Shown here: positions 1 to 64,000 of the stretch, one piece after another
Layout: the number at the start of each line of letters is the position of its first letter
How positions within the stretch are numbered: the stretch's first letter is position 1
Origin: Bifidobacterium pseudolongum subsp. pseudolongum DSM 20099
GTDB lineage: Bacteria; Actinomycetota; Actinomycetes; Actinomycetales; Bifidobacteriaceae
DNA: 64,000 nucleotides
Direction: 5' to 3'
Assembly (NCBI RefSeq): GCF_000771225.1
Contig: NZ_JDTZ01000002.1
Location: 124,001 to 188,000, forward strand
Made by a program: the position numbers and the translations under genes
The notes under the pieces: generated by a model
Databases searched by the model: none
What the model was told of the DNA's origin: nothing
What the model saw: only the letters and a program-made list of their open reading frames with translations

Positions 1-646
1 TGATGGGCCTGTCGAATGTGGTCTGCAACGCCACCTTCATATGCACATAATCGGCGCGTTGGCTCAACTGGTAGCCGGCCGTCTCACTGCGCTCGCCGAT
101 GCCCACGCGCCCCGAACCGGTGTAGATCTGCCGCGTCACCAGATGCGCGGTCATCAGCGCGGCCATCTGCCCGAACGGCACTGACCGACTCAGCATGTAG
201 TTTTCGTGCGTGCCCCAGCTCGCGCCCTTGCCGTCCACGTTGTTGCGGTGCAGCTGCAGGCCGCCCGCCTGCCGCGCGGCTTGCTCCATCAACACATCGC
301 CCGCCGTGTCGTAGACGACTGCCGTGAACGGGTCGTCCGTTTCGGGCGCCGAATATTCGGGGTGCGCGTGGTCGACATAGATGCGCCCGCCGTTCGGAGC
401 GATCACATTCGTCACATGAGGCTGAGGTTCATCCGTGAGCATGTCAGGGCGCGCGCTCGCCCGGTCGAGGCGCATGCCGCGCATGTCGTTGACCGGATCC
501 TCCTGCCGGTAGTCCCAGCGGATGTGCCGCGTGCGCGGGGTGGACGCCCCAGCCACAACGTCGAATGACCACTGCACCGGATTGCCACCCGGTGCGCCGC
601 TCACCGCGTACTCGGTCTCCGTGCCCATGATGCGCCGTACACTCAT
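1..646 (-). CDS. dop: Pup deamidase/depupylase Dop (3' part outside window)
   Basis: Reading the reverse strand from an ATG at 646 gives an open frame running off the left edge (about 215 codons visible). It begins MSVRRIMGTETEYAVSG, the ATP/metal-binding GTETEY start of the Dop/PafA carboxylate-amine ligase family. Further on come NGGRIYVDHAHPEYSAPE, which carries the conserved catalytic Asp and nucleotide-binding residues, and LQLHRNNVDGKGASWGTHEN. In this family Dop deamidates the C-terminal Gln of Pup and removes Pup from substrates, while PafA attaches it; PafA lacks the Dop-type loop. Order and start favour Dop, because it follows mpa directly. Its ATG overlaps the mpa stop codon (ATGA), so the two are translationally coupled. 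The C-terminus is not visible. Confidence 0.93.
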   Translation of the reverse strand, partial: MSVRRIMGTETEYAVSGAPGGNPVQWSFDVVAGASTPRTRHIRWDYRQEDPVNDMRGMRLDRASARPDMLTDEPQPHVTNVIAPNGGRIYVDHAHPEYSAPETDDPFTAVVYDTAGDVLMEQAARQAGGLQLHRNNVDGKGASWGTHENYMLSRSVPFGQMAALMTAHLVTRQIYTGSGRVGIGERSETAGYQLSQRADYVHMKVALQTTFDRPI

Positions 647-2214
647 GCCTGCTCCATTCCGTAGGTGCCTTCTGCCGCATCCGCCGCATGCGCGGGCAAT
701 GCGCGCAGGTCGGTGATGCGCCGCGCGTCGAAACCGTTGGTGCGCACCCACTGCTCGAGATTGACCTCAGCGAGTGTGGCGCGCGCCGAATCGCATTCCT
801 CGTCGACCGCTTCGCGCACGAGCGCCGCATCGATCGGCACATCGTGCCCTTGGCGCACCGACTCCTTGACGGCCTTCGTCTTGGCGCGGTCGACGATGTT
901 CTTGAGCATCGCGCCCGACATCACATCGGCGAGCAGCAGCATGCTCCAGTCGCCATGCTCGTCGCGCACACGGGCGATCGCGCGGCGCGGCGAGACGACA
1001 TCGTCGACGAGCGCATCGACGAGCTGCGCGGCGCTTGTGGATGGCGCGAGCGGCAGCGCATTGGTGATGTACTGGGCCACGATCCGGCGTGCCTGTTCGG
1101 GGCCAGGGCGGTCGACCTTGATCTTCACGTCGAGCCGGCCGGGGCGCAGCACCGCCGGGTCGATCATGTCGATGCGGTTCGAGGCGCCGATCACAATCAC
1201 GTTGTCAAGCTGCTCCACGCCGTCGAGTTCCGCAAGGAACTGCGGCACGATCGTCGTCTCCACGTCCGAGGAGACACCGGAACCGCGGGTGCGCAGCAAC
1301 GCGTCCATCTCGTCGATGAACACGATCACCGGGCGTCCATCGCGCGCCCGCTCGCGCGCGCGGTCGAAGATGAGGCGGATCAGCCGTTCGGATTCACCCA
1401 CGTATTTGTTGAGCAGTTCCGGGCCTTTGACCGAAAGGAACACACCACTGCCGCCGGCGCCCTGAGCCAGCGAGTGCGCCACGGCCTTCGCGATCAATGT
1501 CTTGCCGTTGCCGGGCGGACCGTACAACAGCACGCCTTTCGGCGGTTTCAACGCGAAACGCGCGAACAGGTCGCGGTGCGTGAACGGCAGTTCCACCGCG
1601 TCTTTGATCGTGGCGATCTGCTCGTCGAGCCCGCCGATGTCGTGGAAGGTGACGTCAGGCGTCTCTTCAAGCACGAGGCTGTCGGTGTGTTCGCGTGGCA
1701 GCACCTGCACCGCGAATCGCGCTGACGTGTCAAGCATCACGCGGTCGGCGCCGCTGATGCGCGCGTGTCGCAGGTCCTGCGCGCGCTCAACGACCGTGCG
1801 GGCGCCCGAAGCGTCAGAGACGATGAGGCGGCCGTCGTCGAGCAGTTCGTCAACTTGGCGCACCACGCCGCAGCGGTCGGCCGCCGCCGTGCCGACGATG
1901 ACCATGTTCTCGTTGACGAGCAGCGTCATGCCGGGCGCGAGCCGTGCGGCGTTGACGGTGGGGGCCACCGGCAGCACCACGCGGCGGCTGCCGTGGAGCA
2001 CTTCGGCACATGCGTGCTGCACGCCATGCGAATCGGTCGAACAACGGTCCAGCCGCAGCATCGCTGCGAAGGTGAGCGGCGGCTGGGCGAACTGTTCGAG
2101 CTGCGCCTTGGCTTTGGCGAACTCTTCGCCGGCGCGCGTCAACGCCTGCGCCAACGCATGGTTCTTCGCCTGCAGGCGGTCGTTCAATTGCGCCAGATTC
2201 TCCTGTTCGTCCAT
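643..2214 (-). CDS. arc: Proteasome-associated-type AAA ATPase Mpa/ARC
   Basis: A 523-residue AAA ATPase that recognises pupylated proteins and unfolds them. Order: an N-terminal coiled coil (about residues 3-45) that binds Pup, a tandem OB region (about 50-180), then the AAA module with Walker A GPPGNGKT near 232-239 and Walker B VIVFIDEMD. I chose the ATG at 2214, before DEQENLAQLND, because a GGGG-type ribosome site precedes it. An upstream in-frame ATG at 2295 would add 27 residues unlike the family. The C-terminus ends YGMEQA and not the QYL-type tail that docks on the 20S core in mycobacteria. That fits bifidobacteria, which carry the Pup system without 20S subunits, so the downstream partner is unclear. 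The gene is coupled to dop by a 4-base overlap. Confidence 0.93.
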   Translation of the reverse strand: MDEQENLAQLNDRLQAKNHALAQALTRAGEEFAKAKAQLEQFAQPPLTFAAMLRLDRCSTDSHGVQHACAEVLHGSRRVVLPVAPTVNAARLAPGMTLLVNENMVIVGTAAADRCGVVRQVDELLDDGRLIVSDASGARTVVERAQDLRHARISGADRVMLDTSARFAVQVLPREHTDSLVLEETPDVTFHDIGGLDEQIATIKDAVELPFTHRDLFARFALKPPKGVLLYGPPGNGKTLIAKAVAHSLAQGAGGSGVFLSVKGPELLNKYVGESERLIRLIFDRARERARDGRPVIVFIDEMDALLRTRGSGVSSDVETTIVPQFLAELDGVEQLDNVIVIGASNRIDMIDPAVLRPGRLDVKIKVDRPGPEQARRIVAQYITNALPLAPSTSAAQLVDALVDDVVSPRRAIARVRDEHGDWSMLLLADVMSGAMLKNIVDRAKTKAVKESVRQGHDVPIDAALVREAVDEECDSARATLAEVNLEQWVRTNGFDARRITDLRALPAHAADAAEGTYGMEQA

Positions 2215-2316
2215 TGCACCCCGATTTCCATGGAAAAAGCCGGATGGTTCCCGCCTCCAGTGTACTGGGGCGGCCCCATCCGGCCATGACTTCAACGCTG
2301 TACGCGTAGGCCCATA

Positions 2317-3024
2317 CTACGCATGGTCGCCTTGGCTTCGCCGCTCGCGTATCAGATTGCGAATCCAACGCACGCCGAAGAACGCGAGCACCGCCACGAA
2401 GACCGCGATGATCACGTCTTCGAAGACGTTGAGCACACCAAGGATCGAACACCATTGGTCGCCGAGCATGTAGCCGGCGGTCACAAGGATTGTGTTCCAG
2501 ATCGCCGAGCCCACAAAGGTCCACAGCGAGAACTGCATGAAGTTCATGCGGTTGAATCCGGCGGGAATCGAGATGAGCGAACGGACCACCGGGATTACAC
2601 GCCCCAGCAGCACCGACCATGTACCGTATTTGGTGAACCAGCGATTCGCCTTGTCCACGTCGGCGCGCTGCACCCCGGGGATGCGGTCGGCCGCCGCATG
2701 GATGCGGTGCAGGCCGAACCAGCGCGCGATGCCGTAAAGGGTCCATGCGCCGAGCAGCGAGCCCATCGTGGCCCAGATGATCGCGGCGATGAGTCCCATG
2801 CTTCCACGCGCCGCCGTGAACCCGGCCAGTGGCAGGATGATTTCGCTGGGGATCGGCGGGAATATCGATTCGAGGGCGATGGCGAGCGCCACCCCCACGC
2901 CGCCGACGCTTTCCATCAGTGAGACGAGCCATGCGGTCATCGAGCCGATCAGGCCGTCCGAACCGGTCGCGCACACGAGCTGTTGGTCAACGGGTGTCTG
3001 TGCAAGGATAATGGAAAAGTTCAT
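2317..3024 (-). CDS. DedA-family membrane protein
   Basis: A 235-residue polytopic membrane protein of the DedA/SNARE-associated (VTT domain) family. Visible family marks are the re-entrant segment ESIFPPIPSEIILPLAGF, followed by GRVIPVVRSLISIPAGFNRM with the conserved Arg and Gly-Phe. Hydrophobic segments follow to the C-terminus, which ends in basic residues. Members help move polyprenyl phosphate or phospholipid across the membrane and support envelope homeostasis; the exact substrate cannot be read here. I chose the ATG at 3024 (MNFSIILAQ). A longer frame to 3354 would overlap serB and looks artificial. Only 37 bases separate this start from the divergent serB start, and an inverted repeat fills them. 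Confidence 0.85.
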   Translation of the reverse strand: MNFSIILAQTPVDQQLVCATGSDGLIGSMTAWLVSLMESVGGVGVALAIALESIFPPIPSEIILPLAGFTAARGSMGLIAAIIWATMGSLLGAWTLYGIARWFGLHRIHAAADRIPGVQRADVDKANRWFTKYGTWSVLLGRVIPVVRSLISIPAGFNRMNFMQFSLWTFVGSAIWNTILVTAGYMLGDQWCSILGVLNVFEDVIIAVFVAVLAFFGVRWIRNLIRERRSQGDHA

Positions 3025-3025
3025 G

Positions 3026-3059
3026 GTTCGATTGTCCCAACGTTTTTCGACAATCGAAC
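3026..3059. promoter_or_regulatory. Inverted repeat filling the dedA/serB divergent gap
   Basis: GTTCGATTGTC (3026-3036) and its exact complement GACAATCGAAC (3049-3059) flank a 12-base centre. The arms lie one to two bases from the ATG codons of dedA (3024) and serB (3062). It could be a shared operator, or a hairpin at the 5' end of either message. No ribosome site fits between the repeat and either start. Function is inferred only from position. Confidence 0.55.
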
Positions 3060-3061
3060 GC

Positions 3062-3745
3062 ATGAGCGTACAACCTTTGCAAGTCCTTGACGATATGCCC
3101 ACACTTTGCACACCCGGACTGCTCGTGATGGATGTGGATTCCACGCTCATCGATGAGGAAGTCATCGACGAGCTCGGCGACGCGGCCGGCGTTGGTGAGC
3201 GCATCGCCGACGTGACTGCACGCGCAATGAACGGCGAACTCGATTTCGCCGAGGCGCTCCATGCGCGCGTGGCCTTCCTGAAAGGACTTCCCGCTTCGAG
3301 GCTCGATGACGTGTATGCACGCCTGCATTTCACCAATGGCGCGCTGACGCTCATCGAACGCCTGCATGCGCACGGTTGGAAGGTGGGCGTCGTCTCGGGC
3401 GGCTTCCACGAGATCGTGGACCGGCTCGCCCGCGAAGCGGGCCTGGATTATTGGATCGCCAACCGGCTCGGCCTGGATGACGCGACCGGCACGCTCGACG
3501 GCACCGTCACCGGACCGATCGTCACGAAAGACGTCAAACTGCAGGCGCTGCACGATTGGGCACAGCGCAACGCGATTGACATGCGCCAGACCGTTGCGGT
3601 GGGCGACGGTGCCAATGATCTGCCGATGATCGGCGCCGCCGGCCTCGGTATCGCGTTCTGCGCCAAGCCGAAGGTGCGGGCGGCCGCACCGCACACAATC
3701 GACACCCGCGACCTGACGCGCGTGCTTGATTTCCTCGCGCACTGA
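3062..3745 (+). CDS. serB: Phosphoserine phosphatase SerB
   Basis: A 227-residue HAD-superfamily phosphatase that makes L-serine from phosphoserine, the last step of serine synthesis. Motif I is MDVDSTLIDEE (nucleophile Asp, then Asp and the SerB-type Ser-Thr). Motif II is GVVSGGFHE, and motifs III/IV include KDVKLQAL and GDGANDLPM. Length fits the short SerB form without an ACT domain. I chose the ATG at 3062 because the catalytic domain begins about 25 residues later; longer frames upstream run through dedA antisense. No Shine-Dalgarno sequence is visible, so translation may be leaderless or start within a hairpin leader. It converges with fmt downstream. Confidence 0.92.
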   Translation: MSVQPLQVLDDMPTLCTPGLLVMDVDSTLIDEEVIDELGDAAGVGERIADVTARAMNGELDFAEALHARVAFLKGLPASRLDDVYARLHFTNGALTLIERLHAHGWKVGVVSGGFHEIVDRLAREAGLDYWIANRLGLDDATGTLDGTVTGPIVTKDVKLQALHDWAQRNAIDMRQTVAVGDGANDLPMIGAAGLGIAFCAKPKVRAAAPHTIDTRDLTRVLDFLAH

Positions 3746-3766
3746 CCGAACGCGGAAAGGCCCGCC

Positions 3767-4735
3767 TCAGTCGCAGAACGCGCCCTCGATCAGATGCGCG
3801 CCACGCGCCCATTCGGCGGCGCCCATCTGCTTCTTGCCCTGCGCCTTGACCACAAGCAGCTCGAGCGCATCAGTGGCGGTGCCGACCCACACATGGTGCT
3901 TGGTCACCTTGAGTTCGCCGGGCTTGAGCCCATGCGGCGCCGACTCGTCGTCGGCGCCTGCCACAACAGCCTTCGACACGTGCAGTTGGATCGGTTCCAG
4001 CGCGTCGGCCGCCTCGTGCAGCTGGCACCATGCGCCGGGGTTCGGCGTGCATGCGCGGACCTGGCGGTCGAGCGCGAAGGCCGGCACATTGAAATGCATG
4101 CGCGCATCGTCGTGCGTGATCTTCGCCGCCACTTCGTAGGCGCCCTGTGGCTGTTCGACCGGCTGGATCTGCCCTTCTGCCATGCCCTGCAGCGAGGCCG
4201 CCAGCAGGTTCGCGCCATCTTGCGCCAGACGCTCGAGCAGTTCGCCGGCGTTCTCGTGCGCACCGATCTCCACGGTGGACTGCGCGAGCACCGGGCCTTC
4301 GTCCATGCCCTTGGTGATGCGGAACACCGAAGCGCCCGTCAACGATTCCCCGGCCCAGATCGCACGCTGCACCGGCGCCGCGCCGCGCCATTGCGGCAGC
4401 AGCGAGAAATGCAAGTTGTACCACCCCAACGGCAATGCGTCGAGCACCGGTTCCTTGAGCAGACGTCCATATGCCACGACCGCGCCGGCTTCGGCGCCGG
4501 TGGCCTTGAGCGCCGCGAGGAACGTCTCCTCGCTCGGGTCGCATTCCATGACCGGCAGCCCCAGTTCCAGCGCGGCCTGCTTGACCGGGCTCGGCATGAG
4601 CTTGCGTCCACGCCCTGCAGGGGCGTCGGGGCGGGTCAACACCGCCACCACTTCGAAATGCTCCGTGTCATGCGCCAGCTTGCGCAACGAAGGCACCGCC
4701 GCCTCAGGCGTTCCCGCAAACAGCACTCGTACCAT
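3767..4735 (-). CDS. fmt: Methionyl-tRNA formyltransferase
   Basis: A 322-residue enzyme that formylates Met-tRNA(fMet) with 10-formyl-THF for initiation. The N-terminus MVRVLFAGTPEAAVPSL is the typical Rossmann start. The formyltransferase signature follows as YGRLLKEPVLDALPLGWYNL and HFSLLPQWRGAAPVQRAI, with the catalytic Asn/His/Asp set (FSLLPxWRGAAP plus the Asp of MDEGPVLAQ). The C-terminal OB domain covers roughly residues 210-322. It lies just downstream of priA on the same strand with a 91-base gap, a common actinobacterial pairing (priA-fmt). A ribosome site, GAGGAAC, precedes the ATG. Confidence 0.95.
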   Translation of the reverse strand: MVRVLFAGTPEAAVPSLRKLAHDTEHFEVVAVLTRPDAPAGRGRKLMPSPVKQAALELGLPVMECDPSEETFLAALKATGAEAGAVVAYGRLLKEPVLDALPLGWYNLHFSLLPQWRGAAPVQRAIWAGESLTGASVFRITKGMDEGPVLAQSTVEIGAHENAGELLERLAQDGANLLAASLQGMAEGQIQPVEQPQGAYEVAAKITHDDARMHFNVPAFALDRQVRACTPNPGAWCQLHEAADALEPIQLHVSKAVVAGADDESAPHGLKPGELKVTKHHVWVGTATDALELLVVKAQGKKQMGAAEWARGAHLIEGAFCD

Positions 4736-4826
4736 ACCAGTTCCTCCTCGTTCGGTTTCCTGGCCGTTGCCACGGCCGACGGTCTACCATCGTAGTCCAC
4801 CGTCCTGCCGTGCCAGCCCGTTCAGG

Positions 4827-7034
4827 TCACAGCAAATCTTTGGGGTCCAACCGGCAACGCAATTCGCCGCCAGCGCGTGACGCGACATGCCGGGCAAGCG
4901 CCACACGCACCCGTTTCGCCAGTTCGGCGCGCCGAGAGTGCGGTACGCGCACCACGGCCTTCACCCGGTCGCCCATCTCCTCGATCTCACGCGCATCGAC
5001 CGTGCGCGCCTGTGGAATCGGCACCGGCCCCAACACGCTGTCGATCCGCTGGCCCTGCCATTGCAGCGTCGCCCAATCGCCGCCGCGCACGCCGATTTCG
5101 CGCAACATCCACGTCACGGCGTCGTTGCGCCCCCACACACACGCTGCGCTCAACGCCGGCGGCAACGCGGTCTCCTCACGTTCGCGCAACTCCCGTCCGG
5201 CCAGCACGCGCGGATCCCACGTCATCAGCGCCTGCGCGATGAGCGGATCGGTCTCGCCGAGCAACAGTCCGACCCCGCCATCTACGCGCGCATTGCAATA
5301 CGACATTGTGTGCATCCACGTGCGCAATACATCGACGCGCGCATCCATGCGCTGCGAGTACAGGCTCGTCCACGCGTCCAGAATCGCCACGGCCCGGTAA
5401 CGGCCGCCGGACGCGCCGCCCGGGCGCACGCGCGGCTCCGCGCCGGGCGTCGCGATCACGATGACCGGCGCATCCGCGACCTGCTCGATCACGCCTTCGG
5501 CCTGATGCGGGCTCGACAGCACCATCGGCATCTCGCGGAACAATCCACGCAATTCGCGCGCGGTACCAGCGGCGCCCACGCGGATCACGCGCAACCGCTC
5601 ACCACCGCACCGCGCACAGTGCCAATGCACCGCTGCAGCCCCACACCACCGGCACCGCGGCGTCTGGCCCACGCCCACACGCTCGAGCGGGCCCGTGCAG
5701 CGCATGCACCGCGCAAGCGCCAGACACTGCGCGCAACTCAACGACTCGCTCACTCCATCGCCCGGAATCGACAGCAAAACCGGTCCCTGTTCAAGCGCCT
5801 TCGACAACACGCGCACTGCGGTATGCGGCACGCGCGCGCCGACGCTCGCATCCGCAAGACGCATCAATTCGTCGCGGTTGAGCCAACGGACCGGCGGCGC
5901 ACTCGCCGCAAGCGCATCACGGTAGCCGTGGACCGCGGCGCTCGGGCCGCACACTCCCAACCCCACCGACTCCGCGCGCTCGCACTCCCATTGGCTGAGC
6001 ACACTGCGCGCCTGCGCGTAGGCCACGAACACGCCGTCATGCAACCCCGCGCGCAGACGGCACACGCCGCGCGCGTTCGCATACGGCGCCAATCCATCGG
6101 CGTACTGGTACGCGGCGTCGTCGAGCACCGCGAACAACGCGGGGCCGTCGACCGGCGCATACATCGCCGCGCGCAGGCCGACCACGCACCGCACCTGACC
6201 GGCCAGCACGGCCCGGTACGCGCGGTAGCGTTCCGCTGGGCTGAGCGATGCGCTCAACACGGCCACGTCGCCGCTCGAGCCGCCGGATTCGTCGGGCGCC
6301 CACGCGCGCAATCCCACGGCGTTCAACGTGTGCATGAGCGCCCACACCTCGCGCATCGTCGGCATGACGAACACCGCGGATTTGCCCGAGGCGAGCGCGC
6401 GCAGCGCCATCCATGCGAAGTCCTCACGCCACCGGCCCTCCCCCGGCAGCCCGTCGATGACGAACGAGGCGAATCCGTCCGCGGCGAGCGCCTCGTCGAC
6501 AAGCCGCGCCTGCTCGTATCCGCGCGCGAACGCCTTGTAGGCGCGGGCGGCGGACTGCGCACAGCGTTCGCGCAGCTCGGTGCCGTCCGCCGGTGCGAAT
6601 GATTCGCGGTCCACGGCGGCGACGCGCGTGGGCACCGCCACGCGCACGATGTTCGCGCGTGTGCCGCCGTAGGCGTCCGCGATCGCCGTGATGTCGCCAC
6701 GCATGGACGCGGACACGATGGGGTGCGGCGAGAGCACGCGTTCGATGAACCGCAGCGCGGATGCATCGGTCTCGCTCGTCTCGCTGCGCGACCAGATGAC
6801 GCCCGACACGCGCTGGCCGCCGAAGCGCACGCGCACCAGACAACCGGGCTGCGCGGCCTCGGACTGCTTCTCGTCGATCAGGTAGTCGAAGGGCTGGCCC
6901 AGATGCGCCGCTTGGATGTCGAGCACCACATGGGCGACGGGCAGGTGCGGCGCGGCCGTGCGTTCCGCCTGGCGGCGCCGGCGGCGCCGGGGTTCGAGCC
7001 CTTCGAACGCGGGTTGTTGTGCATCGGTCGTCAT
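4827..7034 (-). CDS. priA: Primosomal protein N' (PriA), helicase-motif-deficient actinobacterial form
   Basis: A 735-residue PriA homologue. The N-terminal 3' DNA-binding domain (about 35-130, VVLDIQAAHLGQPFDYLI) and the zinc-binding Cys cluster (CAQC, CMRC, CRWCG, CARCG, about 430-475) are recognisable. The Walker A site is replaced: residues about 195-202 read GLPGEGRW where active PriA has GxTGSGKT, so the Lys and Thr are gone. The DEAH box is replaced by LDDAAYQY. Actinobacterial PriA proteins are known to lack helicase motifs, so this one probably acts as a DNA- and partner-binding restart protein and not as a helicase. It sits between cfa and fmt on the same strand. Confidence 0.9.
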   Translation of the reverse strand: MTTDAQQPAFEGLEPRRRRRRQAERTAAPHLPVAHVVLDIQAAHLGQPFDYLIDEKQSEAAQPGCLVRVRFGGQRVSGVIWSRSETSETDASALRFIERVLSPHPIVSASMRGDITAIADAYGGTRANIVRVAVPTRVAAVDRESFAPADGTELRERCAQSAARAYKAFARGYEQARLVDEALAADGFASFVIDGLPGEGRWREDFAWMALRALASGKSAVFVMPTMREVWALMHTLNAVGLRAWAPDESGGSSGDVAVLSASLSPAERYRAYRAVLAGQVRCVVGLRAAMYAPVDGPALFAVLDDAAYQYADGLAPYANARGVCRLRAGLHDGVFVAYAQARSVLSQWECERAESVGLGVCGPSAAVHGYRDALAASAPPVRWLNRDELMRLADASVGARVPHTAVRVLSKALEQGPVLLSIPGDGVSESLSCAQCLALARCMRCTGPLERVGVGQTPRCRWCGAAAVHWHCARCGGERLRVIRVGAAGTARELRGLFREMPMVLSSPHQAEGVIEQVADAPVIVIATPGAEPRVRPGGASGGRYRAVAILDAWTSLYSQRMDARVDVLRTWMHTMSYCNARVDGGVGLLLGETDPLIAQALMTWDPRVLAGRELREREETALPPALSAACVWGRNDAVTWMLREIGVRGGDWATLQWQGQRIDSVLGPVPIPQARTVDAREIEEMGDRVKAVVRVPHSRRAELAKRVRVALARHVASRAGGELRCRLDPKDLL

Positions 7035-7053
7035 GCTGTATGAGCGTACACGC

Positions 7054-8337
7054 TCAGTGGCGCGGCCACCACGGGCGCAGCGGGTACACGTCGGTCCCGG
7101 TCCTGTCCGGCTTCACGCACAGGAACTGGTGGATCTGGATGTTGTTGTGCTCGAAGTTGTATGCGCAGCCGGCCATGTACAGGCCCCACAGGCGTGCCTT
7201 CGGCTCGCCGACCATCGCGGTGGCCTGGCTCCAGTGGGCCGAAAGGTTCTCGTTCCACCGGTGCAGTGTGAGCGCATAATGCTGCCGCAGGTTCTCTTGG
7301 TTGATGACCTCGAAGCCGGTGTCCTGGATCGTCATCTCGATTTCGGCCGGGCTCGACAGCTCGCCGTCGGGGAAGATGTAGCGGTCGATGAACTCGCCCG
7401 CCTTCTTGCCCTGATGCGAATTGCACCGCGTGATCTGGTGGTTGAGCAGCATGGCGCCGGGCTTGAGCTTGTTGTAGATCTCCTGGAAATAGGCCGGGTA
7501 ATGCTTGTAGCCCACATGCTCCATCATGCCGAGCGAGCAGATGCCGTCGAAATCGCCTTCCGGCACATCACGGTAATCCATGAGACGCACTTCGGCGAGG
7601 TCCTGCAGGCCCTCTTGGCGGATCCAACGCTGGGCCCACTCCGCCTGCTCTTCGGACAGCGTGACGCCGAGCGTATGGATGCCACGCTTCGCGGCCTCGA
7701 TGGCCATCGACCCCCAACCGCACCCGATGTCAAGCAGACGGTCGCCCGGTTTGAGCGCGAGCTTGTCTAGCACCAGGTCGAGCTTCGCTTTCTGCGCGGC
7801 TTCGAGCGAGGTGTCGGGCGAATCGAACACGGCGCATGTGTAGGTCATGGAAGGCCCAAGGAACAGCGCGTAGAAATCGTTCGACTGGTCGTAATGGTAG
7901 CTGACCGTGGCCGCGTCGCCTTTGCGCGTATGCGGCAGCAGGCCTTCGCTCATGCGGCGCATGCGCCCCGGGCCTTCGATCGCCGGCGGTTCGGGCCTGC
8001 GGATGCCATGCGAGGCGACCGATGCGAGCGCCTTCGCCAATTGCGCCGGGTTCGGCGTGCGCAGATACGGCTTGACGTCCACGAGCTTGCCGAACAACGC
8101 GTATGGATCGCCCGGGTCGAGTTGCGGCGAATCGATGTCCCCCTGCAAGTAGGCGCGGGCCAGACCGAGTTCGCCCGGCGCGTTGATGAGATAATAGATC
8201 GCCCGCGAATTCCTGATGACCAAGGTCACCGGCGCGTCTTCGCTGCCATAGGTGGAGCCGTCAAAGGCCTTGACATATATCGGGGCTCCCGGCTTCACAA
8301 ACAGCTCCACCATCTGCCCCACACTCATAGCCACCAT
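7054..8337 (-). CDS. cfa: Cyclopropane-fatty-acyl-phospholipid synthase
   Basis: A 427-residue SAM-dependent enzyme that converts unsaturated acyl chains of membrane phospholipids into cyclopropane chains. It shows the family core YDQSNDFYALFLGPSMTYTC, followed by the SAM site LLDIGCGWGSMAIEAA and the helix AEWAQRWIRQEGL. Later come GMMEHVGYKHYPAYFQ, GAMLLNHQITR and IDRYIFPDGEL, all typical of Cfa. The N-terminal 110 residues form the usual lipid-binding domain. A ribosome site, AAAGGGGC, lies before the start. It follows metK, its source of SAM, but a strong hairpin at 8360-8388 separates them. Confidence 0.95.
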   Translation of the reverse strand: MVAMSVGQMVELFVKPGAPIYVKAFDGSTYGSEDAPVTLVIRNSRAIYYLINAPGELGLARAYLQGDIDSPQLDPGDPYALFGKLVDVKPYLRTPNPAQLAKALASVASHGIRRPEPPAIEGPGRMRRMSEGLLPHTRKGDAATVSYHYDQSNDFYALFLGPSMTYTCAVFDSPDTSLEAAQKAKLDLVLDKLALKPGDRLLDIGCGWGSMAIEAAKRGIHTLGVTLSEEQAEWAQRWIRQEGLQDLAEVRLMDYRDVPEGDFDGICSLGMMEHVGYKHYPAYFQEIYNKLKPGAMLLNHQITRCNSHQGKKAGEFIDRYIFPDGELSSPAEIEMTIQDTGFEVINQENLRQHYALTLHRWNENLSAHWSQATAMVGEPKARLWGLYMAGCAYNFEHNNIQIHQFLCVKPDRTGTDVYPLRPWWPRH

Positions 8338-8359
8338 ATCTGCCCCTTTCCATTGCGGT

Positions 8360-8388
8360 CCGGCCGGCCATGAGTCATGGCCGGCCGG
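8360..8388 (-). terminator. GC-rich hairpin after metK
   Basis: An 11-bp stem CCGGCCGGCCA/TGGCCGGCCGG with a 7-base loop TGAGTCA, lying between the metK stop and the cfa start. The whole 29-base stretch is a near-perfect odd palindrome. No T-run follows on the minus strand, so termination efficiency is uncertain. Confidence 0.65.
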
Positions 8389-8394
8389 TCAAGC

Positions 8395-9621
8395 TCAGGC
8401 CTGGTCTTCGGCAATCGCGGCCTTGAGCTGTGCGACTTTGTTGGTGCGCTCCCAAGTGAAGCCGTCTTCCTCACGGCCGAAATGGCCGTAGGCAGCCGTC
8501 TTGGCGTAGATCGGGCGCAGCAGGTCGAGTTCGTCCACAATCGCCGCAGGGCGCAGGTCGAACACCCGGCGCACCGCACACTGGATCTGGTCGCGCGTCA
8601 CACCGTCCATCTCGGTGCCATACGTCTCCACATTAATGCTCACCGGTTCGGCTACGCCGATTGCGTACGCAACCTGCACTTCAACTTTGTGTGCAAGGCC
8701 GGCGGCCACGATGTTCTTGGCCACCCACCGCGCGGCGTAGGCGGCCGAACGGTCCACCTTGCTCGGGTCCTTGCCGGAGAACGCGCCGCCGCCATGGTGC
8801 GCGGCGCCACCGTAGGTGTCGACGATGATCTTGCGGCCGGTCAAGCCGGCGTCGGCGGCCGGACCTCCCATGATGAACGATCCGGTCGGGTTCACGAGCA
8901 CACGGTAGTCGTCGTGGCGCACGCGGTCGCCCAGCACCTCGTCGAGCACAGGCATGATGACATGCTCATTGAGCTGTTCGCGCAGCCAGTCCTGACGCAC
9001 GGCGGGGTCATGCTGGGTCGACACGAGCACGGTGTCCACACGCCGGGGCACATCATGCTCGTCGTATTCGATCGTCACCTGCGTCTTGCCGTCTGGGCGC
9101 AGCGAAGGCACCTCGCCGCTCTTGCGCACTTTGGTCAGCCGCTGGGCGAGTTTGTGCGCCAAATGGATCGGCAGGGGCATGAGCACATCGGTCTCGTCAC
9201 TGGCATAGCCGAACATCACGCCCTGATCGCCGGCGCCCTGCGCCTCATACCGCTCTTCGCGCGAGGCCGCGGTCTCCTCGTCACGCGAAAGGCGCGACAC
9301 GCCCTGGTTGATCTCCGGGCTCTGCTCGGTGATTGCCACAAGCACGCCGCATGAGTCGGCGTCAAGGCCGACTTCGGAGCTCGTATAGCCAATGTCACGC
9401 ACCACGGAACGCACGATGTGCTGGATGTCGCTGTAGCCTTCGCTCGTCACTTCGCCGAAGACAAAGAACTGGCCGGTTGTGGCCGAAGTCTCCACCGCCA
9501 CATGCGCATGCGGGTCCTGCCGCAGCATGTCGTCGAGGATCGCGTCGGAAATCTGGTCGCAGACCTTGTCCGGGTGGCCTTCGGTCACCGATTCCGCGGA
9601 AATCAATTTGAGCTCTGCCAT
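8395..9621 (-). CDS. metK: S-adenosylmethionine synthetase
   Basis: A 408-residue MAT enzyme that makes SAM from methionine and ATP. Signatures: [19 protein letters not shown] at the N-terminus (catalytic His, metal Asp), the hexapeptide [12 protein letters not shown], and the P-loop-like [19 protein letters not shown]. Full length for the family. A hairpin at 9717-9769 lies between it and rpoZ upstream, and another follows its stop, so it may form its own unit. No SAM riboswitch consensus was recognised in the 160-base upstream gap. A ribosome site, AGGGGAGAC, precedes the ATG. Confidence 0.97.
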
Positions 9622-9716
9622 GTGTGTCTCCCCTTGGTACTCAATCAGTCACATGTGTGCATTGTGTGCAGGCGCGCAAAATGGCCATGGCCCACGCACC
9701 CAAGTGCGCATAAGTG

Positions 9717-9769
9717 CGGCAATGCCCCGGCGCGCGCAGGCAGGCGCCTCGCGTGCCGGGGCATTGCCG
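9717..9769 (-). terminator. Hairpin downstream of rpoZ
   Basis: 15-base arms, CGGCAATGCCCCGGC (9717-9731) and GCCGGGGCATTGCCG (9755-9769), pair perfectly around a 23-base centre. It lies 14 bases past the rpoZ stop on the minus strand. No T-run follows, as is frequent in this genome. Confidence 0.7.
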
Positions 9770-9783
9770 ATGGATGCGTCCGG

Positions 9784-10068
9784 TCAGTTGCCTTCGCTCA
9801 GGTCGTCTTCGCCGAGGGTCTCTTCGAGCAGGCCCTCATTGATCTCGCGGAACGCGATGGACAGCGGCTTTTCCTGGCTCTCGTACTCCACGAGCGGGCC
9901 CACGTTCTGCAGCAGGCCTTCGTTGAGCTGCGTGAAGTAGGAGTTGATCTGACGTGCGCGCTTCGCCGCGAAGATCGCCAGCGCGTACTTCGAATCGGCG
10001 TGCTCCATAAGATCGTCAATCGGTGGATCTGCAAGTCCGGTTGGTGTAGGCTCGGTGCCGAATGCCAT
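9784..10068 (-). CDS. rpoZ: RNA polymerase omega subunit
   Basis: A 94-residue omega subunit. The diagnostic segment is [26 protein letters not shown], matching the conserved helix that clamps the beta' C-terminus, followed by an acidic tail. I chose the ATG at 10068 ([11 protein letters not shown]) because GGAGATC lies just upstream. The longer frame to 10167 adds an unlikely Trp/Arg-rich stretch. Omega helps assemble and stabilise RNA polymerase. In many actinobacteria it lies near gmk and metK, and both are in this neighbourhood. Confidence 0.9.
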
Positions 10069-10248
10069 AGTAGAGATCTCCAAATCACTCGCAAATGCTT
10101 GTCTCAAAGAGTCCACTCTACCGCAAGCCATTGATTTGCGCCACCATGACCAACAGCGCGCACGCAATTGTCAAGATTTGTCAAATATTGCCCACCATGT
10201 GACCCAAGGTACTGACTTTTCAGTGGGATTCGGGTTGAATGGTGCCTT

Positions 10249-12108
10249 ATGGAAATGCGATCTGCAAAAATCATGAATGGAAGAATCTTCGCCGGTGCGC
10301 GTGCGCTCTACCGTGCGGCCGGTGTGGACGGCAAGGACTTCGGCAAGCCGATCGTTGCCATCGCCAACTCGTTCGACGAATTCGTGCCCGGGCACGTGCA
10401 TCTGAACAAGGTGGGCCGCCTCGTCTCCGAAGCGGTCAAACAGGCGGGCGGCATCCCGCGCGAATTCAACACGATGGCCGTCGACGACGGCATCGCCATG
10501 GGCCACACCGGCATGCTGTATTCGCTGCCGAGCCGCGAGATCATCGCCGACACCGTGGAATACCAGGTCAACGCGCACTGCGCCGACGCGCTCATCTGCA
10601 TCTCGAACTGCGACAAGATCACGCCGGGCATGCTCATGGCCGCGCTGCGCCTCAACATCCCCACCGTGTTCGTCTCCGGCGGTCCGATGGAGGCCGGCAC
10701 AACGGTGCTGCCCGACGGCACCGTCAAGGAGAACACCGACCTGATCGACGTGATGTACGCCTCGGCCGACGACAACATGACCGACGAGGACCTGCTCGCC
10801 TACGAACGCACCGTGTGCCCCACGTGCGGTTCGTGCGCCGGCATGTTCACCGCCAATTCGATGAACTGCCTCAACGAGGCGATCGGCCTCGCACTGCCCG
10901 GCAACGGCACCGTGCTCGCCTCGCACGGCTACCGCAAGCAGCTGTTCGAGCGTGCCGCGCAGACCGTGGTCGACATCGCGAACCGCTACTACCAGCACGA
11001 CGACGAGTCGGTGCTGCCGCGTTCGATCGCCACCAAGCACGCGTTCGAGAACGCGATGACGATGGACGTGGCGATGGGCGGCTCCACGAACACGGTGCTG
11101 CACATCCTCGCGATGGCGCAGAGCGCCGACGTCGACTTCACGCTCGACGACATCGAGCGCATCAGCCACACTGTGCCGTGCATCTGCAAGGCGTCGCCGT
11201 CGGGCGAATGGGAGATTTCCGACGTGCACCGCGCCGGTGGCATCACCGGCATCCTCGGCGAGCTCGACCGCGCGGGCAAGCTGCACCGCGACGTGCATTC
11301 GGTGGACTACCCCTCGCTCGAAGCCAAGCTCGCGGACTGGGACATCATGCGCGACACCTGCACCGAGGAGGCGCGCGACTTCTTCAAGGCCGCCCCCGGC
11401 CACATCGTCTCGCCCGAACCGTGGACGCATGAGACGACGTTCGAGTCGCTCGACACCGACCGCGTCAACGGCGCGATCCACGACATCGACCACCCGGCGG
11501 TGACCGAAGGCGGCCTCGCCGTGCTGCGCGGCAACCTCGCGCCGGACGGCTGCGTGGTGAAGACCGCAGGCGTGCCGAAGGAGATCTGGACGTTCCGTGG
11601 GCCGGCGCTCGTCGTCGAATCACAGGAACAGGCGATCGAAGTGATCCTCAACGACACGCTCAAGCCCGGCCAGGCGCTGATCATCCGCTATGAGGGCCCC
11701 AAGGGCGGCCCGGGCATGCAGGAGATGCTCTACCCCACCTCGTTCGTCAAGGGCAAGGGCATCGGCAAAGAGGTCGCGCTCATCACCGACGGCCGCTATT
11801 CCGGCGGTTCCTCCGGCCTGTCGATCGGCCATGTGGCGCCGGAGGCGGCGAGCGGCGGTCCGATTGCCCTCGTCGAAAACGGCGACATGATTGTGATCGA
11901 CATTCCGAACCGCACGATCAATGTGGAGCTGAGCGACGAGGAACTCGCCGAACGCCGCGCCAAGCTCGAGGCCGGTGACGGCTATGTGGCGCACCGTGAC
12001 CGTCAGGTGAGCCAGGCGCTCAAGGCCTTCGCCGCGTTCGCCCGCTCGGCGGACAAGGGCGCCACGCGTGACCCAGAGCTCATCAACAAGCTCTCCGGCC
12101 TCGCCTGA
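10249..12108 (+). CDS. ilvD: Dihydroxy-acid dehydratase
   Basis: A 619-residue enzyme of valine, isoleucine and leucine synthesis that dehydrates 2,3-dihydroxy acids. The start region [18 protein letters not shown] aligns with the usual IlvD N-terminus; either the ATG at 10249 or the one at 10255 could be used. Fe-S cluster ligands are in the CDK of [12 protein letters not shown] and in [19 protein letters not shown]. The C-terminal substrate region contains [15 protein letters not shown]. Full length. It is transcribed away from rpoZ across a 180-base gap, and a very long hairpin plus a second terminator follow. No other ilv genes are in the window. Confidence 0.96.
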
Positions 12109-12121
12109 CCGCGGTATCTCC

Positions 12122-12187
12122 CACAAGGGCGGTGTGGGGGTTGTGTTCAGGACTCTCCTCGAACACAACCCCCACACCGCCCTTGTG
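12122..12187 (+). terminator. Perfect 27-bp hairpin after ilvD
   Basis: Bases 12122-12148 and 12161-12187 are exact reverse complements (27 of 27) around a 12-base loop. It starts 14 bases after the ilvD stop. The position suggests a terminator or mRNA 3'-end stabiliser. The stem is far longer than a usual intrinsic terminator and is not followed by a T-run. Confidence 0.7.
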
Positions 12188-12210
12188 TCTGAGCTTTCAT
12201 TGCACATACC

Positions 12211-12233
12211 GAGCGCGTTCGCTCAGATTTTTT
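12211..12233 (+). terminator. Intrinsic terminator with T-run
   Basis: GAGCG, loop CGTT, CGCTC, then AGA and six T residues. A short classical Rho-independent terminator 24 bases past the long hairpin, probably the true end of the ilvD transcript. Confidence 0.6.
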
Positions 12234-12538
12234 GAATGAAGCGCAGTTCATCGTACCTTTCATCGGACTACGCTCAGAATATCCAATAAACGAATTCTTC
12301 AACCGTCACTTCGTCAACAATGGCCTCAGGGCACCCAATGAATCATCCTACGGTGCCGAAACAGGCTTGCTCACGCCCTCGCTCCACTGTCACGCGTCGT
12401 CATGCATGTGGATAATCCGACCGTCCGACCACATACAGTCGTCCAATTGGCCCCCAGTCCCATCGTCATTTACGGTATATGCGACATGCATGGACAAAAT
12501 GCCTATGCAGCAGCGGATTCGATCCCGAGGAGAATGCG
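12234..12538. other. Gene-free spacer upstream of the AbiEi-like gene
   Basis: About 300 bases, more AT-rich than the flanking genes. A plus-strand open frame crosses it, but its composition is not protein-like and it has no ribosome site. It presumably carries the promoter of the gene at 12539; no clear -35/-10 pair was recognised. Confidence 0.4.
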
Positions 12539-13489
12539 ATGAGACGAAATGCGCACATCGAGCGGCTGCTCGACGATGCCCGGCACAACCAGCGCTGCGC
12601 CTACGGGTCGACGCGTAACGAGCGAGCGGCATTCAACAACCGCGCGCGGCACGGCGATCTCTTGTGTGTGTTCCCCAACTGCTTTACCACAGCCGAATAT
12701 TGGGCATCGCTGAATCCCGACCAGCGCACGATGCACTTGTGCCGGACGCTGCATGAGTCGCATCCTTCCATGGTGTTCGCGGGCGTCACCGCAGCAACCA
12801 TACTGCGCCTGCCTCTTTCGCTGCGCCTGCAAGACGGCTCAATCACCTGCGCCGCCACATCACGCACATGGACAACCGGACGTCTGCACCATTTGCGCAC
12901 CGATTCGCATACCTGTACACAGGTGCGTGGGCTTCCCACAACGAATGTCGTGCGCACTGTGGTGGATTGCGGTTTGACATTGCCGTTCGAAGAGGCGCTG
13001 CCCATGTATGACGCGGCGGTCGACAATGGCGCACCGTTACCGGAAATACTGCGGATATGCCAATCGCTGCGCCGCCCTACCGAACCGGTGCTGAGACTGC
13101 TGCACTATACCGATGGCCGCAGCGAGAACGGCGGTGAATCCTGGGCCAGGGCTGTGATGATCTCATTGGGATTCGCCGTTCCTGAACTACAGGTGCAATT
13201 CTACGACGCCCAGAACGCCACATGGTACCGCGTCGATTATCTCTGGCGATTGCCCAACGGCACTCTCATTGTCGGTGAGTTCGATGGGATGGCGAAATAT
13301 TTCGATGAGACAATGGGTGGCGGTAGGACCATGGAACAGCGGGTGCAACGCGAACGTCGACGCAACGATGCGCTGCTCCGCGCCGGGGTCTCACGCATCG
13401 TGCATTTCTCCTATAACGATGTGCTGCATCGGGTTCCGCTCCAACGGAAATTGGAGGAGGCAGGCGTCCCCTATGCTGCGCACCGCTAG
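12539..13489 (+). CDS. Orphan AbiEi-like protein with PD-(D/E)XK-type C-terminal domain
   Basis: A 316-residue protein of unknown role. I chose the ATG at 12539 because GAGGAGA lies just upstream. The N-terminal two thirds resembles the actinobacterial AbiEi-type antitoxin/transcription-factor fold (VTAATILRLPLSL, then GLPTTNVVRTVVDCG). The C-terminal part has spaced acidic residues typical of DUF559/Vsr-like nuclease folds: GGESWAR, RVDYLWRL, VGEFDGMAKY, then RERRRNDALLRAG. The final pattern fits EFDGxxKY with a following Arg-rich helix. Such proteins are common as scattered single genes in actinobacteria and no function is firmly known. It stands alone, convergent with gmk (12-base gap), with no toxin-like partner beside it. 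Confidence 0.6.
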   Translation: MRRNAHIERLLDDARHNQRCAYGSTRNERAAFNNRARHGDLLCVFPNCFTTAEYWASLNPDQRTMHLCRTLHESHPSMVFAGVTAATILRLPLSLRLQDGSITCAATSRTWTTGRLHHLRTDSHTCTQVRGLPTTNVVRTVVDCGLTLPFEEALPMYDAAVDNGAPLPEILRICQSLRRPTEPVLRLLHYTDGRSENGGESWARAVMISLGFAVPELQVQFYDAQNATWYRVDYLWRLPNGTLIVGEFDGMAKYFDETMGGGRTMEQRVQRERRRNDALLRAGVSRIVHFSYNDVLHRVPLQRKLEEAGVPYAAHR

Positions 13490-13501
13490 CGGGGGACCCA
13501 C

Positions 13502-14101
13502 TCAGTCGAGACCGTATTCCACTGCGATGACGTTCCACAGGTCTTCGGCAGCCTGTTCGACGGTGTTGTTCACAATCGTCACGTCGAACTCCGGTTCGGC
13601 AGCGAGCTCCACCTTCGCGGTCTCCAAGCGCTTCGCCTGTTGTTCGGGCGTCTCGGTGCCACGGCCGAACAGCCGCTTCTTCAGTTCGTCAAAGCTCGGC
13701 GGCGCCAAGAACACGTAGACCACGTCGAGGCCAAGTTCGCGCGCGCGTTCCTTGACACGGCGCGCGCCCTGCAGGTCGATTTCGAGCACGGTGGGCACAT
13801 TCTCCGCCAGATGCTCCTCCACCGGCACAAGAGGCGTGCCGTAATGCGCCATGCCGTGCACGAGCGCGGTCTCGAGGAACTCGCCAGCGCGCTCTTTGGC
13901 TTCGAACTCGTCTTCGCTCATGAACCAGTAGGTCACGCCATCCACTTCGCCGGGCCGGGGCGCGCGCGTCGTGGCGGAGACCGAGACCCACACCTCGGGA
14001 TGCTGATTGCGCAACGCCGCCTCAACAGTGCCTTTGCCGACCGCGGTGGGGCCGGTCAACACCATGAGACGGCCGCCTGTGCGTACCTGCTGATTCGTCA
14101 C
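13502..14101 (-). CDS. gmk: Guanylate kinase
   Basis: A 199-residue kinase that phosphorylates GMP to GDP. It shows the P-loop LTGPTAVGKGTVEAAL, the GMP-binding SATTRAPRPGEVDGVTYWF and the lid region VFLAPPSFDELKKRL. It is slightly longer than the E. coli type because of an N-terminal extension (MTNQQVRTGG). The start overlaps the pyrF stop by four bases, so it ends a co-translated run efp-nusB-carA-carB-pyrF-gmk. Last gene on this strand before the convergent orphan gene. Confidence 0.96.
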   Translation of the reverse strand: MTNQQVRTGGRLMVLTGPTAVGKGTVEAALRNQHPEVWVSVSATTRAPRPGEVDGVTYWFMSEDEFEAKERAGEFLETALVHGMAHYGTPLVPVEEHLAENVPTVLEIDLQGARRVKERARELGLDVVYVFLAPPSFDELKKRLFGRGTETPEQQAKRLETAKVELAAEPEFDVTIVNNTVEQAAEDLWNVIAVEYGLD

Positions 14102-15015
14102 GATTCGTCTCCTTCGAGCGTTTCCATCAATGCGCGCCGAATGTCAAGCGAGATGCTTTCGGTGGCTTGGATGAGGTCTTGGATTCCCGGTCCGTGTTCC
14201 GAGATCGCGCGCGACACGGTCACGAGCACGTTGCCGTGTGTACCGCGGAACACCGTGCGCAGATCGTCCGCTTCGGCGCCCTGCCAGCCGTAGCCCGGCG
14301 ACAGGATCGGCCCGGTAAAGCTGGCGGGCGCCACACCGCTTTCCTGCAGCCATTGGCCGATGGTGGCGCCGATGATCAGGCCCACCGAACCGAGGCCTTT
14401 GACGTCTTGGTTGTATTTTTGCGCGGTGTTGGCGATGCCGTAGGCCACGGTCTTGCCTTTGTATTCGCCGGTCTGGCGGATCGCCGTCTGCAGGCTCGCG
14501 CCTTCCGGGTTCGAGGTGAGCGATGCGATGAACACGCCACGGCCGTGGTCGAGCGCGTCGTTGATCACGCCGCTGAGCGAACGCGCGCCATAATACGGCA
14601 GCAGGGTGATCGCATCCGCGAGCATCGGTGCATCCTGCTTGAAATAGGCGTCGGCGATTGCGGAGATCGTGGTGGACAGGCCGCCGTGCAGACAGTCGAC
14701 GATGGTGATGATGTCCATCTGCCGTGCGGCATAGAGCACACGCTCAAGGGCCGCGTACCCCTTGGCCCCGTAGCGCTCGAACATCGACGACTGGAATTTG
14801 ACGGCGGCGGCGCGACCGCTGGCCGCCTGCAGCATGCGCATGGCGTACAGCTCCGCGCCCTCCGCGTTCACCTGATAGCCCCACTCGGAGAGCACCTTGC
14901 GATGCGGATCGATGCCCACGCACAGTGGGCCGTTCTGCTTCATCGAGTTGCTCAGCCGCAGACCGAAATCGGACCGCAACGCAAATTGCTCCTCTGGAGT
15001 GAGCCCGGAACTCAT
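14098..15015 (-). CDS. pyrF: Orotidine 5'-phosphate decarboxylase (long type)
   Basis: A 305-residue decarboxylase that forms UMP. This is the longer actinobacterial/mycobacterial-type PyrF (TIGR02127-like), with PLCVGIDPHRKVLSEWG near the N-terminus and AVKFQSSMFERYGAKGYAAL, followed by IVDCLHGG in the catalytic region. The phosphate-binding end reads FTGPILSPGYGWQGAEADD. It follows carB by 15 bases and overlaps gmk by four. Together with carAB it supplies pyrimidine precursors; the other pyr genes are not in the window. Confidence 0.94.
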   Translation of the reverse strand: MSSGLTPEEQFALRSDFGLRLSNSMKQNGPLCVGIDPHRKVLSEWGYQVNAEGAELYAMRMLQAASGRAAAVKFQSSMFERYGAKGYAALERVLYAARQMDIITIVDCLHGGLSTTISAIADAYFKQDAPMLADAITLLPYYGARSLSGVINDALDHGRGVFIASLTSNPEGASLQTAIRQTGEYKGKTVAYGIANTAQKYNQDVKGLGSVGLIIGATIGQWLQESGVAPASFTGPILSPGYGWQGAEADDLRTVFRGTHGNVLVTVSRAISEHGPGIQDLIQATESISLDIRRALMETLEGDES

Positions 15016-15030
15016 CTCTTCACCGCCTTG

Positions 15031-18400
<3,370 letters not shown>

Positions 18401-18414
<14 letters not shown>

Positions 18415-19651
18415 TCGTGGATTCCTCCTTGGCATTCTTTGCATTGGCGTCGTTCATCATCGCGACGAAGCGGTCGAACAGATATGCGGCATCGTGCGGG
18501 CCGGCCGCGGCCTCGGGATGGTACTGCACCGAGAACGCGGGAATGTCGACGCACTGCAGGCCTTCCACAACGTCGTCGTTGAGGTCGACATGGCTTACGA
18601 ACACCTTGCCGAATGCGCCATCCTGATAGGGGGCGTCCACGGTCTGGCCGAGCGGGGCGTCCACGGCGAAGCCGTGGTTGTGGGCGGTGACCTCCACCTT
18701 GCCGGTCGTCACGTCCTTGACCGGCTGGTTGATGCCGCGGTGGCCGAACTTGAGCTTGTAGGTGCCGAAGCCAAGGGCCCGGCCGAGCAGCTGGTTGCCA
18801 AAGCAGATGCCGAAGAACGGGTAGCCGGCGGAAAGCACCTCACGCAGCATGGCGACCATGTCATCGGCCTGTTCCGGGTCTCCCGGGCCGTTCGAGAAGA
18901 AGACGCCGTCGGGATTGAGCTGCTCGATTTCCTCGAACGTGGTCGTCGACGGCAGCACGACCACGCGGCAGCCGCGCTCGGCGAGGCGCTGCGGGGTCAT
19001 CGCCTTGATGCCCAGATCGACCGCGGCCACCGTGGCCACCGGTTCCTTGCCTTCGAACGCGCCGGCGGGCTCGACCACGTAGCGTTCCTTGGTGCTCACC
19101 TCGTCGTAGAGGCTCATGCCCTTCATCTGAGGGGTCTGGCGCACGTCGTCGAGCAGCGCGTCGATGCTGCGCGGCTCACCTTGGCCGTCGAGCAGGGCGT
19201 CGCCCGAGAAGATGCCCGCGCGCATCACGCCGGCCGTGCGCAGATGGCGCACAAGCTTGCGGGTATCGATGTGGCTGATGCCCACGATGCCGTTGTTGAC
19301 GAGCGCGTCATCGAGGCTGCCTGTGGCGCGCCAGTTGCTCACATTGACGCTGGGGTCGCGCACCACATATCCAGCGACCCAAATGCGCGAGGACTCCGGG
19401 TCGCTGGGGTTCACACCGGTGTCGCCGATGTGCGGGAAGGTCTGCACCACGATCTGGCGGTCGTAGCTCGGATCGGTAAGCGTCTCCTGATAGCCGGTCA
19501 TGGCCGTGGAGAACACGATCTCTCCACGGGTGGCCCCAACGGCGCCGTATGGTTCACCGATGTAGACCTGCCCATCTTCGAGGACGAGCACAGCATCCTG
19601 TGCGGTGTAGTTGTCGGTTGCCGAGTCGAGCTGGTTCACCCAAACCCCCAA
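18401..19651 (-). CDS. carA: Carbamoyl-phosphate synthase small subunit
   Basis: The glutaminase subunit (up to 416 residues) that gives ammonia to CarB. The N-terminal domain begins [18 protein letters not shown]. The class I amidotransferase domain has [11 protein letters not shown], the nucleophile Cys in [15 protein letters not shown] and the His-Glu pair in [12 protein letters not shown]. The start is uncertain. The longest frame begins with TTG at 19651, while a GTG at 19639 ([10 protein letters not shown]) has a G-rich ribosome-like stretch just upstream and may be the true start. It lies between nusB and carB on one strand. Confidence 0.95.
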
Positions 19652-19720
19652 TTCATCAAGGTAGTTGTACCGTGGATAGCGGCCGGTTGAGACTCGCGAC
19701 CCGGCCTAACGCGCTTGAAT

Positions 19721-20149
19721 TCAGTTGGTCTGATCGGTAGGTGCCCCATGCGGCTTGCTTGCGCAGATGGCGCTGAGCAAACCATGGATGAAGGCGGGTG
19801 CGTCGTCGTCGCACAATTGCTTGGCGAGATTCAGCGCCTCATCGATGGCCACCTTGTCGGGCACATCGTCGTTGTAGACGATCTCCCATACCGCAATACG
19901 TAGAATATTACGGTCGACCACGTGCATGCGTTTGACTTTCCAACCTGTGGAATGCTCATTGAGCAGGCCGTCGATGTCTCGCCGGTTGTCCGCCACCCCA
20001 CGCACGATTTCGATGGCGTATTCGGGGAGAGGTGTCTGTGCGCCGGGTTCGGCGATGCGCTCATCGAGAAGGGACAGGATGCTCTGCCCCTTCTCGTCAG
20101 CTTCATACAGTGTGTTCAGAGCCCGTTTGCGAGCGGTGGAACGTGCCAT
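19721..20149 (-). CDS. nusB: Transcription antitermination protein NusB
   Basis: A 142-residue all-helical RNA-binding protein. Signatures: ARKRALNTLYEADEKGQS at the N-terminus, then MHVVDRNILRIAVWEIVY and PDKVAIDEALNLAKQLCDDDAPAFIHGLLSA (shown in two parts in the chain). NusB with NusE/S10 acts in rRNA antitermination. It follows efp by 26 bases, the usual efp-nusB order, and precedes carA by 69 bases. Confidence 0.94.
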   Translation of the reverse strand: MARSTARKRALNTLYEADEKGQSILSLLDERIAEPGAQTPLPEYAIEIVRGVADNRRDIDGLLNEHSTGWKVKRMHVVDRNILRIAVWEIVYNDDVPDKVAIDEALNLAKQLCDDDAPAFIHGLLSAICASKPHGAPTDQTN

Positions 20150-20175
20150 GGAACAGTGGGTCCTTTATCTGCGCG

Positions 20176-20739
20176 TCAGTTCTCGCGGCCCAGGTAGGAA
20201 CCGTCTTCGGTGTTGACCTTGACCTTCTCGCCTTCGCCGATGAACAGCGGCACCTGGATCTCGGCGCCGGTCTCCACGGTCGCGGGCTTGGTGCCGGCGT
20301 TGGAGCGGTTGCCCTGCAGGCCGGGCTCGGTGTGGGTCACGGTCAGCACGACGGATGCCGGCAGTTCGACGGAGAGCGGGGTGCCGTCGTGGAAGGAGAC
20401 GATGCAATCGGTGCCTTCGAGCAGGTACTTCGCCTTGTCGCCCACGAGGCTCTTCGGGATCATGATCTGGTCGTAGGTCGTCATGTCCATGAAGACGAAG
20501 TTGTCGCCGTCGTCATAGGAGTACTGCAGCGTGCGGTTATCGACGGTCTCGAAGTCCATCTTCATGCCGGCATTGAAGGTCTTGTCCACAATCTTGCCGG
20601 ACAGCACGTTCTTGATCGTCGTGCGTACAAAGGCGGGGCCCTTGCCCGGCTTGACGTGCTGGAACTTGATGACCTGCCACAGCTGGCCGTCCAGATTGAG
20701 GATGGATCCGTTCTTGATGTCGTTGGTAGTCTGTGCCAA
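20176..20739 (-). CDS. efp: Translation elongation factor P
   Basis: EF-P helps ribosomes make Pro-Pro bonds. The three-domain protein has the KOW-like start [18 protein letters not shown], the tip loop [11 protein letters not shown] (the Lys that is modified in some bacteria), and the C-terminal signature [25 protein letters not shown] (in pieces). Two starts are possible. GTG at 20748 gives 190 residues. TTG at 20739 gives 187, begins like known EF-P ([11 protein letters not shown]) and has AGGTGAG five bases upstream, so I prefer it. First gene of the nusB-car-pyrF-gmk run. Confidence 0.93.
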
Positions 20740-21006
20740 AATACTCACCTATTCGTTCGCTCGTTGGAAAGCTATTGTGTTGAAAGCCATATAGAGCCTA
20801 CGACATTATGCCAGAAGCCCCCTACAGCTGCAACCACACCGTCATATCGTGCGCGATTGCCGCCATGCAAGCCTGTTCGCTCTTGACATCATTTGCGCCC
20901 CGCTCCTCCACCCCCCCCTATGTTTTGCGGTATATCGGAAAGTGTTTGCAGTCGGCGCGCTTCACGTCCGACCGCCCAGACCGCATGGATTGCATAGGAG
21001 GAAACC

Positions 21007-21557
21007 ATGAACAATCCAATGATCACCGACGCGCTGCTCGACGGCCGTTCCATCATCGTCGTGGGCCACGCGCCGCTCGACAGCAAGGTCACCGCGTTCC
21101 AGTCGCTCGTCGACGCCTTGGCGGACGAGCGCAAGCTCGGCGTGATCGACGAGCACCATGTGCTGCCGACCGTGCACCGTCCGCGACGGTCATCGATGCC
21201 GACGGCAAAGGTGTCGACGCGATCCACCACACCATCCGCGAGGATAACATCACCGCCGTCGCGTTCCCCACGATGCGCCGCGGCGACATTGTGCGCATGC
21301 TCATGGATTACGCCGGTCAGGAGAACGGGCAGGTGCTGATGATCAACGAGGGCATGTCCGACGCGGTGCAGACCCTGCGCGGTGACCTGCCGATGATGCT
21401 GCTCAAATCCTCGCCGTCAGGGCATACCGAGTTCTCCGATGCTGCGATCAAGGCCATGGACCCGGTTGTGGTGACGCTGGACCGCAACGGCAATGTGGAG
21501 TCGATCATAACCGTCGACAAGCATGCCGAAGGCATTGTGGCGATGCCGATGCAGTGA
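21007..21557 (+). pseudogene. Frameshifted gene of unknown function
   Basis: A strong ribosome site (AGGAGG) precedes the ATG at 21007. The first 58 or so codons read well (SIIVVGHAPLDSKVTAFQSL, ADERKLGVIDEHHV). From about 21165-21185 the sensible protein continues in another frame, SATVIDADGKGVDAIH, then MRRGDIVRMLMDYAG, DLPMMLLKSSPSGHTEFSD and VESIITVD, with a stop at 21557. One missing base (or two extra) near 21170 would explain the switch. The joined protein would have about 183 residues with no membrane segment and no family I can name. A matching hairpin terminator follows. It may be a real pseudogene, a sequencing error, or less likely programmed frameshifting. Confidence 0.7.
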
Positions 21558-21584
21558 CGGGCACTCGCTACGCGGCACTTGGCG

Positions 21585-21622
21585 ATGGCCCGGATTTGTG
21601 GCGTTCCACAAGTCCGGGCCAT
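21585..21622 (+). terminator. Hairpin terminator after the frameshifted gene
   Basis: 17-base arms (21585-21601 and 21606-21622) pair with one mismatch around the loop CGTT, followed by TGATTTCTT. The position, 28 bases after the stop, supports the view that the interrupted frame was a real transcription unit. Confidence 0.75.
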
Positions 21623-21740
21623 TGATTTCTTCGGCATGCACATGGCGCGCGCCACATGCCATTGCCGTAGACTGGCGCTTGCGGCCCGTTGCAGCCCAGC
21701 GGCGGCAACGGGCCTTATCGTCTGCCCACGAAAGGTGATT

Positions 21741-22421
21741 ATGGTACGCAGCAGAACAGCCCAACTCATATTCCAATCGTTCTATGTGGCGATCGGCCTC
21801 GTCGGCATCGTCGGCAGCCTCGGTTTCTACGAGCATTCGTTCGACGATGTCTTCTACGTGTATTTCACGAATCTTTCCAACTACCTGTGCATCGCGGTCA
21901 TGCTGCTTGAGCTGATTCAGACCGCGCAACGCAAGGCCGACGGATTCGTCACGCTCAGCCCAGCGGTCAAATTCATCAGCGTCACAGCGATCCTGCTGAC
22001 ATTCTTCGTGTTCAACATCCTGCTCGCCGGGGCGCCTGACCGCGATCCGGCCCAGAACTTCACGATCACAAGCATCTCGTTCCATGTGGTACTGCCGCTG
22101 CTGTTCGTCTTCGACTGGATTCTGTTCTACGAACACGGCCGTGTCAAGTGGACATATCCGCTGTATTCGACGATCTTCCCTCTCATGTATCTGGCGTTCG
22201 TCTACATCCGTGCATGGATGGTGGGATTCGACCTCAACGTGCCCAAGCTCTATCCTTACTTCTTCATCAACCTTGACGAGCAGGGTGTGGCGGGCGTTGT
22301 ACGCTGGGTGGTCATCCTGCTTGTCGCGTTCATCGTGCTCGGCTATGTGCTGATGGGCATCGACCGCGCGCTCGGGTCGCCCAAGCGCAACGGCGGCATT
22401 GAATCCACCGCGACCGTCTGA
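21741..22421 (+). CDS. Pr6Pr-family integral membrane protein
   Basis: A 226-residue polytopic membrane protein with about six transmembrane segments. The motifs EHSFDDVFYVYFTNLSNYLC, SFHVVLPLLFVFDWILFYEHG, and WTYPLYSTIFPLMYLAFVYIR with FFINLDEQG near the end match the Pr6Pr/FAR-17a/AIG1-like membrane family of Firmicutes and Actinobacteria. The function is unknown. I chose the ATG at 21741 because AAAGGTG lies seven bases upstream; the frame extends to 21579 but through the upstream terminator. A single gene, sharing a bidirectional terminator with tuf. Confidence 0.75.
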   Translation: MVRSRTAQLIFQSFYVAIGLVGIVGSLGFYEHSFDDVFYVYFTNLSNYLCIAVMLLELIQTAQRKADGFVTLSPAVKFISVTAILLTFFVFNILLAGAPDRDPAQNFTITSISFHVVLPLLFVFDWILFYEHGRVKWTYPLYSTIFPLMYLAFVYIRAWMVGFDLNVPKLYPYFFINLDEQGVAGVVRWVVILLVAFIVLGYVLMGIDRALGSPKRNGGIESTATV

Positions 22422-22442
22422 TCCTCTTCCCCGCATATACCA

Positions 22443-22474
22443 AGAGGGGGCTTCCCGTCAGGGAAGCCCCCTCT
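22443..22474. terminator. Bidirectional terminator between the Pr6Pr gene and tuf
   Basis: A perfect 14-bp stem, AGAGGGGGCTTCCC and GGGAAGCCCCCTCT, with loop GTCA. It lies 22 bases past one stop and 37 past the other, so it can serve both convergent genes. Confidence 0.85.
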
Positions 22475-22510
22475 ACGCTAGTTCAGCGTGTCAGATCGCG
22501 TCTGATGAGA

Positions 22511-23710
<1,200 letters not shown>

Positions 23711-23814
23711 GTGTGTTGTCCTCCTGGACGTTTCTCGTAGTAAGCCTTGAGCATTCAAGGCACTTGCTACATTTTACTGGGTTTCTGGGTTGTCGCCACT
23801 TATCGAGCCCGAAC

Positions 23815-23848
23815 CCAGTCAGCGCTACAAAATACTAGCGCTGACTGG
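23815..23848 (-). terminator. Hairpin between fusA and tuf
   Basis: A 12-bp perfect stem CCAGTCAGCGCT/AGCGCTGACTGG with a 10-base A/T-rich loop, 30 bases after the fusA stop. It could partly terminate or process the str mRNA and help set tuf expression apart. Confidence 0.6.
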
Positions 23849-23878
23849 AGACAGGTTCAAGTCCGGTGGCGGCGCGTG

Positions 23879-26008
23879 TCACTCGCCGCGCTGGGCCTTG
23901 ATGATCTCGTCCGCGACGGCCTTCGGGACCTCCGCGTACGAATCCATCTGCATGGTGAACATCGCGCGGCCCTGCGTCTTGGAACGCAGGTCACCGATGT
24001 AGCCGAACATCTCGCTCAGCGGCACCTTCGCGTCGATGACCTTGACGCCGGTGGCGTCGTTCATCGACTGGATCTGGCCACGGCGTGCGTTGAGATCACC
24101 CATGACGTCGCCCATGTACTCTTCCGGAGTACGGACTTCGACGGCCATGATCGGCTCGAGGATGACCGGCTTCGCCTTCGGCGCGGCCTCCTTGAAGCAC
24201 ATGGAGCCTGCGATCTTGAAGGCCATTTCCGAGGAATCGACGTCGTGCACCTGGCCGTCGACGACCGTTGCCTTGACGCCCACGACCGGGAAGCCTGCGA
24301 GGATGCCGGATTCCATGGCCTCCTGCACGCCGGCATCGATCGAAGGGATGAATTCCTTCGTGATGTGGCCGCCGGTGACCTCGTTCGCGAACTCGTAGAC
24401 CTCGCCGTTCTCGGTGTCGAGCGGCTCGAAGTTCATGAGCACCTTTGCGAACTGGCCGGAACCACCGGTCTGCTTCTTGTGCGTGTATTCCTGGTTCATG
24501 ACGGCCTTGCGGATCGTCTCACGGTAGGCGACCTGCGGCTTGCCGACGTTGCACTCGACCTTGAATTCACGGCGCATACGGTCGACGATGATGTCGAGCT
24601 GGAGCTCGCCCATGCCCGAGATCAGCGTCTGGCCGGATTCCTCGTCGGTCTTGACCTGGAAGGTCGGATCCTCGTCGGAGAGCTTCGCGAGGGCGATGCT
24701 CATCTTCTCCTGGTCGGCCTTGGTCTTCGGCTCCACGGCCACTTCGATGACCGGGTCGGGGAAGGTCATCGACTCGAGCGAGATCGGGTGCTTCTCATCG
24801 CACAGGGTGTCGCCGGTCGTGACGTTCTTGAGGCCCACGAAGGTGTAGATGTTGCCGGCCTCGGCGGAATCCACCGGGTTCTCCTTGTCGGCGTGCATCT
24901 GGAAGATCTTGCCGATGCGTTCCTTCTTGCCCTTCGTGGAATCGAGCACGTTGTCGCCCGGCTTCACAACGCCAGAGTAGACACGCACGAACACGAGCTT
25001 GCCGTAGAATGGGTGGGTCGAGATCTTGAAGACGAGGGCCGAGAACGGATCGTCGAAGGTGGGCTTGCGGTCGATCTCGACGGATTCGTCGGACGGATCG
25101 AAGCCAACGATCGAAGGAACGTCCTCAGGGCTCGGCAGGTAGTCGACGACGGCGTCCAGCATCGGCTGCACACCCTTGTCCTTGAACGCCGAACCGCACA
25201 GGACCGGATAGGCCTGACGGCTGATGGTCAGCGTGCGGATGCCCTTGCGGATCTCCTCTTCCGAAAGCTCGCCGCTCTCGAGGAACTTCTCGAGCAGCTC
25301 CTCATCGGATTCGGCGACCTGGTCGAGCAGCTCGGAACGGTACTGCTCGGCGCGGTCCTTGAGGTCGTCCGGGATGTCCACGGTGTCGTAGTGGGCGCCC
25401 ATGTCGTCCTTGACGTCGTTCCAGACGTAGGCCTTCATGCGGATCAGGTCCACAACGCCGGCGAAGTCGTTCTCAGCGCCGATCGGCAGCTGCACGACGA
25501 GCGGGGTGGCACCCAGCTTCTCCTTGATGGTGTCGACCGAGTAGTAGAAGTCAGCGCCCAGCTTGTCCATCTTGTTGATGAAGCAGATGCGCGGAACGCC
25601 GTACTTGTCGGCCTGACGCCATACGGTCTCGGACTGCGGCTCAACGCCTTCCTTGCCGTCGAAGACGGCCACGGCGCCATCGAGCACGCGCAGCGAACGC
25701 TCCACCTCGGCGGTGAAGTCGACGTGGCCCGGGGTGTCGATGATGTTGATCTGGAACTGCTCGCCCGTGTCGTGGGTCTGACGGTTCCAGAAGCAGGTGG
25801 TCGCAGCGGACTGGATCGTGATGCCACGCTCCTGCTCCTGCGCCATGAAGTCCATCGTCGAAGCGCCATCGTGCGTCTCGCCGATCTTGTAGTTCTTACC
25901 GGTGTAGTACAGAATACGCTCGGTGGTGGTGGTCTTGCCGGCATCGATGTGCGCCATGATGCCGATGTTGCGAACCTGATTCAGGTTGCTAAGCACGTCC
26001 TGTGCCAT
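23879..26008 (-). CDS. fusA: Elongation factor G
   Basis: A 709-residue translocation GTPase. G motifs: [32 protein letters not shown] and [14 protein letters not shown]. Domain IV carries [19 protein letters not shown] near the C-terminus. Full length and intact. It follows rpsG by 33 bases and is itself preceded by an AGGGCCAGGGAAC ribosome region. A 764-codon open frame on the other strand is a shadow. Confidence 0.98.
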
Positions 26009-26041
26009 AAGTGTTCCCTGGCCCTTTCTGGTCTGGTGTGA

Positions 26042-26512
26042 TTACCAGCGGTAATGAGCGAAGGCCTTGTTGGCCTCTGCCATCTTGTGGGTGTCTTCGC
26101 GGCGTTTCACGGAAGCGCCGAGACCGTTGGAGGCGTCGAGGATCTCGTTGGCGAGACGCTCGGCCATCGTCTTCTCACGACGAGCACGGGAGAAATCGGT
26201 CAGCCAGCGCAGCGACAGCGTGTTCGCGCGGGCGGGCTTGACTTCGACCGGCACCTGGTAGGTGGCGCCGCCGACGCGGCGGGAGCGCACCTCGAGGGAC
26301 GGGCGGATATTGTCGAGCGCGCGCTTGAGCACGGCGACCGGCTCCTGGTCGGTCTTCTCCTTGACCATGTCAAGTGCCGAGTAGACGATGTCTTCGGCGA
26401 TCGACTTCTTGCCGTCGAGAAGAATCTTGTTGATGAGCTGCGCGACTACGGTCGAGCCGTAGATCGGGTCCGGCAGCAGCTGATGTTTCTTGGCGGGTCC
26501 TTTACGTGACAT
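26042..26512 (-). CDS. rpsG: 30S ribosomal protein S7
   Basis: A 156-residue primary 16S rRNA-binding protein of the small subunit head. Family marks: [57 protein letters not shown] and the C-terminal [15 protein letters not shown]. Separated from rpsL by five bases. Confidence 0.98.
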
Positions 26513-26517
26513 ATCTC

Positions 26518-26889
26518 TTACTTCGCCTTCTTTGCTCCGTACAGGGAACGGCCCTGCTTACGATCCTTGACGCCCTGGGTATCGAGTGCACCGCGCACGA
26601 TGTGGTAACGCACACCCGGCAGATCCTTGACACGGCCGCCGCGCACGAGCACGATGGAGTGCTCCTGCAGGTTGTGGCCCTCACCCGGAATGTAAGCGGT
26701 GACTTCGATGCCGGAGCTCAGACGCACACGGGCAACCTTACGCAGAGCCGAGTTCGGCTTCTTCGGCGTGGTGGTGTACACACGGGTGCACACGCCGCGG
26801 CGCAGCGGGCTTCCCTTGAGAGCCAAAGTCTTGGACTTCTTCGGCTTTGCCTTACGTCCCTTACGGACAAGCTGTTCAATAGTAGGCAA
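26518..26889 (-). CDS. rpsL: 30S ribosomal protein S12
   Basis: A 123-residue decoding-centre protein. It has [40 protein letters not shown] (the loop with Lys where streptomycin resistance mutations arise) and [20 protein letters not shown]. The start codon is TTG at 26889, supported by GGAG eight bases upstream. First gene of the str operon. Confidence 0.98.
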
Positions 26890-27136
26890 CTTGAATTCTC
26901 CGATTCAGTGGTATCTGTTCTTCACTCGTGAAGCCGCCTCACTGCAGCCCCACTCCCCCTGATCCGTTGCGAATCGGAAAAGACAGCCACTGTTCACCGG
27001 CCCGATGACCCTCCGTTCTCTCACCGCCGCATTGCTGCGCGTGATCCAAACGAACTCGGGGATATCCCAGCCCGCGCTCCTGTCACATAAGGTGCACGGC
27101 TGGCACACACAAGGAGCCAAGATACCACAGGCACAG
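26890..27136. other. Leader/promoter region of the str operon
   Basis: About 247 bases between rpsL and the terminator at 27137. It should hold the str promoter and an untranslated leader on the minus strand. No convincing -35/-10 pair, tRNA or riboswitch was identified, and no real gene is seen. Confidence 0.4.
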
Positions 27137-27181
27137 AAAAAAGGCAACCCCCGGAGTGTCTAGGCACCTCCGGGGGTCGCC
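27137..27181 (-). terminator. Strong intrinsic terminator upstream of rpsL
   Basis: On the minus strand a 14-bp GC-rich stem (27168-27181 with 27143-27156, one G-T type mismatch) is followed by six T residues. It would end a minus-strand transcript coming from the right, yet no recognised minus-strand gene lies there. It could also insulate or attenuate the str operon. Confidence 0.8.
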
Positions 27182-27189
27182 TCACTTCT

Positions 27190-27333
27190 CTATACCCATT
27201 GTTCGTGCCATTGCCTCGACACCACCGCGGTTGCATTCCATCTCCCATCAATCGCCGCGGTGGCGTCTGCCGCATCCATCGCATCCATTGTGTGTGCCAT
27301 CACCCACGGCGCGCATCCCTTGCGCGCGATCAT
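27190..27333 (-). CDS. Possible 47-residue small protein or ncRNA locus
   Basis: On the minus strand an ATG at 27333 opens a 47-codon frame, MIARKGCAPWVMAHTM and so on, ending in QWHEQWV. Its TAG lies only 9 bases before the strong terminator. Upstream at 27454-27459 the minus strand reads TATACT, a good -10 element, but no -35 is clear and no close ribosome site precedes the ATG. The RNA from about 27447 to 27140 could form hairpins, including GCGCGC pairs near 27305-27325 and a 13-bp arm pair around 27217-27262. So this may be a small RNA, a small protein, or neither. Nothing else is seen in 27182-27530. Confidence 0.3.
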   Translation of the reverse strand: MIARKGCAPWVMAHTMDAMDAADATAAIDGRWNATAVVSRQWHEQWV

Positions 27334-27578
27334 GCCATACGCCGAACGCTCCGGCAGCCCATGCTATCTGCTGTTACGTTGCGCAATGTTGTAATCGTCC
27401 GGCGCCGCCCTGCGCCGTCTCGGTGTTGTAACCCTTGTGTCCTTGCACTTACGAGTATAGTCCAAAATCGCGCGCGACACGACCCCGCCACCGCCCGACA
27501 CGCCGTGTGCACACATTGGCCCGGCATTCGTGTATAGTGTTCACCTGTTGTCCGGTTCCCAACGGAACCGCTGCAATG

Positions 27579-27654
27579 GTGGCTATAGCTCAGTTGGTAG
27601 AGCATCTGATTGTGGTTCAGAAGGTCGCGCGTTCGAGCCGCGTTAGCCACCCCA
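27579..27654 (+). tRNA. tRNA-His (GTG)
   Basis: The acceptor stem GTGGCTA pairs with TAGCCAC. The D loop (AGCTCAGTTGGTAGAGC), the anticodon stem TCTGA/TCAGA around loop TTGTGGT (anticodon GTG) and the T arm GCGCGTTCGAGCCGCG region are all in place. A G lies at -1 (27578) opposite discriminator C, as histidine tRNAs need. The CCA end is encoded. TATAGT at 27533-27538 may be its -10. Confidence 0.96.
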
Positions 27655-27656
27655 TC

Positions 27657-27694
27657 AACCCCGGCCTTTCCTTCGATGGAAACCGGGGTTTCTT
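27657..27694 (+). terminator. Terminator of tRNA-His
   Basis: AACCCCGG pairs with CCGGGGTT, with an inner TTTCC/GGAAA pair around TTCGAT, followed by TCTTATT. Confidence 0.75.
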
Positions 27695-27853
27695 ATTACG
27701 TCACGCCGGCAGGGGGCGCACGCGTCCGCCCCCGGAAGGCATCGCCCCGCGCCCCACGTTCACCGTGCGCCGCAATCCACGCCCTTCCAAGGCCCAGCAG
27801 GTAGACTACTCAGCAGTACACGCTGCCCGCCTACGAGCACTAAGGAGCCCGCC

Positions 27854-28879
27854 ATGCTGTCTTTTGAAAACGATTATTCCGCCGCCGCCTGCCCGCAGAT
27901 CATCGCGCGCATGCAGCAGGTCCAAAACGAGACGCACCCCGGCTACGGCACCGACGACTACTGCAAGGCCGCCGCCGGCAGGATCCGCGCACTGTGCGAC
28001 AACCCGGAAAGCGACATCTGGTTCCTCACCGGCGGCACGCAGACGAACCAAGTGGTCATCGACTCGATCACCGCGCAATATGCAGGCGTCGTCTGCGCGG
28101 ACAGCGCGCACATCAACACGCATGAGGCCGGCGCAATCGAGGCGACCGGGCACAAAGTGCTCGCACTGCCGCAGCAGGACGGCAAGATCAGCGCGCCGCA
28201 GCTCGACGACTATTGCGAGCGCTTCAACGCGGACACGAACCATGCGCATATGGTGCGCCCCGGCTGCGTGTATGTCTCGCAGCCGACCGAATACGGCACA
28301 GTGTATACACGCGCCGAGCTCGCCGCGATCGCGCAGGTGGCGCATGACCACGACATGCCGCTGTTCATCGACGGCGCACGCCTGGGCTATGCGCTCACAT
28401 GCGACGCGAACGACGCGAATCTCGACGACCTTGCGCGCATCGCCGACGTCTTCACGATCGGCGGCACGAAGGTCGGCGCCATGTTCGGTGAGGCTGTCGT
28501 GTTCACGCGCGGCAACACGCCCGAGAACTTCACCGCGCTCGTCAAACTGCATGGCGCTCTGCTCGCCAAGGGCTGGCTGCTCGGCCTGCAGTTCGACACG
28601 CTGTTCACCGACGACCTGTATTTCCAGTTGTCGAAGCACGCGAACGCGCAGGCGGACAAGATCCGTCAGGCGCTGCTTGACAAGGGGTACGACATCGCGT
28701 TTGTGTCGCAGACGAACCAGATCTTCATCACGGTGACCCGCAACCGTGCCCAGGAGCTGCAGCAGCAGGTGAAGCTGGGGTTCATGGAGGCCGTGGACGC
28801 CAGCCATGTGATGCTGCGCATCTGCACAAGCTGGGCCACGACCGACGATCAGGTGGCGGCGCTCATCGCGCTGCTGTAG
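27854..28879 (+). CDS. ltaE: Low-specificity threonine aldolase
   Basis: A 341-residue PLP enzyme of the beta-eliminating lyase fold that splits threonine to glycine and acetaldehyde. The N-terminal LSFENDYSAAACPQIIARM and YGTDDYCKAA fit the family. Cofactor-binding features are FLTGGTQTNQ, the His of SAHINTHEAGA, the Asp in LFIDGARLGYAL, and the Schiff-base Lys in TIGGTKVGAMFGEAVVF. Ribosome site AAGGAG lies eight bases before the ATG. It lies between tRNA-His and a convergent glycosyltransferase, only 16 bases from that gene's stop. Confidence 0.92.
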   Translation: MLSFENDYSAAACPQIIARMQQVQNETHPGYGTDDYCKAAAGRIRALCDNPESDIWFLTGGTQTNQVVIDSITAQYAGVVCADSAHINTHEAGAIEATGHKVLALPQQDGKISAPQLDDYCERFNADTNHAHMVRPGCVYVSQPTEYGTVYTRAELAAIAQVAHDHDMPLFIDGARLGYALTCDANDANLDDLARIADVFTIGGTKVGAMFGEAVVFTRGNTPENFTALVKLHGALLAKGWLLGLQFDTLFTDDLYFQLSKHANAQADKIRQALLDKGYDIAFVSQTNQIFITVTRNRAQELQQQVKLGFMEAVDASHVMLRICTSWATTDDQVAALIALL

Positions 28880-28895
28880 GCGCTGTGTACGCGGT

Positions 28896-30083
28896 TCAGC
28901 GTGTGGCGCCGTGCGCCGCGATCGCCTCGCGTTCCATCTGCACGAACTGGTGGACCGACGATTCGACGGAGTAGTGCTCCTTCGTGTGGTCGGCATAGGT
29001 CTGCCCCCACTCGTTGAGTTCGCGCGGGTGTTCGATCCACCAGTCGATGTGCGCGGCGAGCTGTTCGGAATGCCCGACCTCATACAGCGATTCCGGGCAG
29101 AGCGCGAACTGGCTCGCCGCGCTCTGCGGCGACTTCGCGATGACCGGCACGAGCCCGCACGCCATGCCTTCGATCACACTGACCGATTCGAGGTCGGCAA
29201 TCGACGGATGGCACAGCAGGTTGCACGACTGCAGCAATGCGGGCATGTCGCTGTTGCGGTGGAAGCCGATGGACGCGGGGCGCGCGAGTTTCTTGCGGGC
29301 GAGCCGTTCGAGTTTGCGTTTGATCGGCCCGGTGCCGGCGATTGTCAGATGGATGTCTTCGGTGTGCGCGCTGCGTGCGATCGCCTCGATGAGCTCCACA
29401 TGGTTCTTTTCGTTCGACAGGCGGCCGGACGCCACAATCTTGAACGGCACGCCCGCCGCTTCGTCGTCCGGGCGCTGCCGCTTGGGAGTGAACCGCGCCT
29501 GGTAGCCGTTTGAAATCACATGGATCGGTGCCGTGTAATGGTGCTCGCGCAACAACCGGGCCCCCAATTCCGTCGGCACATGGATCGCGTCGACGTTGCG
29601 GTACAGCCAGTGCTTGAACAACCAATAGATGAACGAATCAGCGCCAGGCACATATTTGAGCGGCCCCGCGGAATACGTCACGTTCTCCGGCTGCACATGG
29701 TAGCCGGCCGTGACGGGCAGGCCCTTGGCCCGCGCCGCGGCGAGCGCGTGCCGCCCGAATTTGAATGGCGTGTAGATGTGCACGATGTCCACGCCGTCGA
29801 ATGCACGGTCGAACAACGTGGCGCTCGGCTGCGCGAACTGCATCTGCTGTTTCGCCGCCACCCAGCTGACGAGCGGTACCCGGTTGACCTTGGCCGGGTA
29901 TTCGGGGGCATTGATGCCCACGAGGCGCACATGGTGCCCTTGCCGTTCCAACTCCTGAGCCCACTGCAACGCCGAATTCGACGTCCCGTTGCCACGGTTG
30001 CCGAAGGTGTCCACCACCATGGCGATCGTCAATGGCCGTTCGGTGGTCTGCTGCGGGCTTTCGCCGTTCTTTGCTGCACACAT
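28896..30083 (-). CDS. Family 4 glycosyltransferase (glycolipid type likely)
   Basis: A 395-residue GT-B enzyme. The N-terminal domain begins LTIAMVVDTFGNRGNGTSNS, with the nucleotide-loop glycines and VDIVHIYTPFKFGRHAL. The C-terminal domain has the donor region FKIVASGRLSNEKNHVELIE and the E-x7-E motif in DLESVSVIEGMACGLVPV. The overall look is like the diacylglycerol glucosyltransferases or mannosyltransferases of Gram-positives, which make membrane glycolipids, but the substrate cannot be told from sequence alone. It is transcribed divergently from purT (91-base gap). Confidence 0.75.
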   Translation of the reverse strand: MCAAKNGESPQQTTERPLTIAMVVDTFGNRGNGTSNSALQWAQELERQGHHVRLVGINAPEYPAKVNRVPLVSWVAAKQQMQFAQPSATLFDRAFDGVDIVHIYTPFKFGRHALAAARAKGLPVTAGYHVQPENVTYSAGPLKYVPGADSFIYWLFKHWLYRNVDAIHVPTELGARLLREHHYTAPIHVISNGYQARFTPKRQRPDDEAAGVPFKIVASGRLSNEKNHVELIEAIARSAHTEDIHLTIAGTGPIKRKLERLARKKLARPASIGFHRNSDMPALLQSCNLLCHPSIADLESVSVIEGMACGLVPVIAKSPQSAASQFALCPESLYEVGHSEQLAAHIDWWIEHPRELNEWGQTYADHTKEHYSVESSVHQFVQMEREAIAAHGATR

Positions 30084-30174
30084 GGAAGTTCAGTCTAACC
30101 ATGGCGCATGTCAAAGCGCGGCGCATGTGGACGGCGCGCGTGCGCTGGGCGCCGCCGGTGGCAATATGGGAGGC

Positions 30175-31422
30175 ATGGCAAATCAAGATCGTGCTTTGGG
30201 CACACCGTACGGCAAACATCCCACCCGCGCACTGCTCCTCGGCTCCGGCGAACTCGGCAAAGAGGTCGCCATCGCGCTCACCCGGCTCGGCGTGCGTGTC
30301 ATCGCCGCCGACTCCTACGAAGGCGCGCCGGCGCAGCAAGTGGCGCATGAGGCGCATGTGCTCGACATGAGCGACGCGCAGGCCCTGACCGAACTCATCG
30401 CGGGGGTCCAGCCCGACATCATCATCCCCGAGATTGAAGCGATCGCCACGCAAGTGCTCTTCGACGCCGAGCGCGCCGGCATCCATGTGGTGCCAAGCGC
30501 CACGATCGCCTCGATCTGCATGGACCGCGAGGCGCTGCGCCGTCTGGCGAGCGAGGAGCTCGGCCTACCCACTTCGCCCCACCGTTTCGCCGGTTCGCTC
30601 GAGGAACTGCGCGTCGGCGCCCAAGCGGTCGGGTTCCCGTGCGTCGTCAAGCCGGTCATGAGCTCTTCAGGGCACGGACAGTCGGTCGTACGGTCCGCCG
30701 ACGGCATCGACGCCGCCTGGCAGGAGGCACAGCAGGGGCGCCGCGCGCACCACGACGGCGATGTCTCGCGTGTGATCGTCGAGCAACTCGTCGACCTCGA
30801 CTATGAGCTCACGATGCTCACCGTCAGCTCGAGCGCGGGCATCGTGGTGTGCACACCGATCGGACAGCGCCAGCAGGACGGCGACTACCGCGAATCCTGG
30901 CAGCCGGCGGACGTGCCGGCCGACGTGCTGCAGGAGGCCGTCCGCATCGCGCGCGACGCGGTGCGCGGCCTCGTGCAGCGCGCGAAGACCGATACCGCGT
31001 GGGGCGTGTTCGGCGTCGAACTGTTCGTGCTGACCGACGGCAGCGTGCTGTTCAACGAGGTCTCGCCGCGTCCGCACGACACCGGCATGGTCACGATGAT
31101 CAGCCAGCGGCTCAGCGAATTCGACCTGCACGCGCGCGCAATCCTCGGCGTGCCGGTCGCCGAAGGCCATGTGGCGCTCGCCATGCCCGCGCACACCGCG
31201 GCGGCGAGCCACGCAATCGTGGTCAGCGGCGAAGGCGAAGTCGAGTTCTCGGATCTCGACGCCGCGCTCGCGCAACCGGGCACCGACGTGCGCATCTTCG
31301 CCAAACCGCGTGTCGCGGGGCACCGCCGCATGGGCGTGGCGCTCGCGCTCGGCCAGGACGTGCAGGAGGCGCGCGTGGCCGCCACGCAGGTCACGCAGGC
31401 GCTGCACACCGAGATTGTGTGA
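30175..31422 (+). CDS. purT: Formate-dependent GAR transformylase PurT
   Basis: A 415-residue ATP-grasp enzyme that formylates glycinamide ribonucleotide with formate and ATP, replacing the folate-dependent PurN step. Marks: ALLLGSGELGKEVAIALTRL, the segment PDIIIPEIEAIAT, PCVVKPVMSSSGHGQS, and the metal site FNEVSPRPHDTGMVTMISQ. The start is either ATG 30175 or ATG 30166 (MGGMANQD). A GGGAGG stretch lies between them, too close to the later one, so this is not settled. First of the plus-strand set purT-purC-purL. Confidence 0.94.
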   Translation: MANQDRALGTPYGKHPTRALLLGSGELGKEVAIALTRLGVRVIAADSYEGAPAQQVAHEAHVLDMSDAQALTELIAGVQPDIIIPEIEAIATQVLFDAERAGIHVVPSATIASICMDREALRRLASEELGLPTSPHRFAGSLEELRVGAQAVGFPCVVKPVMSSSGHGQSVVRSADGIDAAWQEAQQGRRAHHDGDVSRVIVEQLVDLDYELTMLTVSSSAGIVVCTPIGQRQQDGDYRESWQPADVPADVLQEAVRIARDAVRGLVQRAKTDTAWGVFGVELFVLTDGSVLFNEVSPRPHDTGMVTMISQRLSEFDLHARAILGVPVAEGHVALAMPAHTAAASHAIVVSGEGEVEFSDLDAALAQPGTDVRIFAKPRVAGHRRMGVALALGQDVQEARVAATQVTQALHTEIV

Positions 31423-31524
31423 AATGTGAGAAACGCCGAAGAGATGTTACGAATCATTGGTACCCTGATTGCGTCAGTTCATCAGCGCTCCAATCTTGGG
31501 TAACCAGAAGGGTGAAGCAACACT

Positions 31525-32277
31525 ATGCAGAAACTGGACAAGCTCTACGAGGGCAAGGCCAAAAAACTGTACGCAACCGACGACCCCGACGTGCTGTGGG
31601 TCGAATACATGAATCAGGCGACCGCCGGCAACGGTGCCAAAAAAGCACAGATCGAAGGCAAGGGAAGCCTGAACAACCGCATCACCTCGGTCCTGTTCGA
31701 CCTGCTGGCGGCGCGCGGCGTCGATTCGCATTTCGTGCGCCGTATCTCCGACACCGAACAGCTCGTGCGCGCCATGGACATGTACCCGCTCGAGATCATC
31801 ATGCGCAACACCGCCGCTGGTTCGTTCGCCAAGCGCTACGGCGTTGAGGAAGGCACCGAACTCAAGCAGCCGATCCTCGAATTCTGCTACAAATCCGACG
31901 ATCTGGGCGATCCGTTCATCAACGATGACGGCATTGTGGCGCTCGGCCTGGCCAGCAAGGAAGAACTCGATGAGATTTCCCGGCAGGCGCGTGCGGTGAA
32001 CGACGCGCTGCGCGACATCTTCACCAAGATCGATGTGCAGCTCGTGGACTTCAAGATCGAAGAAGGCAAGACTTCAGACGGTACGATCCTGCTCGCCGAC
32101 GAAATCACGCCGGACACCTGCCGCCTATGGGACCTGCGCGACGGCTCCGGACAGATCGAGCATCTCGACAAGGACCTCTTCCGCCGTGACCTAGGCAACA
32201 TCATCCCCGCCTACGAAGAGATCCTCAACCGTCTTGAGGCGCTCGCCGACGCCGAGGGCGTCGCGCGCGCCGAGTGA
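31525..32277 (+). CDS. purC: SAICAR synthetase
   Basis: A 250-residue synthetase that joins aspartate to CAIR. It has [20 protein letters not shown] at the start, [21 protein letters not shown], and the C-terminal [25 protein letters not shown] precedes the ATG. It lies between purT (102-base gap) and purL (69-base gap) on the same strand. The CAIR substrate is made by PurE/PurK, encoded at 61-63 kb here. Confidence 0.97.
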
Positions 32278-32346
32278 CCTTGGCGTAACGCCCCAACTCC
32301 GCCCCTCCACCACTCGAGCCACCACACAAGAAGCGAAGGAACAATC

Positions 32347-35300
32347 GTGGTTTTCCGCGTCTATGTAGAGAAGAAACCCGGATTCGATGTCGAGGCCCAG
32401 CAGCTGACGAACGAGCTGCGCACCATCCTTGGCATCCGCACCCTCAAGGGCGTCCGACTCGTCAACCGGTATGACGTCGAGGGCATTGACGAACAGCTCT
32501 TCGAGCAGGTCGTGCCCACGGTGTTCAGCGAACCGCAGTCAGACAACGTGAGTTTTGACCTGCCGGATTTCGGCGAGAACGCCGTGTTCGCCGTGGAGTA
32601 CCTGCCCGGCCAGTTCGACCAGCGCGCCGATTCGGCGAGCGAGTGCATCCAGCTCATCAGCCAAGGCGAACGCCCCACCGTGCGCACCGCGACCGTCTAC
32701 GCGCTCGATGGCGAGTTGAACACACCCGACGTGGACGCGGTGAAACATTACGTGATCAATCCGGTCGAAGCACGCGAGGCGGGCCTCGAGACGAAAGACA
32801 CGCTCACCGCGCAGGTGCCCACCCCGGGCAAGGTCGAGGTGATCGACGGGTTCCGCGCGATGGAGACCGAGCAGATGGAGCGGTTCATCGCGGACCGCGG
32901 TCTGGCGATGGATGTGGCCGACCTCGAATTCTGCCGCCGGTATTTCGAGGAGGATGGCCGCGACCCGACCATCACCGAGATCCGTGTGATCGACACCTAT
33001 TGGTCCGACCACTGCCGCCACACCACGTTCGGCACACAACTCGACTCGGTGACGATCGACGACGCCGTGGTACAGGCCGCATTCGAGCGCTATCTGGCGA
33101 TGCGCGACGAACTGGGCCGCTCCGACCGCCCGGTCACCCTGATGGACATGGGCACGATCGGCGCCAAGTGGCTCAAGGCCAATGGCGTGATGACCGGCCT
33201 CGACGAGTCCGAAGAGATCAACGCGTGCACCGTCAAGGTGAAGGTCGATGTGAACGGCGAAGACGAGGATTGGCTGTTCCTCTTCAAGAACGAGACGCAC
33301 AACCACCCCACCGAGATCGAACCGTTCGGTGGCGCGGCCACCTGCATCGGCGGCTGCATCCGCGACCCGCTCTCGGGCCGCGCCTACGTGTATCAGGCAA
33401 TGCGCGTCACAGGCGCTGCTGACCCGCACACGCCGGTCGATGAGACGCTTGAGGGCAAGCTCCCCCAGCGCAAACTCGTCACCACGGCGGCCCACGGCTA
33501 TTCGTCGTACGGCAACCAGATCGGTCTGGCCACCGGCCAAGTCAACGAGATCTACCATCCCGGCTATGTGGCCAAGCGCATGGAGGTCGGCGCGGTCGTC
33601 GCGGCCACTCCCGCCGACCATGTGCGCCGTGAGACCCCGGCCCCGGGCGACAAGATCATCCTGCTGGGCGGCCGCACGGGCCGCGACGGCATCGGTGGCG
33701 CCACCGGTTCGTCGAAGGCGCACAATGTCGAATCGCTCGAGCTTGACGGCGCCGAGGTGCAGAAAGGCAACGCGCCCGTGGAGCGCAAGCTGCAGCGCCT
33801 GTTCCGCCGGGGCGACGCCACGCGCCTGATCAAGCGGTGCAACGACTTCGGTGCGGGCGGCGTCTCCGTGGCCGTGGGCGAGATCGCCGACGGCCTGGAC
33901 GTGGACCTGAACAAGGTGCCGAAGAAATACGAGGGCCTCGACGGCACCGAACTGGCAATTTCCGAATCCCAGGAACGCATGGCCGTCGATGTGGCCGCCG
34001 AGGACGTGGACGAGTTCCTGCGCTACGCCCAGGAAGAGAACCTCGAGGCTGTGGTGATCGCCACCGTGACCGAGGACCCGCGCATGGTGATGCGTTGGAA
34101 TGGCGACGAGATCGTCAACCTCTCCCGTGAGTTCCTCTCATCGAACGGCGCCGACAAGCACCAGGACGCCCATGTTGCGCAACAGGGCACCTATGCGACG
34201 CCGTTCAACGAAGGCACACTCGCCGAGCGGTTGGATGCGATGCTCAACGACATCAACGTGGCTTCCAACAAGGGTCTTGCCGAACGCTTCGATTCCACAA
34301 TCGGCGCCGGTACCGTACTGATGCCGTTCGGTGGCCGTGAACAGCTCACCGCGCCAATGGCCATGGTGGCGAAGCTCCCAGTGTTCGGCGAGACGACAAC
34401 GGCATCAGCCATGGCATGGGGCTTCAACCCGTACATCATGGAGCGCAACCAATTCACCGGCGCATACCTTTCTGTCGTGGAATCGCTCGCCAAGCTCGTG
34501 GCCGCCGGCTTCGAGCATGAAAAGGCGTACCTGAGCTTCCAGGAATACTTCGAGAAGCTGCGCGACGAACCCGACCGTTGGGGCAAGCCGGTCGCCGCCG
34601 TGCTGGGCGCGCTCATGGCCCAGGTCGACCTGGGTGCGGGCGCGATCGGCGGCAAGGATTCCATGTCCGGCTCGTTCGAGGACCTGGATGTGCCGCCCAC
34701 GCTGATTTCGTTCGCCGTGGCGGTCGGCGACATGCGCCGCGCCACCTCCCCCGAGTTCAAGGCGCCGGGCCACCGTGTGGTCCGCATCGCCCCCGTGTAC
34801 CATGCCGATGGCCTGACACCGGACAAGGACGGCCTGCTCGAGGCCTTCTCCACGGTCGAACAGCTCGTGGACTTCCATGACGCGGTGGCTATCTCCACCC
34901 CGGGCTATGGCGGCACCGCCGAAGCGCTGTTCCGCATGACGCTCGGTAACCACATCGGTGTGCGTTTGGTCGACGCGATCAGCGTCGACGACCTGTTCGC
35001 CCCGGCATACGGTTCGTTCATCGTCGAACTCGCCGATGACGCGAAGATCCCCGCCACGTCGAACCTCGTGGAGATCAGCGAAATCGGCGAAACGACCGAG
35101 GACTACACCTTCCATGCCGCTGGCGAGGATTTCGCCCTCGCGCCGCTGCAGGAGACATGGGAAAGCGCGCTTGAAGACGTGTTCCCCTACCGCCACACCG
35201 AACACCAGACCGACGAACTCGTGGAGACCGTGGTCTTCGACGCCGGCCGGCGCGCACCGTACACCGGACCGAAGATCGCCAAGCCGCGCGTGGTGATCCC

Positions 35301-36078
35301 GGTGTTCCCGGGCAACAACTGCGAATACGACACCGCCGCCGCGTTCGAGCGTGCTGGCGCGGAGGTCACGACGCTCATCGTCAACAACCTCACCCCGCAG
35401 TCCGTCACCGAATCGACGCAGGCGCTCGTCGAGCAGATTGGTCGCAGCCAGATCGTCATGATCCCCGGCGGTTTCTCGGGCGGCGACGAACCGGATGGTT
35501 CGGCGAAGTTCATCACCGCGTTCTTCCGCGCGCCCGCGGTCACCGAAGCCGTGCGCGATCTGCTCAAGAACCGCGATGGCCTCATGCTCGGCATCTGCAA
35601 TGGCTTCCAGGCCCTCATCAAGCTGGGTCTTGTGCCGTACGGCGACATCGTGCCGATGACCGACGAGTGCCCCACGCTCACGTTCAACGAGATCGGCCGC
35701 CACCAGAGCCGCCTTGTGCGCACGCGCATCGCGTCGAACCTCTCCCCCTGGCTTGCCAAGACCCAGGTGGGTGACGTGCACACCGTGGCGATCTCGCACG
35801 GCGAGGGCCGGTTCGTGGCGAGCCCCGACCTGCTCACGCAGCTTGCCACCAACGGCCAGATCGCCACGCAGTATGTGAGCGAAGACGGTGTGCCGAATAT
35901 GAACCTTGCGGTAAACCCGAACGGTTCGATGATGGCGGTTGAAGGCATCACGAGCCCCGACGGGCATGTGTTCGGCAAGATGGGCCATTCCGAGCGCTCG
36001 GGCAACGGCCTGTATGTGAATGTGCCGGGCAACACCTACCAACCGATCTTCGAGGCGGGTGTGGAATACTTCGCGTAA
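32347..36078 (+). CDS. purL: FGAM synthase, one-chain PurL
   Basis: A 1243-residue large-type enzyme that converts FGAR and glutamine to FGAM. The first 70 or so residues form the PurS-like domain (VFRVYVEKKPGFDVEAQQL). A linker and two synthetase halves follow (KNETHNHPTEIEPFGGAATC, GGKDSMSG). The C-terminal glutaminase domain (about 980-1243) starts PRVVIPVFPGNNCEYDTAAA, with catalytic Cys in MLGICNGFQALI and His-Glu in VAISHGEGRF. The start codon is GTG at 32347, with GAAGGAA upstream. Actinobacteria more often have separate PurS/Q/L, and the fused form is known in bifidobacteria. Ends in a strong hairpin. Confidence 0.97.
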   Translation: MVFRVYVEKKPGFDVEAQQLTNELRTILGIRTLKGVRLVNRYDVEGIDEQLFEQVVPTVFSEPQSDNVSFDLPDFGENAVFAVEYLPGQFDQRADSASECIQLISQGERPTVRTATVYALDGELNTPDVDAVKHYVINPVEAREAGLETKDTLTAQVPTPGKVEVIDGFRAMETEQMERFIADRGLAMDVADLEFCRRYFEEDGRDPTITEIRVIDTYWSDHCRHTTFGTQLDSVTIDDAVVQAAFERYLAMRDELGRSDRPVTLMDMGTIGAKWLKANGVMTGLDESEEINACTVKVKVDVNGEDEDWLFLFKNETHNHPTEIEPFGGAATCIGGCIRDPLSGRAYVYQAMRVTGAADPHTPVDETLEGKLPQRKLVTTAAHGYSSYGNQIGLATGQVNEIYHPGYVAKRMEVGAVVAATPADHVRRETPAPGDKIILLGGRTGRDGIGGATGSSKAHNVESLELDGAEVQKGNAPVERKLQRLFRRGDATRLIKRCNDFGAGGVSVAVGEIADGLDVDLNKVPKKYEGLDGTELAISESQERMAVDVAAEDVDEFLRYAQEENLEAVVIATVTEDPRMVMRWNGDEIVNLSREFLSSNGADKHQDAHVAQQGTYATPFNEGTLAERLDAMLNDINVASNKGLAERFDSTIGAGTVLMPFGGREQLTAPMAMVAKLPVFGETTTASAMAWGFNPYIMERNQFTGAYLSVVESLAKLVAAGFEHEKAYLSFQEYFEKLRDEPDRWGKPVAAVLGALMAQVDLGAGAIGGKDSMSGSFEDLDVPPTLISFAVAVGDMRRATSPEFKAPGHRVVRIAPVYHADGLTPDKDGLLEAFSTVEQLVDFHDAVAISTPGYGGTAEALFRMTLGNHIGVRLVDAISVDDLFAPAYGSFIVELADDAKIPATSNLVEISEIGETTEDYTFHAAGEDFALAPLQETWESALEDVFPYRHTEHQTDELVETVVFDAGRRAPYTGPKIAKPRVVIPVFPGNNCEYDTAAAFERAGAEVTTLIVNNLTPQSVTESTQALVEQIGRSQIVMIPGGFSGGDEPDGSAKFITAFFRAPAVTEAVRDLLKNRDGLMLGICNGFQALIKLGLVPYGDIVPMTDECPTLTFNEIGRHQSRLVRTRIASNLSPWLAKTQVGDVHTVAISHGEGRFVASPDLLTQLATNGQIATQYVSEDGVPNMNLAVNPNGSMMAVEGITSPDGHVFGKMGHSERSGNGLYVNVPGNTYQPIFEAGVEYFA

Positions 36079-36107
36079 TGGCGGTATAGCCTGCGGAAAC
36101 TACAACT

Positions 36108-36141
36108 GATGCGGCCGGCTCGTGATGGAGCCGGCCGCATC
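36108..36141 (+). terminator. Terminator after purL
   Basis: A perfect 14-bp stem GATGCGGCCGGCTC/GAGCCGGCCGCATC with 6-base loop GTGATG, followed by TTTGATT. Starts 30 bases after the purL stop. Confidence 0.85.
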
Positions 36142-36266
36142 TTTGATTGTGAGGTGGGTACCATTGCGCACAACGGCGTGTTACTACCCTATCTTTCACT
36201 TCGTTTGTTGGAATTACACGAATGTAGGGGTTTGTCTGGCCAGGTGCCCACCCCACAATCAAAGAT
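36139..36266. repeat. 128-base element bounded by 24-base inverted repeats
   Basis: Bases 36139-36162 and 36243-36266 are inverted copies matching at 22 of 24 positions. A second, inner pair (CCCTATCTTT near 36187 and AAAGATAGGG at 36261) overlaps the right arm. The left arm shares its first bases with the purL terminator. It lies in the gap between convergent purL and the SPFH gene. It could be a small non-autonomous mobile element or a large 3'-end hairpin. No flanking target duplication was evident. Confidence 0.5.
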
Positions 36267-36338
36267 AGGGGGCTGGATGTGTAGCGACCGCCCCAAGACT
36301 GCTTGCTACACGGTTACGACAGCTGATGTTGAGGCGTA

Positions 36339-37547
36339 TTACAGACCCAGAACCTGCTTCTTCTTGAGGTCAAATTCCTCCTGGGTGAGGATTCCGGCGT
36401 CAAGCAGCTCCTTGAGGCTCTTCAGTGTCTCCATCTGTTCCGCTACGGACATCGCGGGAGCCGGCGCAGGTTGCGACGCGGCTTGGGCGACTACCGGCTG
36501 TGCATCCGCTGCAGCGGCCATCGCATTCGCCGGATTCATCTGCTGGCCCGGCATCGCCCCGGTCATCGGGTTGACCCCCTGAGCGAAGCCGACCCCGAGC
36601 ATCATGCCGCCCATGTCGCCGAATCCGTTGTCTTGCACGCCTTGGGCGATTTTCTGCTGGGCGGCGATGTTCGACGCCTGCTGCGAGATGTTCTCGTACG
36701 CCGTCACATTCATGCGGTTCGACGAGTACTGCTTGACGAGTTCGCGCGATTCCGGCGTGAACTCGATGCTTTCGATGCCGATGCCCGCCAGATGGATGCC
36801 GAATCGTGACTCCCATGTACCCGCGTTTGTGGGGTCCTCGCTGATCGCGAGCGCGATTGCGTTCGCTTGGCTCGGCAACGCGGAGATACGGTATTCGTTG
36901 CTCAGCGAGTTGAGCGCGACCGAGAACGACTGCATGAATTCACTGAGCAGCTGCGACTTCGTTTTGGGGTCGTCGAAACTGATGTAGTCCACGTTCGGCG
37001 GTACGAATTGCCGGATGAACGCGGTCGGGTTCGTAATGCGCAACGACATCATGCCTCGTGCGCGAATGTCGAGATCGGTGTCGTAGAACTTGTCGTGGTA
37101 CATGAGCGGGGCCGGCGTGCCGAACTTGAGGCCGCGGATCTCGCGGAGGTTCACGAAGGCGACGCGCTTGTTCGCCACTGGTTCGCCGCCGTACTTGAAG
37201 CGTTCGCCGATCTGCCCGAAGATGGATTTGCCGATGCCGTCGCCCGCGAACACACTTTCGGTGCCGCCGGTGCGGTATTCGTACCCGCCGGACTCGGTGA
37301 TGATGCTTTCGATGCCCGACTGGTCGAAGATGAACGCGGCCGTGTTCTCAGGGACATAGATGCGCGACCCGTTGGAGATGACGGCATCGGAATGCTTGGT
37401 GTTCGACCCACGTCCTTGATTCGTTTCCTGATAGACACCCGGCATGAGTGCTACATGCTCATCGAATTGGCCGACCGTGATGATGTCGAGCCACTGATCG
37501 GCGAAGGTGCCGCCCAATGCGCCCGCGAATGCTTTGATCAATGCCAT
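36339..37547 (-). CDS. SPFH/Band-7 protein with C-terminal SHOCT domain
   Basis: A 402-residue protein of the virion-core-protein-like SPFH group (as B. subtilis YdjI). It begins MALIKAFAGALGGTFADQW. The SPFH region runs through about residue 240 (GSRIYVPENTAAFIFDQSG, FGTPAPLMYHDKFYDTDLDI, GIHLAGIGIESIEFTPESRE). A Gly/Met/Ala/Gln/Pro-rich linker follows (about 300-370), then a SHOCT domain (LKELLDAGILTQEEFDLKKK). Such proteins are thought to build membrane-associated scaffolds and often sit with zinc-ribbon partners. Here a GRAM-zinc-ribbon gene lies 37 bases upstream in the same direction, so an operon is likely. There is no N-terminal transmembrane segment. Confidence 0.82.
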   Translation of the reverse strand: MALIKAFAGALGGTFADQWLDIITVGQFDEHVALMPGVYQETNQGRGSNTKHSDAVISNGSRIYVPENTAAFIFDQSGIESIITESGGYEYRTGGTESVFAGDGIGKSIFGQIGERFKYGGEPVANKRVAFVNLREIRGLKFGTPAPLMYHDKFYDTDLDIRARGMMSLRITNPTAFIRQFVPPNVDYISFDDPKTKSQLLSEFMQSFSVALNSLSNEYRISALPSQANAIALAISEDPTNAGTWESRFGIHLAGIGIESIEFTPESRELVKQYSSNRMNVTAYENISQQASNIAAQQKIAQGVQDNGFGDMGGMMLGVGFAQGVNPMTGAMPGQQMNPANAMAAAADAQPVVAQAASQPAPAPAMSVAEQMETLKSLKELLDAGILTQEEFDLKKKQVLGL

Positions 37548-37584
37548 GGCTGCCTACTTCCCTCCATGCCTTACGGTGCGATAG

Positions 37585-38163
37585 TTACAGCTGACGCGAA
37601 GCAGTGCAATACTCACAGATGACTGTCTTCCCATGCCATCCAGTGAGTGTGGCGCCGCAGCCCGGGCATGATATACTCACTTTTTCAGCCACGACTTGCT
37701 GTGGGACTATTTTCTTGCTGAATGCTGTTGTGAACTGATTGGTGACACTACTCAATGCATTTGCAACGTCTGAGACCAATGTCTGCTTGGAACCGACCAA
37801 AGGGTTGGGGTCTCCTGTGATTTCCGCATTGAGCATGTTGACAAACGGTGCAAAATCTTCATATCGAGGGTCACTGAAGTGAATGACCCCATTCGACAAG
37901 TATGCTTTGCATTTATACCACGTATTATCTCGACTGTTCTTCGGCAGCTGCGTCACTTCAATGTGATCTATCGAGGAAAGTGGATATGAATACGAGTATT
38001 CCTCATCGGCACGGAACACATGAAGCTTCGCATAAGACAACACAAGACGTTTCGTTGTGATATAGACATGACCGGACTCGGAGATGCTCTTTATTTTATC
38101 ATCCCAAAATAAGCCATAGTCACCAATGATGGTTTCCCCATATTCGAGCTTAATTTCGTTCAT
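37585..38163 (-). CDS. GRAM/PH-like domain protein with C-terminal zinc ribbon
   Basis: A 192-residue cytosolic protein. Residues about 5-110 look like a GRAM/bacterial-PH beta domain (GHVYITTKRLVLSYAKLHVF, YPLSSIDHIEVTQL, KAYLSNGVIHFSDPRYEDF), a fold that binds lipids or membrane proteins. The C-terminus has a CPGCG...CEYC zinc-ribbon pair. I chose the ATG at 38163 (MNEIKLEYGE) because AGGAG lies six bases before it. It is followed closely by the SPFH gene, and the two probably act together at the membrane. Codon and base use are visibly more AT-rich than in the purine genes. The assignment is by pattern only. Confidence 0.65.
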   Translation of the reverse strand: MNEIKLEYGETIIGDYGLFWDDKIKSISESGHVYITTKRLVLSYAKLHVFRADEEYSYSYPLSSIDHIEVTQLPKNSRDNTWYKCKAYLSNGVIHFSDPRYEDFAPFVNMLNAEITGDPNPLVGSKQTLVSDVANALSSVTNQFTTAFSKKIVPQQVVAEKVSISCPGCGATLTGWHGKTVICEYCTASRQL

Positions 38164-38291
38164 GCTACTCCTCTCCATGCGCCTCGTTGCACATTGTTGC
38201 CTTCATCACCTAGCGGACCTTCACCACATGCTGTCACCTCTTCTGAAATCCGTGGGACACTCGGTGCGAATTCTGCAAAGAAGACGAAGGA

Positions 38292-38333
38292 TCAAGTCAG
38301 CGATTACACATTCGGACACAATCGCTGACTTGA
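38292..38333 (-). terminator. Hairpin between the repeat-bearing membrane gene and the GRAM gene
   Basis: Perfect 14-base arms TCAAGTCAGCGATT/AATCGCTGACTTGA around a 14-base loop, 20 bases past the stop of the gene to its right. Probably ends that transcript, leaving GRAM-SPFH with its own promoter. Confidence 0.7.
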
Positions 38334-38352
38334 CCGATCATTAGATGTCCTA

Positions 38353-39909
38353 TCAGGACTTGAATGCCGAAGCTTTCTTCATGTACCTATCCACATACTT
38401 CTGAATATCGAAATCCTTGCTGAAGAATTCGCTGTTAATATCTAGCCACGCGCTATAGGTATCAGATCGCATATCAAACCAATTCTCATAGAAGTCAGAA
38501 CGCGCGTCATACCAGTTCTCGTAGCATTCACTATGCACGTCATACCAAGCGCTGTAATCCTCATCTTCAGCTTTCTTGGCGTCGTCAGAGCGTTCAAGCA
38601 CACCCTCGTAATACTTGTCATTCATTTCCTCAAAGGCATCCTCATAGATGGAGTCCTCCAGATTTTTGAATTGATCTTCATACACATAGTCCTGATATTC
38701 TTCCATCACTGCATCGATCTCGTTGGAAGAAGCATTCTGCATGTTCTGAGCGATGTAGGTATAGAATTTACCGCTATTCTCGCCGATGCGCTGATACAGA
38801 TCAGCAGTACGGCTGTCTACATATGCATACCAGTCAGCGATTGCCTGCTTGTTCTGGTTGTACGAAGCATATGTATCTCCAACTTTCTCGAATGTGGCAT
38901 TGAGCTCATTATTGATGTCTGAAATCGCCGAATCAACATCCATGCCGATTGCAGTCAAAGCCTCACCTGCAGCGCCAGGCGCCTTGATATTATCCGTGGA
39001 TTGCGTGGTGTCATTGGCTGTGGATTCCGAAGACGATGGAGAGGGACTCTCCGACGGCTCTTCAGAACTTGAGGAGGATGGTTTGCTGCTTGAAGATGGT
39101 GAGGAGGAGGAAGATGACGAAGGCGTTTTTGCCGCAGTCGTTGTCATGGCCTTCGGCATATTCACACAGCCGAAGATGATGGCAAGCACTGATATACCTA
39201 CAGCTACACCGGAAAGGATGCGGTTCGCAAGATTCTTGTCAAGCATGAGCGAGGCATACAGCGAGAATCCTGAAAAGGCTAGTGAGACGATGCCGAGCAC
39301 CCATACCAGCCATGCCCCGGTCTTGGGAGTGAGCACAATAAGCAGAATCAGCGCAATCACAGATACAGCCAATGCGCCGATGGCCAGATAGAGCACCCAT
39401 GATGCGGGCTTCTTTGGTGTAGGTGTACCACCGCTTGCAGATTGGGCATTCCACGTCTGTTGAGTCAGCTGCGGCTGGGTTGCGTTCATCTGCTGCATCA
39501 TGAGCTCCCGGTTCAGTTCACCAAAGAAGACCATGGATTCCATCTGAAGGCTCGCTGTTGGCTGTCCTTGCGGAACGAACTGAACAACAGAGCCTGTCTG
39601 CACTCCCGGAACAACATGTACCATATACAAAACACCGTCGTTACGCGAAGCAACAGATGCGGTCTTAGCAACGTCATCGGCCATGATCAGCCCAAACGAC
39701 TGACTATGCATGAGCGCGTTCTTTACAGCTTGATAGACGTCTTCCACCGACTGAGGAAATTGCTGCGCGGGAATCTGCGGCAAAGACTGTGTTGCAGTGT
39801 CCGGCGTAGATGCGGCGCCAGTAGCCATTGCGACTGGTTGCTCAGCTGTGTCGAATGGCGTTTTTGTTGTGGGTCGCTCCGGCATTGGAGTGGGATCTGG
39901 AGTGGACAT
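38353..39909 (-). CDS. Membrane protein with Ser-rich linker and 11-residue aromatic repeats
   Basis: A 518-residue protein of unknown function. A Pro/Thr-rich N-terminus is followed by a globular part (about 50-135, SVEDVYQAVKNALMHSQSF, GVLYMVHVVPGVQTGSVVQF). Then come three hydrophobic segments (about 175-260: ASWVLYLAIGALAVSVIALI, the next starting GAWLVWVLGIVSLAFSG, and ILSGVAVGISVLAIIFG). A Ser/Pro-only linker (about 275-320) leads to an acidic helical tail. Near the C-terminus four 11-residue units repeat: SAWYDVHSECY, ENWYDARSDFY, ENWFDMRSDTY, SAWLDINSEFF. The layout suggests a cell-surface or membrane-sensor protein. It is AT-rich compared with core genes. Confidence 0.7.
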   Translation of the reverse strand: MSTPDPTPMPERPTTKTPFDTAEQPVAMATGAASTPDTATQSLPQIPAQQFPQSVEDVYQAVKNALMHSQSFGLIMADDVAKTASVASRNDGVLYMVHVVPGVQTGSVVQFVPQGQPTASLQMESMVFFGELNRELMMQQMNATQPQLTQQTWNAQSASGGTPTPKKPASWVLYLAIGALAVSVIALILLIVLTPKTGAWLVWVLGIVSLAFSGFSLYASLMLDKNLANRILSGVAVGISVLAIIFGCVNMPKAMTTTAAKTPSSSSSSSPSSSSKPSSSSSEEPSESPSPSSSESTANDTTQSTDNIKAPGAAGEALTAIGMDVDSAISDINNELNATFEKVGDTYASYNQNKQAIADWYAYVDSRTADLYQRIGENSGKFYTYIAQNMQNASSNEIDAVMEEYQDYVYEDQFKNLEDSIYEDAFEEMNDKYYEGVLERSDDAKKAEDEDYSAWYDVHSECYENWYDARSDFYENWFDMRSDTYSAWLDINSEFFSKDFDIQKYVDRYMKKASAFKS

Positions 39910-39947
39910 TTGACCGTTCCCTTCTTCATACTTTCTTCACATATAAC

Positions 39948-40008
39948 CGACAAAGCATTACAGGGTGATGCAGCAACACATCGCCGCATCACCCTGTAAT
40001 GCCTGTCG
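39948..40008 (-). terminator. Long hairpin after the 47-residue small gene
   Basis: 17-base perfect arms (39955-39971 and 39986-40002), extended by CGACA/TGTCG outside a few unpaired bases. It begins directly after the TGA of the small frame at 40009, on the minus strand, and is followed by TTTGTCGG. Confidence 0.75.
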
Positions 40009-40152
40009 TCAGTCGGCCTGTGTGGAAGAACCGTCAGGTCTTCCTTCGTGGTCGTCGACGCAGTGCACCTCGCCTTGTTGCTCCGGTTCTTGCACCGCAT
40101 CCTCGAACGCTCGTACACCGCGCAGTATCATGCCTGCCAATTGCGTAAACAT
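40009..40152 (-). CDS. Small 47-residue protein of unknown function
   Basis: On the minus strand, AGAGGAG sits six bases before an ATG at 40152 that opens 47 codons: MFTQLAGMILRGVRAFEDAV, then an acidic hydrophilic tail with CVDDHEG, ending SSTQAD. A long hairpin begins right after the stop. A good ribosome site, a short frame and an adjacent terminator together make a real small gene likely. The first 20 residues could form an amphipathic helix and the rest looks disordered. It precedes the repeat-bearing membrane gene in the same direction. It could be a membrane-active peptide or regulator. No family was recognised. Confidence 0.6.
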   Translation of the reverse strand: MFTQLAGMILRGVRAFEDAVQEPEQQGEVHCVDDHEGRPDGSSTQAD

Positions 40153-40401
40153 GACTGCACTCCTCTCTGACGAGACATTCCCTTGTACGCAACCGACCTT
40201 CGGCTACACAGCGAGCGGATGGCACCGCTCACAGGAACTCGTCATTAAGGGGCATGTTTTATTCGCGAATCAGCACTCCTTCCCCTACGCGATCCAGTGC
40301 GAAACAGTTGTAATGACGAGCGTTTCACGCTAGAACCATTCTCGAATCTTTGATTTATAGTGTCAATGACATAACATGATATAAATCTGAAATAAATGTG
40401 C
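40153..40401. other. Divergent AT-rich control region
   Basis: About 250 bases between the small minus-strand gene and the plus-strand XRE gene. It contains an inverted pair CTCGTCATTA (near 40238) and TAATGACGAG (40311-40320) about 63 bases apart, and an AT-rich stretch after 40340. Probably holds both promoters and regulator sites. Confidence 0.4.
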
Positions 40402-40414
40402 TATGTTTTATACC

Positions 40415-41113
40415 ATGGATACTATAAACGAGGCGAGTGCACAGGCGTGGAGAACCCGCCTGCGGGCATGTATGGACGAACGGGGGCTCACCCAGCTGGG
40501 ATTGGTCAGCGCGCTCAACCGCCAGTACCTCACGAAATACCACCAAAAAGACGTCAGCCGCTGGCTCAACACCGGCAATCGCACCACGAGCGGCGTCATC
40601 GGCTTCCCCAAGTACGAAACGATGTCCATTCTCGCGGATTTCTTCGGTGTGGATGTGGGGTATCTGACCGGCGAGACCGATGAGCGGAGTTTTAACCTGC
40701 AGCACGCATGCGATTACCTGAGTCTTGATGGATCTGCGATCAGCGCACTGCGCAAATGGATTCGCAAAGGCACAGGCAGCACCACAGATGACGGTAAAAA
40801 CCCCACTATGCGCAGCTACCGCGCGGACACACTTAACGAACTTTTCTCTTCCCCCGAATTTGGAACCATGGCAGCAAAACTGCTCACCTTGCATGAAATG
40901 TCCGCAATCTGGCAAACCAATCCCGAACGGTTCAGTTCGCTTATGGCCTCGCTCGCTTCAGACAGCGAACTTCCCGACGACCTGACATTTCAACTCATTC
41001 TCGGCGCGTTCTATGGCATGGCGAGCGAGTCATTCTCCGCGCTTCTAAGAAGTGCTTACCCAATTCCAAACGAACAGCAGTTCGAACAACTCATCATCGA
41101 ACATGATTCCTGA
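40415..41113 (+). CDS. XRE-family transcription regulator
   Basis: A 232-residue protein with an N-terminal helix-turn-helix (about 10-75: AWRTRLRACMDERGLTQLGL, KDVSRWLNTGN, FPKYETMSILADFFGVDVGY). The C-terminal part is unlike known effector domains. No Shine-Dalgarno sequence precedes the ATG at 40415 or the in-frame ATG at 40403. TATGTT at 40402-40407 is placed as a -10 so that RNA would begin at 40415, which points to a leaderless message. The AT-rich upstream region and the divergent small gene suggest local regulation. The next gene in the same direction begins 186 bases on. Confidence 0.75.
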   Translation: MDTINEASAQAWRTRLRACMDERGLTQLGLVSALNRQYLTKYHQKDVSRWLNTGNRTTSGVIGFPKYETMSILADFFGVDVGYLTGETDERSFNLQHACDYLSLDGSAISALRKWIRKGTGSTTDDGKNPTMRSYRADTLNELFSSPEFGTMAAKLLTLHEMSAIWQTNPERFSSLMASLASDSELPDDLTFQLILGAFYGMASESFSALLRSAYPIPNEQQFEQLIIEHDS

Positions 41114-41298
41114 CCGGACATGAGCATTATCACATCAGTATGAGGCCGAGCCCCGCTCACACACAATCTCCTACGAACATTCACGGAAACATGCGTCATT
41201 CCAGCCTTGGCTTGCGATACCATGTCGATACATCAGATGGCTTATCGAATTCTCGGCAACGGGAAACAGGCCGATTCAGAAAGAGAGAGGACCGTGCC

Positions 41299-42540
41299 AT
41301 GGCGCATGAGATCGAAGTTTACGGCGATGATGACGGATTCATGCTTCTTGGCGATTCCGCAGATATTCGACAGGCTTTAGCCGAACTTCAGATTGAAGAG
41401 AATCACACTATCGATATCGGCAAAGCCGCGATATTGAAAAATGCACATCGTGCTGTGAAGTTGTTCGGGAAAATGCAAAAACGTTCAGGACGCTGGGTGA
41501 AATTCACCAAGGAATCTGCGGAAAAAGCTCAGAAATACGGCTTGCTGCGCAATAAATCAACTGGCAATTTCATGGGAGTAATAGGCCAAGCGGCCAAAGG
41601 TGGCATCAAGGGTAACGTACAGTTTGAGACAATGGTAGAAGTATTCACACCCGACAAGGTAGCGAATATCGAGATGCTCATGCTGACGCTTGCCCTAGAG
41701 CAGGCCATGAAAGAGATGACTGACTACCTCAAGCAGATTGATGCTAAAGTCGATCAGGTATTGCGACAGCAAAAGAACGCCGAACTGGCAAAATTCCTCA
41801 GCGTTGCAGGTTTGGCCACGGAGGCCGAAAAAGAATTGCAACACATAGGCAGCCTTTCAGACGCAACTTGGGACCAGTTGAGCAACAGTGCCCAAACGGT
41901 GAATGAAGTGCAGCAGTATTCACTGCTTCAGCTCAAAGACATCACAGAGAAGATTAATTCTGCAGCGGATACCCGATCCGCCAAAGACGTATTGACAACC
42001 GTTCGTCCACGCATCGGGGAATGGCTTGCCGTCGCCGCAGATTGTCTTCGCATGCGGGATCGAATAGACATGCTTAAGGTGCAGCGGTTTATCGATATGG
42101 GCATCGAACCAGATCTCTTGAGCAAGCATCGGTTCGTCATCACAGAAAACCGTCGCGCACGCTATCGATCACTAACCGATACCACTGCCAACTTGCAGCA
42201 AGCCATCAAAAACGTCGTGCAAGGCAAAGATGATACCATGCGCGTTATTCTCCTGCCAATGGATGCGCCTGTTGTGGTGCGTGAAGGCAATGCGATCGCG
42301 AGCGCCCTCGCTCGATTCGACAAGGCGCTAGGAAAGGAATATGCGGTTCCGCGCTTCAACGAAAAACAGTGGGATCAGGCAATGGGTGAGGTCGGACAGG
42401 CCATTGCGGACGGCACGGGGCAACTCATGCACTACGCCGAGGGGATTTTTGGCGAGGGCACCAAGCAGATTGGGAATGTCGCCAACGAGGCTGGAGATCA
42501 GATCAAAAAAGTATTTGGGAATTTCCCGAAATTGTGGTGA
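41299..42540 (+). CDS. Helical cytosolic protein of unknown function
   Basis: A 413-residue protein I do not recognise. I chose the ATG at 41299 (MAHEIEVYGDDDGFMLLG) because GAGAGAGGACC lies before it; the frame extends to 41140 without support. It appears mostly helical, with a likely coiled coil about 120-165 (ALEQAMKEMTDYLKQIDAKV) and no clear membrane segment. The C-terminus is Gly-rich and amphipathic (GEGTKQIGNVANEAGDQIKK). It is AT-rich like its neighbours and lies just after the XRE regulator on the same strand. A bidirectional hairpin ends it. Phage-related or membrane-stress roles are possible but unsupported. Confidence 0.6.
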   Translation: MAHEIEVYGDDDGFMLLGDSADIRQALAELQIEENHTIDIGKAAILKNAHRAVKLFGKMQKRSGRWVKFTKESAEKAQKYGLLRNKSTGNFMGVIGQAAKGGIKGNVQFETMVEVFTPDKVANIEMLMLTLALEQAMKEMTDYLKQIDAKVDQVLRQQKNAELAKFLSVAGLATEAEKELQHIGSLSDATWDQLSNSAQTVNEVQQYSLLQLKDITEKINSAADTRSAKDVLTTVRPRIGEWLAVAADCLRMRDRIDMLKVQRFIDMGIEPDLLSKHRFVITENRRARYRSLTDTTANLQQAIKNVVQGKDDTMRVILLPMDAPVVVREGNAIASALARFDKALGKEYAVPRFNEKQWDQAMGEVGQAIADGTGQLMHYAEGIFGEGTKQIGNVANEAGDQIKKVFGNFPKLW

Positions 42541-42609
42541 CAGACGCTCGTCTTGTCTCCTTTCCGACGCTGGCGCAGGCGCAGCCCAGCTCACATAAGC
42601 ACATGAATA

Positions 42610-42659
42610 CGGCCTTTCGTGGAATCCATCACACCGTCAATGGATCTCACGAAAGGCCG
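42610..42659. terminator. Bidirectional hairpin between convergent genes
   Basis: 20-base arms (42610-42629 and 42640-42659) match at 18 positions around a 10-base loop. It lies between the stops of the unknown helical gene and the DUF4230-like gene and can end both. Confidence 0.8.
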
Positions 42660-42684
42660 CGATATGCACGTTCCATCACCGTAT

Positions 42685-43302
42685 TCAGTCCTCCTCAGCC
42701 TGTTTGAATATGAAGTTGAGCTTCGCATCCGGACTGACGCTCCGTACGATGGATGTATAGAATGATTCCGCTTGATCCTCGAGTATGTCGCGGTTCTTCT
42801 CGACATACTCGCTCCTCGCCTTGTCGGACAGAATCTCGTTGATCATATTGGCCGTATCGATCTGCGGGGTGCCAAAACTCAATGCACCATTCTGATCGAC
42901 CACCGTACGGTATTCAGGGTGGTCATACCCGATGAACTTGAATTCGGGAATCGTGATGTCGTATGTATTATCACTGGCTGGCTCAATAACAACGTCTTTG
43001 CCGTCGAATCCGAGTTTGGCATCAAACGAATATTGGATGAACTGCGCGCGCTCGGTACCAGGAATCTCCATATTGAAGAAATGGCTTTTGTTTTCTTTTG
43101 ATTTTATTCCAGTGATGCCGAGACGAAGCAAAGACACCTCTTTAGTCTGTTCCATCGCATGAATCACCTGCGTGTCAGTGGATTTAGAACTGCTTGAGAG
43201 GACTGCCGGAATGCCCGGAACCGCCCCATACAAGACGGCGACAATGGCTGCACCTACTACAACAGCGCCAATACACGTCGTGATCTTCTTGATCACACCC
43301 AT
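42685..43302 (-). CDS. DUF4230-like single-span membrane protein
   Basis: A 205-residue protein. It begins MGVIKKITTCIGAVVVGAAI, an N-terminal membrane anchor, followed by an extracytoplasmic domain. The domain has FIQYSFDAKLGFDGKDVVI, then YDITIPEFKFIGYDHPE, and a helical end (DILEDQAESFYTSIVRSVSP) that resembles DUF4230 proteins of Gram-positives. The function of that family is unknown. A GGAGG site is nine bases before the ATG at 43302, so I prefer it to the ATG at 43308. A minus-strand -10 (TATGAT, 43484-43489) would give a leader of about 175 bases. Confidence 0.6.
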   Translation of the reverse strand: MGVIKKITTCIGAVVVGAAIVAVLYGAVPGIPAVLSSSSKSTDTQVIHAMEQTKEVSLLRLGITGIKSKENKSHFFNMEIPGTERAQFIQYSFDAKLGFDGKDVVIEPASDNTYDITIPEFKFIGYDHPEYRTVVDQNGALSFGTPQIDTANMINEILSDKARSEYVEKNRDILEDQAESFYTSIVRSVSPDAKLNFIFKQAEED

Positions 43303-43618
43303 ATGCATGGACCTCCATCCAATATGGAATGATGCGGCACCGCCCACCGCATATCATGGATACCCACATCTGCTGTGCCGTATCCATCCGCGGCAAGGTC
43401 CATTCGACCGCTTCATCCTTTCTTCTACCTGAACACGATGAAGGCCCCTCTCTGCATGCTCCATCGCCATTGATTGCGATGGTATCATACTTCGCTCGGC
43501 CTCATGCCCCACAGGGAGATTGGCGAGACAATGCACGCAAGCACATCCAATGGTGTCCTCACCCAGCACCGAACCTATAAGCGCACTGTGCAGAATCGAA
43601 GTTTCATTAGCGATCCAT
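43303..43618. other. Intergenic region with candidate promoter and palindrome
   Basis: About 316 bases between the GTPase stop and the DUF4230-like start. On the minus strand TATGAT (43484-43489) could be a -10, with the palindrome CCATCGC/GCGATGG (43461-43482) directly downstream, where an operator could lie. No gene is seen here. Confidence 0.4.
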
Positions 43619-44842
43619 TCAATGCTTGCGGTTGAGGAACGCGGCCTTGACCAGTTCGATGATCATCTGCCGCATGTCTTTGCCGCCACCGGCTTGGGAC
43701 GCTTGCGCGATGCCGCTGACTTTTCCGAGGAATCCTTCTCCGAACTGCTCTTCCATCAGATGCTGCACCCAGCCGATGTCGCGCACGCTCCGCTGGCCGG
43801 TATACACCTGTTCGAACGCGATCACCGCGCCCTCGCCGAGCGCCGCGATGATGCTCGCCGCCACAATCGCATTGAGCACACTGGCGGCGATATTGATGCC
43901 TGGAATCGCCTTGATCGCACTGATCGCCGAATGAGCCACCACGCCCGCAGTGCCCACCTGCACAATCGAATCGAGGAATTGCTTGGAATCCTCATCGCGG
44001 TCAATCTCATACAGGCGCGCCAATCCGTTGAGCTCGGCGAGCTCGAGCGGCGAGAGCACGAGCGAATCAGCAATCGGAATCGGCACTGCGCCCACGGTCG
44101 CACCGGCCGCCACGCTCGCCCCAATCAGGCCTTGCGCAAGCACGCGCTTGCGGGTGAGTTTGAACTGCATCAGGTCGTGCGCGCCGCCCTGCATGCCTTC
44201 GGGCATCGCGCGCATCGTCGCGTCGATCAGGTCGGTGATGCCTTCCGGCGGCGCGAACGCCGTCTCGTTGATCACGAATGTCTGCGCGACGACCGGCACG
44301 ATCGCGCGCAGGTTGCGTTCCACACGCTGCCCGTGGAACGCCTGCCGCACCATCTCGATGTTGCGCGCGCGATCTGCCTGCGAATACGACTTGGTGATGA
44401 CGGCGATGATCGGCACAGACTTCCACATCGCGATCGAGTTGGAGAAGTTGCGGATCGTCTCTGGGAACAGCTTCGCCGCCGTGCCATCCACACAGAACCA
44501 AATCACGTTGATGCGGCTGTTCTCATTGCCCTCTTGCGCACTCGACCGCGACCATTTGCGTACGGCGTGGATTGCGCGCAGACTCTTGATCGGCGAAGGT
44601 TCGAATCCGATGGAGTCGATGACACGGAACGGCACCGATGGACTTGCGTAGATGGCAAGCTCCTCGGTTGTGCCACGCGTGCCGAAACTGGTCTTGGCGA
44701 TGTCATCGCCGATCACGGCGTTGATGAGCGTCGATTTGCCCACGCCGGAATTCCCCAGCACGAGCACGTTGCCTTTATGGACCGGCTGCTGGGGTGCAGG
44801 GGCGGGCTGCACGTCGATTACATGGCCGTTGTCGTATGTCAT
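43619..44842 (-). CDS. DUF697-type GTPase
   Basis: A 407-residue P-loop GTPase. G1 is LGNSGVGKSTLINAVIG, the G2 region is TSFGTRGTTEE, G3 is RVIDSIGFEPS, and the G4 position reads TKSYSQAD, a departure from NKxD. The C-terminal half has Gly/Ala/Ile-rich helices (VAAGATVGAVPIPIADSLVL, INIAASVLNAIVAASIIAAL) of the DUF697/YcjF kind that contact membranes. I chose the ATG at 44842 (MTYDNGHVID). TATGAT ends six bases before it with no ribosome site, so the mRNA is probably leaderless. The role is unknown; relatives act in membrane or stress responses. Confidence 0.75.
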   Translation of the reverse strand: MTYDNGHVIDVQPAPAPQQPVHKGNVLVLGNSGVGKSTLINAVIGDDIAKTSFGTRGTTEELAIYASPSVPFRVIDSIGFEPSPIKSLRAIHAVRKWSRSSAQEGNENSRINVIWFCVDGTAAKLFPETIRNFSNSIAMWKSVPIIAVITKSYSQADRARNIEMVRQAFHGQRVERNLRAIVPVVAQTFVINETAFAPPEGITDLIDATMRAMPEGMQGGAHDLMQFKLTRKRVLAQGLIGASVAAGATVGAVPIPIADSLVLSPLELAELNGLARLYEIDRDEDSKQFLDSIVQVGTAGVVAHSAISAIKAIPGINIAASVLNAIVAASIIAALGEGAVIAFEQVYTGQRSVRDIGWVQHLMEEQFGEGFLGKVSGIAQASQAGGGKDMRQMIIELVKAAFLNRKH

Positions 44843-44933
44843 GCGGTTATCATAGGCACATCGCATACGGCTGCGCCCTTGGCGTTTTCACGTCAAGGGC
44901 GCAGCATTCGGTGGAGGGGCAGTGCCCCACAGG

Positions 44934-45518
44934 TCACTTGTCTTGTGAAGAGTCCGAGCTGTCTTCGTCCGAACTGGTTCGGCCGGCTGTGCGATCGGCT
45001 TCCTTCTGCCGCTCCTCGGCCTGCTTCTTCGCCTCCTCGGCGCTGCGCGGAATGCCGGCGAGCTCAGAGCCCGTGGCTTCCTTCATGCGCTTGTCGACTT
45101 TGTCGATGACCTCGTCGAAGTACTTCTCCTGTTCGGGGGTGAGCTTCGAATTGCTCACGGCGTCGAACTGCGCCATCATGTCGTCGAAGCCCGCGAGCCA
45201 ATCGGTATACTCCTTGGCCTTCGATGCCGGCATGCCGTCCTGGCTGTTGAGCATCTCCGCGAAATCGGCGTACTTCATCATGAAGTCCTCGTAATTGCGG
45301 ATGACCTCCATCGGATCGGTCGTGGACGGCGTGACCGTGGTGGATTCCGAGGGAGACGGCGACGCCTCCGCCGCCACCGTCTCGGCCGAAGCCTGCGGCT
45401 CAGCGCCACGCTGCGGCAGATGGAACACGAACACCGCCACACATGCCGCCACGACGGCCACGACAACACCAATGATGCCGATGATCCACGCCGTTTTCTT
45501 GGATTGCGCTCGCTGCAT
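44934..45518 (-). CDS. Membrane-anchored acidic protein of unknown function
   Basis: A 194-residue protein. A short basic N-terminus and one hydrophobic segment (about 10-33, AWIIGIIGVVVAVVAACVAV) anchor it, followed by a Ser/Thr/Pro-rich spacer (about 45-68). A helical domain (about 70-165, MEVIRNYEDFMMKYADFAEM) and a charged tail (ERQKEADRTAGRTSSDEDSS) complete it. The domain resembles a small family of actinobacterial and Gram-positive surface proteins without a known function. GGGAG precedes the ATG. It lies upstream of the GTPase in the same direction, 91 bases apart. Confidence 0.65.
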   Translation of the reverse strand: MQRAQSKKTAWIIGIIGVVVAVVAACVAVFVFHLPQRGAEPQASAETVAAEASPSPSESTTVTPSTTDPMEVIRNYEDFMMKYADFAEMLNSQDGMPASKAKEYTDWLAGFDDMMAQFDAVSNSKLTPEQEKYFDEVIDKVDKRMKEATGSELAGIPRSAEEAKKQAEERQKEADRTAGRTSSDEDSSDSSQDK

Positions 45519-45653
45519 CTCAACTCCCTGACATCGTTTGCAAAACTAGTACGATCACGTAATTCCATGGTAGCAACGAACAACGCCCACCACCAGCGTA
45601 CAACGCAGAAAATCCACCAAAATACACACGAAATTCACGTCTTGCGTTGCTCG

Positions 45654-46079
45654 TTATACTTCACTCAGCTCAATGCGCACGATGTCAACCACGGGAACTA
45701 CTCTGCCGTCCGCCATCTCGAGCGCATTGGTTTCGGCATGGTATTTCACCACCACACCGCCTTCAATGCACTGGTATTCCCCGCCGGCGCCCTCGTCATC
45801 CATACGGAAAAAGGTCATATCCACGCGCGGGCGCTCACCCAAATGCGCCAATACCGCCGCGAGTCGCGCATTGAGCGCCTCCTGCGCGTCTTCGCCCAGT
45901 TCGATATGCCGCTGGCGCACCTTGGCCGTCTCCCGAAGCAGGTCCTCATACCCGGCCAACGCCGCGAACGGCATGAATTGCGCGGCGCGCTGCTCCATGG
46001 CCATGGGCCGGTGCCGTTTGGATTGATGATGCGGCATGTCGATGATGTCGTCGTACCGGTGGGTGTTTTCGATGTTCAT
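45654..46079 (-). CDS. YolD-like protein
   Basis: A 141-residue protein with the YolD-family core RPMAMEQRAAQFMPFAALAG, followed by YEDLLRETAKVRQRHIELGE and a beta-rich end. YolD-like proteins are typically encoded beside Y-family DNA polymerases of the UmuC type in Gram-positives, and a role as a small partner is assumed. Its ATG overlaps the polymerase stop codon (ATGA), so the two are translated together and share the LexA-controlled promoter. Confidence 0.8.
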   Translation of the reverse strand: MNIENTHRYDDIIDMPHHQSKRHRPMAMEQRAAQFMPFAALAGYEDLLRETAKVRQRHIELGEDAQEALNARLAAVLAHLGERPRVDMTFFRMDDEGAGGEYQCIEGGVVVKYHAETNALEMADGRVVPVVDIVRIELSEV

Positions 46080-47617
46080 GCCGCATGGCCCCCTATCTGC
46101 CGGTTGCGTTCCACGCCCGTGGCGCCTTCTTCGAGGTTGAGGCCCTTGATCACCGCGTTGCCACCGAACCGCTCTTTGACATGCAGCAACGTCTCTTGCA
46201 TCTTCATCTCACGCTCCTCCTGCCGTGTGCGACTCTCATCACTGCGGCCCCCTTCATCCTGCACAAGGAACGAGAACAGGTCGGGCTGCTCGGTCTCGGC
46301 GGCACTAGCCCCACTCACATCCCCCGGATCATGCACGGCATGCACCTGCGATGCCTCCACATTGAGCCGCCGCACGAGCAGCGAGCTGTCGACGATGCGG
46401 TCGTACAGCGAGCCAATCGCCTCGCGCAACACCGAGGACGCGGCCGTGCGCCGCCCCAGATTCAATGATCCATGCGCGCTTTTGGGGCGCCGGCGGCCGT
46501 ATCGATCTCGCGAGACCGGCCCGGTGTACCCCGCCGCGCCCGGCTGATCCAGACTCGTCACGTCGTACCCCACCGACAAAGTCACCTGACTGGTCAGGAT
46601 GCCACGCTTGACCATGCCCAACGCCAGTTGATCCGCCATCTCGCAGGCCACGATACGTGCATGCTCCCAGTCGTACGGCTCATGGAGCACCTGCCCCGAC
46701 CCCATGCTGGAATGCTCCGGCCGGTATTGCTTGACGTCGGCAATCGTGCTTGGTTCCCATCCCCATGCGTGATCGATGAGCAGCTCGGCGTTCACACCAA
46801 ACAGCCGGTATAGCAGGTCTTCATTGTAATAAGAATCGGCACCACCCACCGAGCACCGTGCCACATCGCCCATCGTCAACAGTCCGTGGCGCTCCAATTG
46901 ACGCGCGGTGCCCGGACCCACACGCCAGAAATCGGTGAGAGGCCGGTGAGCCCACAACAGCCGCCGGTACGCCGCCTCGTCGAGCTGCGCGATGCGCGCT
47001 CCGTCAGCCCCGGCAGCGGTGTGCTTCGCCACGATGTCCATAGCGACTTTGGCCAGATAGAGGTTGGTGCCTATGCCTGCGGTGGCCGTGATGCCGGTTT
47101 CCGCATAGATGCCGGCCACGATGCGCCGCGCAAGCTCATGGGCGCTGCCTCCCGCGAACCGCAAGTACCGCGTGGCGTCGATGAACACCTCATCGATCGA
47201 ATACACATGGATGTCCTCTTGCGCGGCGAACCGCAGATAGATGCCATAGATGCGCGCACTCACATCAAGGTAGTACGCCATGCGCGGTTTGGCGGTGACG
47301 TACGCAAGCGCCAAACCGGGCGAGGCCGCCAACTCCGCGGCATGCACGGAGGACCCTGAAAAGCGGTGCCCAAGTGCGCGCAACCGCCGCGCCTCGTTGA
47401 CCTGCGCCACACGCTGCTCGACCTCGAACAGACGCGGACGCCCACCGATGCCGACGGCCTTGAGCGATGGAGAGACCGCAAGACAGATGGTCTTGCTCGT
47501 CCGGCTTGCATCAGCCACCACCAGGTTCGTGTCCAGCGGATCGAGCCCCCTCGCCACACACTCGGCCGAGGCATAGAACGATTTGAGGTCTATGGCTAGG
47601 TACGTGCGGTCTGTCAT
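46076..47617 (-). CDS. Y-family translesion DNA polymerase (UmuC-like)
   Basis: A 513-residue error-prone polymerase. Catalytic motifs: TYLAIDLKSFYASAEC (first metal Asp) and YSIDEVFIDATRYL (Asp-Glu pair). The helix-hairpin-helix region is PLTDFWRVGPGTARQLERHG, followed by the little-finger domain (ILTSQVTLSVGYDVTSL). The C-terminal about 70 residues are polar and contain QPDLFSFL, a likely sliding-clamp contact. The ATG at 47635 lies inside the LexA box, so I chose the ATG at 47617 (MTDRTYLAI). An ATGA overlap joins it to the YolD gene. Expressed as part of the SOS response, judging from the operator. Confidence 0.9.
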   Translation of the reverse strand: MTDRTYLAIDLKSFYASAECVARGLDPLDTNLVVADASRTSKTICLAVSPSLKAVGIGGRPRLFEVEQRVAQVNEARRLRALGHRFSGSSVHAAELAASPGLALAYVTAKPRMAYYLDVSARIYGIYLRFAAQEDIHVYSIDEVFIDATRYLRFAGGSAHELARRIVAGIYAETGITATAGIGTNLYLAKVAMDIVAKHTAAGADGARIAQLDEAAYRRLLWAHRPLTDFWRVGPGTARQLERHGLLTMGDVARCSVGGADSYYNEDLLYRLFGVNAELLIDHAWGWEPSTIADVKQYRPEHSSMGSGQVLHEPYDWEHARIVACEMADQLALGMVKRGILTSQVTLSVGYDVTSLDQPGAAGYTGPVSRDRYGRRRPKSAHGSLNLGRRTAASSVLREAIGSLYDRIVDSSLLVRRLNVEASQVHAVHDPGDVSGASAAETEQPDLFSFLVQDEGGRSDESRTRQEEREMKMQETLLHVKERFGGNAVIKGLNLEEGATGVERNRQIGGHAA

Positions 47618-47628
47618 GGCAGCATTTT

Positions 47629-47642
47629 CGAACACCTGTTCG
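47629..47642. promoter_or_regulatory. LexA/SOS box
   Basis: On the minus strand CGAACAGGTGTTCG, an exact match to the Gram-positive/actinobacterial LexA pattern CGAAC-N4-GTTCG, inside the larger palindrome CATTTTCGAAC/GTTCGAAAATG. It lies 12 bases upstream of the polymerase start. Confidence 0.9.
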
Positions 47643-47780
47643 AAAATGTCGAATCACCGGCGCGTCGGGCCGGCCAGTCACACGAGCCATCCCGATGCCC
47701 CACACCACCGCACGTCCACGATACGAACTCACCGCCTCTGGTTTTTTGTTGGAACTCCGCCATTTTGCGCATTGCTCCGG

Positions 47781-47809
47781 TTGGCAATGTAGCGCGCGCT
47801 TGCTAGGGT
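47781..47809 (+). promoter_or_regulatory. Promoter of purF
   Basis: TTGGCA (47781-47786) and TAGGGT (47804-47809) with exactly 17 bases between them. RNA would begin near 47816, about 45 bases before the TTG start of purF. No purine riboswitch fold was recognised. Confidence 0.65.
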
Positions 47810-47860
47810 TTATCTCGTAGCGAATCCCTTTCTCCATACTTTTCCGGAAGGAGCTCCAGC

Positions 47861-49411
47861 TTGTCAGCTGAACTCGAAGAGATCCACGAAGAATGCGGTA
47901 TTTTTGGCGTCTGGGGTCATCCGGATGCGGCTCGACTCACCTATTTCGGTCTGCATGCGCTGCAGCACCGCGGGCAGGAGGGCGCCGGCATCGTGGCCAA
48001 CGACCACGGCCATCTTTCCGGGCATCGTGGGCTCGGCCTGCTCACACAGGTGTTTCAGAACGAAAAAGACATCGAAAAACTCAAGGGCGAACATGCGATC
48101 GGCCATGTCCGCTACGCGACCGCCGGCTCCGGCGGCATCGACAACATCCAGCCGTTCATCTTCCGTTTCCATGATGGCGACATGGCGCTGTGCCACAACG
48201 GCAATCTGACGAACTGCTTCTCGCTGCGCCGTGCGCTCGAGGACGAAGGCGCCATCTTCCATTCGAATTCCGACACCGAGGTGCTCATGCACCTGATTCG
48301 CCGCTCGGTGCGCAGCACGGTCATCGACAAGCTGCAGGAAGCCCTCAACACCGTGCACGGTGGATTCGCGTACCTGATCATGACAGAGAACGAGATGATC
48401 GGCGCGCTCGACCCCAACGGCTTCCGCCCGCTCTCCCTGGGCCGCATGTCGAACGGCGCCTATGTGCTCGCCTCCGAGACCTGCGCGCTCGACGTTGTGG
48501 GTGCAGAACGCATCCGCGACATCCAACCGGGCGAGATGATCGTGATCAACGACGAGGGCTACCGCATCATCACCTACACGAGCAACACGCAGCTCTCGAT
48601 CTGCTCGATGGAGTTCATCTACTTCGCACGCCCCGACTCGGACATCTACGGCGTGAACGTGCATTCGGCGCGCAAGCGCATGGGCGCGCGCCTGGCCCAG
48701 GAGGCCCCGGTGGACGCCGACATGGTGATCGGCGTGCCGAACTCCTCGCTTTCCGCGGCCTCGGGCTATGCGGAGGAATCCGGACTGCCCAATGAGATGG
48801 GCCTGATCAAGAACCAGTACGTGGCGCGCACATTCATCCAGCCCACGCAGGCGCTGCGCGAACAGGGCGTGCGCATGAAGCTCTCCGCCGTCAAATCGGT
48901 CGTCAAGGGCAAGCGCATCATCGTCATCGACGATTCGATTGTGCGCGGCACCACGTCACGGCGCATCGTGCAGATCCTCAAAGAGGCGGGCGCGGCCGAA
49001 GTGCACATGCGCATCAGCTCACCGCCGCTGAAATACCCGTGCTTCTACGGCATCGACATCTCGACGACGCAGGAGCTCATCGCCGCGAAGAAATCGGTCG
49101 AGGAGATCCGCGAGTTCATCGGCGCGGATTCGCTCGCGTTCCTCTCCGTGGACGGCCTGATCGAGTCGATCGGCCTGCACGCCGACGCCCCGTACGGCGG
49201 CCTGTGCGTCGCGTACTTCAACGGCGACTACCCCACCGCGCTCGACGATTACGAGCAGGACTTCCTCGATTCTCTCTCCCCCGACGACCTGGTGCGCCTG
49301 CCGGGTTACGACCACCAGAAGACGATGTACGAGGGCACCGAATACACGCACAAAGTGAACGGTCGGCACGCTTCGGTCGATCCGACCGACTACTGCATCG
49401 CGAACGAATGA
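47861..49411 (+). CDS. purF: Amidophosphoribosyltransferase PurF
   Basis: A 516-residue enzyme catalysing the first committed step of purine synthesis, PRPP and glutamine to phosphoribosylamine. The glutaminase Cys follows a short propeptide, [41 protein letters not shown] and the PRPP loop [15 protein letters not shown] are present. The start is TTG at 47861 with AAGGAG seven bases upstream. A terminator lies between purF and purM. Regulation by purines is likely, but no operator was identified. Confidence 0.96.
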
Positions 49412-49413
49412 TC

Positions 49414-49451
49414 CACGGGACCGGCTGGCCGCGCGCGCAGCCGGTCCCGTG
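49414..49451 (+). terminator. Hairpin between purF and purM
   Basis: A perfect 14-bp stem CACGGGACCGGCTG/CAGCCGGTCCCGTG with a 10-base loop, two bases after the purF stop, followed by CCTTGTTC. May reduce read-through into purM. Confidence 0.75.
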
Positions 49452-49519
49452 CCTTGTTCGCGCGCCCCACCGGTCCGCAAGCCATCCCAACGGCATACCA
49501 AGTTCAAGAAAGGTCGAAC

Positions 49520-50554
49520 ATGCCACAAGCATATGAAAACGCTGGCGTCAGCGTCGAAGCGGGATACGAGGTCGTCAAGCGCATCAAGTCGCATGTCGCG
49601 CGCACCGACCGCCTCGGCGTCGTGTCGGGCATCGGAGGGTTCGGAGGACTCTTCGACCTCGCCTCGCTCAACTACAAGGAGCCCGTGCTCATCTCCGGCA
49701 CCGACGGCGTCGGCACCAAGCTCGTGATCGCCAAGCTCATGGGCAAACATGACACGATCGGCGTGGACTGCGTGGCGATGTGCGTCAACGACGTGGTGGC
49801 GCAGGGAGCGCAGCCGCTGTTCTTCCTCGATTACATCGCCTGCGGCAAGAACGACCCGGCCGTGCTCGAACAGGTCGTCTCCGGCGTGGCCGACGGCTGC
49901 GTGCAGGCGGACGCCGCGCTCATCGGCGGCGAGACCGCGGAGATGCCCGGCATGTACGACGAGGATGAGTACGATCTGGCCGGGTTCACCGTGGGCTGCG
50001 TGGAGCGCTCGAAGATCGTGGACGGCTCCGCCATCGCCGAAGGTGACGCGCTGATCGGCCTGCCGTCCACCGGCGTGCACTCCAACGGCTTCTCGCTCGT
50101 GCGCAAGGCGCTGTTCGAGCAGGCCGGTTACACCGTGGAGACGCGCCTGCCCGAGCTCGGCGACCGTACGCTCGGCGACGTGCTGCTCACGCCCACGAAG
50201 ATCTACGTGAAGGCGCTCATGCCACTGTTCGAAGCTGATCTGGTGCACGGCGTGGCGCACATCACGGGCGGTGGATTCATCGAGAACGTGCCGCGCATGC
50301 TGCCCGAGGGCCTCGCCGCGCGCATTGAGCTCGGCTCGTGGCCGGTGCCGCCGATCTTCGACGTGATCGAACGCGCGGGCGACGTGGACCATATGGAGAT
50401 GTTCAACATCTTCAACATGGGCATCGGCATGGTCGTGGCTGTGCCTGCCGACCGCGAGGACGAGGTGATGAACCTGCTCGCGAACGCCGGCGAACAGGGC
50501 TACCGCATCGGATCCGTGGTCGCGCGCGGCAGCGACGATGTGGAGCTCGCCTGA
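49520..50554 (+). CDS. purM: AIR synthetase PurM
   Basis: A 344-residue synthetase that closes the imidazole ring (FGAM to AIR). Family marks: [47 protein letters not shown], and [14 protein letters not shown], followed by [19 protein letters not shown] chose the ATG at 49520 because GAAAGG lies before it; the longer frame to 49454 runs through the terminator. It is followed by purD after 55 bases. Confidence 0.96.
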
Positions 50555-50609
50555 CGCGGCATTGACCGACTGTTGATTGATTCCAACAATTCCTGAGGAA
50601 AGAAGCATT

Positions 50610-51875
50610 ATGAAGGTTTTGGTAATCGGTTCGGGCGCACGTGAACACGCCATCGCGCACACGCTGCTGCGTGGCGCGAGCGTCGACGAGGTGACCGTGG
50701 CCCCAGGCAATCCGGGCATGGAGCTCGATGAAGGCATTCGCACACTGCAGCTCAACCCTTCCAACCAGGCCGCGCTCATCGACTTTGTGCGCAACAACGA
50801 CTACGACTGGGTGTTCGTGGGCCCGGAAGTGCCGCTCATCGAAGGCATTGTGGACGCGTTCAAGGAGGCCGGGATCAAGGCGTTCGGGCCCAGCAAGGCC
50901 GCAGCGCAGATCGAAGGCTCCAAGGACTTCGCCAAGCAGCTCATGGAACGCCACGGCATTCCGACTGCCGCCTACCGCACGTTCGACGACCTCGCGTCGG
51001 CGATGCTGTATGTGCAGGAACATGGCGCGCCGATCGTGATCAAGGCCGATGGCCTGGCCGCGGGCAAGGGCGTGACCGTGGCGATGGATGAGGACACCGC
51101 GATCGCCGCGCTCAACGACATCTTCGTCGGCCACCGCTTCGGCTCGGCCGGCGCGAAGGTGGTCATCGAGGACTTCCTCGACGGTCAGGAGTTCTCGCTG
51201 ATGAGCTTTGTGAACGGCACCGAGTTCTGGCCCATGCCTATCAGCCAGGACCACAAGCGCGCATACGACGACGACAAGGGCCCGAACACCGGCGGCATGG
51301 GCGCCTACAGTCCCGTGCCGCAGATCGGTGACGACGTGGTGCAGCAGGCCATCGAGACGATCGTGAAGCCGACCGTCGAGGCGATGGCCGCCGAGGGTAC
51401 CCCGTTCACCGGCATCCTCTATGCGGGCCTCATCGCCACACAGGACGGCCCGAAGGTCATCGAGTTCAACGCGCGCTTCGGCGACCCGGAGACCGAGGTC
51501 GTGCTGCCGAAGCTCACGAGTGACCTTGGCGCAGGTATCACGGCGATCCTCAACGGCGAGACCCCCGAGTTCACGTGGGACGAAGACAACGCCACGTTGG
51601 GCGTCGTACTCGCCTCCGACGGCTACCCCGGGGAGATTGTCAAGGGCGCGCACATCCCGCAGATCGCGACCGACGCCGATTCCCATGTGTACTATGCCGG
51701 CGTGGCCCGCGGCGAGGACGGGCTTGTGGCCAACTCGGGCCGCGTGCTGCTCGTCGAGGCGAGCGCCCCGGATCTGGCCGCCGCACAGCGCAAGGTGTAT
51801 GGGATCCTCGACGCGGTGAACACCGAAGGCATGTTCTACCGCCACGACATCGGAGCCAAGGCGCTCAAGGCCTGA
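50610..51875 (+). CDS. purD: Phosphoribosylamine-glycine ligase PurD
   Basis: A 421-residue ATP-grasp ligase that makes GAR. It begins MKVLVIGSGAREHAIAHTLL and has VFVGPEVPLIEGIVDAFKEA, KADGLAAGKGVTVAMDED, and DHKRAYDDDKGPNTGGMGAY with EFNARFGDPETEVVLPKL. GAGGAAAG precedes the ATG. Last gene of the purF-purM-purD set; a strong terminator follows. Confidence 0.97.
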   Translation: MKVLVIGSGAREHAIAHTLLRGASVDEVTVAPGNPGMELDEGIRTLQLNPSNQAALIDFVRNNDYDWVFVGPEVPLIEGIVDAFKEAGIKAFGPSKAAAQIEGSKDFAKQLMERHGIPTAAYRTFDDLASAMLYVQEHGAPIVIKADGLAAGKGVTVAMDEDTAIAALNDIFVGHRFGSAGAKVVIEDFLDGQEFSLMSFVNGTEFWPMPISQDHKRAYDDDKGPNTGGMGAYSPVPQIGDDVVQQAIETIVKPTVEAMAAEGTPFTGILYAGLIATQDGPKVIEFNARFGDPETEVVLPKLTSDLGAGITAILNGETPEFTWDEDNATLGVVLASDGYPGEIVKGAHIPQIATDADSHVYYAGVARGEDGLVANSGRVLLVEASAPDLAAAQRKVYGILDAVNTEGMFYRHDIGAKALKA

Positions 51876-51898
51876 CCACACCAGCGCATATATATATT

Positions 51899-51935
51899 AA
51901 GGAGGCCGGCACCTGATTAGGGTGCCGGCCTCCTT
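51899..51935. terminator. Terminator between purD and the MFS gene
   Basis: 15-base perfect arms AAGGAGGCCGGCACC/GGTGCCGGCCTCCTT with a 7-base loop, followed by ATTCT. It can serve both convergent genes. Confidence 0.85.
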
Positions 51936-51967
51936 ATTCTGAAAAGCCGGGTGCCGCGCCGATCAGA

Positions 51968-53398
51968 TCAGCGTTGTTCCTGCTGCGGCTTGGGGATCAG
52001 GAACGAGCAGGCAAGCGCGAGGGCGAGCAGGATGATGCCGCCGACCATCGACGCCATGTATCCGGAGGTGGCGCCGCCGGAGGATGTGAACGCCTTCTGC
52101 AGGCCGTACAGGATCGCATAGCTCAATCCGGAGCCCAGGTTGAACGCGCCCGCGTTCAGGCCCGGCAGGTAGCCCGGATTGTCCTCTGGCGAAAGCACGA
52201 TGCCGAGTCCGTTGAGCATGATGTTCGCGGTGCCCGCATACGACACGCCGAGCACGACTGACAGGACGATGAGGTTCCAGATCGCCGGGCCGTGGCAGAC
52301 GAAGATGCCGAAGACCATCGCGATTGCGGAGACGACAAGGCCAGCGCGCAGCACGAAGCGGTATCCGCGCTTGGACGCGAGCACACCGGCGACGGGGCCG
52401 AAGGCCAGGCCGACAAGCGCATACGGGGTCAGGGTGAACAACGACACGGTGTCCGTGGAGATGCCGGCGCCGAACTGTGTGTCCTGTGCAAGCGCGGGGA
52501 CGATGCCGTTCATGATTGCGAAGACGCCGGTCATCGTCAGCAGCGTGGTGAGCAGCAGGCCCCATGTGCGGCGCTGCTTGAGGTACTTGGTGGCGACCAT
52601 CGGGTTCTTCTTGTGGTTCTCGACCTGCCAGAAGCCGATGAACAGCGCGGCGCCGGCGATGAGTTCGACCGCCACAAGCCACCAGTTGGCGCCGGCAAGC
52701 TTCTGGATCTGATCGATGGCGAGGTAGATCGACAGGAAGGCCGCGGACAGCAGCACCACGCCGAGCCAATCCATCTTCGGGGTCTCTTCCGCGTGGCTTT
52801 CGTTGGCGAAGATCCACACGAGGATGATCGCGAGGAGTGCGACACCCGCCATCACCCAGAAGATCGAGCGGAAGCCGAAGTGGCCGGCGAGCCAGCCACC
52901 GAGCAGTGCGTCGACGCCGCCGATGCCGCCGTTGACGGCGGTCAGGATGGCCATGAGCCGCGCATAGCGTGCGTCATCGGTGACGCGCTCGTGCAGCATG
53001 AGCAGCGTCATCGGCACGACCGGGCCGGCGACACCTTGGATCACACGCCCCACCATGAGCATCGGCACGTTGACGGCGAGCGCCGAGATGCAGCAGCCGA
53101 TGCCGGTGAGCGCAAGCATGCCGATGAGCACCTTCTTGCGCCCGGCGAGATCACCCAAACGTGGCAGGAACAGCGAGAACACCGCGCATGCGGTGAAGAA
53201 CACGGTCTGCGTCAGACCGATCTGGGCATCGTCGCTGCGCAGCTGATTGGCCATCGTGGTGAGGGCCGGGGACAGCATGGACGCATTGAGTTGAAACGCG
53301 AAGATGGCTGCCATGAGCGCGACCATCAGTGCGACGATGGATGTGCCGTCGCCGCCGTGCTTCGCGGGCACGGCCGGCTTCATCGATGTGCTGGACAT
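51968..53398 (-). CDS. MFS transporter, probably nucleoside-related
   Basis: A 476-residue major facilitator with about 14 hydrophobic segments (DHA2-like layout). Marks: LNASMLSPALTTMANQL, the loop RLGDLAGRKKVLIGMLALTG (GxLaDrxGRkxxl motif) and GRVIQGVAGPVVPMTLLML. The substrate is not readable. It lies 52 bases downstream of a nucleoside hydrolase and shares its direction, so uptake of nucleosides is a reasonable guess. GAGGAA precedes the ATG. A drug exporter is the alternative. Confidence 0.8.
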   Translation of the reverse strand: MSSTSMKPAVPAKHGGDGTSIVALMVALMAAIFAFQLNASMLSPALTTMANQLRSDDAQIGLTQTVFFTACAVFSLFLPRLGDLAGRKKVLIGMLALTGIGCCISALAVNVPMLMVGRVIQGVAGPVVPMTLLMLHERVTDDARYARLMAILTAVNGGIGGVDALLGGWLAGHFGFRSIFWVMAGVALLAIILVWIFANESHAEETPKMDWLGVVLLSAAFLSIYLAIDQIQKLAGANWWLVAVELIAGAALFIGFWQVENHKKNPMVATKYLKQRRTWGLLLTTLLTMTGVFAIMNGIVPALAQDTQFGAGISTDTVSLFTLTPYALVGLAFGPVAGVLASKRGYRFVLRAGLVVSAIAMVFGIFVCHGPAIWNLIVLSVVLGVSYAGTANIMLNGLGIVLSPEDNPGYLPGLNAGAFNLGSGLSYAILYGLQKAFTSSGGATSGYMASMVGGIILLALALACSFLIPKPQQEQR

Positions 53399-53450
53399 GG
53401 TGGGTTCCTCTTTCCTTGAATCTCCGTTGATTCCTTCTTATGCGCTACGT

Positions 53451-54392
53451 TCAGCCAAGCGCCTTGATGGCGTCGATGACGAGGTTCCAGAACTTCTCGA
53501 CATCCAGATGGACCGCCACTTGGGTATGGCATTCCTCCGGGCTGGGTTCGGCGCCGCGGAAGTCGGCGACGGTCATGCCCAGCGTCAGGTCGCCGTGGAT
53601 TTCCACATCCACTGGGCAACGCCGCGTCGTGATCACAGTGGGGTCGATGAGGTACGCGACTGTGCACGGGTCGTGCACCGGAGGGTCGACGAAGTCCTGG
53701 TTCTCGCGGTAGGACGCGCGGAAGAAGTCCATGAGCCCACTGACGAACGTGGCCAGATCGGTGCCGATGTCCTCCATGCGGCGTTGGACAGCGTGCGTGC
53801 ACAGCGCCTGATGTGTCAGGTCGAGGCCCACCATGGTGAGCGGCCAGGATTCGTTGAATACGATATGCGCCGCTTCGGGGTCGACCTTCACGTTGAATTC
53901 GGCGACGGCACTCCAATTGCCCACATGGTAGCCGCCTCCCATCAGAACGACCTCCTTGACACGGTCGACGATGCGCGGCTCAAGGCGGGCCGCAAGCGCG
54001 ATGTTCGTTAACGGTCCGGTCGGCACGAGTGTGATGGTCTGCGGCGGATTGGACATGATCGTATCGATGATCCAGTTGACCGCGTGCCCTTCGTCGAGCG
54101 GTCGGCTCGGCACGGGCAGTTCCACGCCGTCGAGGCCGCTCTGCCCATGGATCGTCGCCGCGGCTTCGGGCTCGCGGATGAGCGGGCGGCCGCAACCCAT
54201 GTGCACCGGTACATCGGTGGCGTGCGCTTTTTCGAGGACGGCGCGGGCGTTGTACGTCACCTTGTCGAGGCTTTGGTTGCCGCCGACGGTGGTCACACCC
54301 AGCAGATCGATCGTGGGGTTGCCCAAGGCGAGCAGGATGGCCACGGCGTCGTCGTGCCCGGGGTCGCAGTCGAGGATGATCTTCTTTCCCAT
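53451..54392 (-). CDS. Nucleoside hydrolase
   Basis: A 313-residue Ca-dependent N-ribohydrolase that splits nucleosides into base and ribose. It has the metal motif ILDCDPGHDDAVAILLALG, then NPTIDLLGVTTVGGNQSLDK, LVPTGPLTNIALAARL, MGGGYHVGNWSAVAEFNVKV, and the catalytic His in VHDPCTVAYLIDP. I chose the ATG at 54392 because AAAGGAG lies eight bases before it. Whether it prefers pyrimidines or inosine/uridine cannot be decided. A LacI-type palindrome lies 80 bases upstream. Confidence 0.92.
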   Translation of the reverse strand: MGKKIILDCDPGHDDAVAILLALGNPTIDLLGVTTVGGNQSLDKVTYNARAVLEKAHATDVPVHMGCGRPLIREPEAAATIHGQSGLDGVELPVPSRPLDEGHAVNWIIDTIMSNPPQTITLVPTGPLTNIALAARLEPRIVDRVKEVVLMGGGYHVGNWSAVAEFNVKVDPEAAHIVFNESWPLTMVGLDLTHQALCTHAVQRRMEDIGTDLATFVSGLMDFFRASYRENQDFVDPPVHDPCTVAYLIDPTVITTRRCPVDVEIHGDLTLGMTVADFRGAEPSPEECHTQVAVHLDVEKFWNLVIDAIKALG

Positions 54393-54471
54393 GGTATTCT
54401 CCTTTGAATCCAATCTCAGTGCCACGGTGGAGAGCTGCAAGATTTCCTCACCATGTCATCAAAAATGCTAG

Positions 54472-54483
54472 TAAAACGTTTTA
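54472..54483. promoter_or_regulatory. LacI-family type operator
   Basis: TAAAACGTTTTA, a perfect 12-base palindrome with the central CG typical of LacI-family operators, upstream of the nucleoside hydrolase. On the minus strand TTGATA overlaps its right edge and could be a -35. No LacI gene is in the window. Confidence 0.65.
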
Positions 54484-54515
54484 TCAATGTGTAGAATAGC
54501 CACATCACGCAAAAA

Positions 54516-54552
54516 TCCTCTGACATTTTACTCTCGGTAAAATGTCAGAGGA
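54516..54552 (-). terminator. Terminator of the LTA-synthase-like gene
   Basis: 16-base perfect arms TCCTCTGACATTTTAC/GTAAAATGTCAGAGGA around a 5-base loop, followed on the minus strand by TTTTTG. A classical intrinsic terminator. Confidence 0.9.
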
Positions 54553-54609
54553 CTCTGGCCGGCGGCTGCTACCCGGCCATGGTGCGCCGCGAAAAGGCGA
54601 TTGCTGGCC

Positions 54610-56745
54610 TTACTTCGGCAGTTCCATGAACTCCATGTCTTTGAGGTAGTTGTTGCCGGCCGTGATGTCGTATTGGATCAGCTTGTAATCCTCGAGCAGC
54701 TGTTTCGTGGCCGCATCCATGTCGGCCACGCTCATCGGCTCGCCCTGTTGGTTCAGGTAGATCGCCTGCCCTTCGGGGATGCGGTCCCAACCTTGGATGG
54801 TGTTGACGACCGGTGGCTCCATGGCGGCGATATGCCCGTGCATGTCGGTCAGGAACGCCAGATAGGGGCTCACTTTCGCGTCCATCTGTTCGGCGGCCTG
54901 CGCGATGAAGAAGTTAGGTGAGGTGTAGGCGCTGTCGTCGAGCTTGGTGCCCTGCACTTCGCTCGCCTGGTTCGACCAGATGAAGTAGTCGGTCAGGTGC
55001 AGTGCGATCGAGTTCTTCTCATCGGCCCCGGCGGTCTTGTAGACGCCGGGCAGATGGTCGCCGTAGAACACGACGGTGATCGGCTTGTCGATCGCATCGA
55101 GCTCTTCGAGGAACTGCTTGGTGGCTTCGTCGGTCAGCTCCATGCCCTTGGCGTAGGTGCGGATCGATTCCTTCTCCTTGTCGGTGAGCGGGTGCTCGGC
55201 GTCGGCGGAGTCGCTCACCGTGAACTCGTTGTTCTTGTACCAGTCGTTGTATGGCATGTGGTTCTGCATGGTGATCACCTGCAGGAACTGGTTGTCGTCG
55301 GTCTTCTTGATCTCCTCGACCGTGCTTTGGTAGGTCGCCTCGTCGGAGACGTACGGCGAATTGTCGATCTTGTCCTGATGCGCGATGATGTCGTCGCCCT
55401 TGAGCGCGTAGAAGTGCGAGAAGCCGAGCTTCTTGTAGTTCGCCTCGCGCGAGTACATGCTCGGCTCGTACGGGTGCAGGCCGATCGAGTATTCGGGCGC
55501 GCCCCACAGCTGGTTCACGCTCGGCGCCCAGCACGCCCCGGGCAGCAGCTGCTGGTACGGGCTCGTGAGCGAGGAGTCGAAGTTGGCCATGCTCAAGCCG
55601 GTGAGCCCCATGTATTCCATGTTCGCGGTGCCGCCGCCGTACCCGGAGCTGAGCATGAGGCCGGACGTGGTCTCACCCTTCACCTGCCGGATGGCGGGCA
55701 TGGGGTCGGCGTTGAGCTGCACGCCGGGCACGCGTGTGGGGTCGGAGAACGATTCGGACAGCACATACACCACCGTGCTGTCGGTGAGCGAACGCTCACG
55801 CGTCTTGTTGATGTCCGCCGCGCTCTTGCGGTAACGTTCCGCGATCTGCCGCATCGTGGCCTCGCTGTAGGTGGTGGGCTCGTCCATAACCTTGGGGTCG
55901 ATCTGGCGCAGGAACGAGACGACCGGGCCGTTGCGCTGCGCGTCGTAGACCGAATCCCACATCGACGGCTTGTCGCCCATGCCGCGTGACACCCGGTAGC
56001 CCCACGAGTCCACGGTGCCCACACTGCCCACATACAGGGCGATCGCGAGCGCGGGCAGCACGGTGAACAGCACGCGCAGGCCCGCGCCAAGCGGCTTGTT
56101 GCCGCCACGGATCATCGAGCCATGCCTTCCGTCGAAGTGCGCGCAGACGATCGACAGGGCAACCGCCAGCACGCACACGCCCACCGCCATGCCGATGACC
56201 GCGGGCGCCTCGGGCGGCAGGAAGCTCATCACGTCGCCGGTGTTGCCTTTGAGGAAGTTCAGGTCGGAGGGCAGGATCACCTCGTAGCGCGCGCTGATCT
56301 TGAGCTTCTCAATGGCGGCGATGACCGCGGCGAGGCACAGCAGTATCGGTGAGGCCACCCAGAACCGGTTGCTCACCATGAGCAGAATCAGATACACGAG
56401 TCCGATGGCGAGCATGTTGAGCAGAAGCACGAAGTTGCCCTGGCCCATTTTGCCGATCATCGTGCCGAGGCTGTCGAGCGAGCTGGACAGCTGCACGCGC
56501 GTCGACGACTGCGTGACGCCATACTGCAGGATCGCGAGCGCGAGGAAGTCGACGACGATGAACACGACCGCGTACAGCCAGCTGGGCCAAGCGCGGTGTC
56601 TGGGCTTCGGGGTCTTCGTGGGGTCGACGGTGGTGATGCGCAGTTCCTCCACGTCCGTGGTGGCCGCCGCCGCTGGCATGGACGGGCTGGATGCCGGTGT
56701 GGTGTCTTGTGATGGATCATTCAACGCATGGGGTTCGTTGTGCAC
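54610..56745 (-). CDS. LTA-synthase-family sulfatase-fold membrane protein
   Basis: A 711-residue enzyme. About five transmembrane segments (about 55-250: WLYAVVFIVVDFLALAIL, VLLLNMLAIGLVYLILLMV) precede an extracellular alkaline-phosphatase-fold domain. Catalytic landmarks: VVYVLSESFSDPTRV, SSGYGGGTANMEYMGLTGLS (Thr nucleophile position), MQNHMPYNDWY and VVFYGDHLPGVY. In Firmicutes such enzymes polymerise glycerol phosphate from phosphatidylglycerol onto a glycolipid. The start is GTG at 56745 with GGAGCG nine bases upstream. It is divergent from the esterase/MprF-like pair, so the set looks like an envelope-modification locus. Confidence 0.85.
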   Translation of the reverse strand: MHNEPHALNDPSQDTTPASSPSMPAAAATTDVEELRITTVDPTKTPKPRHRAWPSWLYAVVFIVVDFLALAILQYGVTQSSTRVQLSSSLDSLGTMIGKMGQGNFVLLLNMLAIGLVYLILLMVSNRFWVASPILLCLAAVIAAIEKLKISARYEVILPSDLNFLKGNTGDVMSFLPPEAPAVIGMAVGVCVLAVALSIVCAHFDGRHGSMIRGGNKPLGAGLRVLFTVLPALAIALYVGSVGTVDSWGYRVSRGMGDKPSMWDSVYDAQRNGPVVSFLRQIDPKVMDEPTTYSEATMRQIAERYRKSAADINKTRERSLTDSTVVYVLSESFSDPTRVPGVQLNADPMPAIRQVKGETTSGLMLSSGYGGGTANMEYMGLTGLSMANFDSSLTSPYQQLLPGACWAPSVNQLWGAPEYSIGLHPYEPSMYSREANYKKLGFSHFYALKGDDIIAHQDKIDNSPYVSDEATYQSTVEEIKKTDDNQFLQVITMQNHMPYNDWYKNNEFTVSDSADAEHPLTDKEKESIRTYAKGMELTDEATKQFLEELDAIDKPITVVFYGDHLPGVYKTAGADEKNSIALHLTDYFIWSNQASEVQGTKLDDSAYTSPNFFIAQAAEQMDAKVSPYLAFLTDMHGHIAAMEPPVVNTIQGWDRIPEGQAIYLNQQGEPMSVADMDAATKQLLEDYKLIQYDITAGNNYLKDMEFMELPK

Positions 56746-56981
56746 GATGTGGGTCGCTCCAAATCCGTGAACGGCAATGGTATGCGGGTGCCGTTAGTCA
56801 TGTGTATGTTGTGTGTCGCCGCCCCATTTTCCTCCACCAAGCTGACAATCGGCTTAGCTCATGGAAATACCGGCGCTGGGCCATCGTCGCGGCCATGTTC
56901 GCGCTGCGCGGTACCCAGCGTCGCGGTGACGCCGTTCGTGCGACTATCGAAGTGCATACAGGGAAGAAGGCAGGAGCGAAT

Positions 56982-58367
56982 ATGGTGCAGGCCACAGGCT
57001 GGGACGCGGTGTACCAGACCCGTATCACCCACGGGTGGCTCCCCTATGCCGTGTGGGCGATGCTCGGTGTGGGGCTTGTGGCGCTCGCCGCCGCGCAGAT
57101 CGCCGCCGGCAAGCGCCGCAACGTGGTCAAGCAGGCGGTGGCCGCGCTCGTCTGCGCGTGTGCGGGCGGCGCCATCACGTGGTTCATCTCCGACGGCATT
57201 GTGCTGTTCGGTGTGGAGCTCGGCTGGGAGGTGATCGGGGCCGCAGCCGGCGGGTTCTTTCTGGCCGGCGCGTTCATCGCCGCCGCGGTGATGACGCGCG
57301 GGTGGAAGCGCGTGCTCGCGATTGCCATGGTGCCATTCACTGTGCTCGGTGCGGGATTGCGTATCAACGCGATCTACGGTGAATTCCAGACCGTGGGCAG
57401 TCTTGTGGATTACTCCCCGTATCCGCCGCTCGATTCGGCGCATGTCTCACGCGCCACGGTCAGCGTGGCGCAATGGAACGCCCAAGTGCGCTCCGGGTCT
57501 GTGCGCCCGGAGACGGAAGGCAAGCTGTTCAGCGCCACGATTCCCGCCACGCGCTCGGGGTTCCGGGCGCGCCACGCCGTCGTCTGGCTGCCGCCAGCGG
57601 CGCTCGCGGCCCATCCGCCTGTGCTGCCCGTGCTCGTCATGCTTTCGGGTCAACCGGGCAGCCCCACACGGTTCTTTAGCGCGAGCAATGCGGTCGCCAT
57701 ACTGACGCGATATGCGCGTGAGCACAACGGGTTGGCACCGATTGTGGTCTCACCGGACCAGAACACCGGCATGATGACCAACAGCCTGTGCGCCGACACC
57801 ATCAAAGTAGGCAAGGCGCAGACCTATCTGACCCAGGATGTGCCCGATTGGATCCGAGCCACCCTGCCGGCAAGCGTCGATGCGGCCGACTGGGTGATCG
57901 GCGGATTCTCGCAAGGCGCCACCTGCTCCACACAGCTGGCGCCGAACTTCCCTACGGTCTACGGCAACGTGCTCGCGGTGGACGGCGAACTCGCCCCCAC
58001 CGCCGGCAGCAGGCAATCGATGATCAGCGACTACTTCGGCGGTGACGAAGCCGCATACGACAGGCAGGTGCCAGTGAACGCGATCAAGGCGCACGCGCCG
58101 TCACGCCAGGTCATGATCCTCGGCGCGGGTGCGCGTGATCACACGTCGTTGGCCAATGTGGTCACGATCGGCGAGGCGGCGCGCGAGGCGGGCTGGACCG
58201 TGCACATGGTCAAGGCCGCCGGCAGCGGGCATGATTGGCGCGCCGTCAACGCCACGTTCGCGGTGGCGCTCCCCTGGCTGTGCGACCGCATGGGCCTAGA
58301 CGCCACGCCCGCTGCATTCGAAGACTATGCACACGACCACGCACAGAAAGTTGAGGTACTCCAGTGA
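56982..58367 (+). CDS. Membrane-bound esterase (alpha/beta hydrolase)
   Basis: A 461-residue protein. Four N-terminal membrane segments (about 20-125: LPYAVWAMLGVGLVALAAA, AGGFFLAGAFIAAAVM) are followed by an alpha/beta hydrolase domain of the putative esterase (Esterase D/mycolyltransferase-like) kind. The nucleophile elbow is WVIGGFSQGATCS. A likely acid is in ILGAGARDHTS and the His in GSGHDWRAV. I chose the ATG at 56982 because AGGAGCG lies four bases before it. Its stop overlaps the next start (GTGA), so the pair is translated together. Together with an MprF-like neighbour, it might remove or transfer acyl or aminoacyl groups on lipids; that is inference. Confidence 0.8.
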   Translation: MVQATGWDAVYQTRITHGWLPYAVWAMLGVGLVALAAAQIAAGKRRNVVKQAVAALVCACAGGAITWFISDGIVLFGVELGWEVIGAAAGGFFLAGAFIAAAVMTRGWKRVLAIAMVPFTVLGAGLRINAIYGEFQTVGSLVDYSPYPPLDSAHVSRATVSVAQWNAQVRSGSVRPETEGKLFSATIPATRSGFRARHAVVWLPPAALAAHPPVLPVLVMLSGQPGSPTRFFSASNAVAILTRYAREHNGLAPIVVSPDQNTGMMTNSLCADTIKVGKAQTYLTQDVPDWIRATLPASVDAADWVIGGFSQGATCSTQLAPNFPTVYGNVLAVDGELAPTAGSRQSMISDYFGGDEAAYDRQVPVNAIKAHAPSRQVMILGAGARDHTSLANVVTIGEAAREAGWTVHMVKAAGSGHDWRAVNATFAVALPWLCDRMGLDATPAAFEDYAHDHAQKVEVLQ

Positions 58368-61027
58368 ATGCCAACCAATCATCCAAGGCACGGCCACAAC
58401 GCCGTACCGGCAGCGGCGTCGGCGCGCAGCTGCTCGCCGACCTGCGCCAATGGGTGCATGAGCAGCGGTTCGCGCTCTGGGTCACCGCCGGGTTCGGGGC
58501 CATCAACCTGTGCTGGTGGCTGTTCTACGCGGTACAGCACAAGAGCCTGCCCTATGCCGAGCTGAGCACCACGCTGGGGGCGTTCGACCTGGCGCGCCTG
58601 CTCCCCTCGCTCGTGTTGACGCGCGGGGTGCTCCAGCTCATCGTCGAGGCGGTGCTCATCCTATGCGTACTGTGTGTGGCCGAGCCGCGCATGGGCGCCA
58701 TGCGCACAACGCTCGTCTCGTTGGGCAGCGCGGTCATTGGCATCGGCGGCGGCCTGCTGTTGTGCGCGGGCATCAGCACCCTGTTCGGCGACCGCGCGCT
58801 GACCTCGCAGATCGTGTTCTCGTTGAGCCCGGTGACACTGGTGGCAGGCGCGCTGATGGCCTCCACTGCGTTCTCTTACGCGCTGTGGCGCCACCGCGTG
58901 CGCCTCATCGGCTACACCGCCGTGCTCGTGGTGATCCTGTACGGAGGCAATCCCGGCGACTACTGCACGCTCATCGCCGCCGTGGCCGGCCAGCTGATCG
59001 GCACGGCGATCGCCGGGCGCCCGCATGAATCCGAACAGTGGCATTGGCAGTACAGTTCGTCGCGCGAAAAACGGCGCATCTTGGGTGCGATCGGCTTTGT
59101 GCTCGCACTCGGGCCGGTCGTCACCGCCACTTCGCGCATCCATGCCGGCCCGCTCACCTCGCTCGCGTGGATCATGGGCCCGGGGTCGACGCATTCCAGC
59201 CGCCTCGCGGCATGCCTCAACGGCGGGGCCTCGCTCGGCTGCTTCCAGCAGAACTCGTTCACCGCGGGCCTGTTCCCCGGCGACGTGGTGCGGTCGGTGC
59301 TGTGCGTCCTCGTCATGCTCACGCTCGCCTGGGGCGTCATGTTGGGCAGGCGCGCCGCCGCGGTGGCGAGCATTGTCTTCTATGCGCTGACCGCGCTCAC
59401 CGCCGTGGTCTATTACCTAATCGTGCCGATCCGCAGTTTCTTCGCACCGGTCGATGGCAATGCGTCGGCTGCGCTGCCGCCGGGCACGCTGCTCACATGC
59501 GCGGTCAATGTGCTCGTGCCGCTGATCTACGCGATTGCCCTCGGCGTGGCGTTGCGCAATTTCTCGGTGCGCACCCACCGCCGCACGTTGAGCTTGAGCG
59601 TCACGGTGCTCATTGTGACGCTGCTTGTGTGCCTGACCGTCTATCTGGTGTTCGGCTTCACGCACGCGCAGGACTTCGTGCCGCACCCTGACGCGCGTAT
59701 GCTGTTCGAGGACCTGCCGGCGCGTCTGCTGCCGGCGGGCTATCTTGCGGCCACCTCACTGACCTTCGCGCCGGCCACGGCGCTCGCCTCGGTGATCTAC
59801 CAGGGGGTGGGCATGGTGTTCTGGCTCGTATTGCTCGTGGTCTCGCTCGCATGGCTGCGCTCGTCGATCGACTACGACCACGCGGCGCACGAACAGGCCG
59901 AGACGCTTGTGGAGCATGGCGGCGAATCGATGAGTTTCATGGCCACGTGGGAAGGCAACGAATACTGGCTTTCCCCCACCGGCCGTTCAGCGGTGGCCTA
60001 CCGTGTGCTCAACCACATCGCGCTCACCACGACCGGCCCGTTCGGCGACCCGGAAGAATGGTTCAGCGATCTGGACGATTTCTCGCGCTTCTGCAGTGAC
60101 CATACGTGGGCGCCGGTGTTCTACGCGGTGCATGAAGAGCAGAAGGACTACCTGCAGGAGCAGGGCTGGCATTCGATCATGGTGGGCGAAGAGATGCTTA
60201 TCGACCCGCAGGCGTGGAAGACGACCGGCAAGAAGTGGCAGGATGTGCGCACCGCCATCAACAAGGCGAAGCGCGAAGGCATCGTCGATGTGATGACCAC
60301 GTTCGACGAGGCGCCGACTGACGTGCAGTCGCAGATTGAGGGCATTTCCGAACAGTGGTCGCAGGGCAAGGCGCTGCCTGAGATGAAGTTCACGCTCGGC
60401 GGCGTGGAGGAATTGAAGGACCCCCGTGTCAAGATCCTCTACGCGATCGACGGCGACGGTGTGGTGCAGGCCGTCACGAGTTGGCTGCCCACGTGGCGCG
60501 GCGGCCATGTGATCGGTTGGACGCTCGACTTCATGCGCTACAACCATGGCAGCTACAACGGCATCATGGAGTTCCTCATCGCGCGTATGGCCCAGCGCAT
60601 GCACGATTGGGGCGAAGCGCACCCCGACGAGCAGGTGCGGTTTGTCAGCCTATCAGCGGCGCCGCTCAGCGGCCTGCAGCATTCGTCGGACGCCACGAGC
60701 GACGACACGTCGAACATCGACGGCACCACGGTGCTGCAGCATTCGCTCGCACTTGTGGCCGACCTGCTGGAGCCGGCGTACGGGTTCAAGTCGCTGTACC
60801 GGTTCAAGCTCAAGTTCCAGCCGATCCAACGGCCGGTGTACATCTGCTACCGCGATTCGGCGTTGCTGCCGAACCTGGCGATCGCGATCATCCGCGCCTA
60901 CCTGCCATCGCTCACGTTCCGCGAGGCGCTCGGCATGCTTTCGTCGTTCAAGCCGAAGGACGATGCCTCCGCATCGACCGCTGCGCCGGCATCCGCGTCG
61001 TCGACTGCGTCCGCGCCGTCCGACTGA
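58364..61027 (+). CDS. MprF-like membrane aminoacyl-lipid synthetase (DUF2156)
   Basis: An 887-residue protein. The N-terminal about 530 residues are membrane-embedded with many segments (rhomboid-like start WVTAGFGAINLCWWLFYAVQ). The C-terminal part (about 540-850) is a DUF2156/GNAT-like domain: FMATWEGNEYWLSPTGRSAV, GKKWQDVRTAINKAKREGI, LDFMRYNHGSYNGIMEFLI and FQPIQRPVYICYRDSALLPN. Such domains transfer Lys or Ala from tRNA to phosphatidylglycerol, lowering surface charge. The start is GTG at 58364, overlapping the esterase stop. The low-complexity Ala/Ser tail overlaps the fur-like gene antisense by 130 bases. Confidence 0.82.
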   Translation: MNANQSSKARPQRRTGSGVGAQLLADLRQWVHEQRFALWVTAGFGAINLCWWLFYAVQHKSLPYAELSTTLGAFDLARLLPSLVLTRGVLQLIVEAVLILCVLCVAEPRMGAMRTTLVSLGSAVIGIGGGLLLCAGISTLFGDRALTSQIVFSLSPVTLVAGALMASTAFSYALWRHRVRLIGYTAVLVVILYGGNPGDYCTLIAAVAGQLIGTAIAGRPHESEQWHWQYSSSREKRRILGAIGFVLALGPVVTATSRIHAGPLTSLAWIMGPGSTHSSRLAACLNGGASLGCFQQNSFTAGLFPGDVVRSVLCVLVMLTLAWGVMLGRRAAAVASIVFYALTALTAVVYYLIVPIRSFFAPVDGNASAALPPGTLLTCAVNVLVPLIYAIALGVALRNFSVRTHRRTLSLSVTVLIVTLLVCLTVYLVFGFTHAQDFVPHPDARMLFEDLPARLLPAGYLAATSLTFAPATALASVIYQGVGMVFWLVLLVVSLAWLRSSIDYDHAAHEQAETLVEHGGESMSFMATWEGNEYWLSPTGRSAVAYRVLNHIALTTTGPFGDPEEWFSDLDDFSRFCSDHTWAPVFYAVHEEQKDYLQEQGWHSIMVGEEMLIDPQAWKTTGKKWQDVRTAINKAKREGIVDVMTTFDEAPTDVQSQIEGISEQWSQGKALPEMKFTLGGVEELKDPRVKILYAIDGDGVVQAVTSWLPTWRGGHVIGWTLDFMRYNHGSYNGIMEFLIARMAQRMHDWGEAHPDEQVRFVSLSAAPLSGLQHSSDATSDDTSNIDGTTVLQHSLALVADLLEPAYGFKSLYRFKLKFQPIQRPVYICYRDSALLPNLAIAIIRAYLPSLTFREALGMLSSFKPKDDASASTAAPASASSTASAPSD

Positions 61028-61422
61028 GCGCGGGCGGCGCGGCACTGCGCGCACAGCCCGAACACTTCGAGTGTGTGCGATTCGACCGTGAACCCGTGAT
61101 CCTCGGCGATCGACCGCAGCCACGTCTCGCTCGGGGGGTCGATTTGCACGGTTCTGCCGCACGCGACGCAGACCAGATGGTGGTGGTGGCGTTCATCGCC
61201 GCATAGGCGGAACATCTGCTGGCCGTTCATGCGTACGGTGTCCGCCTGACCGCTGTCGGCCATCGCGTTGAGACGGCGGTAGACGGTGGCGAGTGAGATA
61301 TGCTCGCCACCGTCCACAAGCCGTTGGTGGAGCGCTTGCGCCGAAATGAACACGTCGCACGCCCCCAACGCCTCACGGATGACGTCTTTCTGGCGTGTGT
61401 TGCGCCCACTCTGTGCGGCCAC
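60898..61422 (-). CDS. Fur-family metalloregulator
   Basis: A 174-residue regulator. The DNA-binding half has TRQKDVIREALGACDVFISA and HISLATVYRRLNAMADSGQA. The metal region has GDERHHHHLVCVACGRTVQI, a CxxC pair and a second CAQC. I chose the GTG at 61422 (VAAQSGRNTRQKD) because AAAGGAG lies six bases before it; the longer frame to 61491 overlaps purK. Metal choice (Fe, Zn or peroxide sensing) cannot be told from the motifs. The last about 43 residues are low-complexity and overlap the mprF-like 3' end antisense. Confidence 0.85.
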   Translation of the reverse strand: MAAQSGRNTRQKDVIREALGACDVFISAQALHQRLVDGGEHISLATVYRRLNAMADSGQADTVRMNGQQMFRLCGDERHHHHLVCVACGRTVQIDPPSETWLRSIAEDHGFTVESHTLEVFGLCAQCRAARAQSDGADAVDDADAGAAVDAEASSFGLNDESMPSASRNVSDGR

Positions 61423-61450
61423 GGTGCTCCTTTCCGTTGTGTCGGCGACG

Positions 61451-62623
61451 CTACTGACCGCTTTCACCGCTCCAGCAGCCGGTGGCCTCAAGGTCGGCCG
61501 CCGTGCGTGCGGGGTCGTCGGTCAGCACGGTGATGTGCCCCATCTTACGGTTGTGTTTGACCTGCGCCTTGCCGTAATCGTGCATATGCCACTCGGGGTG
61601 GTTGGCGCGTGCGGCGCGCGTGGGCGCCACATGCTGCCCGAGCACATTGACCATGACGGCCGGGCTCAGCAGGCGCGGCTGCTCAAGCGGCCAGCCGGCG
61701 ATGCCGCGGATATGCGTGTCGAACTGGTCGGACGAGCACGCCTCGATCGTGTAGTGCCCCGAATTGTGCGGGCGCGGCGCCAGCTCGTTCACCAGCACGC
61801 CGCCGTCGTTTGTCACGAACAGCTCGATCGCGAGCGTGCCGGCGAGCCTGAACCCGCGCGCCAGCTCGATGGCGAGCGCGCGTGCGGATTCCTCGAGCGC
61901 CGTGCCGACCTCGGCCGGCGCGAGCGTCATGTGCAGGATGTTGTTGCGGTGAATGTTGCGCACCACCGGGAACGTGACGTAATGTTCGCCGTCGCCCGAC
62001 ACCAGGATCGACGCCTCGTACGCGAAATCGACGAACCCCTCGAGAATCGCCTGCGGGAATTCGTCGGCGGCCCACACCTGTGCAAGATCATCCTCGCTGT
62101 GCAGCACAATCTGCCCGTGGCCGTCATAGCCGCCTTCGCTCGTCTTGAGCACGGCCGGGTAGCCGATCTCGGCGAGCGCCGCGTCGAGCTCACCGCGCGA
62201 CTGCACGGCGCGCCATGGCGCGGTGCCGATGCCATGGTCGTTGATGAACGTCTTTTCGGCGATGCGGTTCTGCGTCACGCGCAACAGGTCGGTGCCCTGT
62301 GGGATCGCCACACGGTCGCGCACCGCATCGAGCGCGTCGGCGTCGACATTCTCGAATTCATACGTCAACACGTCGCTGTGGTCGGCGAGCGCGCGGATTG
62401 CCGCGGTGTCGTCGTAGTCTGCCACGATCTGGAAGTCCGCCACCTGCGCGGTGGGGCAATCGTCGGTCGGGTCGAGCACGCCCACGCGGAACCCCATGTA
62501 TTTGGCGCTCAGCGCCATCATGCGGCCGAGCTGGCCACCGCCCACGATGCCGATTGTCATGCCCGGCTCGAGGGCGGCGAGCGCGCCGTTGGTTTCGTCA
62601 GACAAGCTTGGCATTGGATTCAT
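61451..62623 (-). CDS. purK: N5-CAIR synthetase PurK
   Basis: A 390-residue ATP-grasp enzyme that carboxylates AIR. It has [40 protein letters not shown], and the metal region [20 protein letters not shown]. The frame begins at ATG 62623; an ATG at 62614 has a more usual spacing from a GGTGG site and may be used. It overlaps purE by 26 bases, so the two are coupled. A short gap separates it from the Fur gene downstream. Confidence 0.95.
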
Positions 62624-63095
62624 CCACCTTCTGCTTGAGGTCGTCGCGGTACTCCTGCAGTTCGTTCGCGAGGCGCTCGTCGGTCATGCTCAGCATGCTG
62701 ATGGCGAGCAGTCCCGCGTTCGTGGCGCCGGATTTGCCGATCGCCGTGGTGGCCACGGGGATGCCGCCGGGCATCTGCACAATCGATAGCAGCGAATCCC
62801 AGCCCGACAGCGCGTGGGACTGCACCGGCACGCCGATGACGGGCAGCGTGGTCTGCGCGGCGACCATGCCGGGCAGGTGCGCGGCCCCGCCGGCGCCGGC
62901 GATGATGACCTTGATGCCGTTGGCGCGCGCGTTGTGCGCGAATTCGCCCATGAGCTCCGGGGTGCGGTGCGCCGAGATGACCTGCTTCATGTACGGCACC
63001 GTGAACTGGTCGAGCATGGCGCATGCGTGCTTCATCGTGTCCCAATCGCTGGCCGATCCCATGATCACGGCCACTTGCGGAGTACTGGCTGTCAT
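62598..63095 (-). CDS. purE: N5-CAIR mutase PurE
   Basis: A 165-residue mutase that turns N5-CAIR into CAIR. Marks: [38 protein letters not shown] and [21 protein letters not shown] chose the ATG at 63095 because AAGGAAG lies before it; the longer frame to 63167 adds an unlikely stretch. First gene of the purE-purK pair. Confidence 0.95.
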
Positions 63096-63201
63096 TTGCT
63101 TCCTTACGCGAGAAGGTGTGGTGTGTACGCCACTACTGTACGCCACGCGGCGGGCGCAGACGGGCACGCATGGCGGCCCATCTCAGATATTGGCGCTGCC
63201 G

Positions 63202-64000
63202 TCAGGCGAAGGTGAGCGCCACCTTGCCGAACACGTCGCCGGCGATCACGCGTCCGAAGGCGGCACGTGCGTCGGCCGCGGCGTATACGGCGTCGATCGG
63301 CGGATGCAGGTCGGCGTGTTCCACGAAGCGCAGCAGGCGTGCGAAATCCCCGCGCGAGCCCATCGTGTTGCCTTGGATGCGGATGTCCTGGAAGAACACG
63401 CGCGTGAGCTCCGCGCCCGGCTGGTCGCCGCTTGTGGCGCCGCATGTGACGACGGTGCCGCCGGGGCGCACCGATTTGATCGAATGGCTCCATGTGGCCG
63501 AACCGACCGAATCGAGCACGGCGTCCACTTTGTGCGGTAGACGTGCGCCGGGTTCGAACGTGGCGTGCGCGCCGAGTGCGGCCGCGCGGCTGCGTTTGGC
63601 GTCGCTGCGCGAGGTGACGAACACCTCGAGGCCGGCGGCGTGCGCCAGCATCGTCGCCGCGGTGGAGACGCCGCCGCCGGCGCCTTGGATCAGCACGCTG
63701 TCGCCGGGCTGCACCTGCGCGCCGTGTTCGCGCGAGAACAGCATCGAGTAGGCCGTGAGCCAACTGGTGCCGAGCACGGCCGCCTCTTCGGCGCTCAGAT
63801 TGGCCGGCTTGGCGAACAGGTTCGCCGCGGGCACCTGCGTGGTGGTGGCCATCGTGCCCGGGTAGCGTTCCGACAGGATGCTGCGTCGTTCGCCCGGCAG
63901 CACGCCGGCGCCGTCGGACCCGACGACGGTGTATGCCACAACCTCGCTGCCGGCATGCAGCCCGGTGTCCCCCACCGGATCCTCAGGCAGCACACCGCAC
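63202..64000 (-). CDS. Zinc-type alcohol dehydrogenase/quinone oxidoreductase (5' part outside window)
   Basis: About 265 residues of an MDR-superfamily NAD(P)H oxidoreductase read from the right edge to a stop at 63202. Visible: LSAEEAAVLGTSWLTAYSML, the Rossmann loop VLIQGAGGGVSTAATMLAHA, and FFQDIRIQGNTMGSRGDFAR. Most similar in look to zinc-binding or quinone-type dehydrogenases; the substrate is unknown. The start lies beyond the window. Confidence 0.85.
   Translation of the reverse strand, partial: CGVLPEDPVGDTGLHAGSEVVAYTVVGSDGAGVLPGERRSILSERYPGTMATTTQVPAANLFAKPANLSAEEAAVLGTSWLTAYSMLFSREHGAQVQPGDSVLIQGAGGGVSTAATMLAHAAGLEVFVTSRSDAKRSRAAALGAHATFEPGARLPHKVDAVLDSVGSATWSHSIKSVRPGGTVVTCGATSGDQPGAELTRVFFQDIRIQGNTMGSRGDFARLLRFVEHADLHPPIDAVYAAADARAAFGRVIAGDVFGKVALTFA

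Follow-up and report, generated by a model that had tools for sequence, protein, structure and literature searches.

Gene content of the locus

The stretch of DNA analyzed here (the window; 64,000 nucleotides) includes an interval, assigned by sequence and synteny to the space between purL and purF, in which four minus-strand open reading frames follow one another (Table 1), as the original prediction had it. They code for an SPFH protein ending in a SHOCT domain (P1), a protein that joins a PH-fold domain to a zinc ribbon (P2), a large membrane protein (P3), and a very small protein (P4). Relatives of P1 with 97-99% identity are present in Bifidobacterium pseudolongum subsp. globosum, which assigns the window to B. 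pseudolongum or a very close relative, and a search of P1-P4 against NCBIfam returned nothing over the cut-off. The divergent regulator-like gene has no Pfam match.

The set probably includes more than these four genes. The genes of 41299-45518 are syntenic with the cassette in relatives of B. pseudolongum (where genes were called with a simple caller combined with six-frame profile searches), and the gene set of the site probably reaches to about 45.5 kb. The four-gene module proposed at the outset is thus made up of real reading frames and was probably drawn too narrowly. Among the more distal genes, the protein encoded from 42685 was suspected by eye to be a relative of DUF4230, which hhalign did not support (probability 3.6%).

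Table 1. Genes, domains, and regulatory features of the locus, in positions of the window
Feature	Positions	Strand	Basis
P1, SPFH (Band_7_1) protein with C-terminal SHOCT, 402 aa	36339..37547	-	Pfam
P2, PH-fold domain with C-terminal four-Cys zinc ribbon, 192 aa	37585..38163	-	AF2, Foldseek, conservation
Hairpin between P3 and P2	38290..38335	-	terminator-like scan, fold
P3, membrane protein, 518 aa	38353..39909	-	ORF, AF2
P3, exported helical "AR" domain (predicted), aa 312-518, 11-residue aromatic (hendecad) repeats	38356..38976	-	AF2, periodicity
P3, disordered Ser-rich linker, aa 251-302	39004..39159	-	pLDDT below 50
P3, three TM helices, aa 170-249	39163..39402	-	AF2 helices 170-193, 199-223, 227-249
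P3, N-terminal domain, aa 45-145, predicted cytoplasmic, BamC/KA1-like alpha-beta4-alpha	39475..39777	-	AF2, Foldseek
P4, 47-aa protein with amphipathic N-terminal helix MFTQLAGMILRGVRAFEDAV	40009..40152	-	motif search
Putative promoter of P4-P1 with palindromic operator-like box TGTCATTGACA (40361-40371)	40338..40371	-	
Divergent regulator-like gene, XRE-like by eye; also adjoins the cassette in other bifidobacteria	40403..41113	+	
413-aa protein without assigned function, probable extended member	41299..42540	+	same place in strain 2093B, B. criceti
One-TM protein, 207 aa, probable extended member	42685..43308	-	same synteny
GTPase (MMR_HSR1), 415 aa, probable extended member	43619..44866	-	Pfam 1.8e-9, same synteny
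One-TM protein with partial DUF6591, 194 aa, probable extended member	44934..45518	-	Pfam PF20234 3.2e-13

The soluble components P1 and P2

P1 exceeds the Pfam cut-offs both for Band_7_1 (PF13421; 44.9 bits against a cut-off of 24, E 1.4e-11) and, at residues 374-400, for SHOCT (PF09851; 32.7 bits against a cut-off of 27, E 5.5e-8), which bears out its assignment to the scaffold family. It has no membrane helix, and its SPFH sequence matched nothing in the PDB.

Translation of P2 is better placed at 38163 than at 38178 (which would give 197 aa) because its homologues begin at the former position and GGAGAGGAG precedes it. The protein had been described as a GRAM domain with a zinc ribbon. At the level of sequence profiles, the GRAM match (PF02893) reaches 14.3 bits, below the cut-off of 23.6, and the match to zinc_ribbon_6 is likewise below its cut-off. 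The AF2 model, in contrast, built with 47 homologues (pLDDT 81), is a seven-strand barrel capped by a C-terminal helix, that is, the PH superfold, and Foldseek relates it to the PH domains of Exo84, BTK, and Vps36 with E values from 2e-5, the best, to 1e-3. Five of the 47 homologues match bPH_1 and five match bPH_3. Cysteines 166, 169, 183, and 186, which form the two CxxC knuckles of the ribbon, are invariant in all 47. Hence, the general character of the protein stands, with a PH-superfold domain in place of a GRAM domain recognizable by its profile. In one bifidobacterial sub-lineage (L075, L076, L078, L080, and L082), P2 has lost the PH domain and persists as the zinc-ribbon part of about 78-90 aa, so the PH domain is dispensable.

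Architecture of P3 and P4

P3 had been described as a membrane protein carrying a Ser linker and repeated aromatic residues, and each of these points was confirmed: three TM helices are predicted, a stretch of 45 linker residues holds 23 Ser, and aromatic residues recur at a lag of 11 in 9 pairs against 3.1 expected, a number reached in 0 of 5000 shuffles. Its fold is an AF2 prediction from 21 sequences, with a pLDDT of 76 overall, mostly above 90 in the N-terminal domain and mostly about 90-98 in the AR domain. No part of P3, the AR domain included, matches a Pfam family over the cut-off, and its sequence finds chance matches alone in the PDB. For the N-terminal domain, Foldseek returns BamC, Flpp3, and KA1 with a probability of 1.0 but weak E values of 0.007-0.04. 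KA1 domains bind anionic lipids; therefore, a contact of the P3 N-terminal domain with lipid or protein is possible.

Prediction supports an N-in/C-out topology for P3, on which the odd number of TM helices, a basic second loop that is conserved among homologues, and the lipoprotein and soluble versions of its domains agree. Other bifidobacteria, Coriobacteriia, and Clostridia have the aromatic-repeat domain in the form of lipoproteins, which argues for its placement outside the cell, and stand-alone relatives of the N-terminal domain (112-119 aa) have no membrane helix, which supports a cytoplasmic location for the latter.

P4 is as tiny and amphipathic as predicted, with a hydrophobic moment of 0.54 (shuffle p 0.0006), and has homologues in other species. 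Its motif was found in 16 ORFs among 1.58 million residues, which reduce to 11 distinct loci when duplicates are removed; 10 of these are SPFH cassettes (nine of the ten besides its own locus). The remaining locus (L088) combines the same regulator with an aromatic-repeat membrane protein.

Candidate regulatory elements

A box between P4 and the divergent regulator has as its core the palindrome TGTCATTGACA, which overlaps the -35 element TTGACA. The box is conserved in B. pseudolongum, B. merycicum, B. pongonis, B. erythrocebi, B. saguini, and B. colobi, and a weaker form is present in another genus, at the L088 locus; a 17-base version occurs just once in the genome. In three loci (L100, L101, and L106), a change in one arm is matched in the other, giving the compensated form CGTCATTGACG. 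Going by these sequence features, the divergent regulator probably controls expression at this box. The hairpin between P3 and P2 might act as an attenuator or partial terminator; the region as a whole folds no more than z -1.1 below shuffles, and unrelated hairpins occupy the same position in two other loci (L090 and L104), with none in several others.

An ancient P2-P1 core in two phyla

A search with SPFH only, covering one genome per species across 84,980 species, gave 80 loci, a sampling that is incomplete. They come from Bifidobacterium, Gardnerella, Olsenella, Collinsella, Trueperella, Streptococcus, Bacillaceae, lactobacilli, and Clostridia. A P2 homologue lies directly upstream of the SPFH gene in 70 of the 80, in Bacillota as well as Actinomycetota, and ends about 10 to 110 bases before it. 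This figure comprises 64 loci by a strict automatic count and six more (L103, L131, L152, L156, L162, and L167) in which the stop-to-stop SPFH frame opens upstream of the start, which had put them outside that count. As P2 played no part in selecting the loci, P2-P1 is an old two-gene cassette, the ancient core common to the two phyla. A literature search on the gene pair found nothing. The original prediction of a new module is accordingly too broad for this pair, and it is P3 that constitutes the unfamiliar part.

Across the 80 loci, the genes that recur around P2-P1 code for an HTH protein, a membrane Ser/Thr kinase, DUF6591, DUF4839, aromatic-repeat lipoproteins, a small TM protein (c15), and DUF4230. 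A metagenome-assembled genome from Clostridia (L152, 4591-10711) has in one row the HTH, kinase, P2, P1, DUF4839-type, aromatic-repeat lipoprotein, and c15 TM genes. In another locus, an N-terminal SHOCT domain is fused to DUF6591 just downstream of SPFH (L115, 3482-4480), an architecture hinting at a SHOCT-based pairing.

Association of P3 with the SPFH gene

Among 121 genomes of the family, 13 carry strong matches (E < 1e-25) to the N-terminal domain of P3, 15 matches in total, and all 15 adjoin an SPFH gene; the hypergeometric p of 2e-14 for this co-occurrence is overstated, the genomes being related. Full-length P3 is rare in the same set, leaving out matches with E above about 1e-8, which are mostly short Ser-rich/TM or N-terminal-domain matches. 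In the loci examined, the N-terminal domain was found in Bifidobacteriaceae alone. Weaker relatives (E 1e-4 to 1e-16) occur away from the SPFH gene. Co-occurrence elsewhere, the absence of which would have refuted the original prediction, was thus found both for P2 with P1 and for the P3 N-terminal domain with SPFH, and the idea that the four-gene neighborhood is a real conserved module is well supported.

Stand-alone relatives of the N-terminal domain lie near 6000-7000 in L215-L219, in family genomes without an SPFH cassette. One genome (G093) has an N-terminal domain that runs into DNA-glycosylase-like sequence (L222, 6069-6968) and a second SPFH copy in pieces (L089, about 7976-8621), apparently the remains of a decayed cassette.

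The aromatic-repeat domain is also encoded without SPFH nearby (L088, L185-L187, and L223). Loci L185-L187, from another class of Actinomycetota, carry genes for the kinase, HTH protein, c15, and an aromatic-repeat lipoprotein, and the Clostridia locus L223 has an aromatic-repeat lipoprotein without kinase, HTH, or c15; hence, the association of this domain with SPFH is not obligatory. In L186, it is fused to DUF6591.

Exchange of P2, P3, and the outer domain

Comparison of strains points to a stable frame with replaceable contents. With respect to strain LMG 11569, P1 is 99% and P2 95% identical, as is the membrane part of P3 (95%); the N-terminal domain of P3 is 86% identical and its outer domain 36%. 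With respect to strain 2093B, P1 (97%) and the flanking genes (93-99%) are again close, whereas P2 is 32% and P3 22% identical; in 2093B, therefore, the two were replaced together within the stable frame. In other loci, the outer part of P3 is DUF6591 (most bifidobacterial versions) or a PASTA-like stretch with DUF4839; a PASTA domain was suspected by eye in the latter and has no Pfam match, hence the qualified name. A literature search on DUF6591 and DUF4839 found no mention of either in the papers covered.

Such replacement, together with the low GC content of P2 (45.6%) and P3 (50%) against 62.5% for the window, raises the question of whether P3, and perhaps P2, might merely be carried along by a recombination hotspot in the purL-purF interval, that is, a swapped surface or cell-wall gene unrelated to SPFH function; the occurrence of the outer domains as independent lipoproteins would agree with this. 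We consider it improbable, as the cassette is found with its order kept at a second genomic site adjoining a kinase (L075, L078, L080, and L082), a similar set stands together in Clostridia, and strong matches to the P3 N-terminal domain never stray from SPFH. An origin in mobile elements was also considered and set aside: P3 was not found in phage records, and P1 has remote, partial matches on two plasmids.

These same observations on phages and plasmids tell against a role in defense or competition, in which the variable outer domain would recognize, or protect against, phages or bacteriocins. Strain-level exchange and low GC are usual in genes of that kind, and in PADLOC the kinase that accompanies the cassette in other species is similar to PD-T4-6 kinases, as any Ser/Thr kinase might be. 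A PADLOC scan of P1, P2, and P3, however, assigned no convincing family to any of them (P3 had two matches at an E of about 0.005), and no toxin-like domain is present; we regard a defensive function as very unlikely.

PspA and kinase as potential partners

In Bacillus subtilis, the SPFH protein YdjI is positioned by the membrane proteins YdjG and YdjH and in turn recruits PspA; how YdjG/YdjH sense a stimulus is stated there to be unclear (PMC8581546). The statement in the original prediction that PspA is missing holds for the cluster and fails for the genome, since another contig encodes PspA (PF04012, 128.9 bits; G000:C20:7915-8568). It adjoins a gene for a 288-aa membrane protein (G000:C20:7876-9443; L172, 7876-9443), outside the window. 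A TPM domain suspected by eye in this neighbor has no Pfam match at E 0.01, and remote similarity is possible; within the cluster itself, Pfam likewise gave no match to TPM.

Of the 121 family genomes, six encode PspA and five of those carry SPFH (p 2e-4), and the membrane Ser/Thr kinase is found in 12, eight of them with SPFH (p 1e-5); because these p-values ignore phylogeny, the pattern is to be taken as a lead rather than a result. The PspA carriers resemble one clade, and the associations of both PspA and kinase are confounded by shared ancestry. No genome has PspA and the kinase together (0/121). PspA is absent from 12 of 17 close SPFH carriers, and SPFH relatives without PspA often carry the kinase.

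One reading of these data is a membrane repair system of the Psp/Ydj kind that has been split in two: P1 would recruit the PspA encoded on contig C20, P3 would replace YdjG/YdjH, and the variable outer domain would be incidental. The Ydj precedent (PMC8581546), the five genomes in which PspA goes with SPFH (G000, G038, G048, G071, and G075), and the membrane-protein partner next to the PspA gene all fit this reading, against which stand the 12 SPFH carriers that lack PspA, the PspA neighbor without a TPM match, the SHOCT rather than zinc-ribbon end of P1, and a genome (G026) with PspA and no full SPFH gene. On balance, we hold it to be doubtful.

A proposed membrane-tethered SPFH assembly

Taking these findings together, we lean, with some reserve, toward a membrane-tethered SPFH assembly that resembles the Ydj system in its working and in which P3 serves as an anchor with an exchangeable outer sensor. 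Such a reading fits work on PSP partners, in which proteins with band-7 and SHOCT-like domains are treated as builders of membrane-associated complexes (PMC11237479). Several points weigh against it: the shared ancestry behind the PspA and kinase associations, the aromatic-repeat domain in loci that have no SPFH gene nearby, the loss of the PH domain from P2 in one sub-lineage, the published SHOCT that did not oligomerize (PMC3581485), and the weak Foldseek E values of the P3 N-terminal domain. The oligomerization, docking, sensing, regulation, and output of the assembly are what we infer. P1 would oligomerize on the inner face of the membrane, and P2 would dock on it via the zinc ribbon and C-terminal region, with its PH-fold domain touching the membrane or a protein. 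P3 would span the membrane as the anchor and turn its BamC/KA1-like domain toward the SPFH assembly; its exchangeable outer part (in this locus the aromatic hendecad-repeat domain) would contact or sense the cell envelope. The amphipathic helix of P4 might lie on the membrane, and the divergent regulator would act at the TGTCATTGACA box. The output partner may differ by lineage: for the B. pseudolongum group it would be the PspA whose gene lies outside the locus, and for many other lineages the membrane Ser/Thr kinase with the HTH protein. On the whole, the module probably senses or answers trouble at the cell surface.

More tentatively, Gram-positive SPFH assemblies might constitute a general platform with a fixed P2-P1 core, swapped outer domains (aromatic-repeat, DUF6591, and DUF4839), and interchangeable outputs (PspA or kinase). 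For the question of SPFH specificity, a shared two-gene core with strain-swapped outer domains amounts to a natural experiment, in which one scaffold is combined with different presumed sensors. A context is thereby also given to DUF6591, DUF4839, and an undescribed aromatic-repeat domain.

Comparison with known systems

The closest parallel is pspA-ydjGHI, with which the locus shares a soluble SPFH protein, a zinc-ribbon component, and membrane partners in one cluster, as well as PspA in the same genome. The cluster here, however, has neither PspA nor a TPM protein; the SPFH protein of pspA-ydjGHI ends in a zinc ribbon, whereas P1 ends in SHOCT and the ribbon is on the separate P2; the anchor P3 has unrelated domains; and P4 and the divergent regulator are additions. 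Since the cluster is without PspA and TPM and its SPFH protein ends in SHOCT, we do not count the locus as a member of that system. The flotillin-NfeD system (FloT/YuaF) shares the idea of an SPFH scaffold, but P1 is without a membrane anchor, and no NfeD-like partner was seen among the neighbors examined. In related species, DUF6591 and DUF4839, known from envelope proteins, make up the outer part of P3, where the window has an aromatic-repeat domain outside any Pfam family. Finally, the passages on SPFH-SHOCT proteins in an earlier paper (PMC3581485) deal with protein architecture; the P2-P1 gene pair, P3, and P4 do not appear in them, and the one SHOCT described there as tested had no oligomerization behavior. 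In those passages, the combination of PF13421 with PF09851 is the commonest SHOCT association, and P1 is identical to it in make-up.

Follow-up and report, generated by a model that had tools for sequence, protein, structure and literature searches.

A predicted four-helix bundle with 11- and 12-residue periods, and its possible place in an SPFH-linked membrane module of Bifidobacterium pseudolongum

The window analysed here is a 64,000-nucleotide stretch of contig NZ_JDTZ01000002.1 of Bifidobacterium pseudolongum subsp. pseudolongum DSM 20099, and the gene under study encodes a membrane protein with a tandem repeat in its C-terminal part (Table 1). In the direction of transcription, the repeat gene is followed by a gene for a GRAM/zinc-ribbon-like protein and then by one for an SPFH protein ending in a SHOCT domain. 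The GRAM/zinc-ribbon-like gene is also kept at two other loci, L066 and L060 (Bifidobacterium choerinum), where orthologues of the repeat protein have 60% and 49% identity, respectively. A hairpin lies between the repeat gene and the two genes that follow, so their co-transcription is uncertain; it is possibly a terminator or an attenuator. The genome of the window holds one copy of the repeat domain.

Table 1. Features of the repeat gene and its surroundings (positions in the window).
Feature	Position	Strand	Basis or remark
SPFH/Band_7_1 protein with C-terminal SHOCT	36339..37547	-	PF13421 E 1.4e-11, PF09851 E 5.5e-8
GRAM/bacterial-PH-like domain with C-terminal CxxC...CxxC zinc-ribbon-like motif	37585..38178	-	Weak Pfam matches, below cut-off
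20-pair hairpin, just past repeat gene, before GRAM gene	38290..38335	-	Pattern only; 5 sites found vs 3.6 expected
Repeat-protein ORF	38353..39909	-	518 aa; N-terminal domain, then three TM helices (predicted), a linker rich in Ser/Pro and the ectodomain with the repeat bundle
Repeat-bundle ectodomain, residues 304-518	38356..39000	-	AlphaFold2; four long helices and a short fifth
Four 11-residue repeats, helix 4, residues 453-496	38422..38553	-	Sequence, alignment, AlphaFold2
12-residue periodic stretch, helix 3, residues 406-442	38584..38694	-	Profile autocorrelation
Ser/Pro-rich linker, residues ~256-310	38980..39144	-	Read from sequence
Three hydrophobic segments, predicted to be transmembrane helices, residues ~169-250	39160..39405	-	Read from sequence
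N-terminal soluble domain, residues ~53-140	39490..39753	-	Compared with paralogue sequences
Separate DUF6591 protein, one TM segment	44934..45518	-	PF20234 E 3.2e-13; 5 kb away

The N-terminal soluble domain, which is common to Bifidobacterium paralogues bearing other ectodomains or none, is presumed to be cytoplasmic. With the N-terminus inside, three transmembrane segments, being odd in number, would place the C-terminal domain outside the cytoplasmic membrane, and this also agrees with the homologues, which are mostly lipoproteins. The window protein has no lipobox signal peptide; the N-terminal domain and the three hydrophobic segments stand in its place. Between this putative anchor and the repeats, the Ser/Pro low-complexity linker reported in a preliminary description of the locus is present at about residues 256-305.

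The repeat itself consists of the four tandem units named in that description, SAWYDVHSECY, ENWYDARSDFY, ENWFDMRSDTY and SAWLDINSEFF, which follow each other head to tail and gapless. Identity at an offset of 11 reaches 48% over these 44 residues; 100,000 shuffles, compared at all offsets between 5 and 17, never attained this value. Across 58 aligned homologous domains, the family consensus of the unit is Y-x-x-W-S-D-x-R-S-D-x, with Tyr conserved at 99%, Asp at 90%, Ser at 88% and Trp at 71%; the window protein departs from the typical member by a Y, F or L after the Trp, a position where most relatives have S. The preliminary description held that homologues lacking the repeat would speak against it, and in both phyla where homologues were found they keep it, four units being recognisable in 48 of the 58 sequences. 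As this helix is also free of indels in 57/58 domains, the repeat appears to be a fixed element and not an expanding tandem array. An equally strict period, of 12 residues (consensus YDxIYDGxLDDx), runs through helix 3, which precedes the repeat helix. The profile autocorrelation is 0.71 at 12 for helix 3 and 0.78 at 11 for helix 4, with 0/2,000 shuffles (of columns, for helix 4) reaching the value in either case, and the hydrophobic period is about 4.0 residues in the former versus 3.64 in the latter.

An 11-residue period corresponds to 3.67 residues per turn, and on an 11/3 wheel of helix 4 Trp, Val/Ile and Tyr fall on one side and Ser and Asp on the other. In the model, this period would keep Tyr, Trp, Asp and Ser each on one face of the helix over four units, and the 12-residue period would act similarly in helix 3, so that rows of Tyr/Trp and rows of Asp/Ser recur. 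The near invariance of Ser and Asp, though on the polar side, suggests a surface in use or a buried polar network. The pair of periods offers a natural case of sequence repeats within a compact bundle.

That compact bundle is predicted with high confidence. AlphaFold2, run on residues 304-518 as a monomer with 58 sequences, gave a pLDDT of 93.6 and a pTM of 0.90, with helices at model residues 9-40, 44-86, 92-144, 149-194 and 200-211, and the repeats form helix 149-194, the fourth long helix. The helical nature of the repeats expected in the preliminary description was thus borne out, while the compact bundle and the 12-residue period of helix 3 had escaped it. The same bundle is predicted for a divergent Bacillota member (pLDDT about 98), whose DUF6591 forms a separate helical segment past a low-confidence linker. 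It is highly probable that the domain is a bundle of four long helices and that it represents a domain family.

Foldseek gave no match at E<=0.001 among PDB structures and viral models, and the PDB sequence search returned generic coiled coils only, covering helices 1-2. The top VIA-align matches were designed proteins, namely the iTHR 9mg8 (Z 14.3 and 15.8) and the THR blocks 8ga7 and 8gel. Long-helix bundles often reach a Z near 13 through arrangement alone, and the VIA-align matches to designed bundles, MukF, syntaxins and STATs (Z 9-16) were read as a common arrangement and not as kinship. The designed twistless helix repeats (8ga7, 8gel), together with the iTHR entries 9mg8 and 9d01, which are known here by title, give the best structural alignments (VIA Z 11.9-15.8) and share side-by-side long helices with the domain, but they are designed proteins and no relatives. 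THR designs are built from ideal straight helices (PMC10972742), and the match fits the long, parallel-lying helices of the model without indicating kinship.

To survey the family, GTDB representatives were scanned and loci outside the genome of the window were counted. The domain was found at 54 loci in Actinomycetota and Bacillota of the gut, the hosts being Olsenella, Collinsella, Enorma, Slackia and other Coriobacteriia, Bifidobacterium, Lachnospiraceae, Oscillospiraceae, Holdemanella and Erysipelotrichaceae; they look gut-associated, as judged from record title and lineage. Within the genus survey it occurred in 9 of 112 genomes, and among 396 genomes drawn from the phylum four had it, the window's own included. 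A complete domain spans about 205 residues, is carried twice in six proteins, and is strongly acidic (median net charge -40) and rich in aromatic residues. A lipobox-like start was detected by a simple pattern at 41/54 loci. In 24 of 53 proteins the C-terminus is extended by over 100 residues, and this extension proved to be DUF6591 in all four that were scanned. Neither Pfam nor NCBIfam provided a convincing model for the repeat domain in the window protein or its relatives (58 domains), nor did any repeat model of either collection match the pattern, in line with the earlier remark that knew of no named repeat of this kind. Its status as an undescribed and unmodelled family is well supported. 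Defining it fills a gap: the family is widespread in Actinomycetota and Bacillota of the gut, has no model in either collection and has a confidently predicted structure. Searches of viral contigs, plasmids and phages returned no homologues and hence no sign of mobile carriage there. Some copies appear broken: in genome G027 (L028, L007) the rest of the domain is read in a different frame, and at L092/L093 the ORF ends within the fourth repeat region. In an Enorma-like genome (G499, L036), the intact gene adjoins another copy of the domain, with DUF6591, that looks degenerate and has lost most of the conserved Tyr and Asp residues.

The sequences show that the repeat bundle can be exchanged on its type of anchor. 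Relatives of the anchor (N-terminal domain and transmembrane part) in Bifidobacterium bear either the repeat bundle or DUF6591, or lack an ectodomain, and at L060 (4948-9727) three tandem paralogues with the same anchor type show one of each. In Bifidobacterium, DUF6591 can replace the repeat domain after this anchor, and in the scanned lipoproteins of Coriobacteriia and Bacillota it directly follows the repeat domain; it is likewise uncharacterised, extracytoplasmic and helix-containing. The two nevertheless differ, since DUF6591 is a separate segment past a disordered linker and the PF20234 profile has no match in the window protein and is absent from the families listed in the scan of the 58 domains, while it does match neighbouring domains and paralogues. 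A search of the available literature retrieved no paper on DUF6591 and none that treats DUF4839 or DUF4230 in connection with lipoproteins.

The neighbourhood of the domain gene differs between Bifidobacterium and the other hosts. An SPFH gene lies near it at L060, L066, L076 and L082. Such proximity is seen in B. pseudolongum, B. choerinum and B. pullorum, and also in a single Clostridia genome (50% identity). Both an anchor gene of this type and an SPFH gene were located in 12 Bifidobacterium genomes, and in 10 of these the former lies at most 5 kb upstream of the latter and shares its strand. SPFH co-occurs with the domain in 6/9 genomes of the genus, versus 25/103 of those without it (Fisher p 0.013, phylogeny ignored). 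Of 48 scored domain loci, 18 have a Ser/Thr kinase as neighbour and 13 an unnamed four-TM protein, which in 10 of them is encoded immediately upstream; the others are MerR-like (8) and XRE-like (7) proteins, DUF4839 (6), DUF4230 (5) and SPFH (5, one of them a weak match); outside Bifidobacterium, the kinase and the four-TM protein are commoner neighbours than SPFH. The four-TM protein, its TM segments counted by eye, has about 185 residues and an LPYASA-like motif, and it stands beside the domain gene in both phyla (L050 5253-5807, L068 4339-4944, L074 288-848 and ten other loci); Pfam gave no match for three members, and it may be a partner of the domain protein.

The function of the repeat protein is inferred from gene order, and the closest analogy is found in Bacillus subtilis, where recruitment of the soluble SPFH protein YdjI depends on the membrane proteins YdjG and YdjH, and YdjI in turn localises PspA (PMC8581546). 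By analogy, the window protein could be the anchor or receptor of its SPFH neighbour. Both systems have a Band_7_1-type SPFH gene beside genes for membrane proteins, and B. subtilis matched PF13421 in a control search; in contrast to the PspA-YdjGHI system, no PspA was seen near the window gene and the window protein has a large repeat ectodomain. The likeness to YdjG/YdjH is proposed as one of role and gene linkage. In the mechanism proposed, the bundle would be displayed outside the cytoplasmic membrane, on a lipid anchor in most relatives and on a three-TM anchor here, as the interchangeable outer domain of an anchor in an SPFH-centred envelope-maintenance module; it would bind or sense an envelope component or a cationic ligand, and the cytoplasmic and transmembrane part would recruit the SPFH protein. 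The repeats, the family, the exchange of domains and the gene order can be read from the sequences and the fold is a prediction, whereas topology, ligand binding and coupling to SPFH are inferred. We assign a probability of roughly 0.45 to the complete statement, fold included, that the bundle serves outside the cytoplasmic membrane as receptor or scaffold domain in a membrane-maintenance module linked to SPFH. The part concerning the repeat protein as membrane anchor in an SPFH module is offered tentatively, at odds somewhat short of even. The main weakness of the SPFH reading is that the linkage is strong only within Bifidobacterium. This reading bears on whether SPFH proteins of gut bacteria have outward-facing sensor anchors, and the gene associations link the repeat-bundle family to SPFH, kinase and DUF6591 genes.

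A rather unlikely alternative is a surface receptor or binding domain that has no link to SPFH, binds a cation, cationic peptide or glycan, and either signals via the nearby Ser/Thr kinase or acts as a shield. The acidity of the domain, the near-invariant Asp and Ser on the polar side of helix 4, and the presence of the kinase (in both phyla) and of the four-TM protein among the neighbours would all agree with such a receptor. However, it has no known ligand-binding relative, the Foldseek searches gave no significant match, and the kinases of other genomes resemble many phage-defence kinase models in a non-specific manner and may be unrelated neighbours. In the window itself, PADLOC assigned no system to any gene and gave weak matches only. 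A bolder version, which we regard as doubtful, is that the neighbouring helices of periods 12 and 11 make up a repeating Tyr/Asp/Ser/Trp lattice. Outside the cell, this lattice would bind a ligand that is itself repetitive or cationic, such as a host peptide, a wall polymer or a metal array, and couple it to an SPFH, PspA-like or kinase response.

The preliminary description suggested a right-handed coiled coil or amphipathic ladder, which here would oligomerise independently on the disordered stalk. Its helical, amphipathic character and exact 11-residue period, placed after a Ser/Pro linker, were upheld, and the period along a long helix at about 3.67 residues per turn is what hendecad (11/3) helices of right-handed coiled coils show. 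The separate stalk was not: in the monomer model (pTM 0.90) the repeat makes up a single helix of an intramolecular bundle and has a 12-period neighbour, the other three helices are also conserved in homologues, and the units are fixed at four, unlike those of stalks, whose number usually varies. An independent coiled coil is thus very unlikely. Less probable still is a lipid-binding amphipathic 11-mer helix like those of apolipoproteins or alpha-synuclein, since, beyond the shared period, the weak profile matches to apolipoprotein A-IV that the PDB sequence search gave (E 8e-4) fall on helices 1-2 (profile positions 6-100), outside the repeat, and the family is strongly acidic, poor in Lys/Arg and confidently predicted as a bundle. 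An ice-binding protein, with 11-mers in a helix bundle, was dropped, as there is no Ala/Thr pattern and no cold niche.

In the wider surroundings, positions 36339-47635 hold a block of envelope- or membrane-type genes, comprising the SPFH, GRAM/zinc-ribbon and repeat proteins, an HTH-like protein, a GTPase (weak DUF697) and DUF6591, and also an IMS (UmuC-type) polymerase. The block is flanked by a purL-like gene (32347-36078) and a purF-like gene (47861-49411), and it is possibly an island. Within it, a 220-residue protein with one hydrophobic segment (42685-43347, minus strand) resembles by eye the DUF4230 neighbours of the Coriobacteriia loci; Pfam gave no match, and its counterparts at L060 and L066 have 71-75% identity. 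Directly past the purL stop codon, a perfect, G+C-rich hairpin of 14 pairs (36108-36141) is probably a terminator between the converging genes.

What the first reader, a model, noticed from the sequence alone, without database searches (positions are those of the whole stretch)
40009..40152. Unlisted 47-residue gene with ribosome site and hairpin
AGAGGAG six bases before ATG, 47 codons, then a hairpin beginning directly at the stop. It sits at the divergent control region opposite an XRE regulator. This could be a regulated small membrane-active peptide or the toxin of a small system.
Basis: partly seen in the sequence, partly recalled or inferred. Interest (0 to 1): 0.6.

Follow-up and report, generated by a model that had tools for sequence, protein, structure and literature searches.

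The report
Conserved small protein behind structured leader
The predicted 47-residue gene is real: it belongs to a small-protein family of bifidobacteria, always found beside one regulator gene and usually behind a folded RNA leader that hides its ribosome site, and it looks like a membrane-touching regulatory peptide rather than a toxin.

Summary
The ORF at 40009-40152 is on the minus strand and is a genuine gene of a Bifidobacterium close to B. pseudolongum. Seventeen homologous loci occur in 16 of 189 Bifidobacteriaceae genomes, in two genera. Each lies opposite the same XRE regulator; in one genome that regulator is only a remnant. About 22 N-terminal residues (MFxQLAxxILxGxRxxDxA) are conserved. 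Codon-position variation and pN/pS 0.36 (0.97 and 1.84 in the other frames) show protein-level selection. The product is an amphipathic helix plus a disordered tail, usually acidic, with no transmembrane segment, so a toxin is unlikely.

It is the first gene of an operon of membrane, GRAM/zinc-ribbon and SPFH proteins. The stop-codon hairpin is conserved in shape but not in sequence in six genomes.

The SPFH operon also exists without this gene, usually opposite another regulator, so the small protein probably belongs to the XRE control module. I favour a PspA-like feedback or sensing peptide. Its existence is well supported; its function is inferred.

The parts
40009..40152 (-). Small ORF, 47 aa: conserved amphipathic N-terminus (res. 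2-20) plus variable acidic tail
40160..40168 (-). Shine-Dalgarno AGAGAGGAG, 7 nt from ATG
   Evidence: sequence; conserved
40156..40268 (-). Structured 5' leader RNA hiding the SD (model R1)
   Evidence: SD unpaired probability about 0.2, against window-gene median 0.5
40251..40267 (-). 17-nt leader box CGCGAAnAAAACATGSC, shared with EcsC-like gene leaders
40247..40252 (-). anti-SD CCCCTT (P0 5' arm)
40238..40244 (-). P1 5' arm TGACGAG
40168..40174 (-). P1 3' arm CTCGTCA, touching the SD
40338..40366 (-). Predicted promoter TTGACA-17-GAGAAT of the small gene
   Evidence: aligned TTGAC at the same place in 16 loci
40361..40371 (.). Palindrome TGTCATTGACA over the -35, candidate XRE operator
40403..41113 (+). 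Divergent XRE-type regulator (start probably at 40415)
39948..40008 (-). Intercistronic hairpin starting right after the stop
38353..39909 (-). Next gene: variable 3-TM membrane protein (518 aa)
37585..38178 (-). GRAM/zinc-ribbon-like protein (197 aa; weak Pfam matches only)
36339..37547 (-). SPFH (Band_7_1) plus SHOCT protein (402 aa)
41140..42540 (+). Uncharacterised gene downstream of XRE (466 aa), paralogous to a gene at EcsC-type loci

Best explanation
The ORF encodes a conserved small protein that is part of the control module (XRE + leader RNA + small protein) of a membrane/GRAM-ZnR/SPFH envelope operon. SHOWN by comparative sequence evidence: it is under protein-coding selection; it lies first in the gene cluster; it is linked to the XRE; its SD is buried in a covarying predicted leader structure. 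INFERRED: XRE represses the divergent promoter through the TGTCATTGACA palindrome. The leader is a second, translational lock. When made, the amphipathic helix partitions between the membrane and a partner, most likely XRE's conserved C-terminal domain, giving PspA-like feedback or sensing of envelope state. The hairpin after the stop sets the ratio of small protein to membrane proteins.
For: Profile hits: 17 loci in 16 genomes, all within a few hundred bp of the XRE or its remnant; XRE/motif co-occurrence 15 of 16, Fisher p about 4e-20. Selection: third-position entropy 1.24 against 0.51 and 0.43, pN/pS 0.36 in frame only. Amphipathicity muH 0.41-0.57, shuffle p 0.003-0.04; helix model. Operon position and overlaps of the next start with the small stop. 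Leader: 9 of 19 pairs with both-side changes, 0 of 500 shuffles as good, slid controls fail. All 14 genus genomes with XRE + small gene also carry SPFH, while 14 close SPFH genomes lack the small gene; most of the ten read have another regulator opposite. Precedent: PspA 1-24 peptide inhibits PspF (reported in PMC6003685).
Against: G066 keeps a diverged small ORF and leader although its XRE is a remnant. No expression or binding data. The PspA helix-1 resemblance is not significant (class-preserving permutation p about 0.085). XRE's C-terminal fold was not resolved. Two genomes (G070, G024) use a different start-hiding structure.
Confidence: 0.45

Rival explanations
1. Structural component: the small amphipathic protein is a subunit or membrane adaptor of the SPFH/ZnR/membrane-protein complex, not a regulator.
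For: Same operon, next gene overlapping its stop in several species; 14 of 14 XRE+small genomes in the genus carry SPFH; survives XRE loss in G066.
Against: About half of the close SPFH genomes lack it and most of those read use another divergent regulator; the downstream genes vary while XRE does not; in G027 the SPFH gene lies on another contig.
Confidence: 0.28
2. Translation-regulatory leader ORF: what matters is the act of translating it (coupling to, or attenuation of, the next gene), not the peptide.
For: SD-hiding leader, strong hairpin right after the stop, overlapping starts in several species.
Against: Purifying selection on the amino acids of codons 2-22 and invariant F2 L5 A6 L10; no runs of one codon or arrest-like motif seen; 47-78 residues is long for an attenuator.
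Confidence: 0.15
3. Toxin of a small toxin-antitoxin pair, with the XRE protein as antitoxin/regulator.
For: Small, amphipathic, next to an XRE regulator.
Against: Divergent rather than co-operonic with XRE, no TM segment, usually acidic tail, no family match, operon head with envelope genes, retained without intact XRE in G066.
Confidence: 0.06
4. Spurious ORF in a conserved regulatory region.
For: The DNA around it is also conserved.
Against: Frame-specific selection; length-variable tails in a kept frame; SD and start kept while the upstream DNA diverges.
Confidence: 0.03

Closest known systems
pspA-ydjGHI operon of Bacillus subtilis (PMC8581546; PMC11237479)
   Same: Lead gene with an N-terminal amphipathic helix, hairpin/terminator before the next genes, zinc-ribbon, membrane and SPFH/Band-7 proteins.
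   Different: Lead protein is 47-78 aa, not PspA; XRE control instead of sigma-W; structured leader; this genome's PspA lies on another contig.
PspA helix 1 acting on PspF (PMC6003685)
   Same: Short amphipathic helix; a PspA 1-24 peptide is reported to inhibit a transcription factor.
   Different: Sequence resemblance not significant here; the regulator is XRE, not an AAA+ enhancer-binding protein.
RBS-sequestering riboswitches and leaders (e.g. SAM-VI of Bifidobacterium; own knowledge)
   Same: 5' leader with anti-SD pairing and a conserved unpaired box.
   Different: No Rfam match; ligand unknown; predicted SD occlusion does not change from 25 to 45 C.
Rgg-SHP / XRE-peptide quorum pairs (own knowledge)
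   Same: XRE-family regulator and a divergent small gene.
   Different: N-terminus, not C-terminus, is conserved; no signal peptide seen; tail is hydrophilic and variable.

Membership tests
PspA/IM30 (PF04012) | Pfam profile match | tested here: not met
   only DUF4240 at E 0.15; PspA of this genome is on contig C20
PspA/IM30 (PF04012) | helix-1 sequence similarity | tested here: inconclusive
   permutation p 0.04; hydrophobic-class-preserving 0.085
PspA/IM30 (PF04012) | long coiled-coil hairpin after helix 1 | tested here: not met
   47-78 aa; tail without predicted structure
Type I TA toxin | single hydrophobic transmembrane helix | tested here: not met
   mean hydrophobicity of the helix about 0.3-0.55 with charged face
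Type I TA toxin | antisense RNA antitoxin | not tested
   no transcript data
Type II TA pair with XRE antitoxin | toxin and antitoxin in one operon | tested here: not met
   genes divergent in all linked loci
Known Rfam leader | covariance-model match | tested here: not met
   only one sub-threshold sR53 match elsewhere in the stretch
RNA thermometer | SD becomes accessible on heating | tested here: not met
   predicted SD unpaired probability about 0.20 at 25, 37 and 45 C; prediction only
Riboswitch | ligand binding | not testable with these tools
   needs in-line probing
Rgg-SHP type quorum pair | conserved C-terminal pheromone and export | tested here: not met
   C-terminus variable

The most novel reading that the evidence does not exclude
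The leader is a new class of cis-regulatory RNA, defined by an unpaired CGCGAAnAAAACAUGSC box followed by an RBS-hiding stem. It controls unrelated envelope genes (this small protein and EcsC-like proteins) in Bifidobacteriaceae, and the small protein is the membrane-sensing partner of XRE.
Probability: 0.25. Interest if true: 0.7.

Novelty: new variant of a known kind. Interest (0 to 1): 0.55.

Why it matters
To my knowledge bifidobacteria have few described envelope-stress circuits. A conserved small protein matching no Pfam or NCBIfam model (automatic annotation would probably miss it), placed between a regulator and an SPFH operon and translated only if a structured leader opens, is directly testable. 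The shared leader box suggests one RNA-level signal controlling several envelope loci, which would be a new regulatory RNA.

Tried and rejected
Family libraries (Pfam, NCBIfam, PADLOC, PHROGs) gave no match for the small protein. Homology to PspA helix 1: suggestive by eye, not significant. An earlier run used the wrong ORF and another timed out. Class-wide profile search (395 genomes): one partial chance-level hit outside the family. AF2 of XRE: only the HTH region reaches moderate confidence; not used for fold search. XRE against PDB sequences: only chance hits. The leader segment MPLNDE... as an upstream ORF: start codon not conserved (ATG/ACG/ATC), rejected. RNA thermometer: predicted SD occlusion unchanged to 45 C (that script stopped with an error after 14 of 16 leaders).

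Full report
OBSERVATION. The ORF is at the stated coordinates but on the minus strand: 47 codons, AGGAG 7 nt before ATG, and a stem that begins on the base after TGA. The hairpin folds far better than shuffles (z = -9.3). It lacks a proper T tract and is not called a terminator.

IT IS A GENE. A DNA and protein search of 112 genomes of the genus found near-identical copies in two relatives and 44-58% matches in others. All convincing matches lie opposite the same XRE gene. A 26-column profile (A2) run over 189 Bifidobacteriaceae genomes found 17 loci in 16 genomes: 16 at E <= 8e-14 and G066 at 8.7e-5. The next match anywhere is at E = 0.015. A sample of 395 genomes of the class gave no credible match outside the family. 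Over codons 2-22 the third position varies most (entropy 1.24 against 0.51 and 0.43); pN/pS is 0.36 in frame and 0.97 and 1.84 in the other frames. The conserved core is MFxQLAxxILxGxRxxDxA; the tail differs in length (47-78 aa in all) and sequence. The core is an amphipathic helix (muH 0.41-0.57, shuffle p 0.003-0.04), modelled as a helix at residues 2-20 with a low-confidence tail.

CONTEXT. The small gene heads an operon. In the window it is followed by a 3-TM protein, a GRAM/zinc-ribbon-like protein and an SPFH+SHOCT protein. In several relatives the next start codon overlaps the small gene's stop (G046, G019, G070, G071b), and in two (G024, G071b) the GRAM/ZnR gene follows directly. In six genomes (window, G062, G034, G018, G026, G022) a hairpin follows the stop; its sequence differs between species groups while its pairing is retained, and it is absent where the next gene overlaps. 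The SPFH protein occurs in 28 of 112 genomes at high similarity, including all 14 with XRE + small gene (Fisher p 1.7e-10). In the ten loci read among the other 14, the SPFH operon lacks the small gene; in most a different HTH gene and/or a kinase-like gene (identified by eye) lies opposite. This suggests the small gene belongs to the XRE module rather than to the SPFH machinery.

TRANSCRIPTION. All 16 aligned loci share a block close to TTTATAACATgTTAyGTCATTGAC. The TTGAC serves as a -35 with a candidate -10 17 nt away (scan). The palindrome TGTCATTGACA overlaps the -35. XRE repression there is inferred, not shown.

LEADER RNA. Six diverse leaders fold on their own to one architecture: an unpaired conserved box, CCCCUU pairing with the SD, P1 (UGACGAG/CUCGUCA) touching the SD, and a variable interior with hairpins (z -3.1 to -5.9). 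On a 12-sequence alignment 90% of cells pair, 9 of 19 pairs have double changes, and no shuffle of 500 reaches the observed values; slid versions fail. Caveat: several rows are close relatives, so independent double changes in the outer helices are about five by my count. A calibrated model finds 14 leaders at E < 1e-12, all upstream of the small gene, and weaker hits at E 1e-4 to 1e-3 upstream of EcsC-like genes (my naming from sequence, not confirmed by a family search) in G030, G020, G019, G011 and G158. The shared element is the box CGCGAAnAAAACATGSC. With one mismatch it occurs at 31 places in the family, against 6 for the reversed control pattern, and most well-matched sites are these two leader types. 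Two of the EcsC-type loci also carry a paralog of the window's 466-aa gene. SD unpaired probability is about 0.2 in most leaders (0.4 in the G046 group) and unchanged from 25 to 45 C, against a median of 0.5 for 18 window genes. G070 and G024 instead place the AUG in a stem and the SD in its loop. Rfam has no match.

MECHANISM. I propose a two-lock control: XRE at the promoter and the leader at the ribosome site. Once made, the small protein acts through its amphipathic helix. Because it follows XRE rather than SPFH across genomes, feedback on XRE, or delivery of membrane state to XRE, is most likely. Precedent: PspA's helix-1 peptide (1-24) is reported to inhibit PspF (PMC6003685), and in B. 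subtilis the pspA-ydjGHI operon has a similar layout of an amphipathic-helix gene, a terminator, then membrane/ZnR/SPFH genes (PMC8581546, PMC11237479). This is analogy: the PspA sequence resemblance is not significant. G066, where the XRE is a remnant but the small ORF and leader persist with changes at otherwise conserved G12 and R14, keeps the structural-subunit rival alive.

KNOWN OR NEW. No family library names the protein; only a limited literature search was possible. I file it as a new variant of a known kind: a small amphipathic protein in an envelope operon under an SD-hiding leader.

Noticed in passing
L150-L153 and L157 (EcsC-type loci in G030, G020, G019, G011, G038): Leaders of EcsC-like genes carry the same 17-nt box; in G030 and G038 GCCCAUGGU can pair with the start region ACCAUGGGC.
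   Followed up: partly
L160, L172, L175, L183: Four genomes keep the box and flanks but lack the EcsC-like gene directly after it, as if cut or replaced by recombination.
   Followed up: no
L191-L200: SPFH operons without the small gene mostly face another HTH gene and/or a kinase-like gene, suggesting interchangeable control modules.
   Followed up: partly
L155 (G066:C20): XRE reduced to about 45 C-terminal codons while small ORF and leader persist; purL-like gene adjacent as in the window and in L154.
   Followed up: partly
L095 (G071:C31): Two XRE+small modules in one contig; in one the small frame runs without stop into a lipoprotein gene.
   Followed up: partly
L096, L097 (G070, G024): A second conserved 44-45 codon ORF precedes and overlaps the small gene start.
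   Followed up: no
window 41140-42540: 466-aa protein of no known family, with a distant paralog (about 28%) at two EcsC-type loci.
   Followed up: no
window 43619-44866: GTPase (MMR_HSR1) with weak DUF697 match, in the same neighbourhood in several relatives.
   Followed up: no
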